Shown here: positions 1 through 64,000 of the stretch, piece by piece
How positions within the stretch are numbered: the first letter of the stretch is position 1
How the letters are laid out: each line of letters opens with the position of its first letter
Assembly (NCBI RefSeq): GCF_003129905.1
Contig: NZ_QFFM01000014.1
Location: forward strand, 34,185 to 98,184
Reading direction: 5' to 3'
DNA from: Bifidobacterium callitrichidarum
GTDB lineage: Bacteria; Actinomycetota; Actinomycetes; Actinomycetales; Bifidobacteriaceae
Length of the DNA stretch: 64,000 nucleotides
Notes under the pieces: generated by a model
What the model saw: the letters and a program-made list of their open reading frames with translations, nothing else
What the model was told of the DNA's origin: nothing
Database searches by the model: none
Program-made: the position numbers and the translations under genes

Positions 1-196
1 CGACGAAATCGCGCCCCTGCGGCGTGAGCTCCACGCCGTTGCGGGAACGGCTGAACAGTTTCAGCCCGTATTCCTTTTCGAACGTATTGATTTGCTTGGC
101 CAGGGCCGGCGTCGAGATATGCAGTTCGCGTCCGGCGTGGGCGAAGCTGCCGGTGTCCGCCGCCGCGATCACCGCGTCCAGTCGCTTGTCATACAT
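1..196 (-). CDS. LysR-family transcriptional regulator, 5' end only
   Basis: The reverse strand reads an open frame from an ATG at 196 that leaves the window at base 1, so about 65 residues are visible. They form the winged helix-turn-helix typical of LysR regulators: an N-terminal helix, the segment around TGSFAHAGRELHIS, then the recognition helix and the wing ending FSRSRNGVELTPQG. The gene is divergent from the exporter at 487, with a shared 290-bp upstream region. That is the usual LysR arrangement with its target, so control of the exporter is a reasonable inference. The effector domain is outside the window. Confidence 0.85.
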   Translation of the reverse strand, partial: MYDKRLDAVIAAADTGSFAHAGRELHISTPALAKQINTFEKEYGLKLFSRSRNGVELTPQGRDFV

Positions 197-486
197 GGTG
201 TGACCTAGCCCTTTCTTGCTATGCCCCCTCAGCGAGGGGATCCAGAATCGTGGTGTTCCACCTTCTCCGAGCCGAGGGTCGCCGAGGAGGAGTGGTTCGT
301 TTCCCGTCTGTTCTGGCGCCCCTCTCTGAGGGGAGCTGTCAGTCGAAGACTGACTGAGGGGAGCTTCCATAAACTAATAGTTCACAACCCATAAACCACA
401 ATCACTCACAAACCCATATCTTCCAACACTTCCCAAGCGTACAGTATCTCACGCAGTAACCAAAAGTATACATATGAAGGATACCA
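197..486. promoter_or_regulatory. Divergent intergenic region between LysR gene and MFS exporter
   Basis: This 290-bp gap should hold the promoters of both divergent genes. Two short palindromes are visible. CCCCTC-AGC-GAGGGG lies at 225-239, and a longer GC-rich repeat at 319-366 has CCCCTC facing GAGGGG and CAGTC facing GACTG. The part nearest the exporter (380-480) is AT-richer and is the likely promoter. I cannot assign a LysR box with confidence. Confidence 0.45.
319..366. repeat. Dispersed palindromic repeat (CTGAGGGGAGCT family), copy 1
   Basis: The segment contains nested inverted repeats (CCCCTC with GAGGGG, and CAGTC-GAA-GACTG) and ends in CTGAGGGGAGCT. Related sequences with CCCTCAGTCGGC or CTGAGGGG next to GCCAGCT or GGAGCTG occur near 39497, 39690, 53450 and 54317. 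It is a dispersed intergenic repeat with no coding sign. Confidence 0.6.
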
Positions 487-1866
487 GTGAGTTCAGTATC
501 GAAGTATTCCGCAAACCTCGCCACAGCCGCGGCGGCCATCGCCTCGTTCCTGGCCGGCATGGACGTGCTCATCGTCAACGTGGCGCTGCCCACCATCGCC
601 GCCGACCTCGGCGGGAACATGGCCGTGCAGCAGTGGGTGGTGGATGGCTACACGCTCCTGTTCGCGGCCCTGCTACTGCTCGCCGGCAGTCTCGCGGACC
701 AGTTCGGCGCCAAACGCATCTTCCTCATCGGCGCGGCCCTGTTCGGCGCCGCTTCGCTGTTCTGCTCGTTCGCATGGTCGATGATGGCCTTGGTCGCCGG
801 ACGCTGTGTGCTTGGCGTCGCCTCGGCGCTGCTGCTGCCGGCGTCGATGTCGCTGATCAATGAGGCCAGTCCGAACCCGCGATATCGCGCATGGGCGTTG
901 GCGCTCTGGGGTGCGGGCGGTGCCTCGGCTTCCGCGGTCGGGCCATTGCTCGGCGGATTGCTGACGCCGATCCACTGGAGTCTGGTGTTCGCCATCAACG
1001 TGCCGTTCTGCCTGGCCATTCTGGCGGTCGCCCCGCATATTGCGCCTTCGCCGCAACGGTCCACCCGATTCGATTGGATCGGTCAGATTCTGGCGTTGAT
1101 CGGATTGAGTGCCTTGGTCGCCGGCATTATCCAGGTCGGCTCCGCAGGATTCTCCGCGCCCTCAACGCTGACGCTGCTGGTCGCCGGCATAGTGGCGCTC
1201 GCGATGTTCGTGTATTCGCAGACCAAGGTCTCTTCCCCGATGATGCCGCTCGGCCTGTTCCGTGTGCGCGGCATGCAGGTGGCGTTGCAGATCGGATTCA
1301 TCATGATCTTCAACTGGTACGGCATGGTGTTCATCTGCACGATGTTCCTGCAGAACGAGTTGCATATGAACCCGTTCGCGGCTGGCCTGGTGTTCGTGCC
1401 GTCCGCATTCGTGACCATTGTCGGCAACCTGATGGGAGGGCGCATCGTCACTGCGCGCGGCTCGAAGTTCTCGATCACGTTGGGCCTGGCCATCATGATC
1501 GCCGGATTCCTGTTCGAATTCCTGTGCGCCCGGCCGATTCCGGTGTGGGTGATCGCCACGGGCCTGAGTGTGGTCGGATTCGGCGCGGCCATCACCACGC
1601 CGGCGGCTGCGGGAGTGGTTCTGAAAAGCGTGAGCGCCTCGCAGGCCGGCATCGCTTCCGCCATGTTCAACACGTTCCGCCAGGTCGGCGGCGCGATCGG
1701 CGTGGCGGTGTTCGGCGTGATCGCCACATTCCTGCCCTCGTTGGATCTGGCATTGCGCGCGGTGTTCCTCGCATCCGCGCTACTGCTCGCGTACGTACTG
1801 GCATTCGAATTCCTGCGTTGGAAGGATGCTCCCATGACTGCCGCCACCGCCGAATCGGTGGCATAA
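487..1866 (+). CDS. MFS drug exporter, DHA2 (EmrB/QacA-like) family
   Basis: This is a 459-residue integral membrane protein with a hydrophobic profile along its whole length. The N-terminal segment contains DVLIVNVALPTI, the first-helix motif of the DHA2 proton-drug antiporters. It is followed by the region around LAGSLADQFGAKRIFLIG, which is the MFS loop 2-3 motif. A GTG at 487 is used as the start because the conserved first helix begins shortly after it; the ATG at 474 is in another frame. The likely role is proton-driven export of a small toxic compound. The divergent LysR gene is a candidate regulator. The substrate is unknown. Confidence 0.85.
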   Translation: MSSVSKYSANLATAAAAIASFLAGMDVLIVNVALPTIAADLGGNMAVQQWVVDGYTLLFAALLLLAGSLADQFGAKRIFLIGAALFGAASLFCSFAWSMMALVAGRCVLGVASALLLPASMSLINEASPNPRYRAWALALWGAGGASASAVGPLLGGLLTPIHWSLVFAINVPFCLAILAVAPHIAPSPQRSTRFDWIGQILALIGLSALVAGIIQVGSAGFSAPSTLTLLVAGIVALAMFVYSQTKVSSPMMPLGLFRVRGMQVALQIGFIMIFNWYGMVFICTMFLQNELHMNPFAAGLVFVPSAFVTIVGNLMGGRIVTARGSKFSITLGLAIMIAGFLFEFLCARPIPVWVIATGLSVVGFGAAITTPAAAGVVLKSVSASQAGIASAMFNTFRQVGGAIGVAVFGVIATFLPSLDLALRAVFLASALLLAYVLAFEFLRWKDAPMTAATAESVA

Positions 1867-1901
1867 TCGGGAACTGGACCGAATCACCGATGATGGGATG
1901 A

Positions 1902-2294
1902 ATGGAGATGGCGACGATGGCACAGGAGCATGAGGGCGCGGCGGCACTGAACGTGAAGAGCGCGAACGATATCAAGGTGATTGCCAATGTGGGCACGGGC
2001 ACGATGGGGCATGCCATTGCGTTGCAATTCGCGCTCGCCGGCTACCAGACGCGCTTGGTGGGCCGTAGCGAGGCCTCGCTTGACCGTGGTATGGCCCGCA
2101 TTCGGTCGGATGCGGAGACGTTCGCCGGTGCCGGACTGCTACGTGCGGGCGAATCCGTGGATGATGTGCTGGCCCGCATCACGCCGGTCGTCGGCTATGA
2201 GCAGGGTGTGGCCGATGCCGATTTCGTCATCGAATCGGTGGCGGAAAACCGGGGAGTCAAGCAGGACGTGTGGCGCGAAATCGCCCGGTCCTGG
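1902..2294 (+). pseudogene. 3-hydroxyacyl-CoA dehydrogenase, 5' part, cut by prophage
   Basis: The first 131 codons of an NAD-binding 3-hydroxyacyl-CoA (3-hydroxybutyryl-CoA) dehydrogenase are present. The Rossmann motif GTGTMG and the segment ADFVIESVAEN are typical of the family. The reading frame enters prophage DNA at attL (2290-2294) and stops at 2372 after unrelated residues. The remaining 213 codons lie at 19534-20175, in the same frame once the prophage is removed, giving a 344-residue enzyme. The first ATG at 1902 is used, but ATGs at 1908 and 1917 are also possible. The lysogen should therefore lack this activity. Confidence 0.85.
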
Positions 2295-2643
2295 GTGCTA
2301 GACCTTCTTGAAAGACTTTCATACCGCCGTCACCGGAATCGCCGGGGCGGCGGTTGTTTGTATAACCCATAAGTTCGGGCGTGGTCAGATTCGGGTTAAG
2401 CAACGTTGCAACGTCGGTCCCCAGAAAGTCGGCGGCGGCCTGAGTCTCGTTGATTGTCCAAGTAATCTCGCTGCGAAGTTTCTTGGACACTGTTTGTGGC
2501 GCAATGCCAAGTGCGTGCGCTAAATCTTTCTTTTGGATATGGCGGGCGTTGACCATTAAGTTAACGTTCATTGCCACGATATCTTGTGCTTTTGCCCTTG
2601 CGGCTGGCTGTGTCATTGTTGCTGTCATAGCTACATAATACAA
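2257..2643 (-). CDS. Repressor-like HTH protein, prophage (truncated-tail) form; gene spans attP
   Basis: The integrated form is up to 128 residues, with a Cro/CI-type helix-turn-helix at KKDLAHALGIAPQTVSKKLR. The last 10 codons and the stop (TGA at 2257-2259) come from the antisense strand of the host dehydrogenase, beyond the attL core. In the circular phage the frame passes the same core (codon 118, AGG) into 19528-19430, adds 32 residues and ends ALFKLAA. The first in-frame ATG is at 2628; a TTG at 2643, preceded by GAGAAG, is the longest option. The gene diverges from the HTH gene at 2709 across a 65-bp operator-like gap. It is most likely the lysogeny repressor. Confidence 0.75.
   Translation of the reverse strand: MYYVAMTATMTQPAARAKAQDIVAMNVNLMVNARHIQKKDLAHALGIAPQTVSKKLRSEITWTINETQAAADFLGTDVATLLNPNLTTPELMGYTNNRRPGDSGDGGMKVFQEGLAPRTGRFRATRPA
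2284..2300. other. attL: left prophage junction
   Basis: Host sequence CCCGGTCC (2284-2291) runs through the core CCTGG (2290-2294) into phage sequence GTGCTAGACC. Joining the host half here to the host half at attR gives CCCGGTCCTGGACCGGG, a perfect 17-bp inverted repeat with one central base. The core is short but the junction is supported by exact frame restoration of the host gene. Confidence 0.8.
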
Positions 2644-2669
2644 CGACGTTTTACTTCTCTCGGCGTGTT

Positions 2670-2702
2670 GTGTTGATACACTCGATATTTATGTGATAAC
2701 AC
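2670..2702. promoter_or_regulatory. Operator-like dyads between repressor and cro-like genes
   Basis: Two related dyads lie in the gap between the divergent HTH genes: GTGTTGATACAC at 2670-2681 and GTGATAACAC at 2693-2702. Both have a GTG...CAC frame with an AT-rich centre of four bases, as expected for binding sites of small HTH dimers. The region is AT-rich compared with flanking DNA and must hold both divergent promoters. Confidence 0.5.
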
Positions 2703-2708
2703 TATCGT

Positions 2709-2954
2709 GTGGTTTTACTTCAGTCGTCAAAAGATACGTCAGAGAGGTTGTGGAATCTCATGCGCCAATGCTGTGTCACTCAAAGGGACACGGCTAGCGC
2801 TATTGGCATTTCACCTCAGCTGCTCGGCAACAAATTGCACGGCCGCGCTAACTACACGCTGCGCGACCTGAGCCGGTTGGCAGATTACTTCGACGTGTCA
2901 ATTGACTATCTGACTGGTCGTTCTGACATTAAGCAGCCAATGGAGGTGAAGTGA
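2709..2954 (+). CDS. Cro/CI-type HTH regulator
   Basis: The 81-residue frame contains an XRE-type helix-turn-helix: TQRDTASAIGISPQLLGNKL followed by a leucine-rich third helix and SIDYLTGRSD, the usual end of this fold. Its first codons may be GTG at 2709, or ATG at 2760 (MRQCC). It is the first gene of the rightward early transcript and overlaps the next gene by ATGA at 2951-2955. By position opposite the repressor it is the likely Cro, shutting off the repressor during lytic growth. The exact role is inferred from layout. Confidence 0.7.
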   Translation: MVLLQSSKDTSERLWNLMRQCCVTQRDTASAIGISPQLLGNKLHGRANYTLRDLSRLADYFDVSIDYLTGRSDIKQPMEVK

Positions 2955-3184
2955 TGGAGATTGCGAATGAGCTAGATCTGTTGCCGAACGATATCGCCGT
3001 GTATGAGGACCATGGCGTCCCGCGCGCGTTCCGCGTGCTGTGCTGGACCGTCACGACCCCGGTTCAACCGGTGCTGTCGTGCGGCATGCCGGGGGAGCGT
3101 CGCGGGGCTAATGCCTATGACGTTCTCACGCCCGGCGAAATGGCGTTCGTCGGCGGTATCCGTCGCGGGGAGGCTCGGGACTGA
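2954..3184 (+). CDS. Small early phage protein, unknown function
   Basis: A 76-residue acidic protein starts at the ATG of an ATGA overlap with the HTH gene and ends in another ATGA overlap with the next gene. This tight translational coupling argues that it is real. No motif is recognised. The centre, FRVLCWTVTTPVQPVLSCGM, holds two cysteines but no zinc-finger spacing that I trust. Confidence 0.55.
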   Translation: MEIANELDLLPNDIAVYEDHGVPRAFRVLCWTVTTPVQPVLSCGMPGERRGANAYDVLTPGEMAFVGGIRRGEARD

Positions 3185-3396
3185 TGGCGGTTTTCACGAA
3201 GGAATCCCATAACCATTTCGATGTGGACACGTTCGGGGACGTGAACGAGGGTTTTTCGTTCGGTTTCAGCATCAGCGTGGACGGTGATTATTTCACGGTT
3301 TCGGGCATGTCCATGGCGGAACTGCTGGACATCAACAAGGCGATAGCCAGGGCAATCGGCGGCGTGCGCCGCCAGCTGAGAGGAGTGAGGGCATGA
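3184..3396 (+). CDS. Small early phage protein, unknown function
   Basis: A 70-residue protein is coupled to both neighbours by ATGA overlaps at 3182-3186 and 3393-3396. Its C-terminal half (MSMAELLDINKAIARAIGGV) looks like a helix pair. No family is recognised. It belongs to the compact early cassette and could be a regulatory or DNA-binding accessory protein, but nothing in the sequence proves this. Confidence 0.55.
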   Translation: MAVFTKESHNHFDVDTFGDVNEGFSFGFSISVDGDYFTVSGMSMAELLDINKAIARAIGGVRRQLRGVRA

Positions 3397-3581
3397 CCCT
3401 GTACGAGAAGATTCTTTTCCTGCCGGCCGAAATCATGCTGCTGGTGTCGTCGCTGTCGTGGCGCACATGGCCGATAGCCGTGGGGGCCGTGGCGGTGATC
3501 GCGGTGACGGTGTTCTGCAGGACCGTGCGGTCCGACGGCAGTCCCGTGCGCGGCCCCGAACGCGGGGAGGCCGGCCGCTGA
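3393..3581 (+). CDS. Small membrane protein in phage early cassette
   Basis: A 62-residue protein has one clear hydrophobic segment (IAVGAVAVIAVTVF) after an amphipathic start, and a short charged tail. The SD sequence AGGAG lies upstream of the ATG at 3393. Its stop TGA at 3579-3581 overlaps the next start. A single-pass inner-membrane protein in the early region could take part in superinfection exclusion or regulation, but this is only a position-based suggestion. Confidence 0.5.
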   Translation: MTLYEKILFLPAEIMLLVSSLSWRTWPIAVGAVAVIAVTVFCRTVRSDGSPVRGPERGEAGR

Positions 3582-3796
3582 TGTGTCACGCGAAGCTCAG
3601 GCAGACGGACGAGGGCGATTACACGTTCCTGACGGCATTGAGCCAGAACGGTGTCGTCAAGCTGCTGATACGGCCGCATCCCATCCGCCGTGACGGCACG
3701 GTGTGCGACAGACCATCCCAGGTGTACACGCTTACGCCCTCCGAGGTGCGGGGGCTCATCGCCGTGCTGAACATCATGCCGGACCCGGCCGAATAG
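3581..3796 (+). CDS. Small phage protein, unknown function
   Basis: A 71-residue protein starts at an ATG overlapping the previous stop (TGATG). It is mixed alpha/beta by eye, with a beta-like stretch GVVKLLIRPHP and a helical C-terminus LTPSEVRGLIAVLNIM. No family is recognised. It closes the cassette of overlapping early genes; a 410-bp gap without a convincing gene follows. Confidence 0.5.
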   Translation: MCHAKLRQTDEGDYTFLTALSQNGVVKLLIRPHPIRRDGTVCDRPSQVYTLTPSEVRGLIAVLNIMPDPAE

Positions 3797-4206
3797 GGCC
3801 GGCGTTCCTTCCGAATAACTCAACGGGCCGTGATTGGTGACGACACTCGGTTAGCCATAGCCCACGCTTGAAAAGTACCCGGGCGCGCCTTGCCCAGCGC
3901 GTTACAAACACACGTCATGCGGTGGCGTGGTTACAACGGCGGCCGGGGGCCGCCATGCGGGACTACTGAACGACTTGGGGCGCATTGTCAGGGTGCAACA
4001 GGGTGCTTCACCGCCATGCGTGGCGGGCCCCTTGTCGTGACCTTGCGCGCGGCCTCGGCCGCTGACCTCAATGCGATATACGTGGCTCCGTTACGAAGCA
4101 ATTGGGCGAACCTCACCGGAAACGAATGGCGGAGCCTTATGGCTCCACGCCTGTTTTCGGCTTAGGTTCCCCCGCTCAACCGTTCACCACCCGAAGGTGA
4201 CATGAC
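3797..4206. other. 410-bp gene-free region rich in hairpins; candidate structured RNA
   Basis: No credible gene lies here. Three strong perfect hairpins are visible: GGCGGCC-GGG-GGCCGCC at 3938-3954, GCGGCC-TC-GGCCGC at 4049-4062 and GGAGCC-TTAT-GGCTCC at 4131-4146. The motif CCGCCATGCG occurs twice (around 3952 and 4011). Such density in an otherwise gene-packed prophage suggests a structured noncoding RNA or a replication or packaging region. It does not match tmRNA, 6S or tRNA as I know them. Confidence 0.4.
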
Positions 4207-4617
4207 ATGAAAACTCTTCCATCCACCGACCTGCCGGACAGACCCCGGATACAGAACACGAAGCGAGGTAACAGAATGGGATATGCAGTCGATTACAGAC
4301 CGAACAGGAAAAGGGCGAGAAGGCAGACGCCCCAGAACAAGGCCCAGCGGACGAAGGACATCAGGAACGCCGTCCGTTGGAACCTCGCCCAATTGGAGCA
4401 CGACACCCTGGGAGCCGAGACCATCAGCCGCGACATGGTGTGCGGCCTGCTCAGGCTCGGCAAGATCGCACCGACCGCCGACCCGACCGGCGACCACGTG
4501 CTTCAGGAGCTCATCAGCAAGGGCGTGGTGCTGCGCCCGGCCAAACGTGCCGGCGTGCAGGTGTTCGACCGGGCCGACCTGCTGGCCTCGCTCAAGTCAT
4601 GGGCGGGCGTGCAGTGA
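4207..4617 (+). CDS. Phage protein with basic N-terminus, unknown function
   Basis: The frame gives 136 residues from the ATG at 4207, which has GAAGGTGAC upstream. A second start at 4276 (MGYAVDYRPNRKRARRQ) has GAGGT at good spacing and would give 113 residues. The N-terminus is very basic and the C-terminal half reads like a winged helix (two helices followed by GVVLRPAKRAGVQVFDR). A DNA- or RNA-binding role is plausible. Its stop overlaps the start of the next gene. Confidence 0.55.
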   Translation: MKTLPSTDLPDRPRIQNTKRGNRMGYAVDYRPNRKRARRQTPQNKAQRTKDIRNAVRWNLAQLEHDTLGAETISRDMVCGLLRLGKIAPTADPTGDHVLQELISKGVVLRPAKRAGVQVFDRADLLASLKSWAGVQ

Positions 4618-4808
4618 ACCCGCGCACGAAGCTGACCACCACGCAGGCCGCCCGGTACGTGGGCCTGTCCAAACGGCAGATGGAACGACTCAGGGACAAC
4701 GGCGCCGGGCCCACGTGGTTCCGCGCCGGCGACTCGCTGAACAGCCCGTGCATGTACGAGGTGGCCGACCTCGACATGTGGGTGAAGGCTCGGAAAGGGG
4801 CGAGGTGA
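4614..4808 (+). CDS. Excisionase/AlpA-like HTH protein
   Basis: This 64-residue protein carries the short winged HTH of AlpA/Xis-like proteins: LTTTQAARYVGLSKRQMERL, then GAGPTWFRAGD and a wing with YEVADLDMWV. The GTG at 4614 overlaps the upstream stop (GTGA); an ATG at 4599 is an alternative. It ends in an ATG overlap with the HNH gene. It could be the recombination directionality factor, although it is not adjacent to the integrase, or a DNA-packaging regulator like small terminase partners. Confidence 0.6.
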   Translation: MNPRTKLTTTQAARYVGLSKRQMERLRDNGAGPTWFRAGDSLNSPCMYEVADLDMWVKARKGAR

Positions 4809-5527
4809 TGGCTCGCAGGCAGACCATAGACCCGCTGGTGCGGGCGAAGGTCATCGAGACATGGGGCGGCGAATGCTGGCTGGGCTTGCCCGGATGCACG
4901 CGCGTGGGCACCGAGGACGACCACATAGTGCCGTATTCGCACGGCGGTATGGACACGGTGCCTAATATCCGGCGTGCATGCAAGCACTGCAATGCCAGCC
5001 GACAGGACCGCGTGCTGTATGGATATGGCGCGAGGCTGCACATGATCGTGGCCCCGCCCGGCAGCTGCGACCGTGAGGCCGTGGACTACATCGAATCGCA
5101 TAGGAATACGGGCGACCCCGTGGTTAGCTTCAATGCCATGGCCTCCGCTATGGGCCTCGTGTCCCCCAGCCCGGCCGAACGCCGCGCGGTGGCCATGGCC
5201 TGGTCGGGTGCCTACCGCCAGTTCGCCATCAGCGCTGAGCCCATAGACGTGTGGTGCGTCCGTACCACGCCCGGCACCAAACGCCACCCCCGCATGCTGG
5301 ACGAATGGATAGCGCTTGACTACGACGTGCATGTGATAGACCCCGGCTTCGGCATCGAGTGGGAACGGGCCGGGGACGACGCGGCGCGCAAGATGGTGCG
5401 GCAATGGTACGCGCTTCACCTGTCACAGGAACTGGTGGACGCGAGGCAGCGGGAGCGACGCGCGAGGCTCGTGGCCCTCGGCCTTCGCACTGATCGTGCG
5501 CAGTCGCCTTCGCGGCCGGAATGGTGA
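4808..5527 (+). CDS. HNH endonuclease
   Basis: A 239-residue protein carries a zinc-bound HNH core near its N-terminus: Cys23 and Cys30, the catalytic Asp38-His39 pair in DDHIVP, then Cys58-x-x-Cys61-Asn62. The C-terminal 150 residues are not recognised. HNH endonucleases next to terminase genes are known to stimulate cos cleavage in HK97-like phages, so a packaging role is likely. The gene sits just before an AT-rich cos-like spacer and terS. Confidence 0.8.
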   Translation: MARRQTIDPLVRAKVIETWGGECWLGLPGCTRVGTEDDHIVPYSHGGMDTVPNIRRACKHCNASRQDRVLYGYGARLHMIVAPPGSCDREAVDYIESHRNTGDPVVSFNAMASAMGLVSPSPAERRAVAMAWSGAYRQFAISAEPIDVWCVRTTPGTKRHPRMLDEWIALDYDVHVIDPGFGIEWERAGDDAARKMVRQWYALHLSQELVDARQRERRARLVALGLRTDRAQSPSRPEW

Positions 5528-5656
5528 CCGCCGTTTTTTAAAAGCCCGGCCGGCCAAAAGACCCCGCGCCCAGTTTTTTATCCCCCCAAACCAAATAAAA
5601 AAAATTAGAAAACGGCGGAATACCAACGAAAACAAGCAAATACACGAGGTAACGAA
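5528..5656. other. AT-rich spacer with 10-bp inverted repeat, candidate cos/terminator
   Basis: CCGCCGTTTT at 5528-5537 and AAAACGGCGG at 5609-5618 form a perfect 10-bp inverted repeat around runs of A and T. The composition contrasts sharply with the GC-rich surroundings. The place, between HNH and terminase genes, is the usual site of cos. It could also be a transcription terminator followed by the late promoter. Confidence 0.4.
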
Positions 5657-5962
5657 ATGCAAATGACACTACCGGGCTTCGATGATTATTACACCCCCAA
5701 CGAGGGCCTGCAGGAGAAGGCCACAAAAGAACTCATCGACTCCTACGTGCAAGGCCGGCCGCTGAACCCCTCCGCTGTGTACATCTGCAAAACGATGATT
5801 AACATAGCCCGCAATTTCGACGCCCTGAATGCCAAGGGCCGCGACACGTCGCGCGTCATGGCCCAGCTTCTCAGCTGGTACCAGGAACTGGAAAACAAGT
5901 CGCCGGCCGCCAAGGAACTGGACCCGGCGCTTACCGCCCTGCTGGCCGAGGCCAAGGCATGA
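5657..5962 (+). CDS. Terminase small subunit (putative)
   Basis: A 101-residue mostly helical protein lies directly upstream of, and overlaps by 4 bp (ATGA), the terminase large subunit. It has the SD GAGGTAACG before its ATG. The segment PSAVYICKTMINIARNFDALNAKGRDTSRVMAQLL resembles the oligomerisation helices of P27-type small terminases. The assignment rests on size, position and helical content rather than on a diagnostic motif. Confidence 0.65.
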   Translation: MQMTLPGFDDYYTPNEGLQEKATKELIDSYVQGRPLNPSAVYICKTMINIARNFDALNAKGRDTSRVMAQLLSWYQELENKSPAAKELDPALTALLAEAKA

Positions 5963-7407
5963 CGGCCACGCCGCGCGGCGGCACACCCAGGAACCCGGAA
6001 CGCGCGACGGACGGGCCCATAGTCGCCCGCTTCGCCCAACTCCTGGGCACCCCTCTGCTGCCGTGGCAAAGACTCGTGGCGGACGTGGCCGGCGAAATCG
6101 ACCCGGACACCGGCACCTACTACTACGACACCGTGATACTTTCGACCCCGCGCCAATGCGGCAAATCGACGCTCGTGGACGCGGTGGACACCAGGAACGC
6201 TCAATGGGGGCCGGACCGGTTTATCTATTACCTGGCTCAGACCGGCAAGGACGCGGGCGACCACTTCAAGAAGTATCTGAAGACCCTTCAGGCTTCGCCG
6301 CTGGCCGCCATCACGTCGCGCCCGTACATGGCGCACGGCTCTGAGGCCCAGCCGTTCCTCAACGGCTCAATCATCATGCCCAAAAGCGTCACGAAGGTTG
6401 CCGGCCACGGTGTCCAGGGCGACAAGATCACGCTGGACGAGGCCTTTTCATTGTCCGAGGAGACGGGCAACACGATACTGGACGGCTTCATGCCGACCAT
6501 GGCCACCCGTCTGAAGGCCACCGGCGTGCAGCCCCAACTGTGGATAACCTCGACCGAGGGGACCGCCGAAAGCACGTTCTTCAACAAACGTCTGGACTCC
6601 TGCCGTGCCGGCGAGCAATCACGCCGCACCTGCTGGTTCGATTTCGGGTTGCCGGCCGACGCGGACCCTGAGGACCTCGACGCCATCATGCGCCACCACC
6701 CGGCGGCGGGGCTCCTGTGGGACAAGTCGCAGCTAATCGACTTCCGCGAACAATTCAGGGACAACCCGGCCGGTTGGGCACGCGCTTTCGGCAACCGCCG
6801 CGACGAAGGCATAACCGACCGCGTGATAGACGAAGCCACATGGGCCGCCACCGCCACGGCACCGGTTGCCCCCGCCGACCTTGACAACAGGCCCGTCGTG
6901 TTCGGCGTGGCCGTCGATGTGGACTCCACGTACACCAGCATCTCGGCCGGCATATCGAACCCGGACGGCACCGTAACCACGCAGCTGCTGAAGATACTTG
7001 ACGGTACCGGATACGCGCCCACCGAACTATCCAGACTATGCGCCGCCTATGGCGCGCCGGTGGTGATAGACAGCCGGGGCACCGCCGCCGACCTGTCCGA
7101 CCGGCTGCACCACATGACCGACCACAACGGCGACCCCATAATAACGTTCGTGGACATGGACGCAGCCGACTACCTGACCGCCGGACAAAGCTACGTGAGC
7201 GGCCTGGTCAACGGCGCGATACTGCACGCCGCCGACCCGGACCTGGACGCCAGCGCCGCCAACTCGGCACGCAAATGGGCCGGTGACGCCTGGCGCGTGA
7301 GCCGACGCGGCTCCACCGGCCTCACGTCCCCGCTCGAAAGTTGCATGCTGGCCGCATGGGGAGCCAGCCACCGGCCCGAGGAGGCAGGCCCCCTGCAGAT
7401 CTACTAA
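5959..7407 (+). CDS. Terminase large subunit
   Basis: A 482-residue DNA-packaging motor and nuclease. The ATPase half has a Walker A-type loop STPRQCGKST at residues 62-71 and a Walker B ITLDE at 157-161 followed by the coupling motif region ITSTEGT. The C-terminal half contains VAVDVDSTYTSIS and later aspartates (VIDSRG, FVDMDAAD), consistent with the RNase H-like nuclease domain. It would translocate phage DNA into proheads through the portal encoded just downstream. Confidence 0.9.
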   Translation: MTATPRGGTPRNPERATDGPIVARFAQLLGTPLLPWQRLVADVAGEIDPDTGTYYYDTVILSTPRQCGKSTLVDAVDTRNAQWGPDRFIYYLAQTGKDAGDHFKKYLKTLQASPLAAITSRPYMAHGSEAQPFLNGSIIMPKSVTKVAGHGVQGDKITLDEAFSLSEETGNTILDGFMPTMATRLKATGVQPQLWITSTEGTAESTFFNKRLDSCRAGEQSRRTCWFDFGLPADADPEDLDAIMRHHPAAGLLWDKSQLIDFREQFRDNPAGWARAFGNRRDEGITDRVIDEATWAATATAPVAPADLDNRPVVFGVAVDVDSTYTSISAGISNPDGTVTTQLLKILDGTGYAPTELSRLCAAYGAPVVIDSRGTAADLSDRLHHMTDHNGDPIITFVDMDAADYLTAGQSYVSGLVNGAILHAADPDLDASAANSARKWAGDAWRVSRRGSTGLTSPLESCMLAAWGASHRPEEAGPLQIY

Positions 7408-7420
7408 CCCCGCATGTCGG

Positions 7421-7460
7421 TGATTGGCGGTGATTGGCGGTGATTGGCGGTGATTGGCGG
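7421..7460 (+). repeat. Four tandem copies of TGATTGGCGG
   Basis: Four perfect head-to-tail copies of the decamer TGATTGGCGG lie in the 98-bp gap between terminase and portal genes. The copies are not part of either coding sequence. They could bind a protein (packaging or regulation) or be a slippage product. Confidence 0.85.
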
Positions 7461-7505
7461 CACGGTGGTGGACAGTCCCGCGCCGCCGCCCGCATAATCG
7501 GCCGC

Positions 7506-8663
7506 ATGAACAACGAACGTCTGAGCCTGTGGCAGCGCGTGAAGCTGGCCGGCCGCGTCCTGACTCGCAGCGGCATGGACGACATGCCCGACGGCATCCG
7601 CCCGCCCTCGCGCGCATCCGCCTACGACCCGCTGGCCCTGTCCACCGTGTTCCGTGGCGTCCAGGTGCTGCAGACCGCCATAACCGGCCTGCCCATCCAC
7701 GAGATGCGCGACGGCCTCAAGCTCGACGGCGTCTCCAGGCTCATCGCCCAGCCCGACGTGAACCGTTCCCGCCGCGACTTCATCGCCGACATGGTGGCGT
7801 CCATGGTGCTCGACGGCAACGCCTTCGTGCGCCTGGTGTCCTACGCCGGCGAAATCGTCAGCTGCGAGGTGCTGCCGCCCAGCCTCGTGACCGTCACCGA
7901 CGACGGCAACGACCCGGCCGCCCCGCGCCTGCGCTACTCGTACCTGGGCCGCGACTACACCTCCGAACAGATCGTGCACTGCAAGTTCCTCAACGTGCCA
8001 GGCCGGCTCAGGGGCCTCGGCCCCATATCGGCCGCCCGCGAGGAGGTGGAGGGCGCGAAGCTCGCCCGCGACTACAAGGCCCGCTTCTACACCGATTCCA
8101 GCAACCTCAAGGGATATCTGAAGACCGACCAGAAAGTGACACCCGACTACGCCAGGCAGGCCAAGCAGGACTGGAAGGCCCAGGGCACCGCCGGAGACAT
8201 CAAGGTGCTGGGAAACAACCTCAGCTACGTTCCCCTGGACATGAAGCCCGCCGACCTGCAGTTCCTCGAGACCCAGAAGTTCGACACCACGCAGATAGCC
8301 CGCCTGCTCGGCATCCCCGCCAGCATCATGCTGGCCGCCGTCGATGGCTCCAACCTGACCTACAGCAACATCGAGCAGTCCTGGATAGAGTTCGCCGACT
8401 ACACGCTGGCCGCCTACACCGGCGAGATAGAAGAGCTGTTCAACAGGCTGCTGCCGCGCGGGCGCACGGCAGCGTTCGACTGGGACTCCAGCCGCCGCGC
8501 CGACATGGCCGACCGGTTCAACGCCTACAAGACCGCGCTGGACGCGGGATGGATGCAGATAAACGAGGTGAGGGCGCGCGAGGCGCTGCCCCCGCTCGAA
8601 ACCAACGAGACCACCAGCAACGCCGGCGACGGCGGGGAAGGGGAACAGGATGCAGCGGCGTGA
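7506..8663 (+). CDS. Portal protein, HK97 family
   Basis: A 385-residue protein forms the dodecameric DNA gate at the capsid vertex. The region LSTVFRGVQVLQTAITGLPIH, then VASMVLDGNAFVRLV and FDTTQIARLLGIPASIM are typical of HK97-like portals. The ATG at 7506 is chosen because the family N-terminus starts here; the frame is open further upstream through the decamer repeats. Its 3' end overlaps the next gene by 14 bp. Confidence 0.9.
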   Translation: MNNERLSLWQRVKLAGRVLTRSGMDDMPDGIRPPSRASAYDPLALSTVFRGVQVLQTAITGLPIHEMRDGLKLDGVSRLIAQPDVNRSRRDFIADMVASMVLDGNAFVRLVSYAGEIVSCEVLPPSLVTVTDDGNDPAAPRLRYSYLGRDYTSEQIVHCKFLNVPGRLRGLGPISAAREEVEGAKLARDYKARFYTDSSNLKGYLKTDQKVTPDYARQAKQDWKAQGTAGDIKVLGNNLSYVPLDMKPADLQFLETQKFDTTQIARLLGIPASIMLAAVDGSNLTYSNIEQSWIEFADYTLAAYTGEIEELFNRLLPRGRTAAFDWDSSRRADMADRFNAYKTALDAGWMQINEVRAREALPPLETNETTSNAGDGGEGEQDAAA

Positions 8664-10242
8664 AATCGGACTGAAGGGCCTGACGCTCAGGACGGCCGAC
8701 GAGGGCGACGGGCGCACGCTCGAGGGCGTGGCCGTGCCGTTCGGCCAGATCATAGACACCTGGGACGGCGCGGAGACGTTCGACCGTGACTGCGTTTTCG
8801 ACGACGTGGACACCGCCAAGCTCTGCTACCAGCACGGCGAACTCATCGGCCGGATAACCGCCGCCGAGAGCCGTGACGACGGCCTGCACATCACGGCCCG
8901 CATCTCGGACACGCAGCGCGGCCGCGACGTGGTGGAGCTGCTGCGCGACGGGGCTCTGGACTCGCTGAGCGTGGGCTTCATCCCAGTGCAGGACGAACTG
9001 GACAAGGCCGGCATCACCCACCGCCGGCGCGTGCGCCTCCTGGAAACGAGCGTGGTCAGCTGGCCGGCCTACGAGGCCGCGAAGATAACCGGCCAACGCA
9101 GCGCCATCCAGGACGCGGCCGGAACGGAAACGTTGGAAAACCAAGCGGACAACGACAAGGAAAGCGAGGAACCCCGCATGGACAAGGAACTACAGGACGC
9201 CCTGAACGCGATTCAGGACGAACAGCGAAGCCTCAAGGCCGCCATGGCCAAGGGCAGCGCGCCCGAACACAAGACGCTGGGCGGCGAATACCGCACCGCC
9301 GGCGACTACCTCCAGGCCCTCTACCGGGGCGACCAGGCGGCCGTGGACCTCATGCACGAATGCCGCGACCTCATCGCCACCGGCGACACCGGCAACACCA
9401 CCACCTGGATTGCCGACGACCTGCGCCTTATCGAGATGCGCCGCAAGGTCACCAACCTGCTCACCCACGACACCCTGCCCGACAAGGGCATGACCATGGA
9501 ATACAACGTCGTGGCCACCGACACCACCAGCGTCGGCAAGCAGGCCACCGAGGGCGACGCGCTCACGTTCGGCAAGGTCACGTTCGGAACCAAGAGCGTG
9601 GCCATCAACACCTACGGCGGCTACACCACCCTATCCCGCCAGGTCATCGAACGCAGCACCACGCCCATGCTCAACACCGCGCTGTCCGCCCTGCGCAACG
9701 CCTACGCCAAGGCCACCGAGAACGCCGTGCGCACGTTCCTGTACGACACCATCGCCGCGCAGCGAGACGCCACGAGCGACGCGAACAAGATCGACGCGCC
9801 CGCCGCGCTCACCGCCATGACCATCGACCAGTGGGCCACGCTCATCATGGACGCCGCCGAACTCGCCGACGACCGCAACGTGAACCTGACCCGCCTGGGC
9901 GTGAGCAAGGACGTCATGGCTGCGCTCATCGCCCTCAAGGACTCCGGTAGCCGGTTCTTCGACCTGTCCGGCGACGGTTCGGACACCATCGGCGACTTCG
10001 ACCTGACCGGCATCGCCGGCAAGTTCCTGCGCCTGCCCGTCCAGATGCTCCCCAAGGCCCCCGAAGGCACCGCGTGCTTCATCGACCCCGAGGCCGTGAC
10101 CGTCTGGGAGTCCGGCGGCCCCACCCAGCTGTCCGACGGCGACCCGACCAAGCTCACCGAAAACTACTCGGTCTACGGCTACATGGCCGTCGCCGCCACC
10201 AACGCCCAGGGCCTCATCCCGGTAGCGTTCCCAAAAGCGTGA
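8650..10242 (+). CDS. Fused prohead protease and major capsid protein
   Basis: One 530-residue frame carries two functions usually made by separate genes. Residues 1-150 are an HK97-type prohead serine protease, with His62 in CYQHGELIGR and the SLSVGF motif with Ser105/Ser107. A helical delta-like linker starts near Met177, which also follows an SD-like GAGGAA and could be an internal start for unfused capsid. Residues from about 210 form an HK97-fold major capsid protein. Self-cleavage would be needed to free the capsid domain. A similar fusion is recalled in very small actinobacteriophages. Confidence 0.85.
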   Translation: MQRREIGLKGLTLRTADEGDGRTLEGVAVPFGQIIDTWDGAETFDRDCVFDDVDTAKLCYQHGELIGRITAAESRDDGLHITARISDTQRGRDVVELLRDGALDSLSVGFIPVQDELDKAGITHRRRVRLLETSVVSWPAYEAAKITGQRSAIQDAAGTETLENQADNDKESEEPRMDKELQDALNAIQDEQRSLKAAMAKGSAPEHKTLGGEYRTAGDYLQALYRGDQAAVDLMHECRDLIATGDTGNTTTWIADDLRLIEMRRKVTNLLTHDTLPDKGMTMEYNVVATDTTSVGKQATEGDALTFGKVTFGTKSVAINTYGGYTTLSRQVIERSTTPMLNTALSALRNAYAKATENAVRTFLYDTIAAQRDATSDANKIDAPAALTAMTIDQWATLIMDAAELADDRNVNLTRLGVSKDVMAALIALKDSGSRFFDLSGDGSDTIGDFDLTGIAGKFLRLPVQMLPKAPEGTACFIDPEAVTVWESGGPTQLSDGDPTKLTENYSVYGYMAVAATNAQGLIPVAFPKA

Positions 10243-10691
10243 GCCCGAGCCCTAATATCCTGCGCTACGGCCCCGTCTCCAACGAGAACGGCGGCGACAC
10301 GGCCACCGTGGACGCCGCCGGCGCGCTCAGCCTGTCCGGCCAGACGAAAGTCGGCTGGTCCGGGCTGAAATGGGAGCAGGATATGACGGCGTTCCCGCCG
10401 GGCGAGACCTTCCAGCTGGGATGCGACAACCTGCCCGCGAACACCGAAATACTGGTCAGGTTCAACGGCCAGAGCGACAACGCTCACCAGTTCCTCTACC
10501 CGGTACGAGGAGACTACGCGGCGGGCGGCGTCATTCCCAAGGACGCCACCAGTGTGCTCATGGCGGTACGCCGCGCCGGCACGGCCAGCGATTTCACCGC
10601 TCAGGACGTCAGGCCCATGGTCAACCTGGGCGAAACGCTCCCGCCGTGGCGCAAGCCCGACGTGACCGATGGGGGGGGGGCGACCCTATGA
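10239..10691 (+). CDS. Head-decoration or tail-associated protein, part 1 (broken at poly-G)
   Basis: This frame begins at a GTG overlapping the capsid stop (GTGA) and runs about 150 residues of beta-rich sequence (SLSGQTKVGWSGLKWEQD and similar). At 10671-10680 it meets ten consecutive G bases, reads GGGATL and stops at 10691. The following frame continues the same kind of beta-rich sequence. With nine or twelve G bases the two parts would join in one frame (DGGGRPYELTNL). It may be a decoration or carbohydrate-binding protein of the virion. Confidence 0.6.
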   Translation: MSPSPNILRYGPVSNENGGDTATVDAAGALSLSGQTKVGWSGLKWEQDMTAFPPGETFQLGCDNLPANTEILVRFNGQSDNAHQFLYPVRGDYAAGGVIPKDATSVLMAVRRAGTASDFTAQDVRPMVNLGETLPPWRKPDVTDGGGATL

Positions 10692-11055
10692 GCTGACCAA
10701 CCTGTGGCCGTACTGGCCTGACAAGGCTACGAACATCGCCGCCGCCGGCCTGTCGCTGTCCCTGACCGGCGACGTGCTCCACCTGACCGGAACCATGCCC
10801 GACACCACCTACAGCCTGCCCGCGCCCGTGGCAGAGGCGTACGGCATCCACCTGGACGCGGGCACGTACCGGCTGGCACCGCTCAGCGACGTGCTCGTGC
10901 TGGTCAGCCGGAACGGCACCGGCAACAGGCTGCTGCGTTCCGACAAGGAACCCATGAGCGCGACCCTCGCGGCCGGCGACTACCGGTTCAGCATCTACAC
11001 GACCAGCAGGACGCCCGACGTGTCGTTCACGCCGGTGCTGACCCGCGACGAATAG
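10669..11055 (+). CDS. Head-decoration or tail-associated protein, part 2
   Basis: A 128-residue frame starts at an ATG that runs into the poly-G tract (ATGGGG) and continues with YELTNLWPYWPDK and a beta-rich domain (LSLSLTGDVLHLTGTM). It resembles the first part in style and probably forms the second domain of the same protein after frameshifting or phase change. No ribosome-binding site is obvious upstream of the ATG, which supports it being a continuation. Confidence 0.55.
   Translation: MGGGRPYELTNLWPYWPDKATNIAAAGLSLSLTGDVLHLTGTMPDTTYSLPAPVAEAYGIHLDAGTYRLAPLSDVLVLVSRNGTGNRLLRSDKEPMSATLAAGDYRFSIYTTSRTPDVSFTPVLTRDE
10671..10680 (+). repeat. G10 homopolymer inside a virion gene
   Basis: Ten consecutive G bases occur between the two halves of a beta-rich virion protein. 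Such tracts slip during replication and can switch a gene on and off. Sequencing error in homopolymers is an alternative explanation. Confidence 0.8.
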
Positions 11056-11071
11056 CAGAAAGGAAAAGGCC

Positions 11072-11404
11072 ATGGCCATCGACACCACCACGCTCGTGAC
11101 ACGTCTGCGAGACGAGGTGAACGTGCCAGCCGGCGACGACCAGCGCCTGGCGGAGAAGATCGCGACGGCCACCGTCTACGTGGACAACGCGATAGGCGGG
11201 GCCAGCGTGGCGGACGAGGTGCGCGCGGACTGCATCGTGGGCTGCGCCGCCGATTTGTACAACAGCCGCGACGCGCGCCTGGGCGTGATGAACGTGGCCG
11301 ACGGCACGCTGGAACCCTACCGGGTGAGCAGCGACCCGCTGCGCAGCGTATGGCCCAAGCTCAACGCGGCCGGCGTGCCGACCGGGGGCCTGGTGGTCGC
11401 ATGA
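11072..11404 (+). CDS. Head-tail connector (gp6-like)
   Basis: A 110-residue protein with an SD AAAGGAAAAGG before its ATG. The mainly helical sequence (LVTRLRDEVNVPAGDDQRLAEKI, then VYVDNAI and CIVGCAADLYNSRDA) matches the style of HK97 gp6/SPP1 gp15 adaptors, which bind below the portal. Its stop overlaps the next start by ATGA. Position after the capsid gene agrees. Confidence 0.7.
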   Translation: MAIDTTTLVTRLRDEVNVPAGDDQRLAEKIATATVYVDNAIGGASVADEVRADCIVGCAADLYNSRDARLGVMNVADGTLEPYRVSSDPLRSVWPKLNAAGVPTGGLVVA

Positions 11405-11787
11405 GCGCGCGCGTGACACGGGAGCGGGACGCGCTCATGGAACTGCTGGAATCCACGTTGGGCGACCTCGTGCAGGTCGTGACCGACGACCTGCAGGCCG
11501 CCCGCGCGTCCCCGGGCCGTGTGGCCGTGTTCGTGGAACCGCCCGACCTGGAATATCCCCGGTGGGGCGACCTGCCCGAGACCACGTGGCGGCTGGACGT
11601 GATAGCTGGCACGATGGCCACCCAGGCCACCGGCCTCGACCTCATCATGCGGGCCATCGACGTGCTGGCCTCGCACGACATCAACATACAGGCGGCCCGT
11701 CCGGTCAGCATGTCCCTTGCAGGCGCGGGCACGGTGGCCGCCTACCAGCTCACACTCAACCCATTGGAACTCATCGAGGAGGAATAA
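11401..11787 (+). CDS. Tail terminator-like protein
   Basis: A 128-residue alpha/beta protein overlaps the connector by ATGA and lies upstream of the major tail protein, where tail terminators or head-tail joining proteins are found. The segment RVAVFVEPPDLEYPRWGDLPETTWRLDVIAG is beta-rich and the end AAYQLTLNPL fits a terminator fold. No diagnostic motif is present, so the role is inferred from position and size. Confidence 0.55.
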   Translation: MSARVTRERDALMELLESTLGDLVQVVTDDLQAARASPGRVAVFVEPPDLEYPRWGDLPETTWRLDVIAGTMATQATGLDLIMRAIDVLASHDINIQAARPVSMSLAGAGTVAAYQLTLNPLELIEEE

Positions 11788-11791
11788 GACT

Positions 11792-12208
11792 ATGGCGAAA
11801 GTACGCACTTTGGGCCCCGGCTCGTTCAAGATCACGGACACCGACACCGGCCGGGACTTCAGCGCCGACCTGACCAAGGCCCAGCTGAACCCGAGCAATT
11901 CGAGTGACGACCCGGTGACCTATCTGGACGGTTCGGAGGAGACGAACACCAGCACCACGTGGACCATGGAGGGCACCATAGGCGACGACTTCAGCCAGGA
12001 CGGCCTGCCGACCTGGTGCTTCGACCACGCCAACGAGACCCTGCCGTTCGAGTTCATCCCGAACAAGGCCGGCGGCATCAAATGGACCGGCGACGTGACC
12101 GTGACCCCGGTGGCCATGGGCGGCGACGTGAAATCCAAGAACACCAACGACTTTTCGTTCCCGGTCACGAACCTTTCGCACGCGGCGTACACGCCCGCCA
12201 CCGCATGA
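11792..12208 (+). CDS. Major tail tube protein
   Basis: A 138-residue beta-rich protein follows a strong GAGGAGG ribosome-binding site, as expected for an abundant structural product. It has a tail-tube-like pattern: an N-terminal recognisable strand, a YLDGSEETNTSTTWTMEGTI hairpin, and a closing GDVTVTPVAMGGDVKSKN segment. It sits before the tail chaperone and tape measure genes, the standard siphovirus order. Confidence 0.75.
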   Translation: MAKVRTLGPGSFKITDTDTGRDFSADLTKAQLNPSNSSDDPVTYLDGSEETNTSTTWTMEGTIGDDFSQDGLPTWCFDHANETLPFEFIPNKAGGIKWTGDVTVTPVAMGGDVKSKNTNDFSFPVTNLSHAAYTPATA

Positions 12209-12594
12209 GCGCCACGGGCCGCGCGCTCATGGTGGTCGGTCAGAAACGGTTCGTGGCCACCATGCGCAAGGCCGGCGCGGACATGGGCGAGCTCAAGGGC
12301 GTGAACCGTCAGGCCGCCGAAATCGCCCTGCCCGCCGTCAGCCGCCTCACCCCGGTGGGCGACACGGGACGGCTCTCCAAGTCGCTGCGCGTGGGAGCTA
12401 CGAAAAGGGCCGGCGTCATCCGCGCTGGCCGCAAGGCCGTCCCGTACGCCGGCCCGCTGAACTACGGGTGGCCCGGCCACAACATACGGCCGCGCCTGTT
12501 CGTCAACGACGGCGTGGCCCAGTCCGAGGACGCATGGCAGCGGCCGTACATGGACTTCATCGAGAAGACACTCAGCCAAGTCAAGGGAGCATGA
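12205..12594 (+). CDS. HK97 gp10-like head-tail/tail completion protein
   Basis: A 129-residue basic protein overlaps the tail tube gene by ATGA. The middle region LTPVGDTGRLSKSLRVGATKRAGVIRAG and the C-terminal LFVNDGV...FIEKTLSQV match the HK97 gp10-like family. In most siphoviruses this gene precedes the major tail gene; here it follows it, a small rearrangement of the usual order. Confidence 0.65.
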   Translation: MSATGRALMVVGQKRFVATMRKAGADMGELKGVNRQAAEIALPAVSRLTPVGDTGRLSKSLRVGATKRAGVIRAGRKAVPYAGPLNYGWPGHNIRPRLFVNDGVAQSEDAWQRPYMDFIEKTLSQVKGA

Positions 12595-12852
12595 ATGTAC
12601 AGCACAGCGAAGGTCACCTATACCGACGGGCACGTGGACACGGCCCCGCTGACCCCGCGCGTGGTCACCTCGTGCGAGGAACACGCCCAGATCGAGGGAT
12701 GGACGCCCGGCGACGGCAGCCGCCTGCGCCAGTCCTACTACATGGCCTATCTCGCCCAGCGCTACGCGGGCAACACGTCCGAACCGTACGAACGATGGCT
12801 GGACGCCGTGGAAGCCATCGACGTGGAGACGCCCGCAAACCCTACCGTCTAG
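12595..12852 (+). CDS. Tail assembly chaperone, short form (G-like)
   Basis: An 85-residue acidic protein begins directly after the previous stop. It corresponds to the G chaperone of lambda-like tails, which coats the tape measure during assembly. Near its end the frame passes A-AAC-CCT (12837-12843), a slippery heptamer, and stops at TAG 12850-12852 unless ribosomes slip back by one base. Confidence 0.75.
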   Translation: MYSTAKVTYTDGHVDTAPLTPRVVTSCEEHAQIEGWTPGDGSRLRQSYYMAYLAQRYAGNTSEPYERWLDAVEAIDVETPANPTV

Positions 12853-13025
12853 CCGAGTGGCCCGACGACTCGCTCGGCCTCATGTCGTTCATCCTGGCGC
12901 GCCGTTTCGGCGGCACGCCATGGCAATGGCGCACCGAGGCCAGCGAGCTGGACTGGGGCACCGGCATACGGCTTTTGAACGAGGAAATGGAACGCATGGA
13001 GGAGACAGGGCATGGCGGGACGTAG
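12840..13025 (+). CDS. Tail assembly chaperone, frameshift extension (T-like)
   Basis: This segment has no start codon of its own but stays open in the -1 frame from the slippery site to TAG at 13023-13025, about 60 codons (PYRLAEWPDDSLGLMSFILARRFGG and on). Fusion to the upstream frame by -1 slippage on A-AAC-CCT gives the longer GT chaperone that links the tape measure with tail tube subunits. It overlaps the tape measure start by 14 bp, as in other siphoviruses. Confidence 0.75.
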   Translation, partial: PYRLAEWPDDSLGLMSFILARRFGGTPWQWRTEASELDWGTGIRLLNEEMERMEETGHGGT

Positions 13026-14955
13026 CGCGGTCATGTCGGTGCGCATCACCGGCAACGCCGACGACGCCGTAAGGGCTTTCGAGAAGACGACCAGCAAGGC
13101 CGCCGCGTTCGGCTCGTTCATGGGCGGGGCCGCGCTGAAGGGCGTGACCGCCCTGTGGGACACCATCAAGGGCTTCTCGAGCGCGGTCATGGACATGTCC
13201 GATTCCACGGACAAGTTCAAGAACACCATGAGCTTCGCCGGCCTGGACACGGCCGCCGTGGACAAGGCGACGGCAGCCGCCCGCAAGTACGCGGACGACA
13301 CCGTGTATGACCTGTCCACCATCCAGAACACCACCGCCCAGTTGGCGGCCAACGGCATAACGAACTACACGGAGCTGACCGAGGCGGCCGGCAACCTGAA
13401 CGCCGTGGCCGGCGGCAACTCGGACACGTTCAAGTCCGTGGCCATGATGCTCACCCAGACCGCCGGCGCTGGCAAGCTGACCACCGAGAACTGGAACCAG
13501 CTCGCCGACGCCATCCCCGGCGCGTCCGGCAAGCTCCAGGAGGCCCTGGCGGCCAACGGCGCATACACGGGCAACTTCAGGGACGCCATGGCCGACGGCG
13601 AGATAACCGCCGACGAGTTCAACCAGGCCCTGCTGCAGCTCGGCATGAGCGACGTGGCCAAGGAGGCCGCCACCTCGACGCAGACCATGGAAGGCGCGTT
13701 GGGCAACCTCGAGGCCGCCATAACCGGCGGCCTGACCGACGCCTTCAACCTGGTCAAACCACTGGTGACCGGGGCCATAGGCAAGGCCGCCGAAACCGTG
13801 TCGGACTTCGCCGGCAAGGCCACCGGGGCCATGAAGGACTTCATCGGCGGCATCCAGGACACCGGCGCGTTCCAGGCCGCCAGCGACATGGTGGGCGCAT
13901 TGGGCGGCGCGTTCCAATCACTGGGCGGCGCATTGGGCGACATCGCCACCACGCTCCTGCCCGGCCTGCAGGGCCTCGGCGACGCCGGCAGCATAGGTCA
14001 GGGCGTGGGCGACGCCTTCGCCGGAGCGGCCGGCGTGGTCAAGACCGTGGCCGACGCGCTCTCATCGTTCGGCGACTGGGTATCCGCGAACGCCGAACCC
14101 ATCGCCAGCGCGCTCGTGGGCTTCGGCACCGGCTTCGCCGTGTTCAAGGTCGCCGGCATCATCCAGGCAGTTGCCGGCGCATTGCAGGGCTTCAGCCTGG
14201 CCACCACGGCCGCCAGCGTGGCCCAGTGGGCGCTGAACGCCGCCATGAACGCGAACCCCATCGTGCTCATCATCACCGCCATAGCCGCGCTCGTGGCCGG
14301 ACTGATCTACTTCTTCACCCAGACCGAGACCGGCAAGCAGATATGGGCGAACTTCACCGAGTTCATATCCACCGCCGTCAACAACATCATCGCCTTCTTC
14401 CAGGGCCTCGGCGACAGCATCGGCCAGGCGTTCTCCAACGCCGCCCGGTTCGCCCAGGACAAATGGAACTCGGTCGTGGCGTGGTTCAAATCGATACCCG
14501 GCATGATAGGAGGCTTCTTCTCCAACGCCGGTTCAATCCTCTACAACGCTGGCAAGAACATTCTGGACGGTTTCCTGAACGGCCTGAAGTCCGCATGGAA
14601 CAACGTGACCGACTTCGTGGGCGGCATCGCCGACTGGATAGCCGAACACAAGGGCCCGGCCTCCTACGACCGCGTGCTGCTGGTCAGAAACGGCCGGCTC
14701 ATCATGCAGGGCCTGGCCAAGGGCATGACCACCGGCTTCGACCGCGACGTGCGCAGTGCCGTGGCCCGCATCAACACCGGCCTGGCCTCCACCGTGCTCA
14801 CCGCGCCCGCCGTGACGGCAACGGGCGGCGACACCGGCGGGGGAGGGGACACGGTGAACGTGTCCGTCACGTTCACCGGGCTCGTGACCGACCCGGACGG
14901 CGTGGCCCGCCAGATACGCCGCGTGTTGAACGACTACGACCGCAAGAGGGGGTGA
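13012..14955 (+). CDS. Tape measure protein
   Basis: A 647-residue protein with long helical, Ala- and Gly-rich stretches and two hydrophobic segments (around GFGTGFAVFKVAGIIQAVAG and NPIVLIITAIAALVAGLIYF). The N-terminal VMSVRITGNADDAVRAFEKT and the repeated FQGLGDSIGQAF-type region are typical of actinophage tape measures. Protein length sets tail length, so this short version predicts a tail close to 100 nm by the usual rule of about 0.15 nm per residue. Confidence 0.85.
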   Translation: MAGRSAVMSVRITGNADDAVRAFEKTTSKAAAFGSFMGGAALKGVTALWDTIKGFSSAVMDMSDSTDKFKNTMSFAGLDTAAVDKATAAARKYADDTVYDLSTIQNTTAQLAANGITNYTELTEAAGNLNAVAGGNSDTFKSVAMMLTQTAGAGKLTTENWNQLADAIPGASGKLQEALAANGAYTGNFRDAMADGEITADEFNQALLQLGMSDVAKEAATSTQTMEGALGNLEAAITGGLTDAFNLVKPLVTGAIGKAAETVSDFAGKATGAMKDFIGGIQDTGAFQAASDMVGALGGAFQSLGGALGDIATTLLPGLQGLGDAGSIGQGVGDAFAGAAGVVKTVADALSSFGDWVSANAEPIASALVGFGTGFAVFKVAGIIQAVAGALQGFSLATTAASVAQWALNAAMNANPIVLIITAIAALVAGLIYFFTQTETGKQIWANFTEFISTAVNNIIAFFQGLGDSIGQAFSNAARFAQDKWNSVVAWFKSIPGMIGGFFSNAGSILYNAGKNILDGFLNGLKSAWNNVTDFVGGIADWIAEHKGPASYDRVLLVRNGRLIMQGLAKGMTTGFDRDVRSAVARINTGLASTVLTAPAVTATGGDTGGGGDTVNVSVTFTGLVTDPDGVARQIRRVLNDYDRKRG

Positions 14956-14958
14956 CGC

Positions 14959-16479
14959 ATGCAGCAGGTGTACCTGTTCATGGACACGGGCGACGGTTTC
15001 CGGCTCCTGAACGACCACACCGCCACCGTGGCCGCCCTCGAGGGCCTGACCGTCCGCTGGGGCACCGACTCGCCCGACACGCAGCCCGACCCCAGCGTGC
15101 TCACGTTCACGCTCAGGGACCGCACGGGACTATTGGCCGGCCGGGCCGCGACCATGGCCGGCGCGCGCGTGCTCGTCCAGATCTCGGAACAGCCCACATG
15201 GGCCGACATGCCCGCCGGAACCTACGCCGCCGCGACGGCCACATGGGCCGGCCTGCACGCCACGTACACGCCCGGCGACCCGACCGGCGTGGACTCCACC
15301 GCGATAACCCTGTTCGACGGCATCGTGAGCACGGGCGGCACCGTCACCCCGGACGCGCGCGGCTACCTGCTGGAACTCTCCGCATCCAGCCGCATGATTC
15401 TATGGAAGCGCCTCCAATCGCAGGGGCCGACCAACAGCGCCGCGAAATGGGCCGGCCTGCACTGGGTGGACATCCCGGTCACAAGACTCGCCACGCTCAA
15501 CAGCCGGGCCACGGCCGCCGGCGCACCTCAGGCCGACGCCGCCGGCCTGACGCGGCCGCCCAATGTGGCACCGTATCCCACGGACGACTACCCCAGCCAG
15601 CTCGACCTGCTGCACCGTATGTACGCCACCGCGCCGGAAATGCCGTTGTGGGGCGAATACCCCAGCAAGGCGTCCAGCCGCATCTCATACACGGCGCTCG
15701 GCACCCCCGCCACGCTTGGTATGGACGCGGCCGGCAGCCTCTACACGACGGTGAACGGCGTGAAGCGCCCCGCCCTGGACGGTTCCGTGGTCGAGGGCGG
15801 CGAATCATACGACGTGCCAGAACCGGTCACCCAGATCACGTTTGGCGTCAAAACCGTGGAGAAGGACAACGACGGCGTCCTGTCATTCAAGGACGGCGAA
15901 ACCACGTTCACGTCCATGGACTCGCTGCCGGCCAACCTGACCGCCACCCAGTCGTCCATGAACGTGGACACCGACGTGGTGACAAGCGACAGCACGGCGG
16001 GAACATGGGGCGGCACCATATGGACGCCGTCGCTGAGCCAGCGCATATCCGCCGCGAACTGGCTTTACGCCGTGAACATGCGAATACGCCCGCAAGGCAT
16101 CGTGTTCGACAGCCGGCGCATAGACCCCGTGAACCGGCCCGAACTGTACGTGAGCGCCCCCAGCGGCCCCATCGTTTTCACCAACGCCTCGATACACCGT
16201 CTGGCGGGCGGCGACGGGCTGCCGGCCTTCACCGGGGCGTGGACCACCATCGGCGGCACGCTCACCTACCGGTGGCGCAACGGAGACCCGGTCCTTCGCC
16301 ATGAGGTGACCGTGTGGCCATTGCCCGCCGCCACCATGACCACACGGCTCAAATGGGCGGACATAGCGGGATGGCCCGCGCAATACCGGGCCGTGGCATG
16401 CACATGGGCCGAACTGGCCGTCATATCCACGTTCGACTCCGCCACCACGACAACCGAAACCGAAAGCGAGGAGCAATGA
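14959..16479 (+). CDS. Minor tail protein
   Basis: A 506-residue, Trp- and Thr-rich beta protein lies directly after the tape measure. Its N-terminus (VYLFMDTGDGFRLLND, then TVRWGTDSPDTQPDPSVLTFTLRDR) is in the style of distal-tail/baseplate hub proteins. The remainder is a long beta-rich body. In this compact genome it probably combines distal tail and tail-associated roles. No enzymatic motif is seen. Confidence 0.65.
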   Translation: MQQVYLFMDTGDGFRLLNDHTATVAALEGLTVRWGTDSPDTQPDPSVLTFTLRDRTGLLAGRAATMAGARVLVQISEQPTWADMPAGTYAAATATWAGLHATYTPGDPTGVDSTAITLFDGIVSTGGTVTPDARGYLLELSASSRMILWKRLQSQGPTNSAAKWAGLHWVDIPVTRLATLNSRATAAGAPQADAAGLTRPPNVAPYPTDDYPSQLDLLHRMYATAPEMPLWGEYPSKASSRISYTALGTPATLGMDAAGSLYTTVNGVKRPALDGSVVEGGESYDVPEPVTQITFGVKTVEKDNDGVLSFKDGETTFTSMDSLPANLTATQSSMNVDTDVVTSDSTAGTWGGTIWTPSLSQRISAANWLYAVNMRIRPQGIVFDSRRIDPVNRPELYVSAPSGPIVFTNASIHRLAGGDGLPAFTGAWTTIGGTLTYRWRNGDPVLRHEVTVWPLPAATMTTRLKWADIAGWPAQYRAVACTWAELAVISTFDSATTTTETESEEQ

Positions 16480-17123
16480 CCAGCAATACACCCATCTACG
16501 GCATCCCATACCCGGACAGCACGGACCTGGTATCCGAGGCACCCGCCCAGCTCAAGACCTTCGCCAACGGCGTCGAAAGCGCCCTGAACCTCGTGGACAA
16601 GCGCGCCACCGTGGCCGGGGCGACACCGGTCATCGCCACCACCAAAAGCGCGCTCGACGCACAAACCGGCGTGACCGGCCAGACCGGCTACGTGTATTCC
16701 GACAGCCTCTATTACAACCGTGGGGCGTACTACTGGAACGGCACGAAATGGGTGCGCGCCACCACCGACATATCCAACCACTTCTTCACCGCGAACAGCA
16801 CCAACTGGAACCGCAACTGGTTCAAGGCCGAAATCATCGGCGACCGCGTGTTCGTGGACACCGAGGTCAAAAAAGTCACCTACGCATCGGGCGGCACCAC
16901 CGACTGGGCCACGGAGAAACTGCTCACGTTCCCCTCCGCCATCGCCCCGGCGAACTACATGGTGTTCCCGGCCATCAGCAACCCGAGCGACGGCACCATG
17001 TGGACATGGGCCGCCAGCGTGGAGACCGGCGGCAACTTCAACCTGGTCAAGCTCAAGGGGGCCTCGAACCTCGCAGTGGGCGGACTCGTGCGCGTCTCCT
17101 GCTCCTGGCAAATCAAGGGGTGA
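16476..17123 (+). CDS. Tail fibre / receptor-binding candidate
   Basis: A 215-residue protein overlaps the preceding tail gene by ATGA. The N-terminal PIYGIPYPDSTDLVSEAPAQL is a common start of virion-attached proteins in actinophages. The middle carries GYVYSDSLYYNRGAYYWNGTKW, a beta repeat common in host-recognition proteins. As the last tail gene before lysis it is the best candidate for the receptor-binding protein. Direct evidence is lacking. Confidence 0.6.
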   Translation: MTSNTPIYGIPYPDSTDLVSEAPAQLKTFANGVESALNLVDKRATVAGATPVIATTKSALDAQTGVTGQTGYVYSDSLYYNRGAYYWNGTKWVRATTDISNHFFTANSTNWNRNWFKAEIIGDRVFVDTEVKKVTYASGGTTDWATEKLLTFPSAIAPANYMVFPAISNPSDGTMWTWAASVETGGNFNLVKLKGASNLAVGGLVRVSCSWQIKG

Positions 17124-17126
17124 ACC

Positions 17127-17366
17127 GTGAACGACGACCTGCTGATTGCACTCGTGGGCCTCGTGGGCGCGATAGTCGGCGCCGCCGGCTCCCAGATGTT
17201 CACCGCCGCCAAGACCCACTTGGAGGCGTACATGCTCGCGCAGGAGATGCTGGCCGACAACCAGCGCCTGTGGCAATGGAACCGAAGCCTCATAGACCAC
17301 ATATACAAGGGCCTAGGCCCGCCGCCCCCGGAACCTCCCGACGACCTGTTCCAACACGAACCCTAG
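17127..17366 (+). CDS. Small membrane protein before endolysin
   Basis: A 79-residue protein starting at GTG 17127 has an N-terminal hydrophobic segment (LLIALVGLVGAIVGAAG), then a charged helix and a proline-rich tail ending near PPPPEPPDD. It lies between tail and lysis genes. It may be a second holin-type or an accessory lysis protein; its size and single membrane span fit either a pinholin-like or a spanin-like part. Confidence 0.55.
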   Translation: MNDDLLIALVGLVGAIVGAAGSQMFTAAKTHLEAYMLAQEMLADNQRLWQWNRSLIDHIYKGLGPPPPEPPDDLFQHEP

Positions 17367-17381
17367 AAACGGAGAACCGCC

Positions 17382-18179
17382 ATGAAGAACTGGGAAACGC
17401 TAGAACCCGACCAGACCATGCTGCTCACCACCCACTACACTCCGGGACGCTCGGGCAGGCGGATAGACAAGATTCTGGTGCACCACAACTCCGGCCCGCT
17501 GAGCATAGAAGGCTGCTGGCAGGTATGGCAGACCCGCGCCGCGTCCGCGCACTACCAGGTGGACGCAGCCGGGCGAATCGGCCGCCTGGTCAACGACGCG
17601 GACACCGCATGGCACGCCGGAGACTGGGACGCCAACACCACCAGCATCGGCATCGAGCACGCGGACATCACCAGCCAGCCATGGACCATCAGCGAAGCCA
17701 CCCTGGACAACGGCGCGCACCTCGTGGCCGCCCTGTGCCATCACTACGGGCTCGGCCGCCCCGAATGGCTCAAGAACGTGTTCCCCCACAACCACTTCCA
17801 GGCCACGGAATGCCCGGCAAGCATCGGAGGAACCCAGCGCGACGCCTACATGGCGCGCGCCCAACAGTATTACGACCAAATGGAAGGAGACGACATGTCA
17901 CCCGAGGAAGTCTGGAACGTCAACATCAACGGCGTGAAGGCCCGCGACCGCCTCATCGGCATAGACAACGCAGCGAACGGCATCAACAACCGCGTCACCA
18001 GCGAGGAATGGAAATGGCTCACCGGCCGCGCCTACCGCACCATGGCCCTGCTCAAGAAACTCTGCGGCATCAAGGACGCGGATACCACAATCCCCGAAAC
18101 CGCGACCGTGCAGCTGTCCGACGCGCAGATGGACCAGATCGCAGACAAGGTGGCCGCACGACTCAAGGACAACGCATGA
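17382..18179 (+). CDS. Endolysin, N-acetylmuramoyl-L-alanine amidase
   Basis: A 265-residue lysis enzyme. The N-terminal amidase_2/PGRP-like domain has His34 in LVHHNSG, the AHYQVD segment with His57, the IGIEHAD segment, and the C-terminal zinc region HNHFQATECP. It cuts the bond between muramic acid and the stem peptide. A C-terminal segment of about 110 residues after EGDDMS is mostly helical and may bind the cell wall. The holin gene overlaps its stop. Confidence 0.85.
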   Translation: MKNWETLEPDQTMLLTTHYTPGRSGRRIDKILVHHNSGPLSIEGCWQVWQTRAASAHYQVDAAGRIGRLVNDADTAWHAGDWDANTTSIGIEHADITSQPWTISEATLDNGAHLVAALCHHYGLGRPEWLKNVFPHNHFQATECPASIGGTQRDAYMARAQQYYDQMEGDDMSPEEVWNVNINGVKARDRLIGIDNAANGINNRVTSEEWKWLTGRAYRTMALLKKLCGIKDADTTIPETATVQLSDAQMDQIADKVAARLKDNA

Positions 18180-18415
18180 GCAATAACCAAATCCCCGCAA
18201 TCAGCGCGGCCACCATCGCACGCTTCGCCATCCTGCTGCTGGGCCTCATCAACGCGGCGCTGGTCATGTTCGGCGTGGACACCATCCCCATAGCGGACGA
18301 GACCGTCAATCAGCTCGTGGCATTGTCGTGGAACGTGGGAGCGGCCCTGTGGGCGTGGTGGAAGGACAATCCCGTCACCACGAAATCACGCGCCAGGCAC
18401 GCGGACAACAAATAA
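18176..18415 (+). CDS. Holin
   Basis: A 79-residue protein overlaps the endolysin by ATGA. It has two hydrophobic spans: IARFAILLLGLINAALVMFG and a second around VNQLVALSWNVGAALWAWW, followed by a basic tail. This is the pattern of phi-LC3/SPP1-type holins, which permeabilise the membrane to release the endolysin. A strong hairpin follows the gene. Confidence 0.8.
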   Translation: MSNNQIPAISAATIARFAILLLGLINAALVMFGVDTIPIADETVNQLVALSWNVGAALWAWWKDNPVTTKSRARHADNK

Positions 18416-18419
18416 GCCG

Positions 18420-18441
18420 AACGGCCCCGGTCGGGGCCGTT
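18420..18441. terminator. Bidirectional hairpin between holin and integrase
   Basis: AACGGCCCCG-GT-CGGGGCCGTT is a perfect 10-bp stem with a two-base spacer between the converging late genes and integrase. A T-run is weak, but position and stability suggest termination for both directions. Confidence 0.65.
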
Positions 18442-18444
18442 CCT

Positions 18445-19284
18445 CTACAGGGCGCAGGCCATCACCATGTCGCGCAGATGCTCGGGAGGCATGGCCACGT
18501 AACGCTGCGTCGTGGCCACGCTCGCGTGCCCCAGGAACGCGGACACCGCCAACAGGTCCCGCGTCGCCGTGTAGGCATGCGTGGCCGCACGGTGACGCAG
18601 GCTGTGCGTGGAATACCCATCGGGCAACGCCGGCCCGATAATCTTCCCGACACGCCCCGGACTCAGATGGCTTTCGCCGTGGTCGTTGCGCGACGGGAAC
18701 AGCCAGCCGTCACCGGCCAGGCTGATGCGCGCGGCCAACCGGGGAGACAGCGGCACCAGCCGCTGCTTGTCGCCCTTGCCCCGCACCACAAGGCTCTGGT
18801 TGCCGAAGCCGTCCGTGATTATGTCGGTCCCGCGTATCCCCGCGATCTCGGAACGCCTCAACGCGAGCTCGGCACCAAGCTTGACCATGAGCGCGTCACG
18901 CTCGCTCAGGGTGTCCAGCGCCAGCCTGATACCCGCCTCGGGACAAGGGCGCGGGTGAGGCGAGGAACCGGCCACATGCGGCAGATTCACGGACGGGTCA
19001 ACATCGATGCGGCCGGTGGCCAGCATCCAGGCGAAAAAACTGGACATCGTGGCCCGTATGCCCTTGCGCGTCTCGGCCGCAAGATGCTCACGGCCCATCC
19101 ACGCTTCGCAATCCTCATACGTGACCTCATACGGCGGCTTATCAACCCAGCGGGCGAAGCCCGAGAGCTTCACCCGCCGCGTTGTCACCGTGCTGTCCTT
19201 CAGCCCGGAGGCCTTCAGATACACCAGCCATTGCTCTGCCGAGTCTTTCCAACTGTCCGGCCACGGTGTTTTCTGTAATTGCAT
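18445..19284 (-). CDS. int: Tyrosine integrase, arm-less type
   Basis: A 279-residue tyrosine recombinase. The core-binding domain starts at once (residues about 13-95, SAEQWLVYLKASGLKDSTVT), with no separate N-terminal arm-binding domain. The catalytic domain has Arg143 in ALRRSEIAGI, a Lys near 169-172, His227-x-x-Arg230 in HSLRHRAATH, His253 in LGH and Tyr262 in QRYVAM. It would recombine attP with attB. An excellent SD AGGAGGTGG lies upstream of its ATG, inside a hairpin. It is read leftward, as is the repressor gene upstream of it in the circular phage. Confidence 0.9.
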   Translation of the reverse strand: MQLQKTPWPDSWKDSAEQWLVYLKASGLKDSTVTTRRVKLSGFARWVDKPPYEVTYEDCEAWMGREHLAAETRKGIRATMSSFFAWMLATGRIDVDPSVNLPHVAGSSPHPRPCPEAGIRLALDTLSERDALMVKLGAELALRRSEIAGIRGTDIITDGFGNQSLVVRGKGDKQRLVPLSPRLAARISLAGDGWLFPSRNDHGESHLSPGRVGKIIGPALPDGYSTHSLRHRAATHAYTATRDLLAVSAFLGHASVATTQRYVAMPPEHLRDMVMACAL

Positions 19285-19287
19285 TTA

Positions 19288-19306
19288 GACCACCTCCTTT
19301 GTGGTC
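19288..19306 (-). promoter_or_regulatory. Hairpin covering the integrase ribosome-binding site
   Basis: On the integrase strand GACCAC-AAAGGAG-GTGGTC forms a 6-bp stem whose loop and right arm contain the SD AGGAGGTGG. It ends about 4 bases before the ATG. The structure could limit integrase translation. Confidence 0.45.
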
Positions 19307-19335
19307 TGTGCTATTATCATCATCGTCGCCGTGAC

Positions 19336-19409
19336 GGGGGTGTAGCTCAGTCGGTTAGAGCATCGGACTCATAATCCGCCGGTCCACAGTTCAAGCCTGT
19401 GCGCCCCCA
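19336..19409 (+). tRNA. tRNA with anticodon CAT (elongator Met-type)
   Basis: The 74-nt sequence folds into a cloverleaf: acceptor GGGGGTG with CGCCCCC (one G-T pair), D stem GCTC/GAGC, anticodon stem with loop CTCATAA (anticodon CAT at 19370-19372), and T stem CACAG/CTGTG with loop TTCAAGC. CCA is not encoded. A G-C first pair and the lack of three G-C anticodon pairs argue against initiator tRNA. It lies inside the prophage, between integrase and attR, and so appears phage-borne. Ile with modified C34 is a less likely identity. Confidence 0.9.
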
Positions 19410-19429
19410 CGGTTTCCTTTCTCCTCTCT

Positions 19430-19528
19430 TCATGCTGCTAGTTTGAATAATGCCCGCGCGGGCTCATTCTGTAACCACAATGGCTCGACCTTCGGGGCCG
19501 CCGGCCTGAGGCTCACTGGGGCTTGGAC
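19430..19528 (-). other. Latent 3' coding segment of the repressor (used only in circular phage)
   Basis: Read leftward from the attR core, the phage DNA keeps the frame of the repressor open for 32 codons to TGA at 19430-19432. The encoded tail starts VQAPVSLRP and ends ALFKLAA. In the lysogen this piece has no start signal and is disconnected from the repressor; excision joins it to codon 118. The terminal LAA resembles the end of ssrA tags recognised by ClpXP. Confidence 0.7.
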
Positions 19529-19539
19529 CCTGGACCGGG
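19529..19539. other. attR: right prophage junction
   Basis: The core CCTGG (19529-19533) is followed by host sequence ACCGGG. With the left host half this reconstitutes CCCGGTCCTGGACCGGG. The codon after the core TGG continues the host dehydrogenase frame (TGTERFAPKDAIF). Confidence 0.8.
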
Positions 19540-20175
19540 ACCGAACGGTTTGCGCCGAAGGATGCGATTTTCGCCACCAACACGTCCGGCTTGAGTCCGA
19601 CCGCCATCCAGTCGGTATTGGAGCGTCCCGCACGTTTCGTGGTAGCCCACTTCTGGAATCCGGCGCAGCTAATGCCGCTGGTGGAAGTGGTGCCCGGTGC
19701 CCATACCGACCCGCATGTGGTGGATGTGACGTTCGACCTCATGAATCTCATCGGCAAGAAGCCGGCGAAAATCAAGAAGGAATCGCTGGGCTTCGTGGGC
19801 AACCGACTGCAGATGGCCGTGTTGCGTGAGGAATTCCACATCATCCAGGAAGGCATTGCGGACGCCGCCACCGTGGATGATGTGATGAAATACAGCCTCG
19901 GCCGACGCTGGAACCTGGTCGGCCCGGTGGCCAGCATCGACCTCGGCGGCCTCGACGTGTTCTACAACATCAGCACCTACCTGTTCGACGACATGGACAA
20001 CGGCACCGGCCCTTCGCCGCTGCTCGCCGAAAAAGTCAAGGCCGGCAACCTTGGTGCCAAAACCGGACGCGGGTTCTTCTCATGGCAGGGCGAGGACGGC
20101 AAGCGCGTCATCGAGCAGCGTGACAAGGCGCTGCTGCGCGCGCTCAAAGAGGATGCCGCCGAAGCCGGAAAGTAA
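19531..20175 (+). pseudogene. 3-hydroxyacyl-CoA dehydrogenase, 3' part, cut by prophage
   Basis: The remaining 213 codons of the split dehydrogenase run from attR to TAA at 20173-20175. They include ATNTSGLSPTAIQSVL and FVVAHFWNPAQLMPLVEVV, where the catalytic His is expected, and the C-terminal helical domain with GFVGNRLQMA. Without its own start the piece should be silent; an internal ATG at 19591 would give only a partial fold. Excision of the prophage restores a complete gene. Confidence 0.85.
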
Positions 20176-20196
20176 CCTGGTGAAGGCCGGATACCG

Positions 20197-20805
20197 CTAC
20201 TCCCACACGTCGAGCTTGCGATTCTTGCAGTAGTATTCCCTGTCTTTCTCGCCGATCGGGCGCACGGCCTTGCAGGGCACGCCGTAGGCCACGGTATCTG
20301 CGGGAATGTCGTGGCTGACCACCGAGCCCGCGCCGATGACGCAGTTATCTCCGATGGTTACGCCCGGCAGGATCGTCACGTTGGCGCCGACCCAGACGTT
20401 GCGGCCGATGGTCACCGGAATCGCGTACACGTAATGATGCTCGCGCAGTACGGGCAGCACCGGGTGGCCGGCGGTGGCGATGACCACGTTCGGGCCGAAC
20501 ATGCACCAGTCGCCGATGGTGATGTCCGCATCGTCCACGCAGGTGAAGTTCACGTTGCAGTAGATGCCCTTGCCCATGTGGACGTGGTGGAAGCCCCAGT
20601 TCGCGTGTGCCGGCGTCTCCACGTGGCAGCCATCGCCGATCTCCGCGAACATTTCCTTGAGCAGCTTCTGTTTGCCGGCCTGGTCCGTGGGGTGCGTCTG
20701 GTTGAACTCCCACAGCTTCTCCTGATATTCGAGCTGGCCGCCCATGATGCTCGGATCGTCGTAATGATAGGGTAGCTGTTCTTCGCGCCGCTTTGCGTTG
20801 TCCAT
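20197..20805 (-). CDS. Maltose/galactoside O-acetyltransferase-like enzyme, copy 1
   Basis: A 202-residue left-handed beta-helix acetyltransferase of the Maa/LacA type. It has an N-terminal helical cap and hexapeptide repeats (ITIGDWCMFGPNVVIATAGHPV, VTIGRNVWVGANVTILPGVTIGDNCVIGAGSVV). The catalytic His is in TAGHPV. The ATG at 20805 follows TAGGAGGCC. It transfers acetyl from acetyl-CoA to a sugar hydroxyl. Related genes are at 27894 and 38771. The gene converges on the dehydrogenase fragment. Confidence 0.85.
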   Translation of the reverse strand: MDNAKRREEQLPYHYDDPSIMGGQLEYQEKLWEFNQTHPTDQAGKQKLLKEMFAEIGDGCHVETPAHANWGFHHVHMGKGIYCNVNFTCVDDADITIGDWCMFGPNVVIATAGHPVLPVLREHHYVYAIPVTIGRNVWVGANVTILPGVTIGDNCVIGAGSVVSHDIPADTVAYGVPCKAVRPIGEKDREYYCKNRKLDVWE

Positions 20806-20903
20806 TGATGGCCTCCTATAGTCCCGCAATTCCAACGATGTTTGCGTTATCATTATAGGTTGCTGCAGTGCGATGGGGTAGTGGGGCGCATGGCGGGGTC
20901 GCG

Positions 20904-21017
20904 ATCCTCGCTAAGTATGCGGCTCAACGGAGCACCCGCGTACATAGTGAGGATTAGGCCCCTTGAATCCTCACTAAGTATGCGAGTACTTGGTCCGGCC
21001 GCATACATAGTGAGGAT
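20904..21017. repeat. Pair of 51-bp palindromic repeats (units 1 and 2)
   Basis: Unit 1 (20904-20954) and unit 2 (20967-21017) are each 51 bp. Each has arms of the form ATCCTCACTAAGTATGCG facing CGCATACATAGTGAGGAT around a 13-15 base centre, and they are separated by 12 bp. The two arms of a unit keep a fixed mismatch (AAGTA against ATGTA). Units 3 and 4 lie on the other side of the next gene. The rest of 20854-21159 has no gene. Confidence 0.85.
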
Positions 21018-21159
21018 CGCGGCGGCGCAATGCCCGCTGGCGTGGCGTGATGCGCACAGAGTGTCATCCGTGCGGGCGGGATAAAGCCGGCGGCGGTGTC
21101 CGCGGCCGTTCGCATGGCCGTCGCCTAGCCGGCGCTGCGTGTCATGTTCGGCGCTCATG

Positions 21160-22275
21160 TCATATCATTCGTCCACTGACGTCCGTCGCCCGTTCGAAGA
21201 ACGGATTCATGGTGACCATGGGGACTCCAGCCTCGAACAGCTTGCGGATGAGTGGCGTCTGCTGCACGGCCTCGTCGTAATTGGTCCGGATGATCGTCGA
21301 TACGCCTGCCTTACGCAAGCCCGCTTCTCGCTCCTGTTCGGCGTTCACCACCTGTTGGATGTTCCGGCGGTTGGTCATTGCCGGGTCGACGTATTTGGCG
21401 GTGCCGTCGAACTCCAGCGCGATGATGCGCCCCGCGGGCGTGTGCCAGACGAAATCCACCCGATACTCCCTCCATGGGGCATCCGGGTTCATGAATACAT
21501 GCTGCAGATCGGGAACCGCGAACCCGGCTTCGATGATGACGGCGCGGCATAAGGATTCGCCGCCGTTCTCGCTGAGCGGATTCATATAATGCACAAGCCT
21601 CAACACGCGACTGCAATCCATTCGTGATTGGTCGCAAACCTCGATGATTTGTTCGGCGGTGATGAGATGTTTACGTGCCGCGGAATCGAACATGGGCAAG
21701 GCCTGCATGAATGAGAACTGCAATCCGCAGTCGACCAGGGTCTGCGCAGGGGAAGTTATCGGCACGATATTGGTGATTTCCGGCTTTCTTCCGCCAATCG
21801 TTATGTTTGCTATTCGAGGTGATTCCGGCGGTAGCGCAAGGAATAGTGTGTTGATCCCGCTGCCGGTGCGGTAATGCAGCATGGTTGTGACTGACGTCGT
21901 TGAAGCGCTGATGCGTTGTATGCCTTGGTATGTGCGTGCGGATGTCCCGGTTTGTTGTGTGACGAATACGGCATTGTCGCGATGAAGGCTCCAGCTGTAG
22001 TCCAATTGCAGGATCGCCGCCGCGCTGAGGCCCGCAAACACCCGGTTGGGGAATTGCAGGGAAAGTGTTCGAATGATATGCCGCGATTGCTCCGCTGCAT
22101 TCAACGACTTCCAGTAATCGGTGCGTGCGTAGGCGTTGCGGAACGTTCGGGTCACATAGCCATTGCGAACTCGTACGAGGACGGCTTGGCGCAAGGTATT
22201 GGTCGGCGGATAGAAGCAACGTAGGTTACGCTCGGCGTCGCTGATGAGCTGGTCAAGGACATGATGGGTTCTCAT
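21160..22275 (-). CDS. AbiEi/DUF559-like protein with predicted nuclease fold
   Basis: A protein of 371 residues from ATG 22275, or 383 from TTG 22311. The N-terminal part resembles AbiEi-type antitoxin/transcriptional regulators. The C-terminal part has YRVDFVWHTPAGRIIALEFDG followed by KY and an RNIQQVVNAEQERE helix, in the style of Vsr/DUF559 nucleases (D, E, K positions). Base use is more AT-rich than neighbouring genes. The gene stands alone between two pairs of palindromic repeats. Function is unknown; a DNA-acting or defence role is a possibility. Confidence 0.65.
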   Translation of the reverse strand: MRTHHVLDQLISDAERNLRCFYPPTNTLRQAVLVRVRNGYVTRTFRNAYARTDYWKSLNAAEQSRHIIRTLSLQFPNRVFAGLSAAAILQLDYSWSLHRDNAVFVTQQTGTSARTYQGIQRISASTTSVTTMLHYRTGSGINTLFLALPPESPRIANITIGGRKPEITNIVPITSPAQTLVDCGLQFSFMQALPMFDSAARKHLITAEQIIEVCDQSRMDCSRVLRLVHYMNPLSENGGESLCRAVIIEAGFAVPDLQHVFMNPDAPWREYRVDFVWHTPAGRIIALEFDGTAKYVDPAMTNRRNIQQVVNAEQEREAGLRKAGVSTIIRTNYDEAVQQTPLIRKLFEAGVPMVTMNPFFERATDVSGRMI

Positions 22276-22479
22276 GACGTCATGGTCAGGTGAAATGTGT
22301 GTGCTTGGCAAGGTGGAACGGGGTATGTGGTTCCAACTTCGGTTGGCCGCATGGTGCTGTTGGTGGCCCGGTTGTGACCGTGCGATGGTATGAAACCGTG
22401 TTCGGTTGCTGGGGCATTGCGGGTCTGACGGAGTTGTGTGGGCGCTGAATGGTGTTGGTGGTCTGCGATTCGATTTTGA

Positions 22480-22593
22480 ATCCTCACTATGTATGCGGCT
22501 GAACCAAGCACCCGCGTACTTAGTGAGGATTCGGGGGTCTTAACCCTCACTAAGTACGCGGGTGCTTCGTTGGGGCGCATACATAGTGAGAGT
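22480..22593. repeat. Pair of 51-bp palindromic repeats (units 3 and 4)
   Basis: Unit 3 (22480-22530) and unit 4 (22543-22593) have the same size, spacing and arm sequence as units 1 and 2, including the asymmetric AAGTA/ATGTA positions. In this pair the ATGTA and AAGTA arms are swapped in unit 3. The two pairs bracket the AbiEi-like gene at a distance of about 150-200 bp on each side. Confidence 0.85.
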
Positions 22594-22660
22594 TGAGGCG
22601 TGTGCGGCGGGCGGGCATGCGTCGGGGTGGATGTGCAATAGCGCGTCGGGCCGGCGACTT

Positions 22661-22806
22661 GTGGCCCGCCCGTCAGGTTGCCGCACGATGGGCGTGTACT
22701 GACATATGCGAGTCCGACCCGTGGCGCCGGTCGCGCCCCCGTGGCCCGCTGAGGCTGCCGCATGATGAGGATGTGCCCGGCCCGTGCGAGCCTGACCCGT
22801 GGCGCC
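22661..22806. repeat. Imperfect tandem duplication in a gene-free stretch
   Basis: Two related segments, 22661-22728 and 22741-22806, both start GTGGCCCGC and end GACCCGTGGCGCC and share GTTGCCGCA/GCTGCCGCA in between, at a period of about 80 bp. The stretch 22312-22860 holds no gene besides these repeats and the palindromic pair. Confidence 0.6.
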
Positions 22807-22860
22807 AATATGCGGTCCCGGCGAATTCAGCTGTCTCCCGTCGGAACCGTCATCGACGTG

Positions 22861-23391
22861 TCAGGCCGAAAGGAACGCCTGATACTGCTTGGCGGTCTCC
22901 GCCAGCGCCTCGTCGGAAAGCTCCATCGCGCCGAAGACCACGAACGGCTCGCGCCAAGCGGCATGCACGTAGCGGGCCATCATGCGGTATGGCGAGAGCA
23001 CTTCGCGCATCGTGGCGCCGTTGTCTTCCGGCTGGTATTCGCTTTCCGGGCCGCCTGCGGTGGTGGCCACTGTGATTTCCTTGCCTTCGAGCGCCTTGCC
23101 GTCCGGTCCGTATGCCCAGCCGAAGGCCAGCACCTGGTCCTCCCATTCCTTGAGCAGGGCGGGGGATGAGTACCAGTAGAGCGGGAACTGCAACACGATA
23201 CGGTCGTGCGATTCGATGAGCTGTTGCTCGGCTACGACGTCGATTTTGCCGTCCGGATACAGCGCGTATTCGTCGCGCACGGTGATCGTTGTATCGTCGT
23301 CAACGGGTAGATTCTGCGCCGCGGCCATCAACGCCGCGTTGGCGCGGGACCTGCTCATATCCGGGTGAAATACCAGTACCAAAGTCTTCAT
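22861..23391 (-). CDS. Flavodoxin-fold NAD(P)H oxidoreductase (KefF/MdaB type), copy 1
   Basis: A 176-residue quinone reductase-like flavoprotein. The start MKTLVLVFHPDMSRSRANAAL is the FMN/FAD phosphate-binding loop of this family. FPLYWYSSPALLKEWEDQV and the glycine motif ATTAGGPESEY follow in the usual order. The ATG at 23391 follows AAAGGT. It is a close paralogue of the protein at 25471. Two-electron reduction of quinones or electrophiles is the expected chemistry. Confidence 0.85.
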   Translation of the reverse strand: MKTLVLVFHPDMSRSRANAALMAAAQNLPVDDDTTITVRDEYALYPDGKIDVVAEQQLIESHDRIVLQFPLYWYSSPALLKEWEDQVLAFGWAYGPDGKALEGKEITVATTAGGPESEYQPEDNGATMREVLSPYRMMARYVHAAWREPFVVFGAMELSDEALAETAKQYQAFLSA

Positions 23392-23581
23392 GGGGGACCT
23401 TTCTGCCGTGTGGGTTGCGGATGCCGAGGGTGCGGCAACGTTGCCGTTCTTATCGTACTGCCATCGATGCGCCGTTCCGTGCAACCGTATGCAACCGTGC
23501 GCAGCCGCGACTGTCGGTCATGCGGTCCGGTATGTGGCCGGCAATATGGACGTTGCCGGGCTGCGGATTAGCGTGGGGCCC

Positions 23582-24367
23582 ATGGTCGTATGGGATTCCG
23601 CGCAATACCTGCGCTTCAAAAACGAACGCACACAACCCTCGCGTGATCTGGCGATGCAGTTGCCACCCGATGACGGCAGCGTCAAGCGTGTGCTGGATAT
23701 CGGTTGCGGTCCGGGCAACAGCACCGCGGTTCTGCGCGATCGTTATCCGCATGCGGAGGTTCTCGGTGTCGATAATTCGCCGGAGATGATCGATGCCGCA
23801 CGCAAGGCCCATCCCGATATCGACTTCGCGCTATGTGACGTGTCGAAACCGGCCGAGCTTGCCGCGCTGCCCGATGACTTCGATGTGGTATTCTCCAACG
23901 CCTGCATCCAATGGGTGCCGGATCATGGACGATTGATTCCGGAACTGCTTGCACGGCTCAGACAAGGCGGCGTGCTGGCGGTGCAGACCCCGATGAACTA
24001 CGAGGAGCCGATTCACCGCATCATCGCTGAAATCGTGCATTCGCCGGAATACGCGGATCGGCTGCCGCAACAGCGCGAGTTCTATAACCTCACACCGCCC
24101 GAATACTGGGAACTGTTGCATGCCGCCGCCGCGAGCTTCCGCATCTGGAAGATCACGTACATGCATACGTTGCCCTCGCACGAGGCCATCATGGACTGGT
24201 ACCGCGGCACGGGTCTGCGTCCGTACCTGCAGGCATTGCCGGATGACGAGGCCCGTAAGGCATTCGAATCCAAGGTCTTCGCGAAAGTGTGCGAAGCGTA
24301 TCCGACCCAGTCGGACGGCAGCATCATCTTCCCGTTCCCACGGTTCTTCTTCACTGCGGTGAAGTGA
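23582..24367 (+). CDS. tam: Trans-aconitate 2-methyltransferase-like SAM methyltransferase
   Basis: A 261-residue class I methyltransferase. Motif I is VLDIGCGPGNST, followed by EVLGVDNSPEMI, and FSNACIQWVPDH corresponds to the family signature NASLQWLPDH. Later segments LAVQTPMNYEEP and SHEAIMDWYRGTGLRPYLQ follow the E. coli Tam pattern nearly to the end. The ATG at 23582 gives the family length; the frame is open upstream without homologous sequence. It would methylate trans-aconitate to a monoester. Confidence 0.85.
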   Translation: MVVWDSAQYLRFKNERTQPSRDLAMQLPPDDGSVKRVLDIGCGPGNSTAVLRDRYPHAEVLGVDNSPEMIDAARKAHPDIDFALCDVSKPAELAALPDDFDVVFSNACIQWVPDHGRLIPELLARLRQGGVLAVQTPMNYEEPIHRIIAEIVHSPEYADRLPQQREFYNLTPPEYWELLHAAAASFRIWKITYMHTLPSHEAIMDWYRGTGLRPYLQALPDDEARKAFESKVFAKVCEAYPTQSDGSIIFPFPRFFFTAVK

Positions 24368-24436
24368 GCCAAGCGTTGCCGGGTGCCGATAAGGGTTAAG
24401 ACTCTTGGCGAGTATTCACGGAGAGAGGAGAGATGG

Positions 24437-25408
24437 ATGATTGCATCGCATCACAATCGAGTGGTGATAGTCGGTACCGGCAGCGTTGGTTCGGCAGTGG
24501 CCAGTGCCATTGTGGAGCAGGGGTTATGCAACGAGTTGGTGCTGATCAACCACAATCCGGACAAGGCGAAGGGCTTGGCCATGGATCTGGCCGATGGATC
24601 TGAATTCCTCGGCCGGTTCATCACTATTCGTCAGGGTGATTGGAAAGACTGTGCCAACGCTGACGTGGTGGTTATCGCCGCTGGTCCGAAGCCAAAGCCG
24701 GGCGAGACTCGTATGCAGGAGCTGGGTGCGGCTATCGACATCGTGGATCCGATACTGAGACACATGACGGATTCCGGTTTTGATGGCATCCTGATTATGG
24801 TGTCGAATCCGGTTGACGTGCTGAGCTGGTTCGCGTGGCGAAGGACCGGCTTGCCACGTGCGCAGGTATTCGGGTCGGGTGCCGCACTTGACACTTCCCG
24901 TATGAAAGCGATTATCGGTGCGACCACGCATCTGGATCCACGACTGGTATCAGGATATGTGATTGGCGAGCATGGTGACTCACAATTCGTGCCTTGGTCC
25001 ACGGTCTCATTCATCGGCAAATCGTTCGCGCAGTATCTGGAAGACAATCGGGATCGGTACCCGGGAGTCACGCTTGTCGGTATCGAAGAGCAGACCCGCC
25101 GGCGAGGCCTTGATATCAAGGGGCTGCGAGGTGGGACCAGCTATGGTATTGCCGCCACCGTCGCCGGTCTGATTCGAACGATTCTGTGGAATGAACGCAG
25201 CGTAGTGTCGGTATCCACGCTGATCGATGGTGAATACGAATACGGTGAACGGGATGTATTCCTCTCGCTGCCGGTCGCGCTTGATGGCAGCGGCGTGGGG
25301 GATTTCGTCGACCTTCATCTGAGCGATGAGGAACTGGCGAAATTCCACGCTTCCGCTGACGTGGTTCGGAAACATTGCGCTCAAATTGCTGATCGATTGG
25401 AGACCTGA
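24437..25408 (+). CDS. ldh: L-lactate dehydrogenase
   Basis: A 323-residue NAD-dependent enzyme converting pyruvate and NADH to L-lactate. The Rossmann loop GTGSVGSA, the VSNPVDVLSW segment, and the catalytic histidine in GEHGDS are present. An SD GAGAGGAGAGA precedes the start; ATG at 24437 is in frame. Bifidobacteria make lactate as the main fermentation product along with acetate. Such strains often have two ldh genes, and codon use here is less GC-rich than neighbours, so this may be the secondary copy. Confidence 0.88.
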   Translation: MIASHHNRVVIVGTGSVGSAVASAIVEQGLCNELVLINHNPDKAKGLAMDLADGSEFLGRFITIRQGDWKDCANADVVVIAAGPKPKPGETRMQELGAAIDIVDPILRHMTDSGFDGILIMVSNPVDVLSWFAWRRTGLPRAQVFGSGAALDTSRMKAIIGATTHLDPRLVSGYVIGEHGDSQFVPWSTVSFIGKSFAQYLEDNRDRYPGVTLVGIEEQTRRRGLDIKGLRGGTSYGIAATVAGLIRTILWNERSVVSVSTLIDGEYEYGERDVFLSLPVALDGSGVGDFVDLHLSDEELAKFHASADVVRKHCAQIADRLET

Positions 25409-25418
25409 ATATGAAAAA

Positions 25419-25446
25419 ACGGCTCCTTCGTGGTGGAAGGAGCCGT
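25419..25446 (-). terminator. Intrinsic terminator for the oxidoreductase at 25471
   Basis: ACGGCTCCTTC and GAAGGAGCCGT form a perfect 11-bp stem with a 6-base loop. On the minus strand it is followed directly by six T residues, so it terminates the leftward gene. Confidence 0.85.
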
Positions 25447-25470
25447 AAATGCGCGGAGGAAAACCTGAGA

Positions 25471-25992
25471 CTACTTGGTCAGGTAGTCCTTGTAGTTCTT
25501 GACGGCCTCGGCCAGCGCCTCATCGGAGATGCCGAAGGAGCCGAAGGTCACGAACGGCTTGATCCAGGTGGCGTTGATGTGGTTGGCAGTGCCCTGGAAC
25601 GGCACGAGCACCTGCTCGATCTTGAACTTGTTGTCGCCTTCCGGCTGGTACTTGGACTCCGGGGAACCGGTGGAGACGGCCACGCCGAACTCCTTGCCCT
25701 CGAAGGCGTGGCCTTCGGAGCCGTATGCCCAGCCGTGCTCCAGCACGTCGTCCTCCCAGGTCTTGAGCAGGGCGGGGGAGGAGAACCAGTACAGCGGGAA
25801 CTGGAACACCACGCGGTCGGCGGCCTCGACGGCGGCCTGCTCGGCCTTGACGTCGATCTTGCCGTCCGGGTAGAGCGCGTACTCGTCGCGCACGGTCACA
25901 TTCTCCAGGCCCTCGGCGGCCTTGGCCAGAGCGGCGTTGACGTGGGACTGGCCCTTCAGGGACGGGTGGAATACAAGCACCAGAGTCTTCAT
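25471..25992 (-). CDS. Flavodoxin-fold NAD(P)H oxidoreductase (KefF/MdaB type), copy 2
   Basis: A 173-residue paralogue of the protein at 22861. It shares MKTLVLVFHPSLKGQS, VRDEYALYPDGKID, QFPLYWFSSPALLKTWEDDV and the C-terminal pattern SDEALAEAVKNYKDYL. An SD AAGGAGAAG precedes the ATG. The strongly biased GC-rich codons, unlike those of copy 1, suggest high expression. A good terminator follows. It probably reduces quinones or flavins with NAD(P)H. Confidence 0.85.
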   Translation of the reverse strand: MKTLVLVFHPSLKGQSHVNAALAKAAEGLENVTVRDEYALYPDGKIDVKAEQAAVEAADRVVFQFPLYWFSSPALLKTWEDDVLEHGWAYGSEGHAFEGKEFGVAVSTGSPESKYQPEGDNKFKIEQVLVPFQGTANHINATWIKPFVTFGSFGISDEALAEAVKNYKDYLTK

Positions 25993-26113
25993 GTTGCTTC
26001 TCCTTAATCAGAGTAAGTGTGCATATGGTTCGCGCAGCAATATCGCAAGCCGATATATCTCAAAATGAACTATATATGCAGCCGTGTAGCAAAAGGCGGG
26101 CGGCGTGTCATAT

Positions 26114-27097
26114 TCATCTCATAGCTGACGAATCGCGGTGTGCATATTGCTTGCGATATGCGCCGGGGGAGAGCGTGAAATGCTCGCGGAAACGCTTGCC
26201 GAAGTAGCTGGCGTTGGTGAAACCGCAGGTGCGGGCGATATGGGCGATGCTGTCATCGTCGGAGGCAAGCTTTGAGGCCGCCTGCCTCAGGCGGTACGAC
26301 AGCAGATAGTCCACGGGGCTGCTGCCGGTATGGGTTTTGAAGAGACGGTAGCATTCCGTCCTGCTGACCGAAGCGCTCGCCGCGATGTCATTCAGGTCGA
26401 TCGGCTCACCGTAATGCTGCTGGATGAACACGAGCATGACTCGCATACGTTGTTCGCGGCGCTGTTCGACGCTCGGCGCTTCCGGGACGTTCCTCGTGGA
26501 CAGTGTGCGGAGCAATTCCTTCCATAGTGTGGCCATATGCGTCATGTAGTCCAATGCCCGCATGGGGTCGTGCCGACCGACCGCAGTGAGCGTCCGAATC
26601 TCCCCGAGCATGGCGGCGTCCCGTTCGGCGGTGAGTTTCAACCCCGCGAACGGCTTGTTGGCCACCGGCAACACATGGTCGAGATAGATGGTCCCGGCCG
26701 GCTGCCCCGAGAAGAACAGGGGAGAGACGGTCAGACAGCTCATCACGGCCCCCGGCGTGGGATTATCCGCCGAGTGCAGCATTTTGGAGTTGACGAAGAC
26801 GCCGTCGCCCTGCCGCAGCCGGATCGTATTCGAGGCGCCGTGCAGGTGATAATCGCACGAGCCCTTCAGCATGAAGGCGAATTCGAAATCCGTGTGCCAG
26901 TGGACGTTGATCTCGTGACCGATGAGCGTATCGAAGTAGTCCATGCAGAAATGAATCGGTATGGATGGGTCGTCGTAGTGGATGTCTTCCGAATAATCGT
27001 CATTGACGGGGACCGCTTTATTCAGCGCGTCGCCCGCATGTCTTGCGATGGGCGGCATGGCATATGGCGAGGATGCTGATGTGAGTTCGGCTGGCAT
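26114..27097 (-). CDS. AraC-family regulator with cupin sensor
   Basis: A 327-residue transcription factor. Residues about 60-160 form a cupin-like effector domain (INVHWHTDFEFAFMLKGSCDYHL). The last 100 residues are the double HTH of AraC: DLNDIAASASVSRTECYRLFK and DSIAHIARTCGFTNASYFGKRFREHFTLSPGAYRKQ. The SD AAGGAGTCAACC precedes the ATG. The gene is divergent from the DUF1349 gene at 27323 with a 225-bp gap, so control of that gene, itself, or the oxidoreductase downstream is possible. Confidence 0.88.
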   Translation of the reverse strand: MPAELTSASSPYAMPPIARHAGDALNKAVPVNDDYSEDIHYDDPSIPIHFCMDYFDTLIGHEINVHWHTDFEFAFMLKGSCDYHLHGASNTIRLRQGDGVFVNSKMLHSADNPTPGAVMSCLTVSPLFFSGQPAGTIYLDHVLPVANKPFAGLKLTAERDAAMLGEIRTLTAVGRHDPMRALDYMTHMATLWKELLRTLSTRNVPEAPSVEQRREQRMRVMLVFIQQHYGEPIDLNDIAASASVSRTECYRLFKTHTGSSPVDYLLSYRLRQAASKLASDDDSIAHIARTCGFTNASYFGKRFREHFTLSPGAYRKQYAHRDSSAMR

Positions 27098-27322
27098 GGT
27101 TGACTCCTTGCCTATCGCAACGATTGTGGAAATATAGTTGCATATTCTGATTCAATAATAGCGAAAACAGGCCATTGCTCTGGCGCTGGTGAATTGGTTC
27201 TGGAATTAATCTCATAGTACGCATGGCTCAGTAAAGCCATGTTCGCACAACCGGACCCCGTACCTGTACAACGGCTGCATCCCGACAAAGGACTACGGGC
27301 GAGACGACCGAAGGAGACGATC

Positions 27323-27880
27323 ATGTTGCAGGGAGACTGCACTTTCGAAATCAAGGACAACATGCTGATCATGGAAGCGGAGCCAGGCAGGGACTACTTC
27401 GCCAATCCCGTCAGCGGAGAGATTAAGGCGGACGCCGCGTTCGCGTATACGACGATCGAGGGCGATTTCACCTGCCGCGCCAAAGTGCAGTTGGAGCACA
27501 AAAGTCAGTTCGATGGCGCCGGTCTGTTCGCCTTCCAGGACGACACCCACTGGGTGAAGGCCTGCTTCGAACAAGGTGACTACGGATTCAAGTCGGTGGT
27601 CACGGTGATGACAAACGATCATTCCGATGACGGGTATGGCGTGACCATCCCCGGCGATTCTATTTGGCTCCAGCTGGCCCGCACCGGCGACGTGTTCTCC
27701 ATCCACTACTCGTATGACGGCGACTTCTACTACATGTCCCGCCTGGCACGCATGCCGTTCGCCAGGACGCTCCAAGTGGGATTCGAGGCGCAGTCGCCTA
27801 CCGGCGAGGGCGGCAAGCGATACTTCACCGATTTCACCATCGTGCGTGAGGGACTGAAGGATTCGCGCGCAGGGCAGTGA
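27323..27880 (+). CDS. DUF1349 family protein (beta-sandwich)
   Basis: A 185-residue protein of the DUF1349 type, a concanavalin-like beta-sandwich. Segments DYFANPVSGEIKADAAF, LFAFQDDTHWVKACFEQGDYGFKSVVTV and the end EGGKRYFTDFTIVREGL are family hallmarks. The ATG at 27323 follows GAAGGAGACG. Relatives are sometimes annotated as regulation-of-enolase proteins, but a carbohydrate-binding role is equally possible. No signal peptide is present, so it is cytoplasmic. Confidence 0.8.
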   Translation: MLQGDCTFEIKDNMLIMEAEPGRDYFANPVSGEIKADAAFAYTTIEGDFTCRAKVQLEHKSQFDGAGLFAFQDDTHWVKACFEQGDYGFKSVVTVMTNDHSDDGYGVTIPGDSIWLQLARTGDVFSIHYSYDGDFYYMSRLARMPFARTLQVGFEAQSPTGEGGKRYFTDFTIVREGLKDSRAGQ

Positions 27881-27893
27881 GGCCGGTAGATGC

Positions 27894-28550
27894 TCAGCGC
27901 GCGGCATTGCGGGCGGCGATGCGTTCGCAGAAGCCGGTCTTGTCGGACTCGGTGATCGGGCGTAGCACTCGGGCCGGGTTGCCGACCGCGATCACGCCGG
28001 CTGGGATGTCCTTGGTGACCACTGAACCGGCGCCGATCACCGAACCGCGTCCGATGGTCACGCCGCCGAGCACGGTCACGTGGCCGCCGAGCCAGACACC
28101 GTCCTCGATGACGATCGGCTTGGCCTGGCAGGCGCCGTTCTTGCGCTCCTCGAAGTCGAGCGCATGATTGGTGGCGAACAGGCCCACCATCGGGGCGATC
28201 CAGACGTAGTCGCCCAAAGTGATGGGCGCGTTGTCGAGCATCACGCAGTCGAAGTTGATGTAGGCGTGCGAGCCGATGGTGATGTTGCGGCCCATTTCGC
28301 ACCGGAAGTTCGGCTCGATGAACACGTCCTCGCCCACCGCGGCGAACAGCTGCTCCATGATGGCGCGGCGTTCGGTCTCCTGGTCGTAATCGAGCTGGTT
28401 GTAGGCGCGGAACAGCTTCTTGGCTTCCACGCGCTTGCGTTCGATTTCGGGGTGTGAGTCCTCATAGACTTCGCCGGCCACCATGCGCTGCCATTCGGCA
28501 AGTCCCTCCGGGGTGAGGTCCGCGGTGACGTCGTACGTGTTTACGGTCAT
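27894..28550 (-). CDS. Maltose/galactoside O-acetyltransferase-like enzyme, copy 2
   Basis: A 218-residue Maa-type hexapeptide-repeat acetyltransferase. The N-terminal cap includes MVAGEVYEDSHPEIERKR and RAYNQLDYDQETERR, typical of Maa. The beta-helix follows with ITIGSHAYINFDCVMLDNAPITLGDYVWIAP and the active-site ATNHAL. The SD AAGGAGCG precedes the ATG at 28550. It converges on the DUF1349 gene with only 13 bp between the stops. The acceptor sugar is unknown. Confidence 0.88.
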   Translation of the reverse strand: MTVNTYDVTADLTPEGLAEWQRMVAGEVYEDSHPEIERKRVEAKKLFRAYNQLDYDQETERRAIMEQLFAAVGEDVFIEPNFRCEMGRNITIGSHAYINFDCVMLDNAPITLGDYVWIAPMVGLFATNHALDFEERKNGACQAKPIVIEDGVWLGGHVTVLGGVTIGRGSVIGAGSVVTKDIPAGVIAVGNPARVLRPITESDKTGFCERIAARNAAR

Positions 28551-28822
28551 GATCGCTCCTTTGCTGGGGATTCGTTTGCCGCTGAAACATGATGTGCTGT
28601 CGCCTCGCATATTTCACGGTCTCAGACCATCGTAGTTTCCCTGCAGTTCGCGCGTCGGCCGGGCGGCAGGCGATTGCACCATGATGATTCCAGCTGCTAT
28701 AACGATTATTCCATTACGAGGCTGAGTTGTTGTTGAGGGCGGCTGCATGGGGTGCTGCATGAGGGCCCGCGAATGATGGATGCGAACCGGCATCGAGGTC
28801 GTATCGAATCGTTATGGAAAAA

Positions 28823-28867
28823 GGTCGCTGTGCGAGGCACTGGAAACCAGTGCGCCACACAACGACC
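28823..28867 (-). terminator. Strong terminator after a mini-ORF
   Basis: GGTCGTTGTG pairs with CACAGCGACC, an internal loop follows, then GCACTGG pairs with CCAGTGC around TTT. On the minus strand the stem is followed by TTTTT. It would end a transcript from the mini-ORF at 28893-28955 about 270 bp before the next gene on that strand. Confidence 0.75.
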
Positions 28868-28892
28868 TATGCAAGAAATCTCGCGTTCAACC

Positions 28893-28955
28893 TCACAGGC
28901 GGCACAGGGCAGCAGCGGCAAGGGTGGTGATAGTTGCGATAGTAATGGCGGCCAT
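28893..28955 (-). CDS. 20-residue hydrophobic peptide (mini-ORF)
   Basis: A mini-ORF encodes 20 residues, MAAITIATITTLAAAALCRL, a single hydrophobic stretch. It has a strong SD GGAAGGAAG six bases before ATG and a strong terminator 26 bases after the stop. This complete small expression unit is unlikely to be chance. It could be a type I toxin-like peptide, a small membrane protein, or a leader peptide with attenuator. No known family is recognised. Confidence 0.45.
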   Translation of the reverse strand: MAAITIATITTLAAAALCRL

Positions 28956-29400
28956 AAGAACTTCCTTCCTCTCTTTTCCAATAGCCGGAACCGGATACTA
29001 GTGGGAGGGGTCGAAAAGCAAGCCGAGCATGTTCGATTGTTGGACGGCGGAACGTCGCGTCGGTATTACGGGCGGTGAGGCAATGGCGGATATTGGCATG
29101 GTGTCCCGAAGAATGAACGGTACGACCGCATATCGGTGCGGTATGTCAATGTCGATGATTATGGTCGGCAACTATGTGTTCTATGCGTTGCATGATGACG
29201 ATGGCGCGATTCGCGCTGAAGCCCGCGATCTAACGGGTAAGTAGGCCCAGGGGCGGGCCTTGGCGTACTCGAATCAGCGGGTATGCCGTTTTGTCATATG
29301 CAAATCAACTGCAAATCAACGTTGCGCGATTATTGATGCGTCCGACTATCCGTTCGTCCGTACATCGCGCGTGAGCAAGAGAAAGTCCGGAACACACTAT
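28956..29400. other. 445-bp stretch without a convincing gene
   Basis: The region holds the presumed promoter of the mini-ORF on the left, and AT-richer sequence before the exporter on the right (29280-29400). A weak 53-codon frame from ATG 29083 to 29244 with a poor SD is the only small candidate; its methionine-rich middle does not look like a known protein. Confidence 0.4.
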
Positions 29401-30885
29401 ATGTCTCACCAATTCCCCGAAGAATCGACGCTGCTCGAAAACGGGACGATGACCGGTTCGGCAAGCGATTCGACAACTATCCCGGCCTCAGGATCGACGT
29501 CTGCACCGTCCGCCGGTCCCGCATCTGATCCATCCGAAAACGGATGGATGCGACGCGCCATACTGCTGCTCGCCGGTCAGGCGTTCTCGCTGCTCGGCTC
29601 CAGCATCGTGCAATTCGCCATCTGGTGGTGGATCGTGATGCAGACCCGCACCGGCTCGGCCATGCTGCTGGCCACCCTGTTCGGCGTATTGCCGCAGTCG
29701 CTGGTCTCGATTTTCGGCGGGCCGATGGCCGACCGGTACAATCGCAAAGCGCTGATCATGCTGCCGGACCTCATCATCGCCGGCGTAACGGTGCTGCTGT
29801 CCGTGAGCTTCGCGCTCGACTGGGCGAGCCTGTCCCTGATTTTCGTGGTGCTGCTCATCCGCTCGGCCGGTGCGGGCGTCCAGGAACCCGCCGTGCAATC
29901 GTTCATTCCGGACGTGGTGCCGGCCGGCAAATTGCTGCGCGTCAATTCGATATTCGGCGTGATCAATTCCGCGAATAGAATCGCCGCACCCGCGCTCGCC
30001 GCGGTGCTGGTCAATCTGGTGCCGTTGTGGGCGATCCTGCTGGTGGATGTGACCACTGCGGTCATCGGCGTGAGTTTCGTGGCGATGATTCGCGTGCCTC
30101 GTACGGCTGTGCGGAACGCCAAGGCGGAAGCGCAGGAGGGCGGTGCGACTGCTGAGGTTGCCGCCCCTACTGGTGCCGCCGCCCCCGCTGTCACCAATCC
30201 CATCGCGATACTGCGCCGCACCTTCGCCGATCTGAAGGTCGGTCTGGCGTACGCGATGCGCCACCCGCACCTCAAGGGCGTGATTCTGGGCGATGCGCTG
30301 ACCTGCTTCGTGGCGGTCGCGCCGATGAACCTGACGCTACTGCTCATGACCCGCGAATTCGATGGCATCGATTTGAACCTCGGATTCGTGAACCTCACCA
30401 CCGCGTCCGACAAGCTCGCCGCCAACGAACTCGGCCTGAGCGTCGGCATGCTGCTCGGCGGTGCGCTGATGTCCGCGATCGGGCCCAAGCTGCTGCGCGG
30501 AAGTGTTGCCCAGATGGTTGCGGTCGCGTTCGGCATTGCGATGGTGGGCGTCACCGTCATCGGTCTGGGTGTCTCACGGAACCTGCTGCTCTATCTCATC
30601 ATCGATGTGCTCAACGGCGTCGCCTCGGCGGTCTGCGTCGGCCCGATGCGCACCGTGATGCAAACCGAATCCGACGATGCGATGGTCGGTCGCGTATTCG
30701 GCCTCGATACCATGCTTGCCACGCTCGGCATGCCGCTGGGCATGCTCATCTTCGCGCCGCTCGCCGATGTGATTCCGATCGCCTGGGTGTTCGTGGCCGG
30801 CGGCCTGCTGACGTTGCCGGTCGCCTGGTATGTGCTGGTGTTGTCCCGCAAGGATGTGCCGGCGCGTGCCCGATGTGATGGCTGA
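29401..30885 (+). CDS. MFS exporter (MefA/MFS_3-like)
   Basis: A 494-residue membrane protein with about 12 hydrophobic spans. Its N-terminal cytoplasmic tail is 50 residues long and rich in Ser/Pro/Ala. The first helix LLLAGQAFSLLGSSIVQFAIWW and loop SIFGGPMADRYNRKALIM are typical of the macrolide-efflux (Mef) and enterobactin-exporter branch. A cytoplasmic loop of Ala/Glu-rich residues lies between helices 6 and 7. ATG 29401 is chosen; its SD is weak. The substrate is unknown. Confidence 0.82.
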   Translation: MSHQFPEESTLLENGTMTGSASDSTTIPASGSTSAPSAGPASDPSENGWMRRAILLLAGQAFSLLGSSIVQFAIWWWIVMQTRTGSAMLLATLFGVLPQSLVSIFGGPMADRYNRKALIMLPDLIIAGVTVLLSVSFALDWASLSLIFVVLLIRSAGAGVQEPAVQSFIPDVVPAGKLLRVNSIFGVINSANRIAAPALAAVLVNLVPLWAILLVDVTTAVIGVSFVAMIRVPRTAVRNAKAEAQEGGATAEVAAPTGAAAPAVTNPIAILRRTFADLKVGLAYAMRHPHLKGVILGDALTCFVAVAPMNLTLLLMTREFDGIDLNLGFVNLTTASDKLAANELGLSVGMLLGGALMSAIGPKLLRGSVAQMVAVAFGIAMVGVTVIGLGVSRNLLLYLIIDVLNGVASAVCVGPMRTVMQTESDDAMVGRVFGLDTMLATLGMPLGMLIFAPLADVIPIAWVFVAGGLLTLPVAWYVLVLSRKDVPARARCDG

Positions 30886-30940
30886 TTGATGATTGGCGGC
30901 GAGTCAGGCGGAGGACGGGTCGTGATTCGTTGTCAAACAA

Positions 30941-31145
30941 TCAGTCTGAGATCACTGCACGAAGTTCGTCGAGGAATGCGGCTGCCGCTGGGGCGAGTGG
31001 CTGGCTTTTCTTCCAGGCGATGGCCAGTTTCGTATACACCGGCGGCTCGAGCGGACGGAATACGAGGCCGGACTCCCCGGAAGTGTCCACCAGGCCCGCC
31101 GGGCATATCGCGCAGCCGTAGCCTTCCTCAACGAAGCAGCTCACA
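30941..31145 (-). pseudogene. LysR regulator, C-terminal remnant
   Basis: The leftward frame encodes the end of a LysR effector domain: SCFVEEGYGCAICPAGL, then LVFRPLEPPVYTKLAIAWKK and a C-terminal helix AAAAFLDELRAVI. Sequence upstream of about 31145 is unrelated to LysR and is instead an SDR fragment read on the other strand. The DNA-binding half and promoter are gone, so this is a dead gene. Confidence 0.75.
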
Positions 31146-31562
31146 CCCGAGGAGGACGAGCAGCTCGCCACCACGCCCGCCGAGGAACTCCTGTCGCTCG
31201 ACCTGCTGCAACCGGCGAATATTCGCGACACCCTGCACGCCTACCAGCTGGCCAAGCGATGCAATGAGAAGCGCGTGATGGCCGAATCCGTGCGCTGGGG
31301 CGAACGTGGAGCCCGCATCAATTCGATTTCACCGGGCGTGATCATCACGCCGTTGGCCATCGACGAGTTCAACGGGCCGCGCGGCGACTTCTACAAGAAC
31401 ATGTTCGCCAAGTGCCCGGCCGGACGCCCCGGCACCGCCGACGAAGTGGCGAACGTGGCCGAACTGTTGATGAGCGACCGAGGCGCGTTCATCACCGGAA
31501 CCGATGTGCTCATCGACGGCGGCGCCACCGCCAGCTACTTCTACGGTCCGCTGCGTCCGTGA
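31142..31562 (+). pseudogene. Short-chain dehydrogenase, C-terminal remnant
   Basis: From about 31142 the plus strand encodes the second half of a classical SDR: the active-site helix TLHAYQLAKRCNEKRVMAESV (catalytic Tyr and Lys), RINSISPGVIITPL, and the end GAFITGTDVLIDGGATASY. The Rossmann half with the NAD loop is absent. The fragment abuts the LysR remnant head-on. The junction lies within the bases ACACCCGAGG, implying a deletion that removed both 5' ends. Confidence 0.78.
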
Positions 31563-31744
31563 GAGCCATCATCCCGTTCTGCGCGCATGAAGGCAGTGGT
31601 TTGTCTGATACCGAGGAATCGATTGCGCGGGTCACTGGCGCGAATGTACGTGCAGGCCTAGAACTGCGTGGCGAAACCGTCCGGCATGATGCCGCTGCGG
31701 TTTCGCCGAGCGCTCGGCATTGGCTTGATGTCATTCTTCGGTGA
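31558..31744 (+). pseudogene. Flavodoxin-like protein, C-terminal remnant
   Basis: Directly after the SDR fragment, the frame from 31558 reads AIIPFCAHEGSGLSDTEESIARVTGANV and ends LDVILR. This is the last strand-loop-helix of a flavodoxin-like protein (compare FCTHGGSGLSGT-type motifs). No N-terminal part exists. It overlaps the SDR stop by a few bases, so a second deletion probably fused the ends of neighbouring genes. Confidence 0.65.
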
Positions 31745-31750
31745 CGTCGA

Positions 31751-32470
31751 TCACCACGGCAACGGCTGGCCGTCGCGGAAGAAGCCGCCGTTCGGGCCGT
31801 CGTCCGGCAGGGTGGCGGCCCAGGTGACGCTTTTCGCGCTGACCTCGACCGGGCGGCCGAACATGCCCGATCCGTATGTGCCGGTGATGTCCGGGCAGAC
31901 CGCGTTGACGAGGATATGATTCGCGGCGAGCTCCTTCGCGGTCTTGATGGTCAGGCCGTTGAGCGCGAGCTTGGAGATGCCGTAGCCGGAGGCGGGGATG
32001 CCCATCGAACCGTGCAGGAAGCCGTATTGCGGGTCGCCGTACGAGCCGGCGCCGCTGGACACGTTGACGATGCGGCCGTGCTCCGACTTGCGCAGCAGCG
32101 GGATGAACTTCTGGGTGACGTTCCAGGTGCCGATGACGTTGGTGTCGAGCACCATGCGCATCTCGGCGAGGTCCTGCCGTTCCACCGAGTCGCCCGCGCG
32201 CATGGAGGCCGCGTTGTTGATGAGCACGTCGAGCCGGCCGAAACGGCGCTCGACCTCCGTGGCGGCGGCCTTGACACTGGCTTCGTCGGTGGTGTCCATC
32301 ACCACATAGCTGGCGGAGATGCCCTGACTGATGAGTTCTTGCGTGAGCTGTGCGAGCTCAGGGTGGCGAGCGGCGAGGATGACATGGTAGCCGGCTTCGC
32401 CGAGTTGGCGGGCGGTTTCATAGCCGAGGCCGCCCTTGCGGCCGGATCCGGTGATGAGTGCGATCTGCAT
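31751..32470 (-). CDS. Short-chain dehydrogenase/reductase
   Basis: A 239-residue SDR enzyme. The cofactor loop is TGSGRKGGLGYETARQL, LINNAA forms the central structural motif, and the catalytic residues are Ser in NVSSGAG with Tyr and Lys in YGISKLALN. The proline-poor end DGPNGGFFRDGQPLPW is common among aldehyde/ketone reductases of this type. It lies downstream of and in the same direction as the FMN reductase gene (62 bp gap), probably as an operon controlled by the divergent HxlR gene. Confidence 0.85.
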   Translation of the reverse strand: MQIALITGSGRKGGLGYETARQLGEAGYHVILAARHPELAQLTQELISQGISASYVVMDTTDEASVKAAATEVERRFGRLDVLINNAASMRAGDSVERQDLAEMRMVLDTNVIGTWNVTQKFIPLLRKSEHGRIVNVSSGAGSYGDPQYGFLHGSMGIPASGYGISKLALNGLTIKTAKELAANHILVNAVCPDITGTYGSGMFGRPVEVSAKSVTWAATLPDDGPNGGFFRDGQPLPW

Positions 32471-32532
32471 GATGAGGCTTCCTTGTTGTGCTATGGCTTG
32501 TCTGCGTCGTATGCGCTTATGTGCTGTATGGC

Positions 32533-33048
32533 TCAGAACTCACGGCCGAGCTCGCGGGCCTTATCGAGGTACGGGGTAGTGGCCACCTGACCGGGCGCGA
32601 ACACGCCGGCTGCGATTACTGAGCCCTTGATCTTCCAACCGAGGCTTTCGCCGAAGCACATCTGGTAATAGCCGAACACGTTCTTGGTGAGTACTTCCTC
32701 GGGGCTGGCGCCGGCAGCCAGCAGCGCGGACTCCTTGCCGGCCAGATCGTCATGTGCGTCGAACGGCAGGCGGTCCATCATCGCCTTGATCTGTGCGGAG
32801 AACTGCATCCAGTAGGTCGGCGTGGCGATGACGATGCCGTCCGCGGCCTTCATCTGCTCCATCACCTGTGTCATATCATCGGCTGGCTGGTCGTAGGCGG
32901 TGAACGGGGCGATGTTCATGTCCGCGAGCGTGAGTTTCGTCGCGGTGTTGCCGGCGGCTTCGACACCTTCGATGAAGGCGTCGGCGAGCATGTCGGCGTT
33001 GCCGCCCTTGGTGGGGCTGCCCTGGATGACGAGGATGTGCTTGGCCAT
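32533..33048 (-). CDS. NADPH-dependent FMN reductase-like flavoprotein
   Basis: A 171-residue flavodoxin-like oxidoreductase. The loop VIQGSPTKGGNADMLADAF binds FMN phosphate, and GIVIATPTYWMQFSAQIKAMMDRL is the family signature. The start MAKHILVI at 33048 is taken because upstream residues are not homologous; GGAACAGGAATCACC precedes it. It is divergent from the HxlR regulator, a common pairing in redox and quinone responses. Confidence 0.85.
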   Translation of the reverse strand: MAKHILVIQGSPTKGGNADMLADAFIEGVEAAGNTATKLTLADMNIAPFTAYDQPADDMTQVMEQMKAADGIVIATPTYWMQFSAQIKAMMDRLPFDAHDDLAGKESALLAAGASPEEVLTKNVFGYYQMCFGESLGWKIKGSVIAAGVFAPGQVATTPYLDKARELGREF

Positions 33049-33191
33049 GGTGATTCCTGTTCCTTTCGGTGGCGCGGCCGTCGTGCCGCGGTGTTGCTGA
33101 TAAGGACGGTATGCATCAGTACATATACCTTTCATCCTTAGAATAAAAAACTGATTTTTGTGATATGGCAACGATGTTAGGATGAGAAATC

Positions 33192-33557
33192 ATGAGCGAG
33201 CATGTTGAGAACACCGGAACCGGCGGCATCACTGCACCCACCTGCGCGATGGGCTATGCATTCAAGGCCATCGAAGGCAAGTGGAAGCTGCCGGTCATGT
33301 ATGTGCTCGGCGAGCGGGGCGCCGCGCGATACAACGAAATCAAGCGAGAGCTCGGCATCACCAACATGATGCTCACCAGCACGTTGCGTGACCTCGAGGA
33401 ATACGGTCTTGTCAATCGCACCCAATACAACGAAGTGCCGCCGCGCGTCGAATACTCGCTGACCGATAACGGCTACGCCATCATCCCCGCCCTCAAGGAA
33501 TTCGAAAAATGGGGCCAGCTCCTGCTTGATGCGAAAAATAGCAGTGTCCGTAACTAA
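33192..33557 (+). CDS. HxlR-family (HypR/YodB-like) regulator
   Basis: A 121-residue winged-helix regulator. Cys18 in TAPTCAMGYAFKAIEGKW is the redox/electrophile-sensing position conserved in HxlR proteins. The DNA-binding part reads RYNEIKRELGITNMMLTSTLRDLEEYGLV, with the wing in YNEVPPRVEYSLTDNGY. It is divergent from the FMN reductase and SDR genes across 143 bp of AT-rich DNA, so it most likely controls them in response to quinones or aldehydes. Confidence 0.88.
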   Translation: MSEHVENTGTGGITAPTCAMGYAFKAIEGKWKLPVMYVLGERGAARYNEIKRELGITNMMLTSTLRDLEEYGLVNRTQYNEVPPRVEYSLTDNGYAIIPALKEFEKWGQLLLDAKNSSVRN

Positions 33558-33707
33558 GCGTGGATTGTGGGCTCATGTTGCGTCATGGATTGGATATTGG
33601 CATATAAAAGCGAAAATGGTTCACTTTTGATCTATATGAATATATATAGGTATATAAAGTCCGATACAATAAGTGGTGTACTGGGCATATAAGAGTTGGA
33701 GGGTCTG

Positions 33708-34925
33708 TTGGACGCTGATGCTATTGCAAAGTTGCCATTGCATTCATTGAATCCATTTATGCCGGGTGCCGGTAAGCAGCCTCCAGAGCTGGTAGGGCGT
33801 ACGCATGATCTTGAACTCATGGATCGCATGATTGCCCGTACCAAACTTGGATTGCTGGATCGCGGAATTGTCTATAGCGGCTTGCGAGGCATGGGAAAAA
33901 CGGTGTTGCTGCTCAAACTTAATGGCATGGCGACTCGACAGGGGATGGTCACTGTGCAGGTTGAGGCGAATGGCGATGCTGCGGCAGAGTATGACGAGCT
34001 GCTCCATGAAATGTCCCTATCGATTATGCGTGTCAGGAAGACTGATGTTAGGGAGCGTCTTTCGAGCGTGTTCTCGCATATCGGATCGGTGAATCTGGAC
34101 TTTGTTCTTGGCTCAGCAAAGATTGAATTGAACGGTTCCGCCGAGGAGCAAAGAGCCGTTCGGGCATCGTCGTATAAGTTGGAATTGTTGATTGAGGGCT
34201 TGGCTGAATCGCTGAAGGCAAGTGGTCTGGGCCTATTCCTGTTTGTGGATGAATTTCAGGATATGTCTTCTGAAGTGATGATGACGCTGATTACCGTGCA
34301 GCATAAGATGGGGCAGCGTAATCTGCCGTTCTACATCATTGGGGCGGGGCTGCCTAATCTGCCGGGTGTGCTTACCAAAGCACGTTCATATGCCGAGCGT
34401 TTGTTTGAATATCGTTCCATCGGTCGCTTGGATGATGCCGCCGTTGCCGATGGTTTCCAGAAGCCTGCGCGCGAACTGGGATATGCATTCGATGATCAGG
34501 CGTTGAGTCGTTTGATTGATTTGTCGAATGGGTATCCATATTTCATTCAGGCGTACGGCAAGGCTGCATGGGACGCTTCGGATTCCAATCCGATTACCGT
34601 TGGTGCGGTGGAAAAAGGTGAGCCTGTCGCTCGGGCTGACCTGGATCAGGGCCTTTACGTATCGCGTTGGCAGCGCGCCACGCCTTTGGGCCGCGAATAT
34701 CTGGCTGCAATGGCCGCTATCGGTGATACCTGCACGTCTGCGCAAGTGGCGAACCATATGGGCCGCAGCGTTTCCGATCTATCTTCGATTCGTTTTTCGT
34801 TGATTGAACTCGGCCTGATTTATTCTCCGGAGCGTGGCCAGATCGCATTCACTGTGCCTGGAATGGATGAGTTCATACGCCGTGTTATGCCGGCTGAGAC
34901 GCAATCCTATGACGGACGAGGCTGA
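33708..34925 (+). CDS. AAA-family ATPase, stand-alone
   Basis: A 405-residue ATPase starting at TTG 33708 behind GGAGGG (an upstream TTG at 33696 is alternative). Walker A is GLRGMGKTVLLLK, Walker B LFLFVDEFQDM, with a sensor region IIGAGLPNLPG and a C-terminal winged helix (CTSAQVANHMGRSVSDLSSI). It resembles the archaeal-ATPase/Orc1-like group often found in mobile or defence contexts. Base composition is clearly less GC-rich than the flanks, with a very AT-rich upstream region, suggesting recent acquisition. Confidence 0.75.
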   Translation: MDADAIAKLPLHSLNPFMPGAGKQPPELVGRTHDLELMDRMIARTKLGLLDRGIVYSGLRGMGKTVLLLKLNGMATRQGMVTVQVEANGDAAAEYDELLHEMSLSIMRVRKTDVRERLSSVFSHIGSVNLDFVLGSAKIELNGSAEEQRAVRASSYKLELLIEGLAESLKASGLGLFLFVDEFQDMSSEVMMTLITVQHKMGQRNLPFYIIGAGLPNLPGVLTKARSYAERLFEYRSIGRLDDAAVADGFQKPARELGYAFDDQALSRLIDLSNGYPYFIQAYGKAAWDASDSNPITVGAVEKGEPVARADLDQGLYVSRWQRATPLGREYLAAMAAIGDTCTSAQVANHMGRSVSDLSSIRFSLIELGLIYSPERGQIAFTVPGMDEFIRRVMPAETQSYDGRG

Positions 34926-34930
34926 TTGAT

Positions 34931-35371
34931 TTATTCCGCCCGCCAGATCATGCCGATGTGGGGGATGCCGTCTTCCAGGAATTCGTCGGAGACCTGCGTG
35001 AAACCGAGGTGTTCATAGAGCTTGCGCGCATAGGTCTGGGCTTCGATGTGCACGGTGTCGGCATGCATGTGCTCGCGCGCCACCTTGAGTCCTTCGCTCA
35101 CGATTCGGGTGCCCAATCCCTGCCTGCGACGGGTGGCCAATACGCGGCCGATCGATGCTTCGGGGAAGGTGATGCCCGGGTCGATCACGCGGCAGTAGGC
35201 GGCGATGCCGTTCTCGTCATGCAGGAACACATGCCAGCAGTGTCGGTCCGCTTCGTCCACTTCCTGATAGGCGCAGTGCTGCTCCACCACGAACACCGCC
35301 ACACGCACCCGGTAGATTTCGTACAACTCGGCCGCGCTCAGTTCCTCGAATCGTTTCACTGTCAACTGCAT
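34931..35371 (-). CDS. GNAT acetyltransferase, ElaA type
   Basis: A 146-residue N-acetyltransferase. The N-terminal FEELSAAELYEIYRVRVAVFVVEQ and VDEADRHCWHVF are typical of ElaA proteins. The acetyl-CoA site is IGRVLATRRRQGLGTRIV. The ATG at 35371 is preceded by an AT-rich TATATATACTGGCGTC with no clear SD, so it may be leaderless. It converges with the ATPase gene. The substrate is unknown. Confidence 0.8.
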   Translation of the reverse strand: MQLTVKRFEELSAAELYEIYRVRVAVFVVEQHCAYQEVDEADRHCWHVFLHDENGIAAYCRVIDPGITFPEASIGRVLATRRRQGLGTRIVSEGLKVAREHMHADTVHIEAQTYARKLYEHLGFTQVSDEFLEDGIPHIGMIWRAE

Positions 35372-35464
35372 GACGCCAGTATATATAAGTATGCGGGGCT
35401 GAAGCTCCAAGGAAGGGCATCCTCGGGCCTCCGCTCCCACATAAAGCATCTTTTACTTGAGCCG

Positions 35465-36652
35465 TCACACCTCAACAGGGCGCAGACGATGAATCGCGTC
35501 GGTATCGGTTTCGTACCGCCATGAATAGATCGCAAGCAACGCGACGCCGAGGATGCTCAACGGCAGACCGGCGAGGCCGGTGAACCTGTAATCCATCGCG
35601 AATGCGTTCAGCGTCATGCCGCCTACTGCCGATCCGACCGCGTTGCCGAAGTTGAAGGCGACCTGTGCGGCTGCGCCCGCAATCAGTTCGCCGCCTCCCT
35701 GACCGGCTTCGGCCATGAGCAACAGCTGTGGCGAGTTGACGAAGAACAGGCCGAACGCAATCCAGAAGGTCAGCATGGTGGTCGTGGCATGGTTGCCCGG
35801 CACGACCAGCACCATAAGCAGACCAAGGCAGGAGATGGTCTGGCCGAGCGCGGCAGTGCCGGTATGACGCCAATGATCGGCGATCCATCCGCCGGCCAGA
35901 CCGCCAATGACCATGCCGAATCCGGCGAGCATCATGAACGCGGGCACCAGCGCACTCGCCCAGCCGCCTGTTTTCTGCAGCCAGGGGGAGACGTAACTCC
36001 ACCAACAGAACACGCCCGCGTTGCCGGTGAAAATGGCCGCAATGATGAACCACGGGCCAGGTTTGCTGAGGAACCTGAACTGTCCTTTGATGCCGGTGTC
36101 CTTGACCGGTGCGACGAACGGTACCCAGAGAGACACGAGGACGATGGTCATGACCGCCCATGCGGCGAGGATGCCGAATGTCAGTCGCCACGAGACAAAT
36201 TCGGCGAGCAATGTGCCAGCCGGCACGCCAAGCATATTGGCGATGGTCTGACCGGCCACCATCATCGAGACGGACTGTGCCTCCTTACCGGGCTCGGCCA
36301 GCGTCTTCGCCACGAACGTCGCGGTGCCGAAGAACGCGCCATGCGGTAGTCCGGCGATGAATCGCGTGATAAGCAGCATGGGGGCGTTGATGGCGAACGC
36401 GGAGAGCAGGTTGCCGATGAACGCGATGGCCATGAACAGAATGATGAGTTTCTTCGGCGGCACCTTGCGTCCGAAGACCAGCATCAGCGTACCGACGCAC
36501 ACGCCGAGCGCATACGAGGAGATATAGTGCCCGGCGGTCGGAATGTCGACGTTGGTTGCGGCTGCGGCTTGGGGAAGGATGCCCATCATCACGAATTCGG
36601 CGGCGCCGAGGATGAATGAGCCGGCGGCGAGCGCGAGCAGACTTTTCTTCAT
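35465..36652 (-). CDS. MFS transporter, DHA1 (AraJ/YdhP-like)
   Basis: A 395-residue, 12-span transporter. The first helix LLALAAGSFILGAAEFVMMGILPQAA and the loop VFGRKVPPKKLIILFMAIAFIG match the sugar-efflux/AraJ branch. The start at 36652 has AGAAGGAATC at proper spacing; ATG 36670 is upstream. Proton-coupled export of arabinose-like compounds or drugs is the family role. LacI-type dyads are found upstream. Confidence 0.85.
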   Translation of the reverse strand: MKKSLLALAAGSFILGAAEFVMMGILPQAAAATNVDIPTAGHYISSYALGVCVGTLMLVFGRKVPPKKLIILFMAIAFIGNLLSAFAINAPMLLITRFIAGLPHGAFFGTATFVAKTLAEPGKEAQSVSMMVAGQTIANMLGVPAGTLLAEFVSWRLTFGILAAWAVMTIVLVSLWVPFVAPVKDTGIKGQFRFLSKPGPWFIIAAIFTGNAGVFCWWSYVSPWLQKTGGWASALVPAFMMLAGFGMVIGGLAGGWIADHWRHTGTAALGQTISCLGLLMVLVVPGNHATTTMLTFWIAFGLFFVNSPQLLLMAEAGQGGGELIAGAAAQVAFNFGNAVGSAVGGMTLNAFAMDYRFTGLAGLPLSILGVALLAIYSWRYETDTDAIHRLRPVEV

Positions 36653-37115
36653 GATTCCTTCTGACTTCATGATTGTGATTGAGCGTTACGCGATACAGTT
36701 ATGGAACTGTTTCCAAATCGATGTGAAATTATATGTCGACCGATGTACCAGTCAAGGCTCGGCGGAGGAGGGCGTTGCTCCTGTGTGTGGCATATTTACA
36801 ATGATTTACCGATGATTTCGGTGGAGTTCATACATTGTTTGATAAATTGCAAAAAAGGAAACGATTCCATTTTGATGTGGTAGTTCACGCTTTGGTGCGC
36901 ATGCCCGCATATGCCCGGCCTTCCGCATGCATGCCGTTGGCGTATGCCCGATCTGCATGGATGGGTATTGAACGACGGTATTGGACATGACCGTTGCCAT
37001 GCCGTGTAATGAATCATGGAATGCGATAAATGGGTCCACGTACCGTTCGAAGGAACGATCCAGTTTCGTGCGACTGCCGGGAATCGCCGGTCTACCGAAT
37101 CGGAGAAATCGTCTC
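36653..37115. promoter_or_regulatory. Divergent regulatory region with LacI-type operator dyads
   Basis: The 463-bp gap between the divergent MFS and aldo-keto reductase genes holds no gene. It contains TGGAACTGTTTCCA at 36702-36715 and GGAAACGATTCC at 36857-36868; both look like binding sites of LacI-family regulators. The centre (36780-36880) is AT-rich and should contain promoters. No LacI gene lies in the window. Confidence 0.5.
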
Positions 37116-38108
37116 ATGGAATACGCCAAGCTCGGCAGCAGCGACGTGACCGTGTCCCGCATCTGCATGGGATGCATGGGATTCGGCGACGCGACCAAGG
37201 GTCATCACTCGTGGATCCTCGACGCCGACCAGTCGCGCGAGATCATCAAGTACGGCTTCGAGCACGGCATCACGTTCTACGACACCGCCATCGGCTACGC
37301 GGACGGCACCAGCGAGGAATACGTGGGCCGCGCGCTGCGCTCCATCGCTTCCAAGCGCGAGGATTACCAGGTGGCCACCAAGTTCCTGCCGCGCACGAAC
37401 GCCGAACGCGAAGCCGGTGTGACCGGCCAGCGGCACGTGATGAACAACCTCGATGCGAGCCTCGAGCACCTCGGCCTGGACTACGTGGACCTGTACATCT
37501 GCCACATGTGGGACTACCACACCGACATGGCCGAGATCATGGAGGGCATGAACGAGGCCGTCAAGGCCGGCAAGGCGCGCGCCATCGGCATTTCCAACTG
37601 CTACGCCTACCAGCTCGCCAAGATGAACGATTTGGCCGAAGCCAATGGCTGGGCCAAGTTCGTGTCCATCCAGAGCCACTACAACCTCATTGCCCGCGAG
37701 GATGAGCGCGAACTTGTGCGCCTGTGTCGGGAAGACAACATCGCCATGACCCCGTACAGCGCGCTCGCCGCCGGACGCCTGTCCCGTCTGTCCGGCTCGG
37801 CCGCCACCAAGCGCCTCACGGAGGATCAGGTGGCGCACTCCAAGTACGATGCCACCGCGGCACAGGACGACGTGATCATCGAGCGCGTGGCCGAGGTCGC
37901 CGCCAAGCACGACACGTCCATGACCGCCGTGTCGCTCGCCTGGTTGCTCACCAAGGTGACCGCGCCCGTGGTCGGCATGATCAAGCCCCACCACGTCGAC
38001 GGCGCGCTCGACGCCGTGGCCTTGAAGCTCACGGACGAGGAGATCGCCTACCTGGAGGAGCCGTACGTGCCGCACAAGCTCGTCGGCGTCATGGCCTTTA
38101 ACCACTGA
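37116..38108 (+). CDS. Aldo/keto reductase
   Basis: A 330-residue TIM-barrel oxidoreductase using NADPH. The catalytic tetrad can be read: Asp and Tyr in FYDTAIGYADG, Lys in VATKFLPR, His in YICHMWDYH. GISNCYAYQLAKM and the C-terminal KVTAPVVGMIKPHHVDGALDAV carry the cofactor site. GGAGAAATC precedes the ATG at 37116. It probably reduces a sugar or aldehyde. A LacI-type operator region lies upstream. Confidence 0.87.
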   Translation: MEYAKLGSSDVTVSRICMGCMGFGDATKGHHSWILDADQSREIIKYGFEHGITFYDTAIGYADGTSEEYVGRALRSIASKREDYQVATKFLPRTNAEREAGVTGQRHVMNNLDASLEHLGLDYVDLYICHMWDYHTDMAEIMEGMNEAVKAGKARAIGISNCYAYQLAKMNDLAEANGWAKFVSIQSHYNLIAREDERELVRLCREDNIAMTPYSALAAGRLSRLSGSAATKRLTEDQVAHSKYDATAAQDDVIIERVAEVAAKHDTSMTAVSLAWLLTKVTAPVVGMIKPHHVDGALDAVALKLTDEEIAYLEEPYVPHKLVGVMAFNH

Positions 38109-38329
38109 TTGCTCACTGCTGTGTGCGGTACTCGAGCGGTACCGCATGCAGTCAGATACGCGCGCACAAGACACATATCCTGCGCGAACATGCGGGAATG
38201 CATAAGGCCATAATGTCTGCAATGCTGTGGCTGCGAGACTAAGCTGATACTACGTCACAATTGTGGACGCAAGCGCATTGGCATCAGGGCAGACGCCGCT
38301 GCGCGTACCCCTTATATAAGGAGCTTGAA

Positions 38330-38692
38330 ATGACTGACGAAACCGCGACTCAGAACACTGATACGAATACCGAGCCGATGGTCATGGAATTCATCGATGA
38401 CCTGCATCCGCTGGTCGAAGTACAGCCGGAGGCCACTGTTTCCCGCACGGTGATGCAGGTGGAGGGCGCGAACGTGGTGCTGTTCTCCTTCGACAAGGGC
38501 CAGGAGCTCAGCGAGCACACCGCCGCCATGCCGGTGCTGGTGCAATGCCTCGAAGGCCATCTCAAGGTGACCGGTGGTGGCAAGACCGTGGACCTCGTGC
38601 CCGGCGGCATCCTACACTTCCCGACACGTCTGCCTCATGCGGTCTACGCCGAGGAAGCCTCCAAGATGGTGCTGATTATGATGCGTCACTGA
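38330..38692 (+). CDS. Small cupin protein
   Basis: A 120-residue single-domain cupin. The core is VVLFSFDKGQELSEHTAAMPVLVQCLEGHLKVT with His as metal ligand, then LVPGGILHFPTRLPHAVYAEE as the second motif. The SD AAGGAG is near the ATG; TTATATAAGG just upstream may be a promoter -10. Function is unknown; such proteins can be small-molecule binding or isomerase proteins. It lies in the same direction as the aldo-keto reductase, 220 bp away. Confidence 0.8.
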   Translation: MTDETATQNTDTNTEPMVMEFIDDLHPLVEVQPEATVSRTVMQVEGANVVLFSFDKGQELSEHTAAMPVLVQCLEGHLKVTGGGKTVDLVPGGILHFPTRLPHAVYAEEASKMVLIMMRH

Positions 38693-38770
38693 ATGAGAAT
38701 GCGGGTGCGAAGCCGATGTGGACTTTGCACCCGCAGAGAGCACACTTGATGGCAGCTTCGCCGCCGGGCA

Positions 38771-39340
38771 TCAGATGTGACCGATGACCTTGGCGGGATT
38801 GCCGGCGACGATGGCCCCGGCCGGCACGTCATGGGTCACGACTGCGCCGGCGCCCACGATGGCGCCGTCGCCGATGGTCACGTTCTGCAATACGATGGCA
38901 CCCGCGCCGATCCACGCATGTTTGCCGATGGTGATGGGAAGACTTGTGGTGGTGGCGCGGTCCATCGGGTTCTTGCTGTGGTTGATGGTGATGAGCTGCA
39001 CATTCGGGCCGATGAACGTGCCGTCTCCGATGGTGATGCCGCCACGGTCCATCAGTGTGCAGCCCCAGTTGATGAACACGCCCCGGCCGATTTCGATATT
39101 ATGGCCGAAATCCGTGTAGAACGGCGGGTTGAAGCGGAAGGATGGGTCGACCGGATGCCCGACGATCCGTTCGAATAGGGTGTGCGCCTCGCGCGGCTCG
39201 TGATAGCCGGTGTTGAGCTCGGCGCAGAGCCGCTTGGCCTCGCTGATAATGGTCGCGATGGCGCAATATCCGGGGTCGCGCGGATTGACTGGTTCGCCGG
39301 AGCGGTCCCGTTCGAGGATGTCGGCTGCTGTGGTTGTCAT
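38771..39340 (-). CDS. Maltose/galactoside O-acetyltransferase-like enzyme, copy 3
   Basis: A 189-residue hexapeptide acetyltransferase. After a helical cap it has [54 protein letters not shown], with the catalytic His in TINHSK, and it ends [24 protein letters not shown]. It is shorter than copies 1 and 2 at the N-terminus and closer to the NodL/WecB branch. AAGGAGCC precedes the ATG. The cupin gene converges with it. Confidence 0.86.
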
Positions 39341-39456
39341 GATGGCTCCTTGATTGAATCTGCCATCATTGAACCGCGCTTGGTGGGTACCGTCTAATAC
39401 CTATGGTTTATGCACCTGTATGCTGTCGGGGCATGATGCGGTTCCGTTGGTTTTGA

Positions 39457-39676
39457 CTCTGTTAAACCAAGATTGACGTGAATTCCATTGGACTACCCCC
39501 TCAGTCGGCTTCACCGCCAGCTCGTCCCGCAATTAGGGACGAACTTCGTTCGCGTGTTACTGGCTCGACTTTCGTCTCGCACATTGCCTGCAAACAGCTT
39601 TGCTGTTTGCTTTGCGGCAATGTCCTGACAAGGGGGAGCCAAAAATAAGAGGTATATCAATCCTGGTTTAACAGAG
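39457..39676. mobile_element. MITE-like element, 220 bp
   Basis: The terminal inverted repeats are CTCTGTTAAACCAAGATT (39457-39474) and its near-perfect complement at 39659-39676, with one mismatch in 18. The interior has no coding capacity. It contains palindromes such as GTCCC/GGGAC and AAACAGC/GCTGTTT. A related but shorter element is at 53415-53528, with a similar end sequence CTCTGTTGGACCAAGAT. Confidence 0.65.
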
Positions 39677-39689
39677 CCTTATTTTTTGC

Positions 39690-39745
39690 CGCTCTCCCTC
39701 AGTCGGCCTATGGCTGGCAGCTCCCTCGCCAGAGGGAAGCTGGAG
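39690..39745. repeat. Dispersed palindromic repeat, further copy
   Basis: CTCCCTCAGTCGGC, then GGCTGGCAGCTCCCTC facing GAGGGAAGCTGGAG, makes a palindromic unit of the same family as at 319, 53450 and 54317. No gene is encoded. Confidence 0.55.
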
Positions 39746-39751
39746 AAACGA

Positions 39752-40615
39752 TTACATCGTCTGCAGGAACCTGGCGAATGCGGCCGCGGCCGGGGAGGCC
39801 GTGCCCTGCTTTTTCCATGCGAGCACCGAGCTGCTTTCCAACGATGGCGCAAGACGAACCCCGCGCACGCCCGGATAGGTGGTGCCGTGGTCGAGGCACA
39901 GGTACAGTCCGAGGCCGCTCGCGGCCATCACCGCGCCGTTCGCGGGCAGGTTGCAGGTGCCGGCGATGTTGAGATGCGGGGCGTAGGGGCCGAACCAGTT
40001 CAACACCACGCGGCGCACCGGCTCGCGCGAGGGCAGGAGCAGCGACTCGTTGGCCAGATTGGCGGGGGAAAGGGAGTCATGGGTTTGCAATGGGTGGCCG
40101 TCCGGTATCATCGCGCACCAGTGTTCGGTGATGTTGGTGCGCAGGAATTCGTATCGGCTGGTGTCCACCGGGTCGGCGAGCAGACCGAAGTCCATCAGTC
40201 CCTGTTCGAGCTGATCCTGGATTACATCCGCGGTGGTGCTGATCACGTTGAATCGTACGCCGGGATGCAGGGCGCGGAATGCGGCCATACGGTCGGCGAG
40301 GAACGTCATGGCGCGTACCTCGCCGCAACCGGCCGTGATGTCGCCGCCCAATTCGTAGCCGGATTGCTTGAGCTCGTATTCCGCCTTGTCCGTAAGGGAG
40401 ACGATGGTCTGCGCGCGATCGCGCAGCAGACGGCCGGCCTCGGTCAGCGTGATGGTGTGGCTGCCGCGCTCGAACAGCGTGACGCCCAGTTCCTCCTCCA
40501 GCTGCTTCAACTGGCGGGACAGCGTAGGCTGGGATATGCGCAACAGTTGCGCAGCCCACGTGATGTTGCCCTCTTCGGCCACTGCCAGAAAATACCTGAG
40601 CACGCGCAATTCCAT
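39752..40615 (-). CDS. LysR-family transcriptional regulator
   Basis: A 287-residue full-length LysR protein. The N-terminal HTH reads LRYFLAVAEEGNITWAAQLLRISQPTLSRQL, the linker helix follows, and the effector domain occupies residues 90-287. The ATG at 40615 fits the family start. Its neighbours are a TetR gene (same strand, upstream) and a repeat-rich gap, so its target is not evident from context. Confidence 0.88.
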   Translation of the reverse strand: MELRVLRYFLAVAEEGNITWAAQLLRISQPTLSRQLKQLEEELGVTLFERGSHTITLTEAGRLLRDRAQTIVSLTDKAEYELKQSGYELGGDITAGCGEVRAMTFLADRMAAFRALHPGVRFNVISTTADVIQDQLEQGLMDFGLLADPVDTSRYEFLRTNITEHWCAMIPDGHPLQTHDSLSPANLANESLLLPSREPVRRVVLNWFGPYAPHLNIAGTCNLPANGAVMAASGLGLYLCLDHGTTYPGVRGVRLAPSLESSSVLAWKKQGTASPAAAAFARFLQTM

Positions 40616-40739
40616 GATGATTCGTTCCCGTTTGCAGTTGATGTGATGCCCCCATTGTAGATGGGAGGGGTTGCTGTGGACGGTAACTGTACGCTTGAAC
40701 GGTGGGCACACGCGGGTCAGGTGCTTACGGTTTCTCTGG

Positions 40740-41360
40740 CTAATCAGGCAGTGTCTGCGCGGATGCGCCGTCTTCGCTCTTCAGTGAATTGATGAGCTGG
40801 GCGATGATGGTCGGCAGGATTGACCGGCTTAGCCATTCGATGTTCTCCGGGGTGAACACCTCCGGTGCCTTGGCCAGGATGCCAAGCATGCCGCTGGAAG
40901 CGAATTCCAGCAGGATGCGCTGGCCCGGATTGAGTTCGGCTGGATTGCGCCCGAGCGTCGAAAGCCAGATTTCAATGACATGGGTTTTGAGCTGATCGGC
41001 CAACCCTGTGGAGCCGTGTGGGCCGGCGATGAGGGACAAGCGGCGAATGCTGGCAATGCGTTGCGGCGTGGTGATGCTGGCGATGGCGTAATCGCGCAGC
41101 GCTTCGATGCCTTCGTCCTGCCTGATGATATGTGCAATGAACGCGGTGATGTCCGGGTCGTCGTAAATCGAGGCGATCGCATCGTCCGCCAGCTCCGGGA
41201 TATTGCCGTAATGGTAGTAGAACGCGCTACGGTTCAAGCCACTCGCGCGCGTGATGTCGCTGATGGTGATCTGCGCATACGGCTTCTGTTCCAGCAGCGC
41301 CCAAAAGGCGTCCTGCATCTTCTCCGGAGCGCTTTGCTCGCCTGTCTTCGGTCGTGCCAT
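40740..41360 (-). CDS. TetR-family regulator
   Basis: A 206-residue repressor. The HTH is QITISDITRASGLNRSAFYYHYGNIPEL, typical of TetR; the C-terminal ligand domain is helical. The start MARPKTGEQ at 41360 is taken (an upstream ATG at 41381 is less likely). It is divergent from the ABC ATPase gene at 41544 with a 183-bp gap, so it most likely controls the ABC efflux pair. Confidence 0.87.
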   Translation of the reverse strand: MARPKTGEQSAPEKMQDAFWALLEQKPYAQITISDITRASGLNRSAFYYHYGNIPELADDAIASIYDDPDITAFIAHIIRQDEGIEALRDYAIASITTPQRIASIRRLSLIAGPHGSTGLADQLKTHVIEIWLSTLGRNPAELNPGQRILLEFASSGMLGILAKAPEVFTPENIEWLSRSILPTIIAQLINSLKSEDGASAQTLPD

Positions 41361-41543
41361 GCGTGTCTTCCCTGTCTTCAATCAATAACTCAACATCGTA
41401 TCGTGTTTTCCGCATGATACCGCGGTTTCGGGGTTAAAACCCAGCACAATGCTGAATTACGTGGATTTTATTACCCAACAGAGTGATGTATTTCTTGAGT
41501 CGCGATATAACGACGACAATCGCAAGAGAGGACTTGAACTACC

Positions 41544-42245
41544 ATGGCTTTCCTGGAATTCCACGACGTGGTGCGCCAATACGGCAGCGGCGAATCCGCG
41601 GTGCTGGCGCTCGACCATGCCAGCTTCGACATCGAACAGGGCGAGCTCGCCGTGATCCTCGGCGCATCCGGCGCCGGCAAATCCACCACGCTCAACATCC
41701 TCGGCGGCATGGACCGCGCCACCTCCGGTTCCGTGGTCATCGACGGCAAGGACATCACCAAGGCCAGCGAGGCGCAGCTCACCGACTACCGCCGCTTCGA
41801 CGTGGGCTTCGTCTTCCAGTTCTACAACCTCGTGCCTAACCTCACCGCACTCGAAAACGTGGAACTCGCCTCGCAGATCTGCCCGAACGCATTGGATGCC
41901 CGCGATACGCTCGACAAAGTCGGGCTCGGGAATCGCCTCGCCAACTTCCCGGCACAGTTGTCCGGCGGAGAACAGCAGCGCGTCTCCATCGCCCGCGCGC
42001 TCGCCAAGAACCCGAAGCTCCTGCTGTGCGACGAGCCGACCGGAGCGCTCGACTACAACACCGGCAAGGAGGTGCTCCAGCTCCTGCAAGACTCCTGCCG
42101 GCAGCATGGCATCACCGTGGCTTTGGTGACCCACAACTCGGCCCTCGCCCCGATGGGCGACCGCCTGATCCGCTTCCGCTCCGGCAAGGTCACCGAAATC
42201 ACCCGTAACCCGAACCCCACGCCCATCGCGGACATCGAATGGTAG
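41544..42245 (+). CDS. ABC transporter ATP-binding protein (MacB/LolD type)
   Basis: A 233-residue ATPase. Walker A is [10 protein letters not shown], the signature LSGGEQQR, and Walker [14 protein letters not shown], with a closing His switch VTHNSALA. The [20 protein letters not shown] segment is typical of the MacB-type group. It starts 19 bp upstream of the large FtsX-like permease, and the two form one exporter. A divergent TetR gene probably represses them. Confidence 0.9.
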
Positions 42246-42264
42246 GGGAGCGGCAGGAACAATC

Positions 42265-44997
42265 ATGAAGAAAACGGCACTCTGGAAAGACTCCTGGCGT
42301 GCGATTGCCGGCAACGGCAAGCGTTTCGCAGCCATGCTCGTCATCGTGGCGGTCGGCGTGATGATGCTCGGCGGCCTCAACACCATAGCCAAGGACATTC
42401 GCGCCGGCTTGGACGAGTTCTTCGACTCGACCTCCATGCACGACATCACCATCATCTCCACCCTCGGTCTCGACGATGACGACATCGCCGCACTCGGCGC
42501 AGTCGATGGCGTCGACAAGGTCGCCGGCGAGCATACGGCCAACGTGACCACCACGGTCGACGGCAGACAGGCCTCCGCCACCGTCACCACCCTGAACAAT
42601 CAGGGTATCGAGCAACCGTATCTCGAGGACGGTCGCCTGCCCCAATCCGCCCACGAAATCGCCGTGACGCGGCAGTACCTGGACAACAGTGGCAAATCGC
42701 TGGGCGATACGCTGACATTCGCGCCGGATGATTCACTTGCGTCCGCGGCCTCGACCGTGTCCGCAACTTTGGCATCCGGCGGATCGGGCGGTGCTGATGA
42801 CTCGTCCGACTCCTCGACTGACGCTACCGGTACGTTCGCGGACGGCAAGTACGCCATCGTCGGCATTGTCATCGATCCGAACGACATCGTGAACCCATCC
42901 GGTCCGTTGGCCTTGGTTTCCGGCGCGAAGACCGTCTACCCGATGTTCGTGTCTGATGATGCGCTGGCCGATGCCGACTCGCCGTACACGTCCGCCGTCA
43001 TCACCATGGCCGGCGCGAAGGCGATGAACACGTACGACGACGACTATCTCGACACGGTCGCTCGGGTCACCGGCAACATCGAAGCCATCCAGGCGACCCG
43101 CGAACAGGCCCGAACCGACACCGTGCATCAGGCGGCGCTGGACAAGGCCATGGAACAAGTCGAAGCGCAAAAGACCAAAATCGCGGTCTTGCCGGACGGC
43201 CTGCCCGCCAAGACCACCGCCGAACAGCAGGTCGCCGCCGCGGAAGCCAAGATCAAGAGCGCGGTGGACGCCATGCCCAAGGCCAAGTGGATCATCCGCG
43301 ACCGCAGCGCCGTGACCAGTTACGAGGATGTCAAAACCCAGACCGAAATGATCGCTCGCCTGGGCACGATGTTCCCGGTGCTGTTCCTGGTGATCGCGCT
43401 GCTGGTAAGCCTGACCGCCATTACGCGCATGGTGGAGGAGGACCGCGGACTCATCGGCACCTACAAGGCGCTCGGCTACACGCGCCACGAAATCATGCTC
43501 AAATATCTGGTGTATTCGGGTGCGGCCTGCCTGTTTGGCGGATTGCTTGGTGATGTGCTGGGGCTGATCGGGTTGCCGTTCATGTTCACGCGCAAAATCA
43601 TCTCCGATATATACGTGCTCCCGAGCTATCCGCTGTTGGTTGATTGGCGGCTCGCGCTCGGCGGCGTACTGCTGTTCGTGGTCATCATCACCGGTGCCGC
43701 CATGATCGCCTGCGCAGGTTCGCTGCGATTGGAGCCGGCCGAATTGATGCGTCCCAAGGCGCCGAAGGCCGGCAAGACCATCGTCCTGCAGCGCATCGGA
43801 TTCGTCTGGAACCACCTGAGCTTCCTCGGCAAAGTGACCGCGCGCAACCTGTTTCGCTACAAGTCCCGTGCACTCATGGTCATCATCGGCGTACTCGGCT
43901 GCACGGCCCTGATGACCGCCGGATTCGGCATGGGCAGCTCCGCGCTGACCCTCATGCCCCGCCAGCATAGCGAGATCGCCCCCTATGACGTGATGGCCGT
44001 GACCTCCGCCGCCAACCACGACAAGGCGCAGTCGTCCCTGGATGACGATGCCGACGTGGAATCCACGCTGCCGTTGCAGCTTGGCAGCGTCACTCTTGCG
44101 CCCGCAGACGGCGATGGCGATGATAATGCCGCCGGTTCGGCGGACGATGCGAAACTCACCGCGCAGCTCATGGTCGTCCCCGACGGCGAGTCGATGGATG
44201 GCTACATCAACCTGCAAACCCCGGACGGGACACCGATCGAACTTGATGATGCGGGCGGCGGGGACGGTGGCGTCATCGTAACTGCCAACGCCGCACGCAA
44301 GCTCGCGCTCGCCTCCGGCTCCACCGTGAACCTCACCGATGCGATGGCCAATACCGCGGATATCACCGTCCGCGAAGTCGCCCAGTACTACACCGGCAAC
44401 CTCGCGGTCATGACGCAATCGGCTTACGAAAGAACGTTCGATGCCAAGTTCGCGCCGAACGCCGCCCTCATCAACGTGAAGGGCGGCGCGGACGCCCAGA
44501 TCGCCTTCGCGGACGGCCTCGCCGGACAGAGCGAATACCTCTCGGTGACGAGCTCGGCCAAGCAGGAGCGCGACTTCTCCAAGAGCTTCCTCATGTTCTT
44601 CGTGATGGTCGGCTTCATCGTGGTCATGGCCGCGATCCTGGCCGTCGTGGTGCTCTACACGCTGGCCAGCACGAACATCTCCGAACGCGAACGCGAGCTG
44701 GCCACCATCAAGGTGCTCGGTTTCCGCAGACGCGAGGTGCACGGCTACGTCAACAAGGAGATGCTGCTGCTGAGCGCGTTCGGCATCGTCGTCGGCATGC
44801 CGTGCGGCCGTGCGCTGCTGGGCTTCCTGGTCGGCAAGCTGGATCTGCCCGGCATGAACATCGTGCCCAACGTGCTCTGGTTCTGCTACGTGGCCGCCGC
44901 CGCGCTGGCGTTCGTATTCACTCTTTTGGTGAGTCTGGCCACCAACCGGTCGCTCGACCGCATCGACATGGTCGGCGCCCTGAAGAGCCCGGAGTGA
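42265..44997 (+). CDS. FtsX-like ABC permease, large
   Basis: A 910-residue permease with two FtsX core domains. An N-terminal span is followed by an extracytoplasmic region of 340 residues, then three membrane spans around LFLVIALLVSLTAITRMVEEDRGLIGTYKALGYTRHEIMLKY. A second extracytoplasmic domain follows, then three more spans with AIL AVVVLYTLASTNISERERELATIKVLGFRRREV. It partners the ATPase upstream. Such pumps export peptides or lipoproteins, or resist antimicrobial compounds. Confidence 0.88.
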   Translation: MKKTALWKDSWRAIAGNGKRFAAMLVIVAVGVMMLGGLNTIAKDIRAGLDEFFDSTSMHDITIISTLGLDDDDIAALGAVDGVDKVAGEHTANVTTTVDGRQASATVTTLNNQGIEQPYLEDGRLPQSAHEIAVTRQYLDNSGKSLGDTLTFAPDDSLASAASTVSATLASGGSGGADDSSDSSTDATGTFADGKYAIVGIVIDPNDIVNPSGPLALVSGAKTVYPMFVSDDALADADSPYTSAVITMAGAKAMNTYDDDYLDTVARVTGNIEAIQATREQARTDTVHQAALDKAMEQVEAQKTKIAVLPDGLPAKTTAEQQVAAAEAKIKSAVDAMPKAKWIIRDRSAVTSYEDVKTQTEMIARLGTMFPVLFLVIALLVSLTAITRMVEEDRGLIGTYKALGYTRHEIMLKYLVYSGAACLFGGLLGDVLGLIGLPFMFTRKIISDIYVLPSYPLLVDWRLALGGVLLFVVIITGAAMIACAGSLRLEPAELMRPKAPKAGKTIVLQRIGFVWNHLSFLGKVTARNLFRYKSRALMVIIGVLGCTALMTAGFGMGSSALTLMPRQHSEIAPYDVMAVTSAANHDKAQSSLDDDADVESTLPLQLGSVTLAPADGDGDDNAAGSADDAKLTAQLMVVPDGESMDGYINLQTPDGTPIELDDAGGGDGGVIVTANAARKLALASGSTVNLTDAMANTADITVREVAQYYTGNLAVMTQSAYERTFDAKFAPNAALINVKGGADAQIAFADGLAGQSEYLSVTSSAKQERDFSKSFLMFFVMVGFIVVMAAILAVVVLYTLASTNISERERELATIKVLGFRRREVHGYVNKEMLLLSAFGIVVGMPCGRALLGFLVGKLDLPGMNIVPNVLWFCYVAAAALAFVFTLLVSLATNRSLDRIDMVGALKSPE

Positions 44998-45129
44998 CGG
45001 TGTCCTTCGCGGCTGGGCGGCATGGCATACCACACCGTGCCGCCTCGCTGTATACCCATTGTGGCATAATTGCCAAGGCAATTTTTGGGCATTGCCCCAG
45101 TGAGTCGAATTTGAAAATAGGTGAATAAC

Positions 45130-45693
45130 GTGGCACAGACTACCAACGACATCAAGAACGGTTCCGTCCTGAACCTGGACGGCCAGCTGTGGACCGTCAT
45201 GAAGTTCCAGCACGTCAAGCCGGGCAAGGGCCCCGCCTTCGTGCGCACCACCATCAAGAACGTGCTCTCCGGCAAGATCGTCGACAAGACCTTCAACGCG
45301 GGCATGAAGATGGAATTCGAGACCGTGGACAACCGCACCCTCCAGTACTCCTACGAGGACGGCGACAACTTCGTGTTCATGGACATGACCACCTACGACC
45401 AGATTATGGTCCCGAAGTCCCTCGTGGGCGACAAGGCCAAGTTCCTGCTCGAGGGCACCGACTGCCTCGTCTCCTTCCACGACGGCACCCCGCTGAACGT
45501 GGACCTGCCGGGCTCCGTGGTCCTGACCATCACCCACACCGAGCCGGGCCTGCAGGGCAACCGCTCCAACGCCGGCACCAAGCCGGCCACCGTGGAGACC
45601 GGCGCCGAAATCCAGGTGCCGCTGTTCATCAACGAGGGCGACCGCGTCAAGATCAACACCGAGGACGGCTCCTACACCGGCCGCGAGAACTGA
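45130..45693 (+). CDS. efp: Translation elongation factor P
   Basis: A 187-residue three-domain factor that helps ribosomes past proline stretches. The tip loop of domain I is [13 protein letters not shown] with the conserved lysine, and the C-terminus contains [25 protein letters not shown]. The start is GTG at 45130 (AQTTNDIK follows); a GTG nine bases upstream is also in frame. Codons are strongly biased, in line with high expression. It is followed by nusB and the carbamoyl-phosphate genes. Confidence 0.95.
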
Positions 45694-45748
45694 TTCTCCG
45701 CGTCTTACGCATCTTCGAAAACACCGGTAACACTGGAGGACTAGCAGC

Positions 45749-46285
45749 ATGGCACGTTCCACCGCGCGCAAGAGGGCATTGAATACCCTGTATGAGGCCG
45801 ACGAAAAAAGCCAGGACATCCTCTCCCTGCTGGATGAGCGCATTGCCCATCCCGGTGCCCAGACCCCGCTTCCCGACTACGCCATCGAGATCGTCAGGGG
45901 AGTGGCGGAGCACCGTCGTCTGATCGACAACACCCTGGACGAGCACTCCACGGGCTGGAAGGTCCGCCGCATGGGCGTGGTCGATCGCAACATCCTGCGT
46001 ATCGCAGCCTGGGAGATCCTGTTCAACAGCGAGGTGCCGGACAAGGTCGCCATCGACGAGGCCCTGGCCTTGGCCAAGACCCTGTGCGACGACGATTCGC
46101 CCGCGTTCATCCACGGCCTGCTGTCCGCGGTGTGCGCAGGCAAGGATTCCGTCCAGACCGGCGAGAACGCCGGGGACGATGCCGATGCTTCCGATTCCGC
46201 CGATGATTCCGTCGGCGAGGCCACGGAAGCCGCGCAGTCCGACGCCGCCGAACCGTCCGCTGACGATCAGCCGACGGTCGCCTAG
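45749..46285 (+). CDS. nusB: Transcription antitermination factor NusB
   Basis: A 178-residue protein. The NusB fold fills the first 135 residues (ARKRALNTLYEADEKSQD, WKVRRMGVVDRNILRIAAWEILF and VAIDEALALAKTLCDDDSPAFIHGLL). It binds rRNA boxA with S10. The last 40 residues form an acidic, Ala/Asp-rich tail not present in short homologues. The SD GGAGG precedes the ATG. A good terminator follows the gene. Confidence 0.93.
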   Translation: MARSTARKRALNTLYEADEKSQDILSLLDERIAHPGAQTPLPDYAIEIVRGVAEHRRLIDNTLDEHSTGWKVRRMGVVDRNILRIAAWEILFNSEVPDKVAIDEALALAKTLCDDDSPAFIHGLLSAVCAGKDSVQTGENAGDDADASDSADDSVGEATEAAQSDAAEPSADDQPTVA

Positions 46286-46299
46286 TGTTTTCCTTTTCA

Positions 46300-46325
46300 A
46301 GCCTCCCCCTACGGGAGGCTTTTTT
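46300..46325 (+). terminator. Intrinsic terminator after nusB
   Basis: AGCCTCCC and GGGAGGCT form an 8-bp stem with a five-base loop, followed by TTTTT. It separates nusB from the carAB transcript. Confidence 0.9.
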
Positions 46326-46492
46326 ATGAGCGGACACACCCGTTCCCATACCTTTTCAAACTCTGTTCGACCGGCCCAACCGGCCGGAGGCCCCGCCAGC
46401 GGGCCTGAGAAAGGTTCGCACGCCGCGGCGTGTGAGTCTTCGCTGGCCGTTAACCTTGGTACGAATACCCGACGAAACACAAGGGGGTTTTG
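46326..46492 (+). promoter_or_regulatory. carA leader region
   Basis: The 167 bp before carA contain GC-rich hairpin sequences (CCGGCC/GGCCGG near 46372 and CACGCC/GGCGTG near 46420). A frame also stays open from ATG 46326 and stops on TGA overlapping the carA start. It should contain the carAB promoter and possibly pyrimidine or arginine control. I recognise no standard PyrR site. Confidence 0.4.
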
Positions 46493-47743
46493 GTGAGCCA
46501 GAACGAGTCCGGAACCATCGCAATTCCGACGTATGACCAGGACGATGCAGTCCTCGTTTTGGAAGACGGACAGGTATATGTGGGGGAGCCGTACGGCGCT
46601 CTCGGCGAGACGACCGGTGAGATCGTCTTCGCCACCGGCATGACCGGATACCAGGAAACGCTCACCGATCCCAGCTACGACCGTCAGATCGTGGTGCAGA
46701 CCTTCCCGCACATCGGCGATACCGGCGTCAACAGTGAGGATCCCGAGTCCTCCCGCATCTGGGTGGCCGGTTACGTGGTGCGCGACCCCTCCCCGAACGT
46801 GAGCAACTGGCGTGCCGAAGGCAGCCTGGACGACGACCTCAAGAAGAACGGCATCGTCTCCCTGAGCCACATCGACACCCGCAAGTTGGTGCGCCACCTG
46901 CGCTCCGCGGGCGTGATGCGCGCCGGCATCTACTCCGGCAGCGCCCTGACCAACCCGGACACCGGCAAGCTGCGCGATGTCGAGGAGCTGCTCGCCGCCG
47001 TCAAGGCCACCCCCAAGATGCAGGGCCTGAGCCTGTACGACGAGGTCTCCACCAAGGAGATGTACACCATCGAGCCGTGCGGCGAGTACGAGGGCAAGGA
47101 GCCGCTGTACACCGTGGCCGCCGTGGACCTCGGCATCAAGGGCATGACCCCGCACCGCATGGCCGAGCGCGGCTGCCGCGTGCACGTGGTGCCCTCCACC
47201 ACCACCTTCGAGCAGATCGAGGCCCTGAACCCGGACGGCGTGTTCTTCTCCAACGGCCCGGGCGACCCGGAACAAGCCGGCCCGGAGATCGAGCTGCTGC
47301 GCCAGGTGCTGGACGCCGGCTACCCGTTCTTCGGCATCTGCTTCGGCAACCAGCTGCTGGGCCGCGCGCTCGGCTTCGGCACCTACAAGCTCAAGTTCGG
47401 CCACCGCGGCATCAACCAGCCGGTCAAGGACGTGACCACCGGCAAGGTCGAGGTCACCGCCCACAACCACGGCTTCGCGGTCGACGCGCCCATCGGCGAG
47501 ACCGTGGACGCCCCGTTCGAGGACGGCAAGTACGGCAAGGTGTTCGTCTCCCACATCGATCTGAACGACGACGTGGTCGAGGGTCTGCAGTGCGTGGACA
47601 TCCCCGCCTTCTCCGTGCAGTACCACCCGGAGGCCGCAGCCGGCCCGCACGATGCGGCCTACCTGTTCGACCGTTTCTGCGAACTCATGAAGAACAACCC
47701 GCGCGACGCTCGCGCCAACAGCAACATCAAGGAAGGTAAGTGA
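46493..47743 (+). CDS. carA: Carbamoyl-phosphate synthase small subunit
   Basis: A 416-residue glutaminase subunit that supplies ammonia to CarB. The N-terminal domain contains [26 protein letters not shown]. The class I amidotransferase domain has the nucleophile Cys283 in [11 protein letters not shown] and the catalytic His in [11 protein letters not shown]. The start is GTG 46493, behind AAGGGGG. carB starts two bases after its stop. The product feeds pyrimidine and arginine synthesis. Confidence 0.95.
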
Positions 47744-47744
47744 T

Positions 47745-51127
<3,383 letters not shown>

Positions 51128-51128
<1 letters not shown>

Positions 51129-52726
51129 TGGTAACCAGCGATGAGGAGTTGCAGGCACAGCGTTCCGATTTCGGTTTACGGTTGAGTAATTCAATGGCCA
51201 AATACGGGCCGTTGTGTGTGGGCATCGACCCGCACCGCAAACTCCTCACCGACTGGGGTTACAACGTCGACGCCGAAGGCGCCGAGCTGTTCTCCATGCG
51301 CATGCTTCAGGCCGCCAGCGGTTGCGCCGCGGCCGTGAAGTTCCAGACACCTATGTTCGAGCGCTACGGATCCAAGGGATTCGAGGCGCTCGAGCGCGTG
51401 CTCTACGCCGCACGCCAGATGGGCGTCATCACCATCGTGGACTGCCTGCACGGCGGTCTGCCCACCACCATCTCGGCCATCGCGGACGCCTACTTCAAGC
51501 CCGGCGCCCCCATGCTGGCCGACGCCATCACCCTGCTGCCGTACTACGGTGCCCGGTCCCTCAATGGACTGATCAACGAGGCGCTGGAGAACGGCCGCGG
51601 CGTGTTCATCGCCTCCCTGACCTCCAACCCGGAGGGCATGAGCCTGCAGACCTCCATCCGCCAGAGCGGCGACTACAAGGGCCGCACCGTGGCGTACGGC
51701 ATCGCCGCCACCGCGCAGAAGCACAACGTGGATATCGAAGGCATGGGTTCCGTGGGCCTGATCATCGGCGCCACCATCGGTCAGTGGATTCAGGATTCCG
51801 GCGTGAACCCGGCGAGCTTCACCGGCCCGATCCTCTCTCCCGGCTACGGCTGGCAGGGCGCCGAGGCCAAGGACCTGAAGACCGTGTTCAAGGGCACGCG
51901 CGGCAATGTGCTGGTGACCGTGTCCCGCTTCATCGCATCCCACGGTCCTTCCATCAGCGCGCTCAAGCAGGCCACCGAGTCCATCGCGCTCGACGTGCGT
52001 CAGGCGTTGTACGAGGCCATGAACGAAGGCGAGAACGAGGAAAAGGACGGAAAAGGCACCGTGAAGACGGCAGCAAACGAGACGACCGAAAAGACGACAG
52101 TGACCACCGATTCCGACGCGGCCGCCGCAACGACCGGGTCCGAGACCAAGCCGAAGGGACGTCTGGTGGTGCTCACTGGCCCGGCCGGCGTGGGCAAGGG
52201 CACCGTGGAGAACGCGATGCGCAAGAAGCATCCGAGCATCTGGATGTCCGTCTCCGCCACCACCCGCAAGCCCCGCCCCGGCGAGGTCAACGGCGTGAAC
52301 TACTGGTTCATGAGCGAGGACGAATTCGCTGCCAAGGAGAAGGCCGGCGAATTCCTGGAGACCGCGTTGGTGCATGGGCTCGCCCATTACGGCACGCCGC
52401 TCAAGCCGGTGCAGGAGCATCTGGCCGAGGGCGTCCCCACCGTGCTGGAGATCGACCTGCAGGGTGCGCGCCGCATCAAGGAGCGCGCGAAGGAACTCGG
52501 CGTGGATGTGGTGTATGTGTTCATCGCGCCGCCGAGCTTCGATGAGCTGGTTCGTCGTCTCAAGGGCCGTGGCACCGAATCCGAGGCCGAGGTGTCCAAG
52601 CGACTGGAGACCGCCAAGGTGGAACTCGCAGCCGAAGACGAATTCGATGTGACCATCGTCAACGACGATGTGAACCGCGCCGCGGACGAACTGTGGTCCG
52701 TCATCGCCAAGGAATACGGTCTGTGA
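51128..52726 (+). CDS. Fused orotidine-5'-phosphate decarboxylase and guanylate kinase
   Basis: One 532-residue frame has two enzymes. Residues about 1-300 are a type 2 PyrF (CVGIDPHRKLLTDWG, AAVKFQTPMFERYG, DCLHGGLPTT, ILSPGYGWQG). A charged Glu/Lys/Thr-rich linker of about 45 residues follows. Residues about 344-532 are guanylate kinase: P-loop LTGPAGVGKGT, SVSATTRKPRPGEVNG, and VLEIDLQGARRIK. It would make UMP from OMP and GDP from GMP. The ATG overlaps the carB stop. No frameshift or stop separates the parts. Confidence 0.92.
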
Positions 52727-52769
52727 CGTTGCAGGAAGCGACGTCCGACGACGTTCAGTGACGTTGTAT

Positions 52770-52806
52770 GGAAGGCCGCCGGGATGTGATTTCCCGGCGG
52801 CCTTCC
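52770..52806 (+). terminator. Hairpin after the pyrF-gmk gene
   Basis: GGAAGGCCGCCGGGA and TCCCGGCGGCCTTCC make a perfect 15-bp stem with a 7-base loop. The T-run is weak, but the hairpin lies 44 bp after the stop and probably ends the carAB-pyrF-gmk transcript. Confidence 0.75.
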
Positions 52807-52968
52807 GCTGTATATGGCCGTCATATACAGGCCAGGAAAGACTATTGCCATCGCCTGACTGGTTGTACAGGTCGCACTGCTGTGCCTAAATATTCGGTTG
52901 ATTGTTCCTACGGTAAAAACGGCCCGCGACCCTTCACAATCAAGGTTGACGCGCCTACCGTAAGAAGC

Positions 52969-53292
52969 ATGAGCATTCCAACCAAGTATCCAATGAAGCA
53001 GTACCTGGGTGGCATCGTTGAAGCTCTGAAGTCCGCTCCAGGCAATGGTGCCAACCCCAATGACGTGGAAACCATTCGTTTCTACGCCGAACTCGGCAAC
53101 GACGCGCCCGACTCGCAATGGCCGAACGTGCTGGTCGCCATCGCGCATGTGACCAAGGCCGTCTCCTATAATCCGCAAACCAAGCAGGCGTTCGCTGCCG
53201 CGAACGGATTCGAGTACGTCAAGGAGTCGCAGCACGCCATCATGACCGCGCTCACCGAGGACGCGGAGAAATTGGTTGCCAAACGCGGCTGA
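52969..53292 (+). CDS. Conserved small helical protein, unknown function
   Basis: A 107-residue protein (MSIPTKYPMKQYLGGIVEAL at the start) has a helical profile and strongly biased codons, which suggests real expression. The region NDAPDSQWPNVLVAIAHVTKAVSYNPQTKQAFAAANGFEYV is likely a conserved core. ATG at 52993 is an alternative start. TTGACG upstream may be a -35. No family is recognised. Confidence 0.55.
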   Translation: MSIPTKYPMKQYLGGIVEALKSAPGNGANPNDVETIRFYAELGNDAPDSQWPNVLVAIAHVTKAVSYNPQTKQAFAAANGFEYVKESQHAIMTALTEDAEKLVAKRG

Positions 53293-53414
53293 CGCTTCCG
53301 TTCCGCATTGCCGTCTGACATCACAGGCGGCATGAATGCATGTGCCGGGTCATCGTACCAATCCGATGACCCGGCACATTTTCGTATACCCGCTCGGTCG
53401 CCGAAATGCGGCTC

Positions 53415-53528
53415 TGTTGGACCAAGATCGGCATGAATTCTATCTCTTGGCTCCCCTTGTCAGGGGAGCTGGCGGCGAAGCCGACTGAGGGGTAGTTCCA
53501 TCGGATTCATGCCGATCTTGGTCCAACA
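53415..53528. mobile_element. MITE-like element, 114 bp
   Basis: The ends are a 24-bp perfect inverted repeat starting TGTTGGACCAAGATCGGC, at 53415-53438 and 53505-53528. The middle carries the CTCCCC...GGGGAGCTGG palindromic repeat. There is no coding capacity. It shares the end sequence CTCTGTTRRACCAAGAT (R is A or G) with the longer element at 39457. Confidence 0.7.
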
Positions 53529-53537
53529 AGGCCAAAC

Positions 53538-54257
53538 CTATCGGATCACCAACTGCTGGTGCAGGATCGGCGTGCTGGACTTGGCCGCCACCGGACGCCA
53601 GTCGATCCGGTCCGATTCATGATGCTCGGCGATGTACCGCCGCATCCATTCGAAGCACTCCTGCGTCTGGATGGCATCGCTCAACGCCCGGTGCTCCTCG
53701 TTGTCCGCGATGCCGAACCGCACGATAAGGTCCGCCAGGCGGTGATGCCGCTGCTCGGGGAAGAGCGTACGACTGATCTGCATGGTGTCGTAGTCCGTGC
53801 AGGCGAAGCCCGTGCCGGCGATGTGCCGGGTATTGTAATCCAGGAAGCGCAGGTCGAAGCTCACGTTATGGCCGATAATCGGCTCGGGGATGGGCTGCGC
53901 GCCGGGCTTGCCAAGCCAGGAGATGAATCGGGGAAGCACCTCGTCAATGGGCTCGAGGTCCGCGACCATCGCGTCGCTGATGCCGGTCAGTGCGGTGATC
54001 TGACGAGGAATCGGACGGAGGGGATTGATGAGCTGCTGGAACTGGTCCACGATTCGCCCCTCCCGCACGCGGACGGCACCGATTTCGGTGATCGCGCAGC
54101 TGTTCGGATAGAATCCGGTGGTTTCCAGATCGAGAGCCACGTAATCGGCCGGGAATCCCGTGGCATCCACTGCGGGCATCTCTCCGGCGTTTCGTGCGGA
54201 ATCGGAAGGCTGGCCGAAAACGGTGATGCCGGCAGTGGTCACAATTGCTCCTCGCAT
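53538..54257 (-). CDS. DEDDh 3'-5' exonuclease (DnaQ-like)
   Basis: A 239-residue exonuclease related to the epsilon subunit. ExoI is ALDLETTGFYP (Asp and Glu), ExoII is GHNVSFDLRFL, ExoIII is HRALSDA with the catalytic His. An N-terminal extension of 35 residues precedes the fold. It may proofread or degrade DNA or RNA ends. The start at 54257 is tentative. It is divergent from the GTPase gene. Confidence 0.85.
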   Translation of the reverse strand: MRGAIVTTAGITVFGQPSDSARNAGEMPAVDATGFPADYVALDLETTGFYPNSCAITEIGAVRVREGRIVDQFQQLINPLRPIPRQITALTGISDAMVADLEPIDEVLPRFISWLGKPGAQPIPEPIIGHNVSFDLRFLDYNTRHIAGTGFACTDYDTMQISRTLFPEQRHHRLADLIVRFGIADNEEHRALSDAIQTQECFEWMRRYIAEHHESDRIDWRPVAAKSSTPILHQQLVIR

Positions 54258-54316
54258 TGGCTCGATGGTCTTGATATTCGGTGATTCATTCTACCGGCAT
54301 CCCCGTCTTTATTCTC

Positions 54317-54364
54317 GGCTTCCCCTCGCTGAGGGGAGCCGGCAGCGTAGCTGGCCGAAGGGAG
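54317..54364. repeat. Dispersed palindromic repeat, copy upstream of GTPase gene
   Basis: CGGCTTCCCCTCGCTGAGGGGAGCC-type palindrome followed by GGCAGCGTAGCTGGCCGAAGGGAG, of the same family as the repeat at 319. Intergenic; no gene. Confidence 0.55.
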
Positions 54365-54489
54365 TGCGGAGAACGCTCTGGAATGCGGCAAACCCGCCGG
54401 CCGGTAAAATTATTCCCTTACGGATAGTTACGGATATATTGGTTATTCAGCATGGAAACGGCGGAAGATCGGCGGGGGAGGAGTTTGTG

Positions 54490-56697
54490 ATGAAACGGAT
54501 TGTGGCTGGCATCGTGGCGCATGTGGACGCAGGCAAGACCACGCTGTCCGAGGCGCTGCTGTACCGGACCGGTGAAATCCGTAAGTTCGGCCGCGTGGAC
54601 CACGGCGATGCCTTTCTCGACACGAACGCATTGGAGAAGGCCCGAGGCATCACCATCTTTGCCCATCAGGCGTTGGTGGAGCATGGTTCACTGCAACTGA
54701 CCCTGCTCGATACGCCGGGCCACGTGGACTTCGCCGCCGAAACCGAACGGGTCCTGCGCGTGTTGGATTACGCGATTCTGGTGGTCTCCGGCACCGACGG
54801 GGTGCAGGGGCATACGGAAACGTTGTGGCGACTGCTGACACGATATGGCGTGCCGACGTTCATCTTCGTCAACAAATGCGATGCCGCCGGATTCGATCGC
54901 GAAGCGGTGCTGGCTCAGCTGCGTGCCCGACTGAGCGACGCGGTGTTCCCGTTGCCGGCCGTCGAAGAGTCCGCCGGCGACGATGTGGAGGTACCGCTGG
55001 GGGAGAGCGCCGAGGACATCGCCACGCTGGATGAGCAGGCGATGAACGAATATCTGGAATCCGAGACGCTGACCGTGGGACGCATCAGGTCCATGATCGC
55101 GGCCCGCCGCCTGTTCCCTGTGTACTTCGGCTCGGCGTTGAAGCTGGAAGGCGTTGAGGAGTTTCTGGACGGTTTGGAAACATTCTGCACGGAACCGCAA
55201 TGGTCCGAGCCGTTCGGCGCGCGCGTGTTCAAGATCGCGCACGACCAGCAGCACAACCGCATGACCTGGCTGCGCGTGACCGGAGGCACACTGAAGGCCA
55301 AGGAGATGGTGGATGTCAACGGGGAACCGGAGAAGATCGACCAGGTGCGCGTGTACAACGGCGCCAAATTCGAGACGGTGACCGAAGTGCCGGCGGGTGC
55401 GGTGTGTGCGGTGACCGGTTTGACCCGCACGTTCCCCGGGGAGGGACTAGGCGCGGAACCGGATGCCGAGTCGCCGTCGTTGCAGCCGGTGTTGACCTAC
55501 ACGGTGCTGCCGGCTGATGCGGCGGAAGAGGATGCGACTGATAGGCGGAAGCCCGATGATTCCGGTACCACGGTCAAGGGGAACGGAGTCTCCGATGCGT
55601 CTCGGGACAGGGCCTCCGATTCCCGAGACGACCAGGACGACGAGAGTGGCGAAATTACTGCCGAGGAATCGTCTCCCGAGTCTCCGCGCCCCCGATTCGA
55701 TGACCTGACCTTGCATAAGGTCATGCGCGCGTTGCGTGAACTGGAGGATGAGGATCCGCTGCTCCATGTGGTGTGGGTGGAACGACTGGCCGAAGTCCAT
55801 ATACAGCTGATGGGTGCGGTGCAGTTGGAGATCATCCAGCAAACGCTACACGACCGGTTCGGGCTGGATGTGGCGTTCGGTCCGGGCTCGATTCTCTATC
55901 GCGAAACCATCACCGCGCCCATTGAAGGCGTGGGACATTTTGAGCCGTTGCGTCATTACGCGGAGGCACATATCCTGCTGGAACCGGGGGAGCCGGGCAG
56001 TGGCATCCGAGTCAAGTCGGCACTGTCGGAAAACGAGTTGGACCGCAACTGGCAGCGGCTCATCCTCACCCATCTGACCGAACGTGAGCATCTTGGCGTG
56101 CTGACCGGTTCGCCGCTCGCAGACATCTTGATGACGTTGGTGGCCGGCAAGGCACATCTCAAGCACACCGAGGGCGGTGATTTCCGCCAAGCCACCTACC
56201 GGGCGATTCGGCAAGGATTGATGGAGCTGCGTGCCGGAGTCAGCGGCCATCCGGCAGCGCCGGTGGAGGAGAGGCCGGACACCTCCGGCGCGGGTAACTG
56301 CCGTCTGTTGGAACCGTGGTACCGGTTCCGTCTCGAAGTGCCAGCGGACATGATCGGCCGCGCCATGAGCGACATACAACGGATGAGCGGCACCTTCGAC
56401 TCACCGGTCATGGACGGCGACTACGTGGTGATTGAAGGGTCAGCGCCGGTCTCCGAAATGCGAGACTACGCCATGGACGTGAACCAGTACACGCATGGCC
56501 ATGGTCGATTCTCCGCCACCTTCGGCGGCTACCGCCCCTGCCATAACGAGGACGAAATCATCCGCGAAGCCCATTACGACCCCGAATCCGACCTGGACAA
56601 CACCCCCGACTCGGTCTTCTGCGCCCACGGCGCCGGCTACCCCGTCAAATGGTACAAGGTCCCGGAATTCAAGCACCTCGACTACGCCACGGCATAG
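54490..56697 (+). CDS. TetM/EF-G-like ribosome-associated GTPase
   Basis: A 735-residue translational GTPase of the tetracycline-resistance-protein group. G1 is AHVDAGKTT, G3 DTPGHVDF, G4 NKCD, and the C-terminal EF-G domains follow with the GYRPCH...GHGRFSATFGGYRP element typical of Tet(M/O/W). An unusual acidic, Asp/Ser-rich insert of 60-70 residues separates domains II and III (55500-55700). Amino-acid distance from TetW as I know it suggests a chromosomal paralogue rather than an acquired resistance gene. Confidence 0.8.
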   Translation: MKRIVAGIVAHVDAGKTTLSEALLYRTGEIRKFGRVDHGDAFLDTNALEKARGITIFAHQALVEHGSLQLTLLDTPGHVDFAAETERVLRVLDYAILVVSGTDGVQGHTETLWRLLTRYGVPTFIFVNKCDAAGFDREAVLAQLRARLSDAVFPLPAVEESAGDDVEVPLGESAEDIATLDEQAMNEYLESETLTVGRIRSMIAARRLFPVYFGSALKLEGVEEFLDGLETFCTEPQWSEPFGARVFKIAHDQQHNRMTWLRVTGGTLKAKEMVDVNGEPEKIDQVRVYNGAKFETVTEVPAGAVCAVTGLTRTFPGEGLGAEPDAESPSLQPVLTYTVLPADAAEEDATDRRKPDDSGTTVKGNGVSDASRDRASDSRDDQDDESGEITAEESSPESPRPRFDDLTLHKVMRALRELEDEDPLLHVVWVERLAEVHIQLMGAVQLEIIQQTLHDRFGLDVAFGPGSILYRETITAPIEGVGHFEPLRHYAEAHILLEPGEPGSGIRVKSALSENELDRNWQRLILTHLTEREHLGVLTGSPLADILMTLVAGKAHLKHTEGGDFRQATYRAIRQGLMELRAGVSGHPAAPVEERPDTSGAGNCRLLEPWYRFRLEVPADMIGRAMSDIQRMSGTFDSPVMDGDYVVIEGSAPVSEMRDYAMDVNQYTHGHGRFSATFGGYRPCHNEDEIIREAHYDPESDLDNTPDSVFCAHGAGYPVKWYKVPEFKHLDYATA

Positions 56698-56704
56698 TCC
56701 GCAA

Positions 56705-57355
56705 TCACCAAATCTGTGGGCGGACGAAGCCGTTGGCCTCCAGGAAACGCTGGATATCGCGCATTTCCGGCATGTTGATGGAATGCGCCATACCGGGGTA
56801 GATCTCCTCGGTCAGCGTGCCATGCCCGCGCCAGAATTCGCCCATGGCAGCCACATCGGACTTCGGAAAGATGTCATCCACGGCACCATGACCGTAGAAC
56901 ACCGGCGGTTTGATCGACGCCAGTTCCGCATCGCCGGCAACCGGCCCGGGAGCCAGCCAGCCCGAGCAGGACACGGCGGCCGCATAGCGCTTCGGATTCA
57001 CGCGCAGCAGATGGCAAGCCAGCAGACCGCCCTGTGAGAAACCCATGGTCACCACCGGACGATCCGCGGGGATATTCGTCGCCACCCAATCATCGATGGC
57101 CTGTGCCGCTTCAAGGGCCTGCCTGTCCAGCGATTCGCCCTCCGGTACGCCTTCGTGCGCCCAGTCGCCGAACCATGTGTATCCCATGCCGTAGGCGATA
57201 GGCGCCTGCAAGCTGGCATAGTCGGCTGAACCTGCGCCGCAGTAATTCAACAGATCGGGCAGATCGTACTCGTTGGAGCCCCAGCCGTGCAGCAGCACGA
57301 ACACCGGAGCGGTTTGCGGACCCTTCAGCCGGGTCAAAGCCTTGGAAATCTTCAT
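56705..57355 (-). CDS. Carboxylesterase/phospholipase (alpha/beta hydrolase)
   Basis: A 216-residue esterase of the YpfH/phospholipase-carboxylesterase group. The oxyanion segment is VFVLLHGWGSNEYDL, the nucleophile Ser is in MGFSQGGLLACHL, Asp is in GHGAVDDIFP, and His in GMAHSINM. The ATG at 57355 follows GGAGGC. It lies tail-to-tail with the GTPase gene and is divergent from the ABC operon. The substrate is unknown. Confidence 0.85.
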   Translation of the reverse strand: MKISKALTRLKGPQTAPVFVLLHGWGSNEYDLPDLLNYCGAGSADYASLQAPIAYGMGYTWFGDWAHEGVPEGESLDRQALEAAQAIDDWVATNIPADRPVVTMGFSQGGLLACHLLRVNPKRYAAAVSCSGWLAPGPVAGDAELASIKPPVFYGHGAVDDIFPKSDVAAMGEFWRGHGTLTEEIYPGMAHSINMPEMRDIQRFLEANGFVRPQIW

Positions 57356-57822
57356 GCCTCCACAGTGTAGTCCGCCTATGTTCGCCGCCGGTTGGCCCAT
57401 GCCTGACCCTCGCCCATTACGCACGTTTGTTGTATATGTGTATTGCTGCCACACGTTCGCCTCGGTCCGGGGAGCGGGGTGCAGACGGTTCCGCTGGTAG
57501 CGCATTCCGTACAGCACCACGTAAAACCAATCCGGCCTGGAAACCTTGAAACACCGCCGCAAATAAGGTCCTATAACCAACCTCTATAGCCAGACGGCAC
57601 CGTTGCACGCTGTGATACTCTACGATAACCAACGGGGGCTTGGACGGATTGTTCGGCCCCCGAATCGTATACGTCGGTATCCATCCGAATTTTTGGGACC
57701 CCGCCCGGCGGCGTCGCGAACGGAGCATCGCAAACGCATACGAACGCAACCGAGAGACATCAGAAGACATAAAGACGTAAAGACGAAAGACATGAGAGAG
57801 CTGAAGGGAAAGGAGTGCGTCC
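57356..57822. promoter_or_regulatory. 467-bp upstream region of the amino-acid ABC operon
   Basis: No gene is seen. The last 60 bp contain short direct repeats (AAAGAC three times near 57770-57795), then AAGGGAAAGGAG before the first ATG. The stretch 57600-57700 is a likely promoter zone. I find no SAM riboswitch or T-box pattern that I can defend. Confidence 0.4.
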
Positions 57823-58482
57823 ATGGCGTTTGACTGGTCGTTCGTGCAACGCTACGCACCCTTCTTCGTCAACGGCACCTTGATGACCGTATTCATCTCC
57901 GTGTTCGGCATCCTGCTCGCCATCGCGGTGGGACTGGTATGCGCCGGAGTGGAGATCGCGCGTGTCCCGGTGGCCCGGCAGATCGTGCGGGCGTACATCG
58001 AGCTGAGCCGCAACACCCCGCTGCTGGTGCAGCTGTACTTCCTGTACTTCGGCCTGCCCAAACTGGGCGTGGTCTGGTCCGCCGAAACCTGCGCCATCGT
58101 AGGCCTCGGCTTCCTGGGCGGTTCCTACATGGCCGAGGCCATGCGCGGCGGCCTCGAATCGGTGCCCAAGGTGCAGCGTGAGACCGCCTACGTGCTGGGC
58201 CTGACCCCGGTGCAGTCCATCACGCGCGTGGTGTTGCCGCAGGCCATCTCCACCGCGGTTCCCGGTCTCGTGGCCAACGTGATCTTCCTGTTCAAGGAGT
58301 CGAGCGTGGTCTCCGCCATCGCCCTCGCGGACGTGATGTACATGGCCAAGGACCTCATCGGCATGTACTACAGCACCTACGAATCCCTGTTCATGCTGGT
58401 GGTGGCCTATTTGGTGATTCTGCTGCCGATTTCCATCCTCGGCACCTGGCTGGAGAGGAGGTTCGACTATGCACGGCGCTGA
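57823..58482 (+). CDS. Amino-acid ABC transporter permease 1
   Basis: A 219-residue permease of the polar amino-acid (HisMQ/GlnP) group with five membrane spans. The pattern IELSRNTPLLVQLYFLYFGLPKLG is the family signature and AAETAYVLGLTPVQSITRVVLPQA-type residues form the EAA loop that docks with the ATPase. AAAGGAG precedes the ATG. It overlaps the second permease by 14 bp, and together they form the membrane channel. Confidence 0.9.
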   Translation: MAFDWSFVQRYAPFFVNGTLMTVFISVFGILLAIAVGLVCAGVEIARVPVARQIVRAYIELSRNTPLLVQLYFLYFGLPKLGVVWSAETCAIVGLGFLGGSYMAEAMRGGLESVPKVQRETAYVLGLTPVQSITRVVLPQAISTAVPGLVANVIFLFKESSVVSAIALADVMYMAKDLIGMYYSTYESLFMLVVAYLVILLPISILGTWLERRFDYARR

Positions 58483-59143
58483 GATTCTCCTCCAGCCCGG
58501 CGTCTTCCCCCGCCTGCTGCAGGGACTGTGGGTCACGGTGTGGATCGCCGGCGTGTCCGTGGGCGTGTCCATTCCGGTGGGCCTGTTGGTCGGCTGGCTG
58601 ATGACACTCAGGAACCCCGTGGTGCGCGCGATCATGCGCGTCTACCTCGACTTCATCCGCATCATGCCGCAGCTGGCGCTCCTGTTCCTGGCCTACTACG
58701 GTTTCGCCCGCTGGTTCGACTGGAACCTCGATGCCACCGGCGCCTGTGTGCTCGTGTTCATCCTCTGGGGCGGCGCGGAGCTCGGCGATCTGGTGCGCGG
58801 CGCATTGCAGTCGATTCCCAAGGTGCAGTACGAGTCCAGCTATGTGCTGGGCCTGAGCCCCTGGCAGACGTTCTCCCGCGTGATTCTGCCGCAGGCCATC
58901 CGCCGACTTCTGCCCGCCAGCGTGAACTTGGCCACACGTATCGTCAAGACCACATCCTTGGCCGTGCTGCTCGACGTGGTCGAGGTCATCAAGGTGGGCC
59001 AGCAGATCATCGATGCGAACCGGTTCCAGTATCCGACCGGAACCCTGTGGATCTACGGAGCCATTTTCTTCATGTACTTCATCGTGTGCTGGCCGCTGTC
59101 CATTGTGGCCCGCCGTCTGGAAAAGAGGTGGTCGCATGACTGA
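58469..59143 (+). CDS. Amino-acid ABC transporter permease 2
   Basis: A 224-residue paralogue of the first permease. YLDFIRIMPQLALLFLAYYGFARW is its signature segment and SSYVLGLSPWQTFSRVILPQAIRRLLP its EAA loop. The two permeases likely pair as a heterodimer. It overlaps the ATPase gene start by 8 bp. Confidence 0.9.
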   Translation: MHGAEILLQPGVFPRLLQGLWVTVWIAGVSVGVSIPVGLLVGWLMTLRNPVVRAIMRVYLDFIRIMPQLALLFLAYYGFARWFDWNLDATGACVLVFILWGGAELGDLVRGALQSIPKVQYESSYVLGLSPWQTFSRVILPQAIRRLLPASVNLATRIVKTTSLAVLLDVVEVIKVGQQIIDANRFQYPTGTLWIYGAIFFMYFIVCWPLSIVARRLEKRWSHD

Positions 59144-60023
59144 GCGAACCGAACGAACCGAGCGAACCGTGCAGGCGGAGCGGAAGCCGCAGGTCCAATC
59201 CACCGAGGCGATCGCCGCGTTCGAAACAGCCGGTCCCTCCGCCGTCTCCGACTGCAAGGGCTTCGAGGTCAAGCACCTGGTCAAGCGGTACGCCAATGCG
59301 GACAAGCCCGTGCTCAACGACATCTCCTTCAAGGTGGAGCACGGCACGGTACTCGTGGTGCTCGGTCCCTCGGGCTCCGGCAAGTCCACGCTGCTGCGCA
59401 CCATCGCCGGCCTCGAGCCGATCCAGGGCGGCACCATTTCCATCAACGAGAAGGTCATCGACGAAGGCCGACCCGGCACCGAGAAGGCCGGCCGTTCCAA
59501 CCGCTCCAGCGAGCTGCGTACGCGCATCGGCATGGTGTTCCAGAGCTATGACCTGTTCCCGAACAAGACCGTGCTCGGCAACATCACCATGGCCCCGCTG
59601 CTCGTGCAAAAGCGCGGCAAGGCCGAAGTGGAGGCCGAGGCGTTGAAGCTCCTGGAGCGCGTGGGCCTCGCCGACCGCAAGGATGCCTGGCCGCATGAGC
59701 TCTCCGGCGGCCAGCGCCAGCGCGTGGCCATCTGCCGTGCGCTCATCCTCCACCCGGAGGTGCTGTTGCTGGACGAGATCACCGCGGCCCTCGACCCCGA
59801 AATGGTGCGCGAGGTGCTCGACGTTGTCCTGGAACTGGCCAAGGCCGGCCAGACCATGCTCATCGTGACCCACGAGATGCAGTTCGCCCGCGCCATCGCC
59901 GACCATGTGATCCTGCTGGACGGCGGCCACATCGTGGAGGAATCGCACGACGCGCACGCCTTCTTCGCCCACCCCGAAACCGAACGCGCCCGTCAGTTCC
60001 TGCGCACGTTCGAATTCGAGTGA
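59136..60023 (+). CDS. Amino-acid ABC transporter ATP-binding protein
   Basis: A 295-residue ATPase. Walker A is LGPSGSGKST, signature LSGGQRQR, Walker B VLLLDEITAALD, His switch VTHEM. An N-terminal extension of about 45 residues starts with a short Thr-Glu-Arg repeat coded by near-identical GAACCGA units and is absent in usual homologues. The ATG at 59136 lies inside the end of the second permease gene. It powers uptake of the substrate bound by the lipoprotein at 60133. Confidence 0.9.
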   Translation: MTERTERTERTVQAERKPQVQSTEAIAAFETAGPSAVSDCKGFEVKHLVKRYANADKPVLNDISFKVEHGTVLVVLGPSGSGKSTLLRTIAGLEPIQGGTISINEKVIDEGRPGTEKAGRSNRSSELRTRIGMVFQSYDLFPNKTVLGNITMAPLLVQKRGKAEVEAEALKLLERVGLADRKDAWPHELSGGQRQRVAICRALILHPEVLLLDEITAALDPEMVREVLDVVLELAKAGQTMLIVTHEMQFARAIADHVILLDGGHIVEESHDAHAFFAHPETERARQFLRTFEFE

Positions 60024-60132
60024 CGGAACGCGGACCCCGGTGATTCCCGAGTAATTCCCGGTGATTCCGGCATCCCCTACCGATAGACCTACCATCCCAA
60101 CAACCAACCACAAGAAGAGAAGGAAACAGCCA

Positions 60133-61038
60133 ATGACCATCAAGATTGGCAACGCACTGAAAACGATCGTCGCTACCGGCGCGGCCCTGATGATGGCCGT
60201 GTCCGTGGCCGCATGCGGCCCGTCCGCCGCCACCCCGAGCGACACCGCGTCCTCGGATTCCGGTGCCACCAGCTCCAGCGAGAACGCCAAGGCCCGTAGC
60301 CTGGACGACATCAAGAAGAGCGGCAAGATCAAGATCGCCGTCTTCTCCGACAAGGCCCCGTTCGGCTACGTGGATCAGGACGGCAAGTACCAGGGCTACG
60401 ACATCGTCTTCGCCGAGCGCCTGGCCAAGGACCTCGGCGTCGAAGTCGAATACACCTCCGTGGATCCGGCCGCCCGCGTGGACGTGCTCACCTCCAACAA
60501 GGTGGATCTGGTGCTCGCCAACTTCACCGTGACCGACGAACGTGCCGAGAAGGTCGACTTCGCCAAGCCGTACATGAAGGTGGCCCTCGGCGTGGTCTCC
60601 CCGGAGGACGCGCAGATCACCGACGTGAGCCAGCTGGACGGCAAGACCCTGATCATCGCCAAGGGCACCACCGCCGAAACCTGGTTCGAGAAGAACGCCC
60701 CGAACGTTAAGCTCCAGAAGTACGACCAGTACGCCGACGCCTACAACGCCCTGCTTGACGGCCGTGGCGACGCCTTCTCCACCGACAACACCGAGGTGCT
60801 TGCCTGGGCCAAGGCCAACAAGGGCTTCAAGGTCGGCATCACCCACCTGGGCGACGACGACACCATCGCCCCCGCCGTGCAGAAGGGCAACAAGGAGCTG
60901 CTCGACTTCGTGAACGAGGAGATCGTCAAACTCGGCGAGGAGAACTTCTTCCACAAGGATTACGAGCAGACCCTCGAGCCCGTCTACGGCGACGAGGTCA
61001 ACCCCGACGAGATCGTGGTGGAAGGCGGAAAGCTCTGA
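60133..61038 (+). CDS. Amino-acid-binding lipoprotein (ABC transporter)
   Basis: A 301-residue extracellular solute-binding protein. The signal peptide has a lipobox VAAC at residues 22-25, after which a Ser/Ala/Thr-rich linker leads to the family-3 binding domain (KIAVFSDKAPFGYVDQDGKYQGYDIVFAERLAKDLG). This fold binds polar amino acids or cystine. An SD AGGAAACAG precedes the ATG. The gene ends the transport operon, and sulfur-amino-acid genes follow, so cystine is a plausible ligand. Confidence 0.9.
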   Translation: MTIKIGNALKTIVATGAALMMAVSVAACGPSAATPSDTASSDSGATSSSENAKARSLDDIKKSGKIKIAVFSDKAPFGYVDQDGKYQGYDIVFAERLAKDLGVEVEYTSVDPAARVDVLTSNKVDLVLANFTVTDERAEKVDFAKPYMKVALGVVSPEDAQITDVSQLDGKTLIIAKGTTAETWFEKNAPNVKLQKYDQYADAYNALLDGRGDAFSTDNTEVLAWAKANKGFKVGITHLGDDDTIAPAVQKGNKELLDFVNEEIVKLGEENFFHKDYEQTLEPVYGDEVNPDEIVVEGGKL

Positions 61039-61156
61039 TGCCTGAGCGAGGTGATAGCCGCGCGAAGGTAACGCTGAGCCGGCCGCAGGCCGTCCGTAAT
61101 TGCAGAGAGCTCTGATCGAGCGGTGCATAGCCTCCCATAACCAACACATATAACGA

Positions 61157-61180
61157 CGCCGGCCCGCGGGCCGGCGTTTT
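61157..61180 (+). terminator. Intrinsic terminator after the ABC operon
   Basis: CGCCGGCCCGCGGGCCGGCG is a self-complementary stem (10 bp) followed by TTTT. It separates the transporter operon from the PLP-enzyme genes. Confidence 0.85.
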
Positions 61181-61264
61181 GCATTACTGTCGTAATCGTG
61201 CCCGGCGGGGAGAGCCCCCGCAATCAGATATGGCGCCAAGGAAACACCGTAAGGGAGGTGCGCA

Positions 61265-62494
61265 ATGACCAGGTTCAACACTCAGCTCGTCCACGGACTG
61301 CCGGTTGGGGACAACACCACCGGAGCCGTGAACCCGCCGATCTACAACTCAACGACATATGCCTTCGAGAAGGTCGATGCGATGCCCCGCTACGACTACG
61401 CACGCAGCGGCAACCCCACGCGCGACTTCCTCGAGCGCCAGATCGCCCAGCTTGAGCACGGCACCCGTGGCTTCGCCTTCGCCTCGGGCCTGGCCGCCAT
61501 CCACGCCGTCCTTTCCATCTTCAAGCCCGGCGACCGCATCATTGTGGGCAAGAACATCTACGGCGGCACCTATTCGCTGTTCCACGAGTACTTCGCCGAC
61601 CGCGGCCTCATCTTCGAGGCGGCGGACACGCATGACGCCCAGGCGCTGGAAAGCGCGGTCGCCGGCGACCCGAAGCAGGGTGTCCCCGCGGCGAAGGCCG
61701 TCTATTTCGAAGTCCTCACCAATCCGCTGCTTGACGTCAACGACGTGCGTCTCATCGCCAACATCGCCCACAAGCACGGTGCCGTCGCCATCGTGGATAA
61801 CACCTTCGTGACCCCGTACCTGCAGCGTCCGCTCGACCTGGGCGCGGACGTGGTCATCCATTCCGCCACCAAGTACCTCGCCGGCCATTCCGACGTGAAC
61901 GCCGGACTCGTGGTCACCCTGAGCGAGGAGATCGGCAAGGCCGTCTACTTCGCGCAGAACCGTTTCGGCGGCGTGCTCGCGCCGGCCGAATGCGATGCGG
62001 TGCGTCGCGGCATCCAGACGCTCGCCCTGCGCATGGACCGCCAGCAGGAGAACGCCAAGGCCATCGCCCAATATCTGCTCGCCCATCCGCTGGTCAAGAC
62101 CGTGAACTATCCGGGCCTTCCCGGCCGTGACCGGGAACTGGCCGCCAAGGGGCTCCGCGGAGCCGGCGGCGTGCTGAGCTTCGAAGTCGTGCCCGGCGTG
62201 GACCCGGCGGACGTGCTCAACAACCTGCACGTCTTCCGTCTGGCCGTCTCCTTGGGTGCGGTCGAATCCCTCGCCGAACTGCCCTGTCGCATGACGCACT
62301 TCGAACTGCCGCGCGAGGAACGCCTCAAGGTCGGCATCACCGATGAGCTCGTGCGTCTCGCCATCGGCATCGAAGACGCCGCCGACCTCATCGAGGATCT
62401 GGGCCAGGCCTTCGACATCGCCTACGAGAGCTACCTCGAACGTCACGGCGAATCCGATATCTTCGGCCAGCTCACCTCCGGCATCTTCGCCTGA
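61265..62494 (+). CDS. Cystathionine gamma-synthase/lyase (PLP)
   Basis: A 409-residue member of the Cys/Met metabolism PLP family. Tyr and Arg in RYDYARSGNPTRDFLE bind phosphate from the neighbouring subunit, and PLP Lys203 is in HSATKYLAGHSD. The N-terminus and length fit MetB/MetC, which make or cleave cystathionine; from sequence alone beta-lyase, gamma-synthase and gamma-lyase cannot be separated. AGGGAGGTG precedes the ATG. Confidence 0.85.
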   Translation: MTRFNTQLVHGLPVGDNTTGAVNPPIYNSTTYAFEKVDAMPRYDYARSGNPTRDFLERQIAQLEHGTRGFAFASGLAAIHAVLSIFKPGDRIIVGKNIYGGTYSLFHEYFADRGLIFEAADTHDAQALESAVAGDPKQGVPAAKAVYFEVLTNPLLDVNDVRLIANIAHKHGAVAIVDNTFVTPYLQRPLDLGADVVIHSATKYLAGHSDVNAGLVVTLSEEIGKAVYFAQNRFGGVLAPAECDAVRRGIQTLALRMDRQQENAKAIAQYLLAHPLVKTVNYPGLPGRDRELAAKGLRGAGGVLSFEVVPGVDPADVLNNLHVFRLAVSLGAVESLAELPCRMTHFELPREERLKVGITDELVRLAIGIEDAADLIEDLGQAFDIAYESYLERHGESDIFGQLTSGIFA

Positions 62495-62577
62495 ACCCGA
62501 CCCGCAACCCAGCCGCACACACCGACGGCACGGCCGCGACCGGCCGGGCCGCAGCACAAAAGGAATTCCGCACGCCC

Positions 62578-63873
62578 ATGACCATCGATTTCGCCACGAA
62601 AGCCATTCATGCGGGGTATGAACCGCTGGACAATGGGCATGCGGCGGTGCCGCCCATCTATGCCTCGGCCGCATTCGACCTCGAGAACGCCGTGCGTGGC
62701 GACGCGCTCGCCGGCGGTGCCATCGACGGGTTCGAATACTCGCGCGTGGCCAACCCCACGGTCGACGCCTTGGAGAAGCGGCTTGCGGCGCTCGAAGGCG
62801 GCGTCGGTGCGGTGGCCCTCGCCTCCGGCATGGCGGCCGTGAGCTATGCGCTCATGTGCGCGGGGGAGGGCGGCGGTCGCATCATCGCCCCCACCAACCT
62901 GTACGGCGCCAGCGTGGACGCGCTCGGCGACTTCCTGCCGCAGTTCGGCATCCACACCGACTTCGTGAAGAACATCAACGACTTGGACGAGGTCGCCTCT
63001 AAAATCGGTCCGGACACGCGCGCGATCTTCGCCGAGACCGTGGCTAACCCGTCCACCGAACTCCTCGACATCGAACCGCTCGCCAAGCTCGCACACGCGC
63101 GCGGCATCGCCCTGATCGTGGACAACACCGTGCCCACGCCCTACCTGCTCAATCCCATCCGTTTCGGCGCGGACATCGTCGTGCACTCCACCACCAAAGG
63201 CATCACCGGGCATGGCAACGCCATCGGCGGCGCCATCATCGACGGCGGTCACTTCGACTGGGCCAACGGTCGGTTCCCGCAGTTCACCGCACGTCAGCAG
63301 GTCATCAGCGACGATCGTGCCGGCGAATGGCACAGCTTCGCCGAAAAGTTCGGTGCGGCGGCGTTCATCAAACGTATCCGCATCAAGTACCTGCGTACGT
63401 TCGGCGCGGTGGCCAGCCCGTTCAACGCCTATCTGGCGCTTGTGGGTCTCGAGACGCTGCCGCAGCGCGTGAGTCAGCAGGTCGCCTCAGCGCGTCGTAT
63501 CGCCGAGCATCTGACCCGCAGCCCGCACGTGATGAAGGTCAACTACTCCGGTCTTGGATACACGCCGCAGTACGACCTGGTGGGCAAGTACTTCCCGCGC
63601 GGCGTGGGCCAGATCCTGTCCTTCCTGGTGGACGGCAGCGCCGATAACGTGCGCCGCATCATCGACGGCACACGGCTGTTCTCCTACATCCCGAACATCG
63701 GCGACGCGCGTTCTCTGATCGTGGATCCCGCGCACATCACCCACCGCGAAGTGCCCGTGGACGCCCGCATCGCGGCCGGGGTCAGCGACAATCTGATTCG
63801 CCTGTCCATCGGACTGGAGTCGGTGGACGATCTGATCGCCGATCTCGATCAGGCCATCGCCGGCGCGTACTGA
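62578..63873 (+). CDS. O-acetylhomoserine sulfhydrylase (PLP)
   Basis: A 431-residue PLP enzyme in the MetY branch. GFEYSRVANPTVDALEKRLAALEGG and Lys207 in HSTTKGITGHGNAIGG mark the active site. The long stretch VGQILSFLVDGSADNVRRIIDGTRLFSYIPNIGDARSLIVDPAHITH is typical of O-acetylhomoserine sulfhydrylases. It would make homocysteine directly from O-acetylhomoserine and sulfide. It follows the upstream PLP gene by 83 bp. Confidence 0.87.
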   Translation: MTIDFATKAIHAGYEPLDNGHAAVPPIYASAAFDLENAVRGDALAGGAIDGFEYSRVANPTVDALEKRLAALEGGVGAVALASGMAAVSYALMCAGEGGGRIIAPTNLYGASVDALGDFLPQFGIHTDFVKNINDLDEVASKIGPDTRAIFAETVANPSTELLDIEPLAKLAHARGIALIVDNTVPTPYLLNPIRFGADIVVHSTTKGITGHGNAIGGAIIDGGHFDWANGRFPQFTARQQVISDDRAGEWHSFAEKFGAAAFIKRIRIKYLRTFGAVASPFNAYLALVGLETLPQRVSQQVASARRIAEHLTRSPHVMKVNYSGLGYTPQYDLVGKYFPRGVGQILSFLVDGSADNVRRIIDGTRLFSYIPNIGDARSLIVDPAHITHREVPVDARIAAGVSDNLIRLSIGLESVDDLIADLDQAIAGAY

Positions 63874-63928
63874 ATCAGATCCGCTGGCTCCTCCGCTGAA
63901 CAGCCGGTAAACGCCTGCGTACCCACGA

Positions 63929-64000
63929 GGTGCCTCATTTGAAAATGAGCGCGTAATCCGGAGTGGTGCCTCACCTGTGGTGAGCGTGAAATCCTAGTCC
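63929..64000. repeat. Two 36-bp units with covarying hairpins at the window edge
   Basis: Two units, starting GGTGCCTCA at 63929 and 63965, share flanks GGTGCC and a TGAGCG...ATCC end at a 36-bp period. Each holds a hairpin: CTCATTT-GA-AAATGAG in the first and CTCACC-TGT-GGTGAG in the second. The stem bases differ but still pair. The series may continue beyond the window. Confidence 0.6.

Follow-up and report, generated by a model that had tools for sequence, protein, structure and literature searches.

Integration-dependent immunity, in which the phage attachment site (attP) lies within the repressor gene and integration shortens the repressor, has been described for phage BPs (PMC4557955). 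As presented in PMC6109161 (2018), the same switch was proposed for the Bifidobacterium breve prophages Bb423phi2 and 689b-1, which occupy a tRNA-Met gene adjoining metA; this proposal for other bifidobacterial prophages is already known, and it had escaped the initial annotation of the locus described here, which knew of no bifidobacterial example. A second strategy, tRNA-dependent lysogeny, in which the bacterial attachment site (attB) overlaps a host tRNA gene across a short core, the host tRNA is left unrestored by integration and lysogeny requires the tRNA of the phage, was reported for Fionnbharth and the Gordonia phages OneUp and Mollymur, with secondary sites in protein genes of which just three core positions are strongly conserved (PMC10865867). 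As given there, the two strategies are both named, as separate systems; among open-licence papers, no other was found to contain both terms. On tRNAs borne by bifidobacterial phages, no literature was found among open-licence papers, and the words repressor and attP are absent from PMC8705816, which concerns bifidobacterial prophages.

We analysed a stretch of 64,000 nucleotides from Bifidobacterium callitrichidarum (the window), which carries a prophage inserted in a dehydrogenase gene. Our joint reading, to which we assign a probability of roughly 0.8, is that integration would stabilise the repressor of this phage, that its regular site would probably be a tRNA gene, and that the copy in the dehydrogenase gene would be a secondary-site lysogen.

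The attachment junction and the two repressor forms

The element begins with a leftward repressor gene, present in its prophage form at 2257-2643 (- strand), which encodes a helix-turn-helix (HTH) protein of Cro/C1 type according to an HTH_26 match above its cut-off and PHROG transcriptional repressor families. This protein is presumably the immunity repressor. A small HTH protein in cro-like position is encoded divergently (2709-2954, + strand; HTH_3 and HTH_26 above cut-offs), and a tyrosine integrase of 279 amino acids is encoded leftward at the other end (int, 18445-19284, - strand; PF00589, PHROG integrase and tree), so that open reading frames (ORFs) and domains bear out the gene order of the initial annotation. 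Two 15-nt direct repeats, 87% alike, are located between and at the start of the divergent genes (2648-2662 and 2712-2726); they are possible operators, or may be due to chance. Domain and PHROG matches identify structural and lysis genes at 5959-18179 (+ strand), including terminase (5959-7407), portal (7434-8663), head protease/capsid (8650-10242), tape measure (13012-14955) and amidase endolysin (17382-18179).

The interrupted host gene was identified as a 3-hydroxyacyl-CoA dehydrogenase gene by the 3HCDH_N and 3HCDH domains of its ortholog L201, whose NCBIfam matches are all under their cut-offs. Its first part lies at 1902-2283 and its second, recognised by ortholog comparison, at 19544-20175 (both + strand). 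Strong matches to the joined dehydrogenase were found in 35 of the 112 genomes of the genus, its own included; from the 34 others, nine orthologs were aligned as protein at the junction, and 11 orthologs were compared as DNA. The initial annotation had taken the pentamer CCTGG, found at 2290-2294 and 19529-19533, as the attachment core. Joining the host gene there leaves 21 bases, i.e., the seven codons ARSWTGT, which are absent from all nine protein-aligned and all 11 DNA-aligned orthologs, and because the orthologs lack them, these 21 bp belong to the phage. When the CG at 2282-2283 (attL junction) is instead joined with the CG at 19542-19543 (attR junction), the product, VWREIERFAPKDAIF, is identical to ortholog L207 and aligns with nine orthologs without gaps; the dehydrogenase gene of a phage-free strain should, from this comparison, read GAAATCGAACGG. 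These gapped protein and DNA alignments replaced an ungapped ortholog comparison, which the 21-bp difference had made misleading.

CCTGG turns out to be part of an inverted repeat of attP. One copy is located in the repressor-side arm (2284-2302) and the second in the integrase-side arm (19515-19541), which holds the other half of the repeat and was aligned with the uninterrupted sites of relatives. The corrected attP, in repressor direction, reads CTAGCACCCAGGACCGGGCGGTCCCGGTCCAGGGTCCAAGCCCC and equals the uninterrupted integrase-side site of the relative G070 at 41 of 47 ungapped positions, whereas the alignment of the CCTGG join extends over just 16. The corrected join adds seven codons in frame to the repressor, and a natural protein, P0034, which ends LTLAA, contains the sequence TGRSRSRVQAPV that this join predicts. 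A CCTGG core would demand that the extra 21 bp were present in the dehydrogenase attB prior to integration; the pentamer does occur at both prophage ends, and joining there leaves both frames open, but the 21 bp occur in 0 of 11 aligned orthologs, complete attP in relatives where it is uninterrupted, and appear as protein in P0034. We consider such an arrangement close to untenable, and CCTGG was rejected as the core in favour of the bare CG, on the orthologs that lack the 21 bp and on the attP of relatives. A short repeat at both prophage ends can thus mislead, and the empty site of relatives is what fixes the junction.

The corrected junction falls within the repressor ORF, as in phages of the BPs type. 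The ORF passes from phage DNA through the CG into host antisense DNA, reading APRTGR-FRATRPA, and host DNA encodes its last seven codons and stop. The prophage form comprises 128 codons from TTG 2643, or 123 if counted from ATG 2628, which is the likely start. In the rejoined element of 17,260 bp, which the excised circle would carry, the frame stays open to give APRTGR-SRSRVQAPVSLRPAAPKVEPLWLQNEPARALFKLAA, and the viral 3' end (19430-19541, - strand), reconstructed from the prophage ends and matched by the TGRSRSRVQAPV of P0034, runs to a stop at 19430 with the terminal residues ALFKLAA. The reconstructed viral repressor is 157 residues long from TTG 2643 or 152 from ATG 2628. Counted from TTG, both forms share 121 residues, after which 36 residues (SRSRVQAPVSLRPAAPKVEPLWLQNEPARALFKLAA) follow in the viral form and seven (FRATRPA) in the prophage form, so that their C-termini are FKLAA versus ATRPA. 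The initial annotation had correctly described a leftward HTH gene crossing attL in frame, a prophage protein of about 128 residues and a rejoined frame ending ALFKLAA at 19430. Its finer figures needed correction: codon 121 rather than 118 is the last one shared, the host contributes seven codons and a stop rather than 10 and a stop, the viral tail is 36 rather than 32 codons long, and the joined sequence is EGLAPRTGR-SRSRVQAPV, not EGLAPR-VQAPV in a protein of about 150 residues. Its reading frame was nonetheless right because 21, the number of overlooked bp, is divisible by three.

That the element is a defective remnant which no longer excises, with a switch that is historical here, is compatible with our reading. 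It is only 17.3 kb long, its junction homology amounts to CG, and no excised circle was found for the window's phage; however, the ORFs for integrase, terminase, portal, capsid, tape measure and endolysin are all open, and PMC6109161 notes the existence of actinophages of such size. We regard a remnant as unlikely.

Tail ends in rejoined prophages and natural repressors

The end of the viral tail resembles the tag of the host transfer-messenger RNA (tmRNA), AKSNRTEFALAA, which ends FALAA, and the host genome encodes ClpX. The AlphaFold model of P0007, a natural viral form, has a mean pLDDT of 70.7; it shows the body as a helical domain of good confidence, and almost all of residues 88-131, the tail included, score below 50 and are predicted to be disordered. 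By analogy with BPs (PMC4557955), the tail would be read by ClpXP or a similar protease. In the mechanism that we propose, integration at an attP within the repressor gene would cut off the viral 3' end encoding the FKLAA tail, and loss of this ssrA-like end would turn a repressor that is probably degraded into a stable one holding lysogeny. Since the degron would be lost wherever attP splits, any site that soon provides a stop codon without introducing another degron should support the switch.

We rejoined 13 more prophages from 12 genomes, which together with the window gave 14. Eleven of the 13 were taken as a repressor and an integrase lying about 16 kb apart on one strand, and two, both of G056, were matched across contigs by their cores; the 14 rows are partly non-independent, as G070 and G067 are close to each other, and so are G027 and G051. 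Of the 112 genomes, 55 had any repressor-like match and 42 any integrase-like match; those matches that were unpaired at about 16 kb on one strand lie outside the 14, as does G054, in which a repressor ending MTLAA adjoins a tRNA-like stretch in the other orientation. Bifidobacterial repressor genes that span attL and would acquire an LAA end on excision, for which the initial annotation had proposed a search, were found in 8 of the 14 rejoined forms (the window, G070, G067, G010, G018, G041, G020 and G056b). The remaining tails end in QAA (2 of 14, G027 and G051), LTA (G080), LSA (G056a) and LVD (G084 and G089). No tail in the other two frames ends in LAA or AA (0/28; three are empty and many very short), nor does any prophage form end in LAA (0/14), and as a rough background, 1443 ORFs read from stop to stop in the examined loci, each at least 250 codons long, include 10 with an LAA end. 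The LAA end is not universal, because the LVD ends stand beside CLRT and ICGT in repressor-like ORFs that precede int on two distant contigs (L113 and L114). More generally, HTH-like ORFs upstream of int were also observed on distant actinobacterial viral contigs (L113, L114, L099, L115, L117, L121, L127, L129 and L131-L133); several of them end in AA or AD, and others do not.

Truncation of the repressor and removal of its ssrA-like C-terminus by integration, read from rejoined ends in the window, were seen directly in relatives. A metagenome viral contig, L088, contains an uninterrupted repressor ending RLSFILAA, with int starting 16 bp further on. Among the 45 natural relatives listed, which are known as database proteins alone, 17 end in LAA, 16 of them with repressor body and junction motif. 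Near-identical repressors occur in long forms (P0004-P0009 and P0011, with WTSGYPRGPRSKPMPRLILSLAA and variants) and in short forms ending WTSGL (P0002, P0003, P0010 and P0012), and further long/short pairs are P0013/P0014 and P0018/P0019. The short database form probably represents the integrated one, as its end is tRNA antisense, as in the prophages that were read. The natural tail of P0032 is exactly that of G051, which had been rejoined beforehand. Other natural relatives, e.g., P0016, P0022, P0028, P0030, P0040 and P0041, have ends that fit neither form. For the window's own phage, a search with the corrected join returned 26 proteins, none of which covers the tail and which do not include P0034; the CCTGG-joined repressor had no match among annotated phage records, nor had P0034 among viral contigs. 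Among the same contigs, P0005 matched only the window's phage and IMG contig 2791355245_000006, which stops at the repressor and cannot be rejoined.

The tails were found to recur on different repressors. Tail ATPRPMVQIHAGLSRLSLILAA is present on three differing bodies (P0036, P0042 and P0044) and in G018, tail YPRGPRFKSMPRLILSLAA is shared by P0007 and P0029, and the tail of P0013 is also on P0033; G027 and G051 have integrase, tail and tRNA in common, and their repressor bodies differ. The tail apparently moves together with attP and int, as would be expected if attP were a point of crossover between phages, which suggests an exchange of tail-int modules between repressor bodies with the degron-like end mostly retained. 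Two natural proteins, P0039 and P0041, combine a repressor start with an integrase end (PF00589) and are apparently deletions that fuse both genes.

It could be argued that the tail and its LAA end are coincidental, with a viral form equally stable and integration merely trimming a dispensable end, as two of the 14 rejoined tails ending in LVD might suggest. Against this, 8 of the 14 rejoined forms and 17 of the 45 natural ones end in LAA, compared with 10 of 1443 in the background and none of 28 in the other frames, and the degron-like end is retained on differing repressor bodies, which makes coincidence very improbable. The integration-dependent switch put forward in the initial annotation is thus well supported by natural long and short forms and by the tag-like tail, while the core, and hence part of the joined sequence, on which it had been built were wrong. 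With both forms of natural repressors at hand, integration-dependent immunity becomes testable in gut bifidobacteria.

The phage-borne tRNA gene and the probable regular site

The phage carries, between attP and int, a tRNA gene with anticodon CAT (19336-19410, + strand; Met according to ARAGORN but, by elimination, probably Ile2; Rfam tRNA 66.1 bits), and G027 and G051 have a CAT tRNA gene at the same place (67.2 bits each). Neither the meaning of this gene nor the likelihood of a secondary attachment site had been recognised in the initial annotation. The sites of relatives that were read are host CAT tRNA genes of two types, one of which is, by elimination, probably Ile2, although ARAGORN labels it Met: all eight genomes searched also possess an elongator-Met-like gene, and the initiator type differs in appearance. 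The integrases of the window, G070, G067, G027 and G051 form one clade (100/100), and the four relatives are all located at the Ile2-type gene. In G027 and G051, the stretches shared with the site at the tRNA gene are 18 and about 19 bp, respectively. The host tRNA gene of G027 is split, leaving a remnant of 26.3 bits, below the cut-off of 29; the remnant in G051 is a chimera that scores 49.5 bits, above that cut-off (intact genes, 66-67 bits), for which reason tRNA loss in G051 is uncertain. A pattern search of these two genomes found the elongator-like gene and otherwise only the remnant and the phage gene. An L31 leader adjoins both the host's intact tRNA gene (L196) and the G051 site (L043), which marks them as the same locus; the leader match at G027 (L042) is under its cut-off.

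The repressor-side attP arm matches the antisense of the host's intact CAT tRNA gene (G000:C8) at 19 of 23 positions, compared with 17 of 23 for the best of 127,956 window positions on both strands, attL itself aside. Its match to the occupied dehydrogenase site is 10 of 23, which 7.5% of positions reach and which is no better than chance. An 11-mer common to attP and the host tRNA gene, AGGACCGGGCG, was set aside as evidence for a tRNA site, as it is weak alone: it occurs at three places in the genome, one of them intergenic, and its reversed control at 11.

The phage thus bears a tRNA, yet the attB occupied in the window's lysogen is a dehydrogenase gene and overlaps no host tRNA gene. The phage-borne CAT tRNA and the likeness of attP to host tRNA antisense suggest that the regular site is probably a CAT tRNA gene, which the phage would break and replace with its own copy; the copy in the dehydrogenase gene would probably be a lysogen at a secondary site, formed by a phage that has the equipment for tRNA-dependent lysogeny. 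Alternatively, the dehydrogenase gene may itself be the regular site, the integrase having been retargeted and the tRNA gene being an ancestral relic, with the repressor switch unchanged. The phage is indeed located there, the host's own tRNA gene of this type is intact and empty, and the repressor-side attP arm now lacks a tRNA 3' half. P0001, which differs from the window's protein by one substitution (GLEPR for GLAPR), has the same dehydrogenase-derived end; the site may therefore have been used more than once, or one clonal lineage may be involved. Not least because of P0001, retargeting deserves to be kept in view, but we think it rather doubtful, as 10 of 23 attP positions agree with the dehydrogenase site, a chance-level match with only CG shared at the crossover, against 19 of 23 for the tRNA gene, and the four nearest integrases are located at the tRNA gene.

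If a tRNA gene is the regular site, a single attP might serve two switches: the repressor would be stripped of its degron, and at the regular site an essential host tRNA gene would be broken and replaced by the phage copy. Because the phage carries a tRNA, its attP need not rebuild the host gene, and repressor bodies, degron tails and target sites would thereby become exchangeable. We see this fuller proposal as evenly balanced between right and wrong. If true, it would link two unusual lysogeny strategies at one attP and would allow the phage to settle at sites of almost no homology, such as the dehydrogenase gene, with immunity still gained.

Several features of these sites were observed in addition. 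The arm upstream of int, within the viral repressor coding region, contains a near-perfect long palindrome of 19 to 28 paired bases with a loop of 4 to 8, which pairs a tRNA 3' half with an inverted copy of that half. It is clear in 9 of 12 scanned sites (L040, L041, L042, L044, L045, L047, L049, L053 and L063) and marginal in the window, whose attP palindrome barely exceeds shuffles; none was detected in the L088 and G018 sites. The displaced tRNA 3' halves in the integrase-side arms carry T-loop variants, GGACC in G070, G067, G041, G056 and G018 and GTACC in G027 and G051, where functional tRNA genes have GAACC (antisense); it is odd that the same place was altered seven times. Elsewhere in the same genome, a phage-like array (G000:C4:519-6868; L197, L002) holds about 18 tRNA genes and a second tmRNA (tag AKNVSSRLVLAA).

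Comparison with known systems

In its layout, the window's phage resembles BPs as described in PMC4557955: attP lies within the repressor ORF, integration shortens the repressor, the viral repressor has an ssrA-like end, and rep and int are leftward with a cro-like gene divergent. Degradation and repression have been demonstrated for BPs, whereas for the window's phage they are predictions; its repressor and integrase come from a different phage group, and a tRNA gene stands between its attP and int. Closer in host are Bb423phi2 and 689b-1, which, as given in PMC6109161, are likewise bifidobacterial prophages, measure about 18 kb and carry int and the repressor at opposite ends, and whose reconstructed viral repressor also has an ssrA-like C-terminus. 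These prophages have a tRNA-Met site, a 39-bp core and an extra tail of 18 residues, in contrast to the dehydrogenase site, CG junction, 36-residue tail and own tRNA of the window's phage.

With Fionnbharth, OneUp and Mollymur, as these are described in PMC10865867, the window's phage shares a phage-borne tRNA of the type targeted by its integrase's relatives, a predicted short match between attP and the host tRNA gene, and probably a secondary site in a protein gene with few bases in common, of the kind reported there. Unlike theirs, the window's lysogen sits outside a tRNA gene. Judged from its genes and attachment sites, what is new here is probably the combination, in one phage, of the parts of integration-dependent immunity with those of tRNA-dependent lysogeny, in what is probably a secondary-site lysogen.
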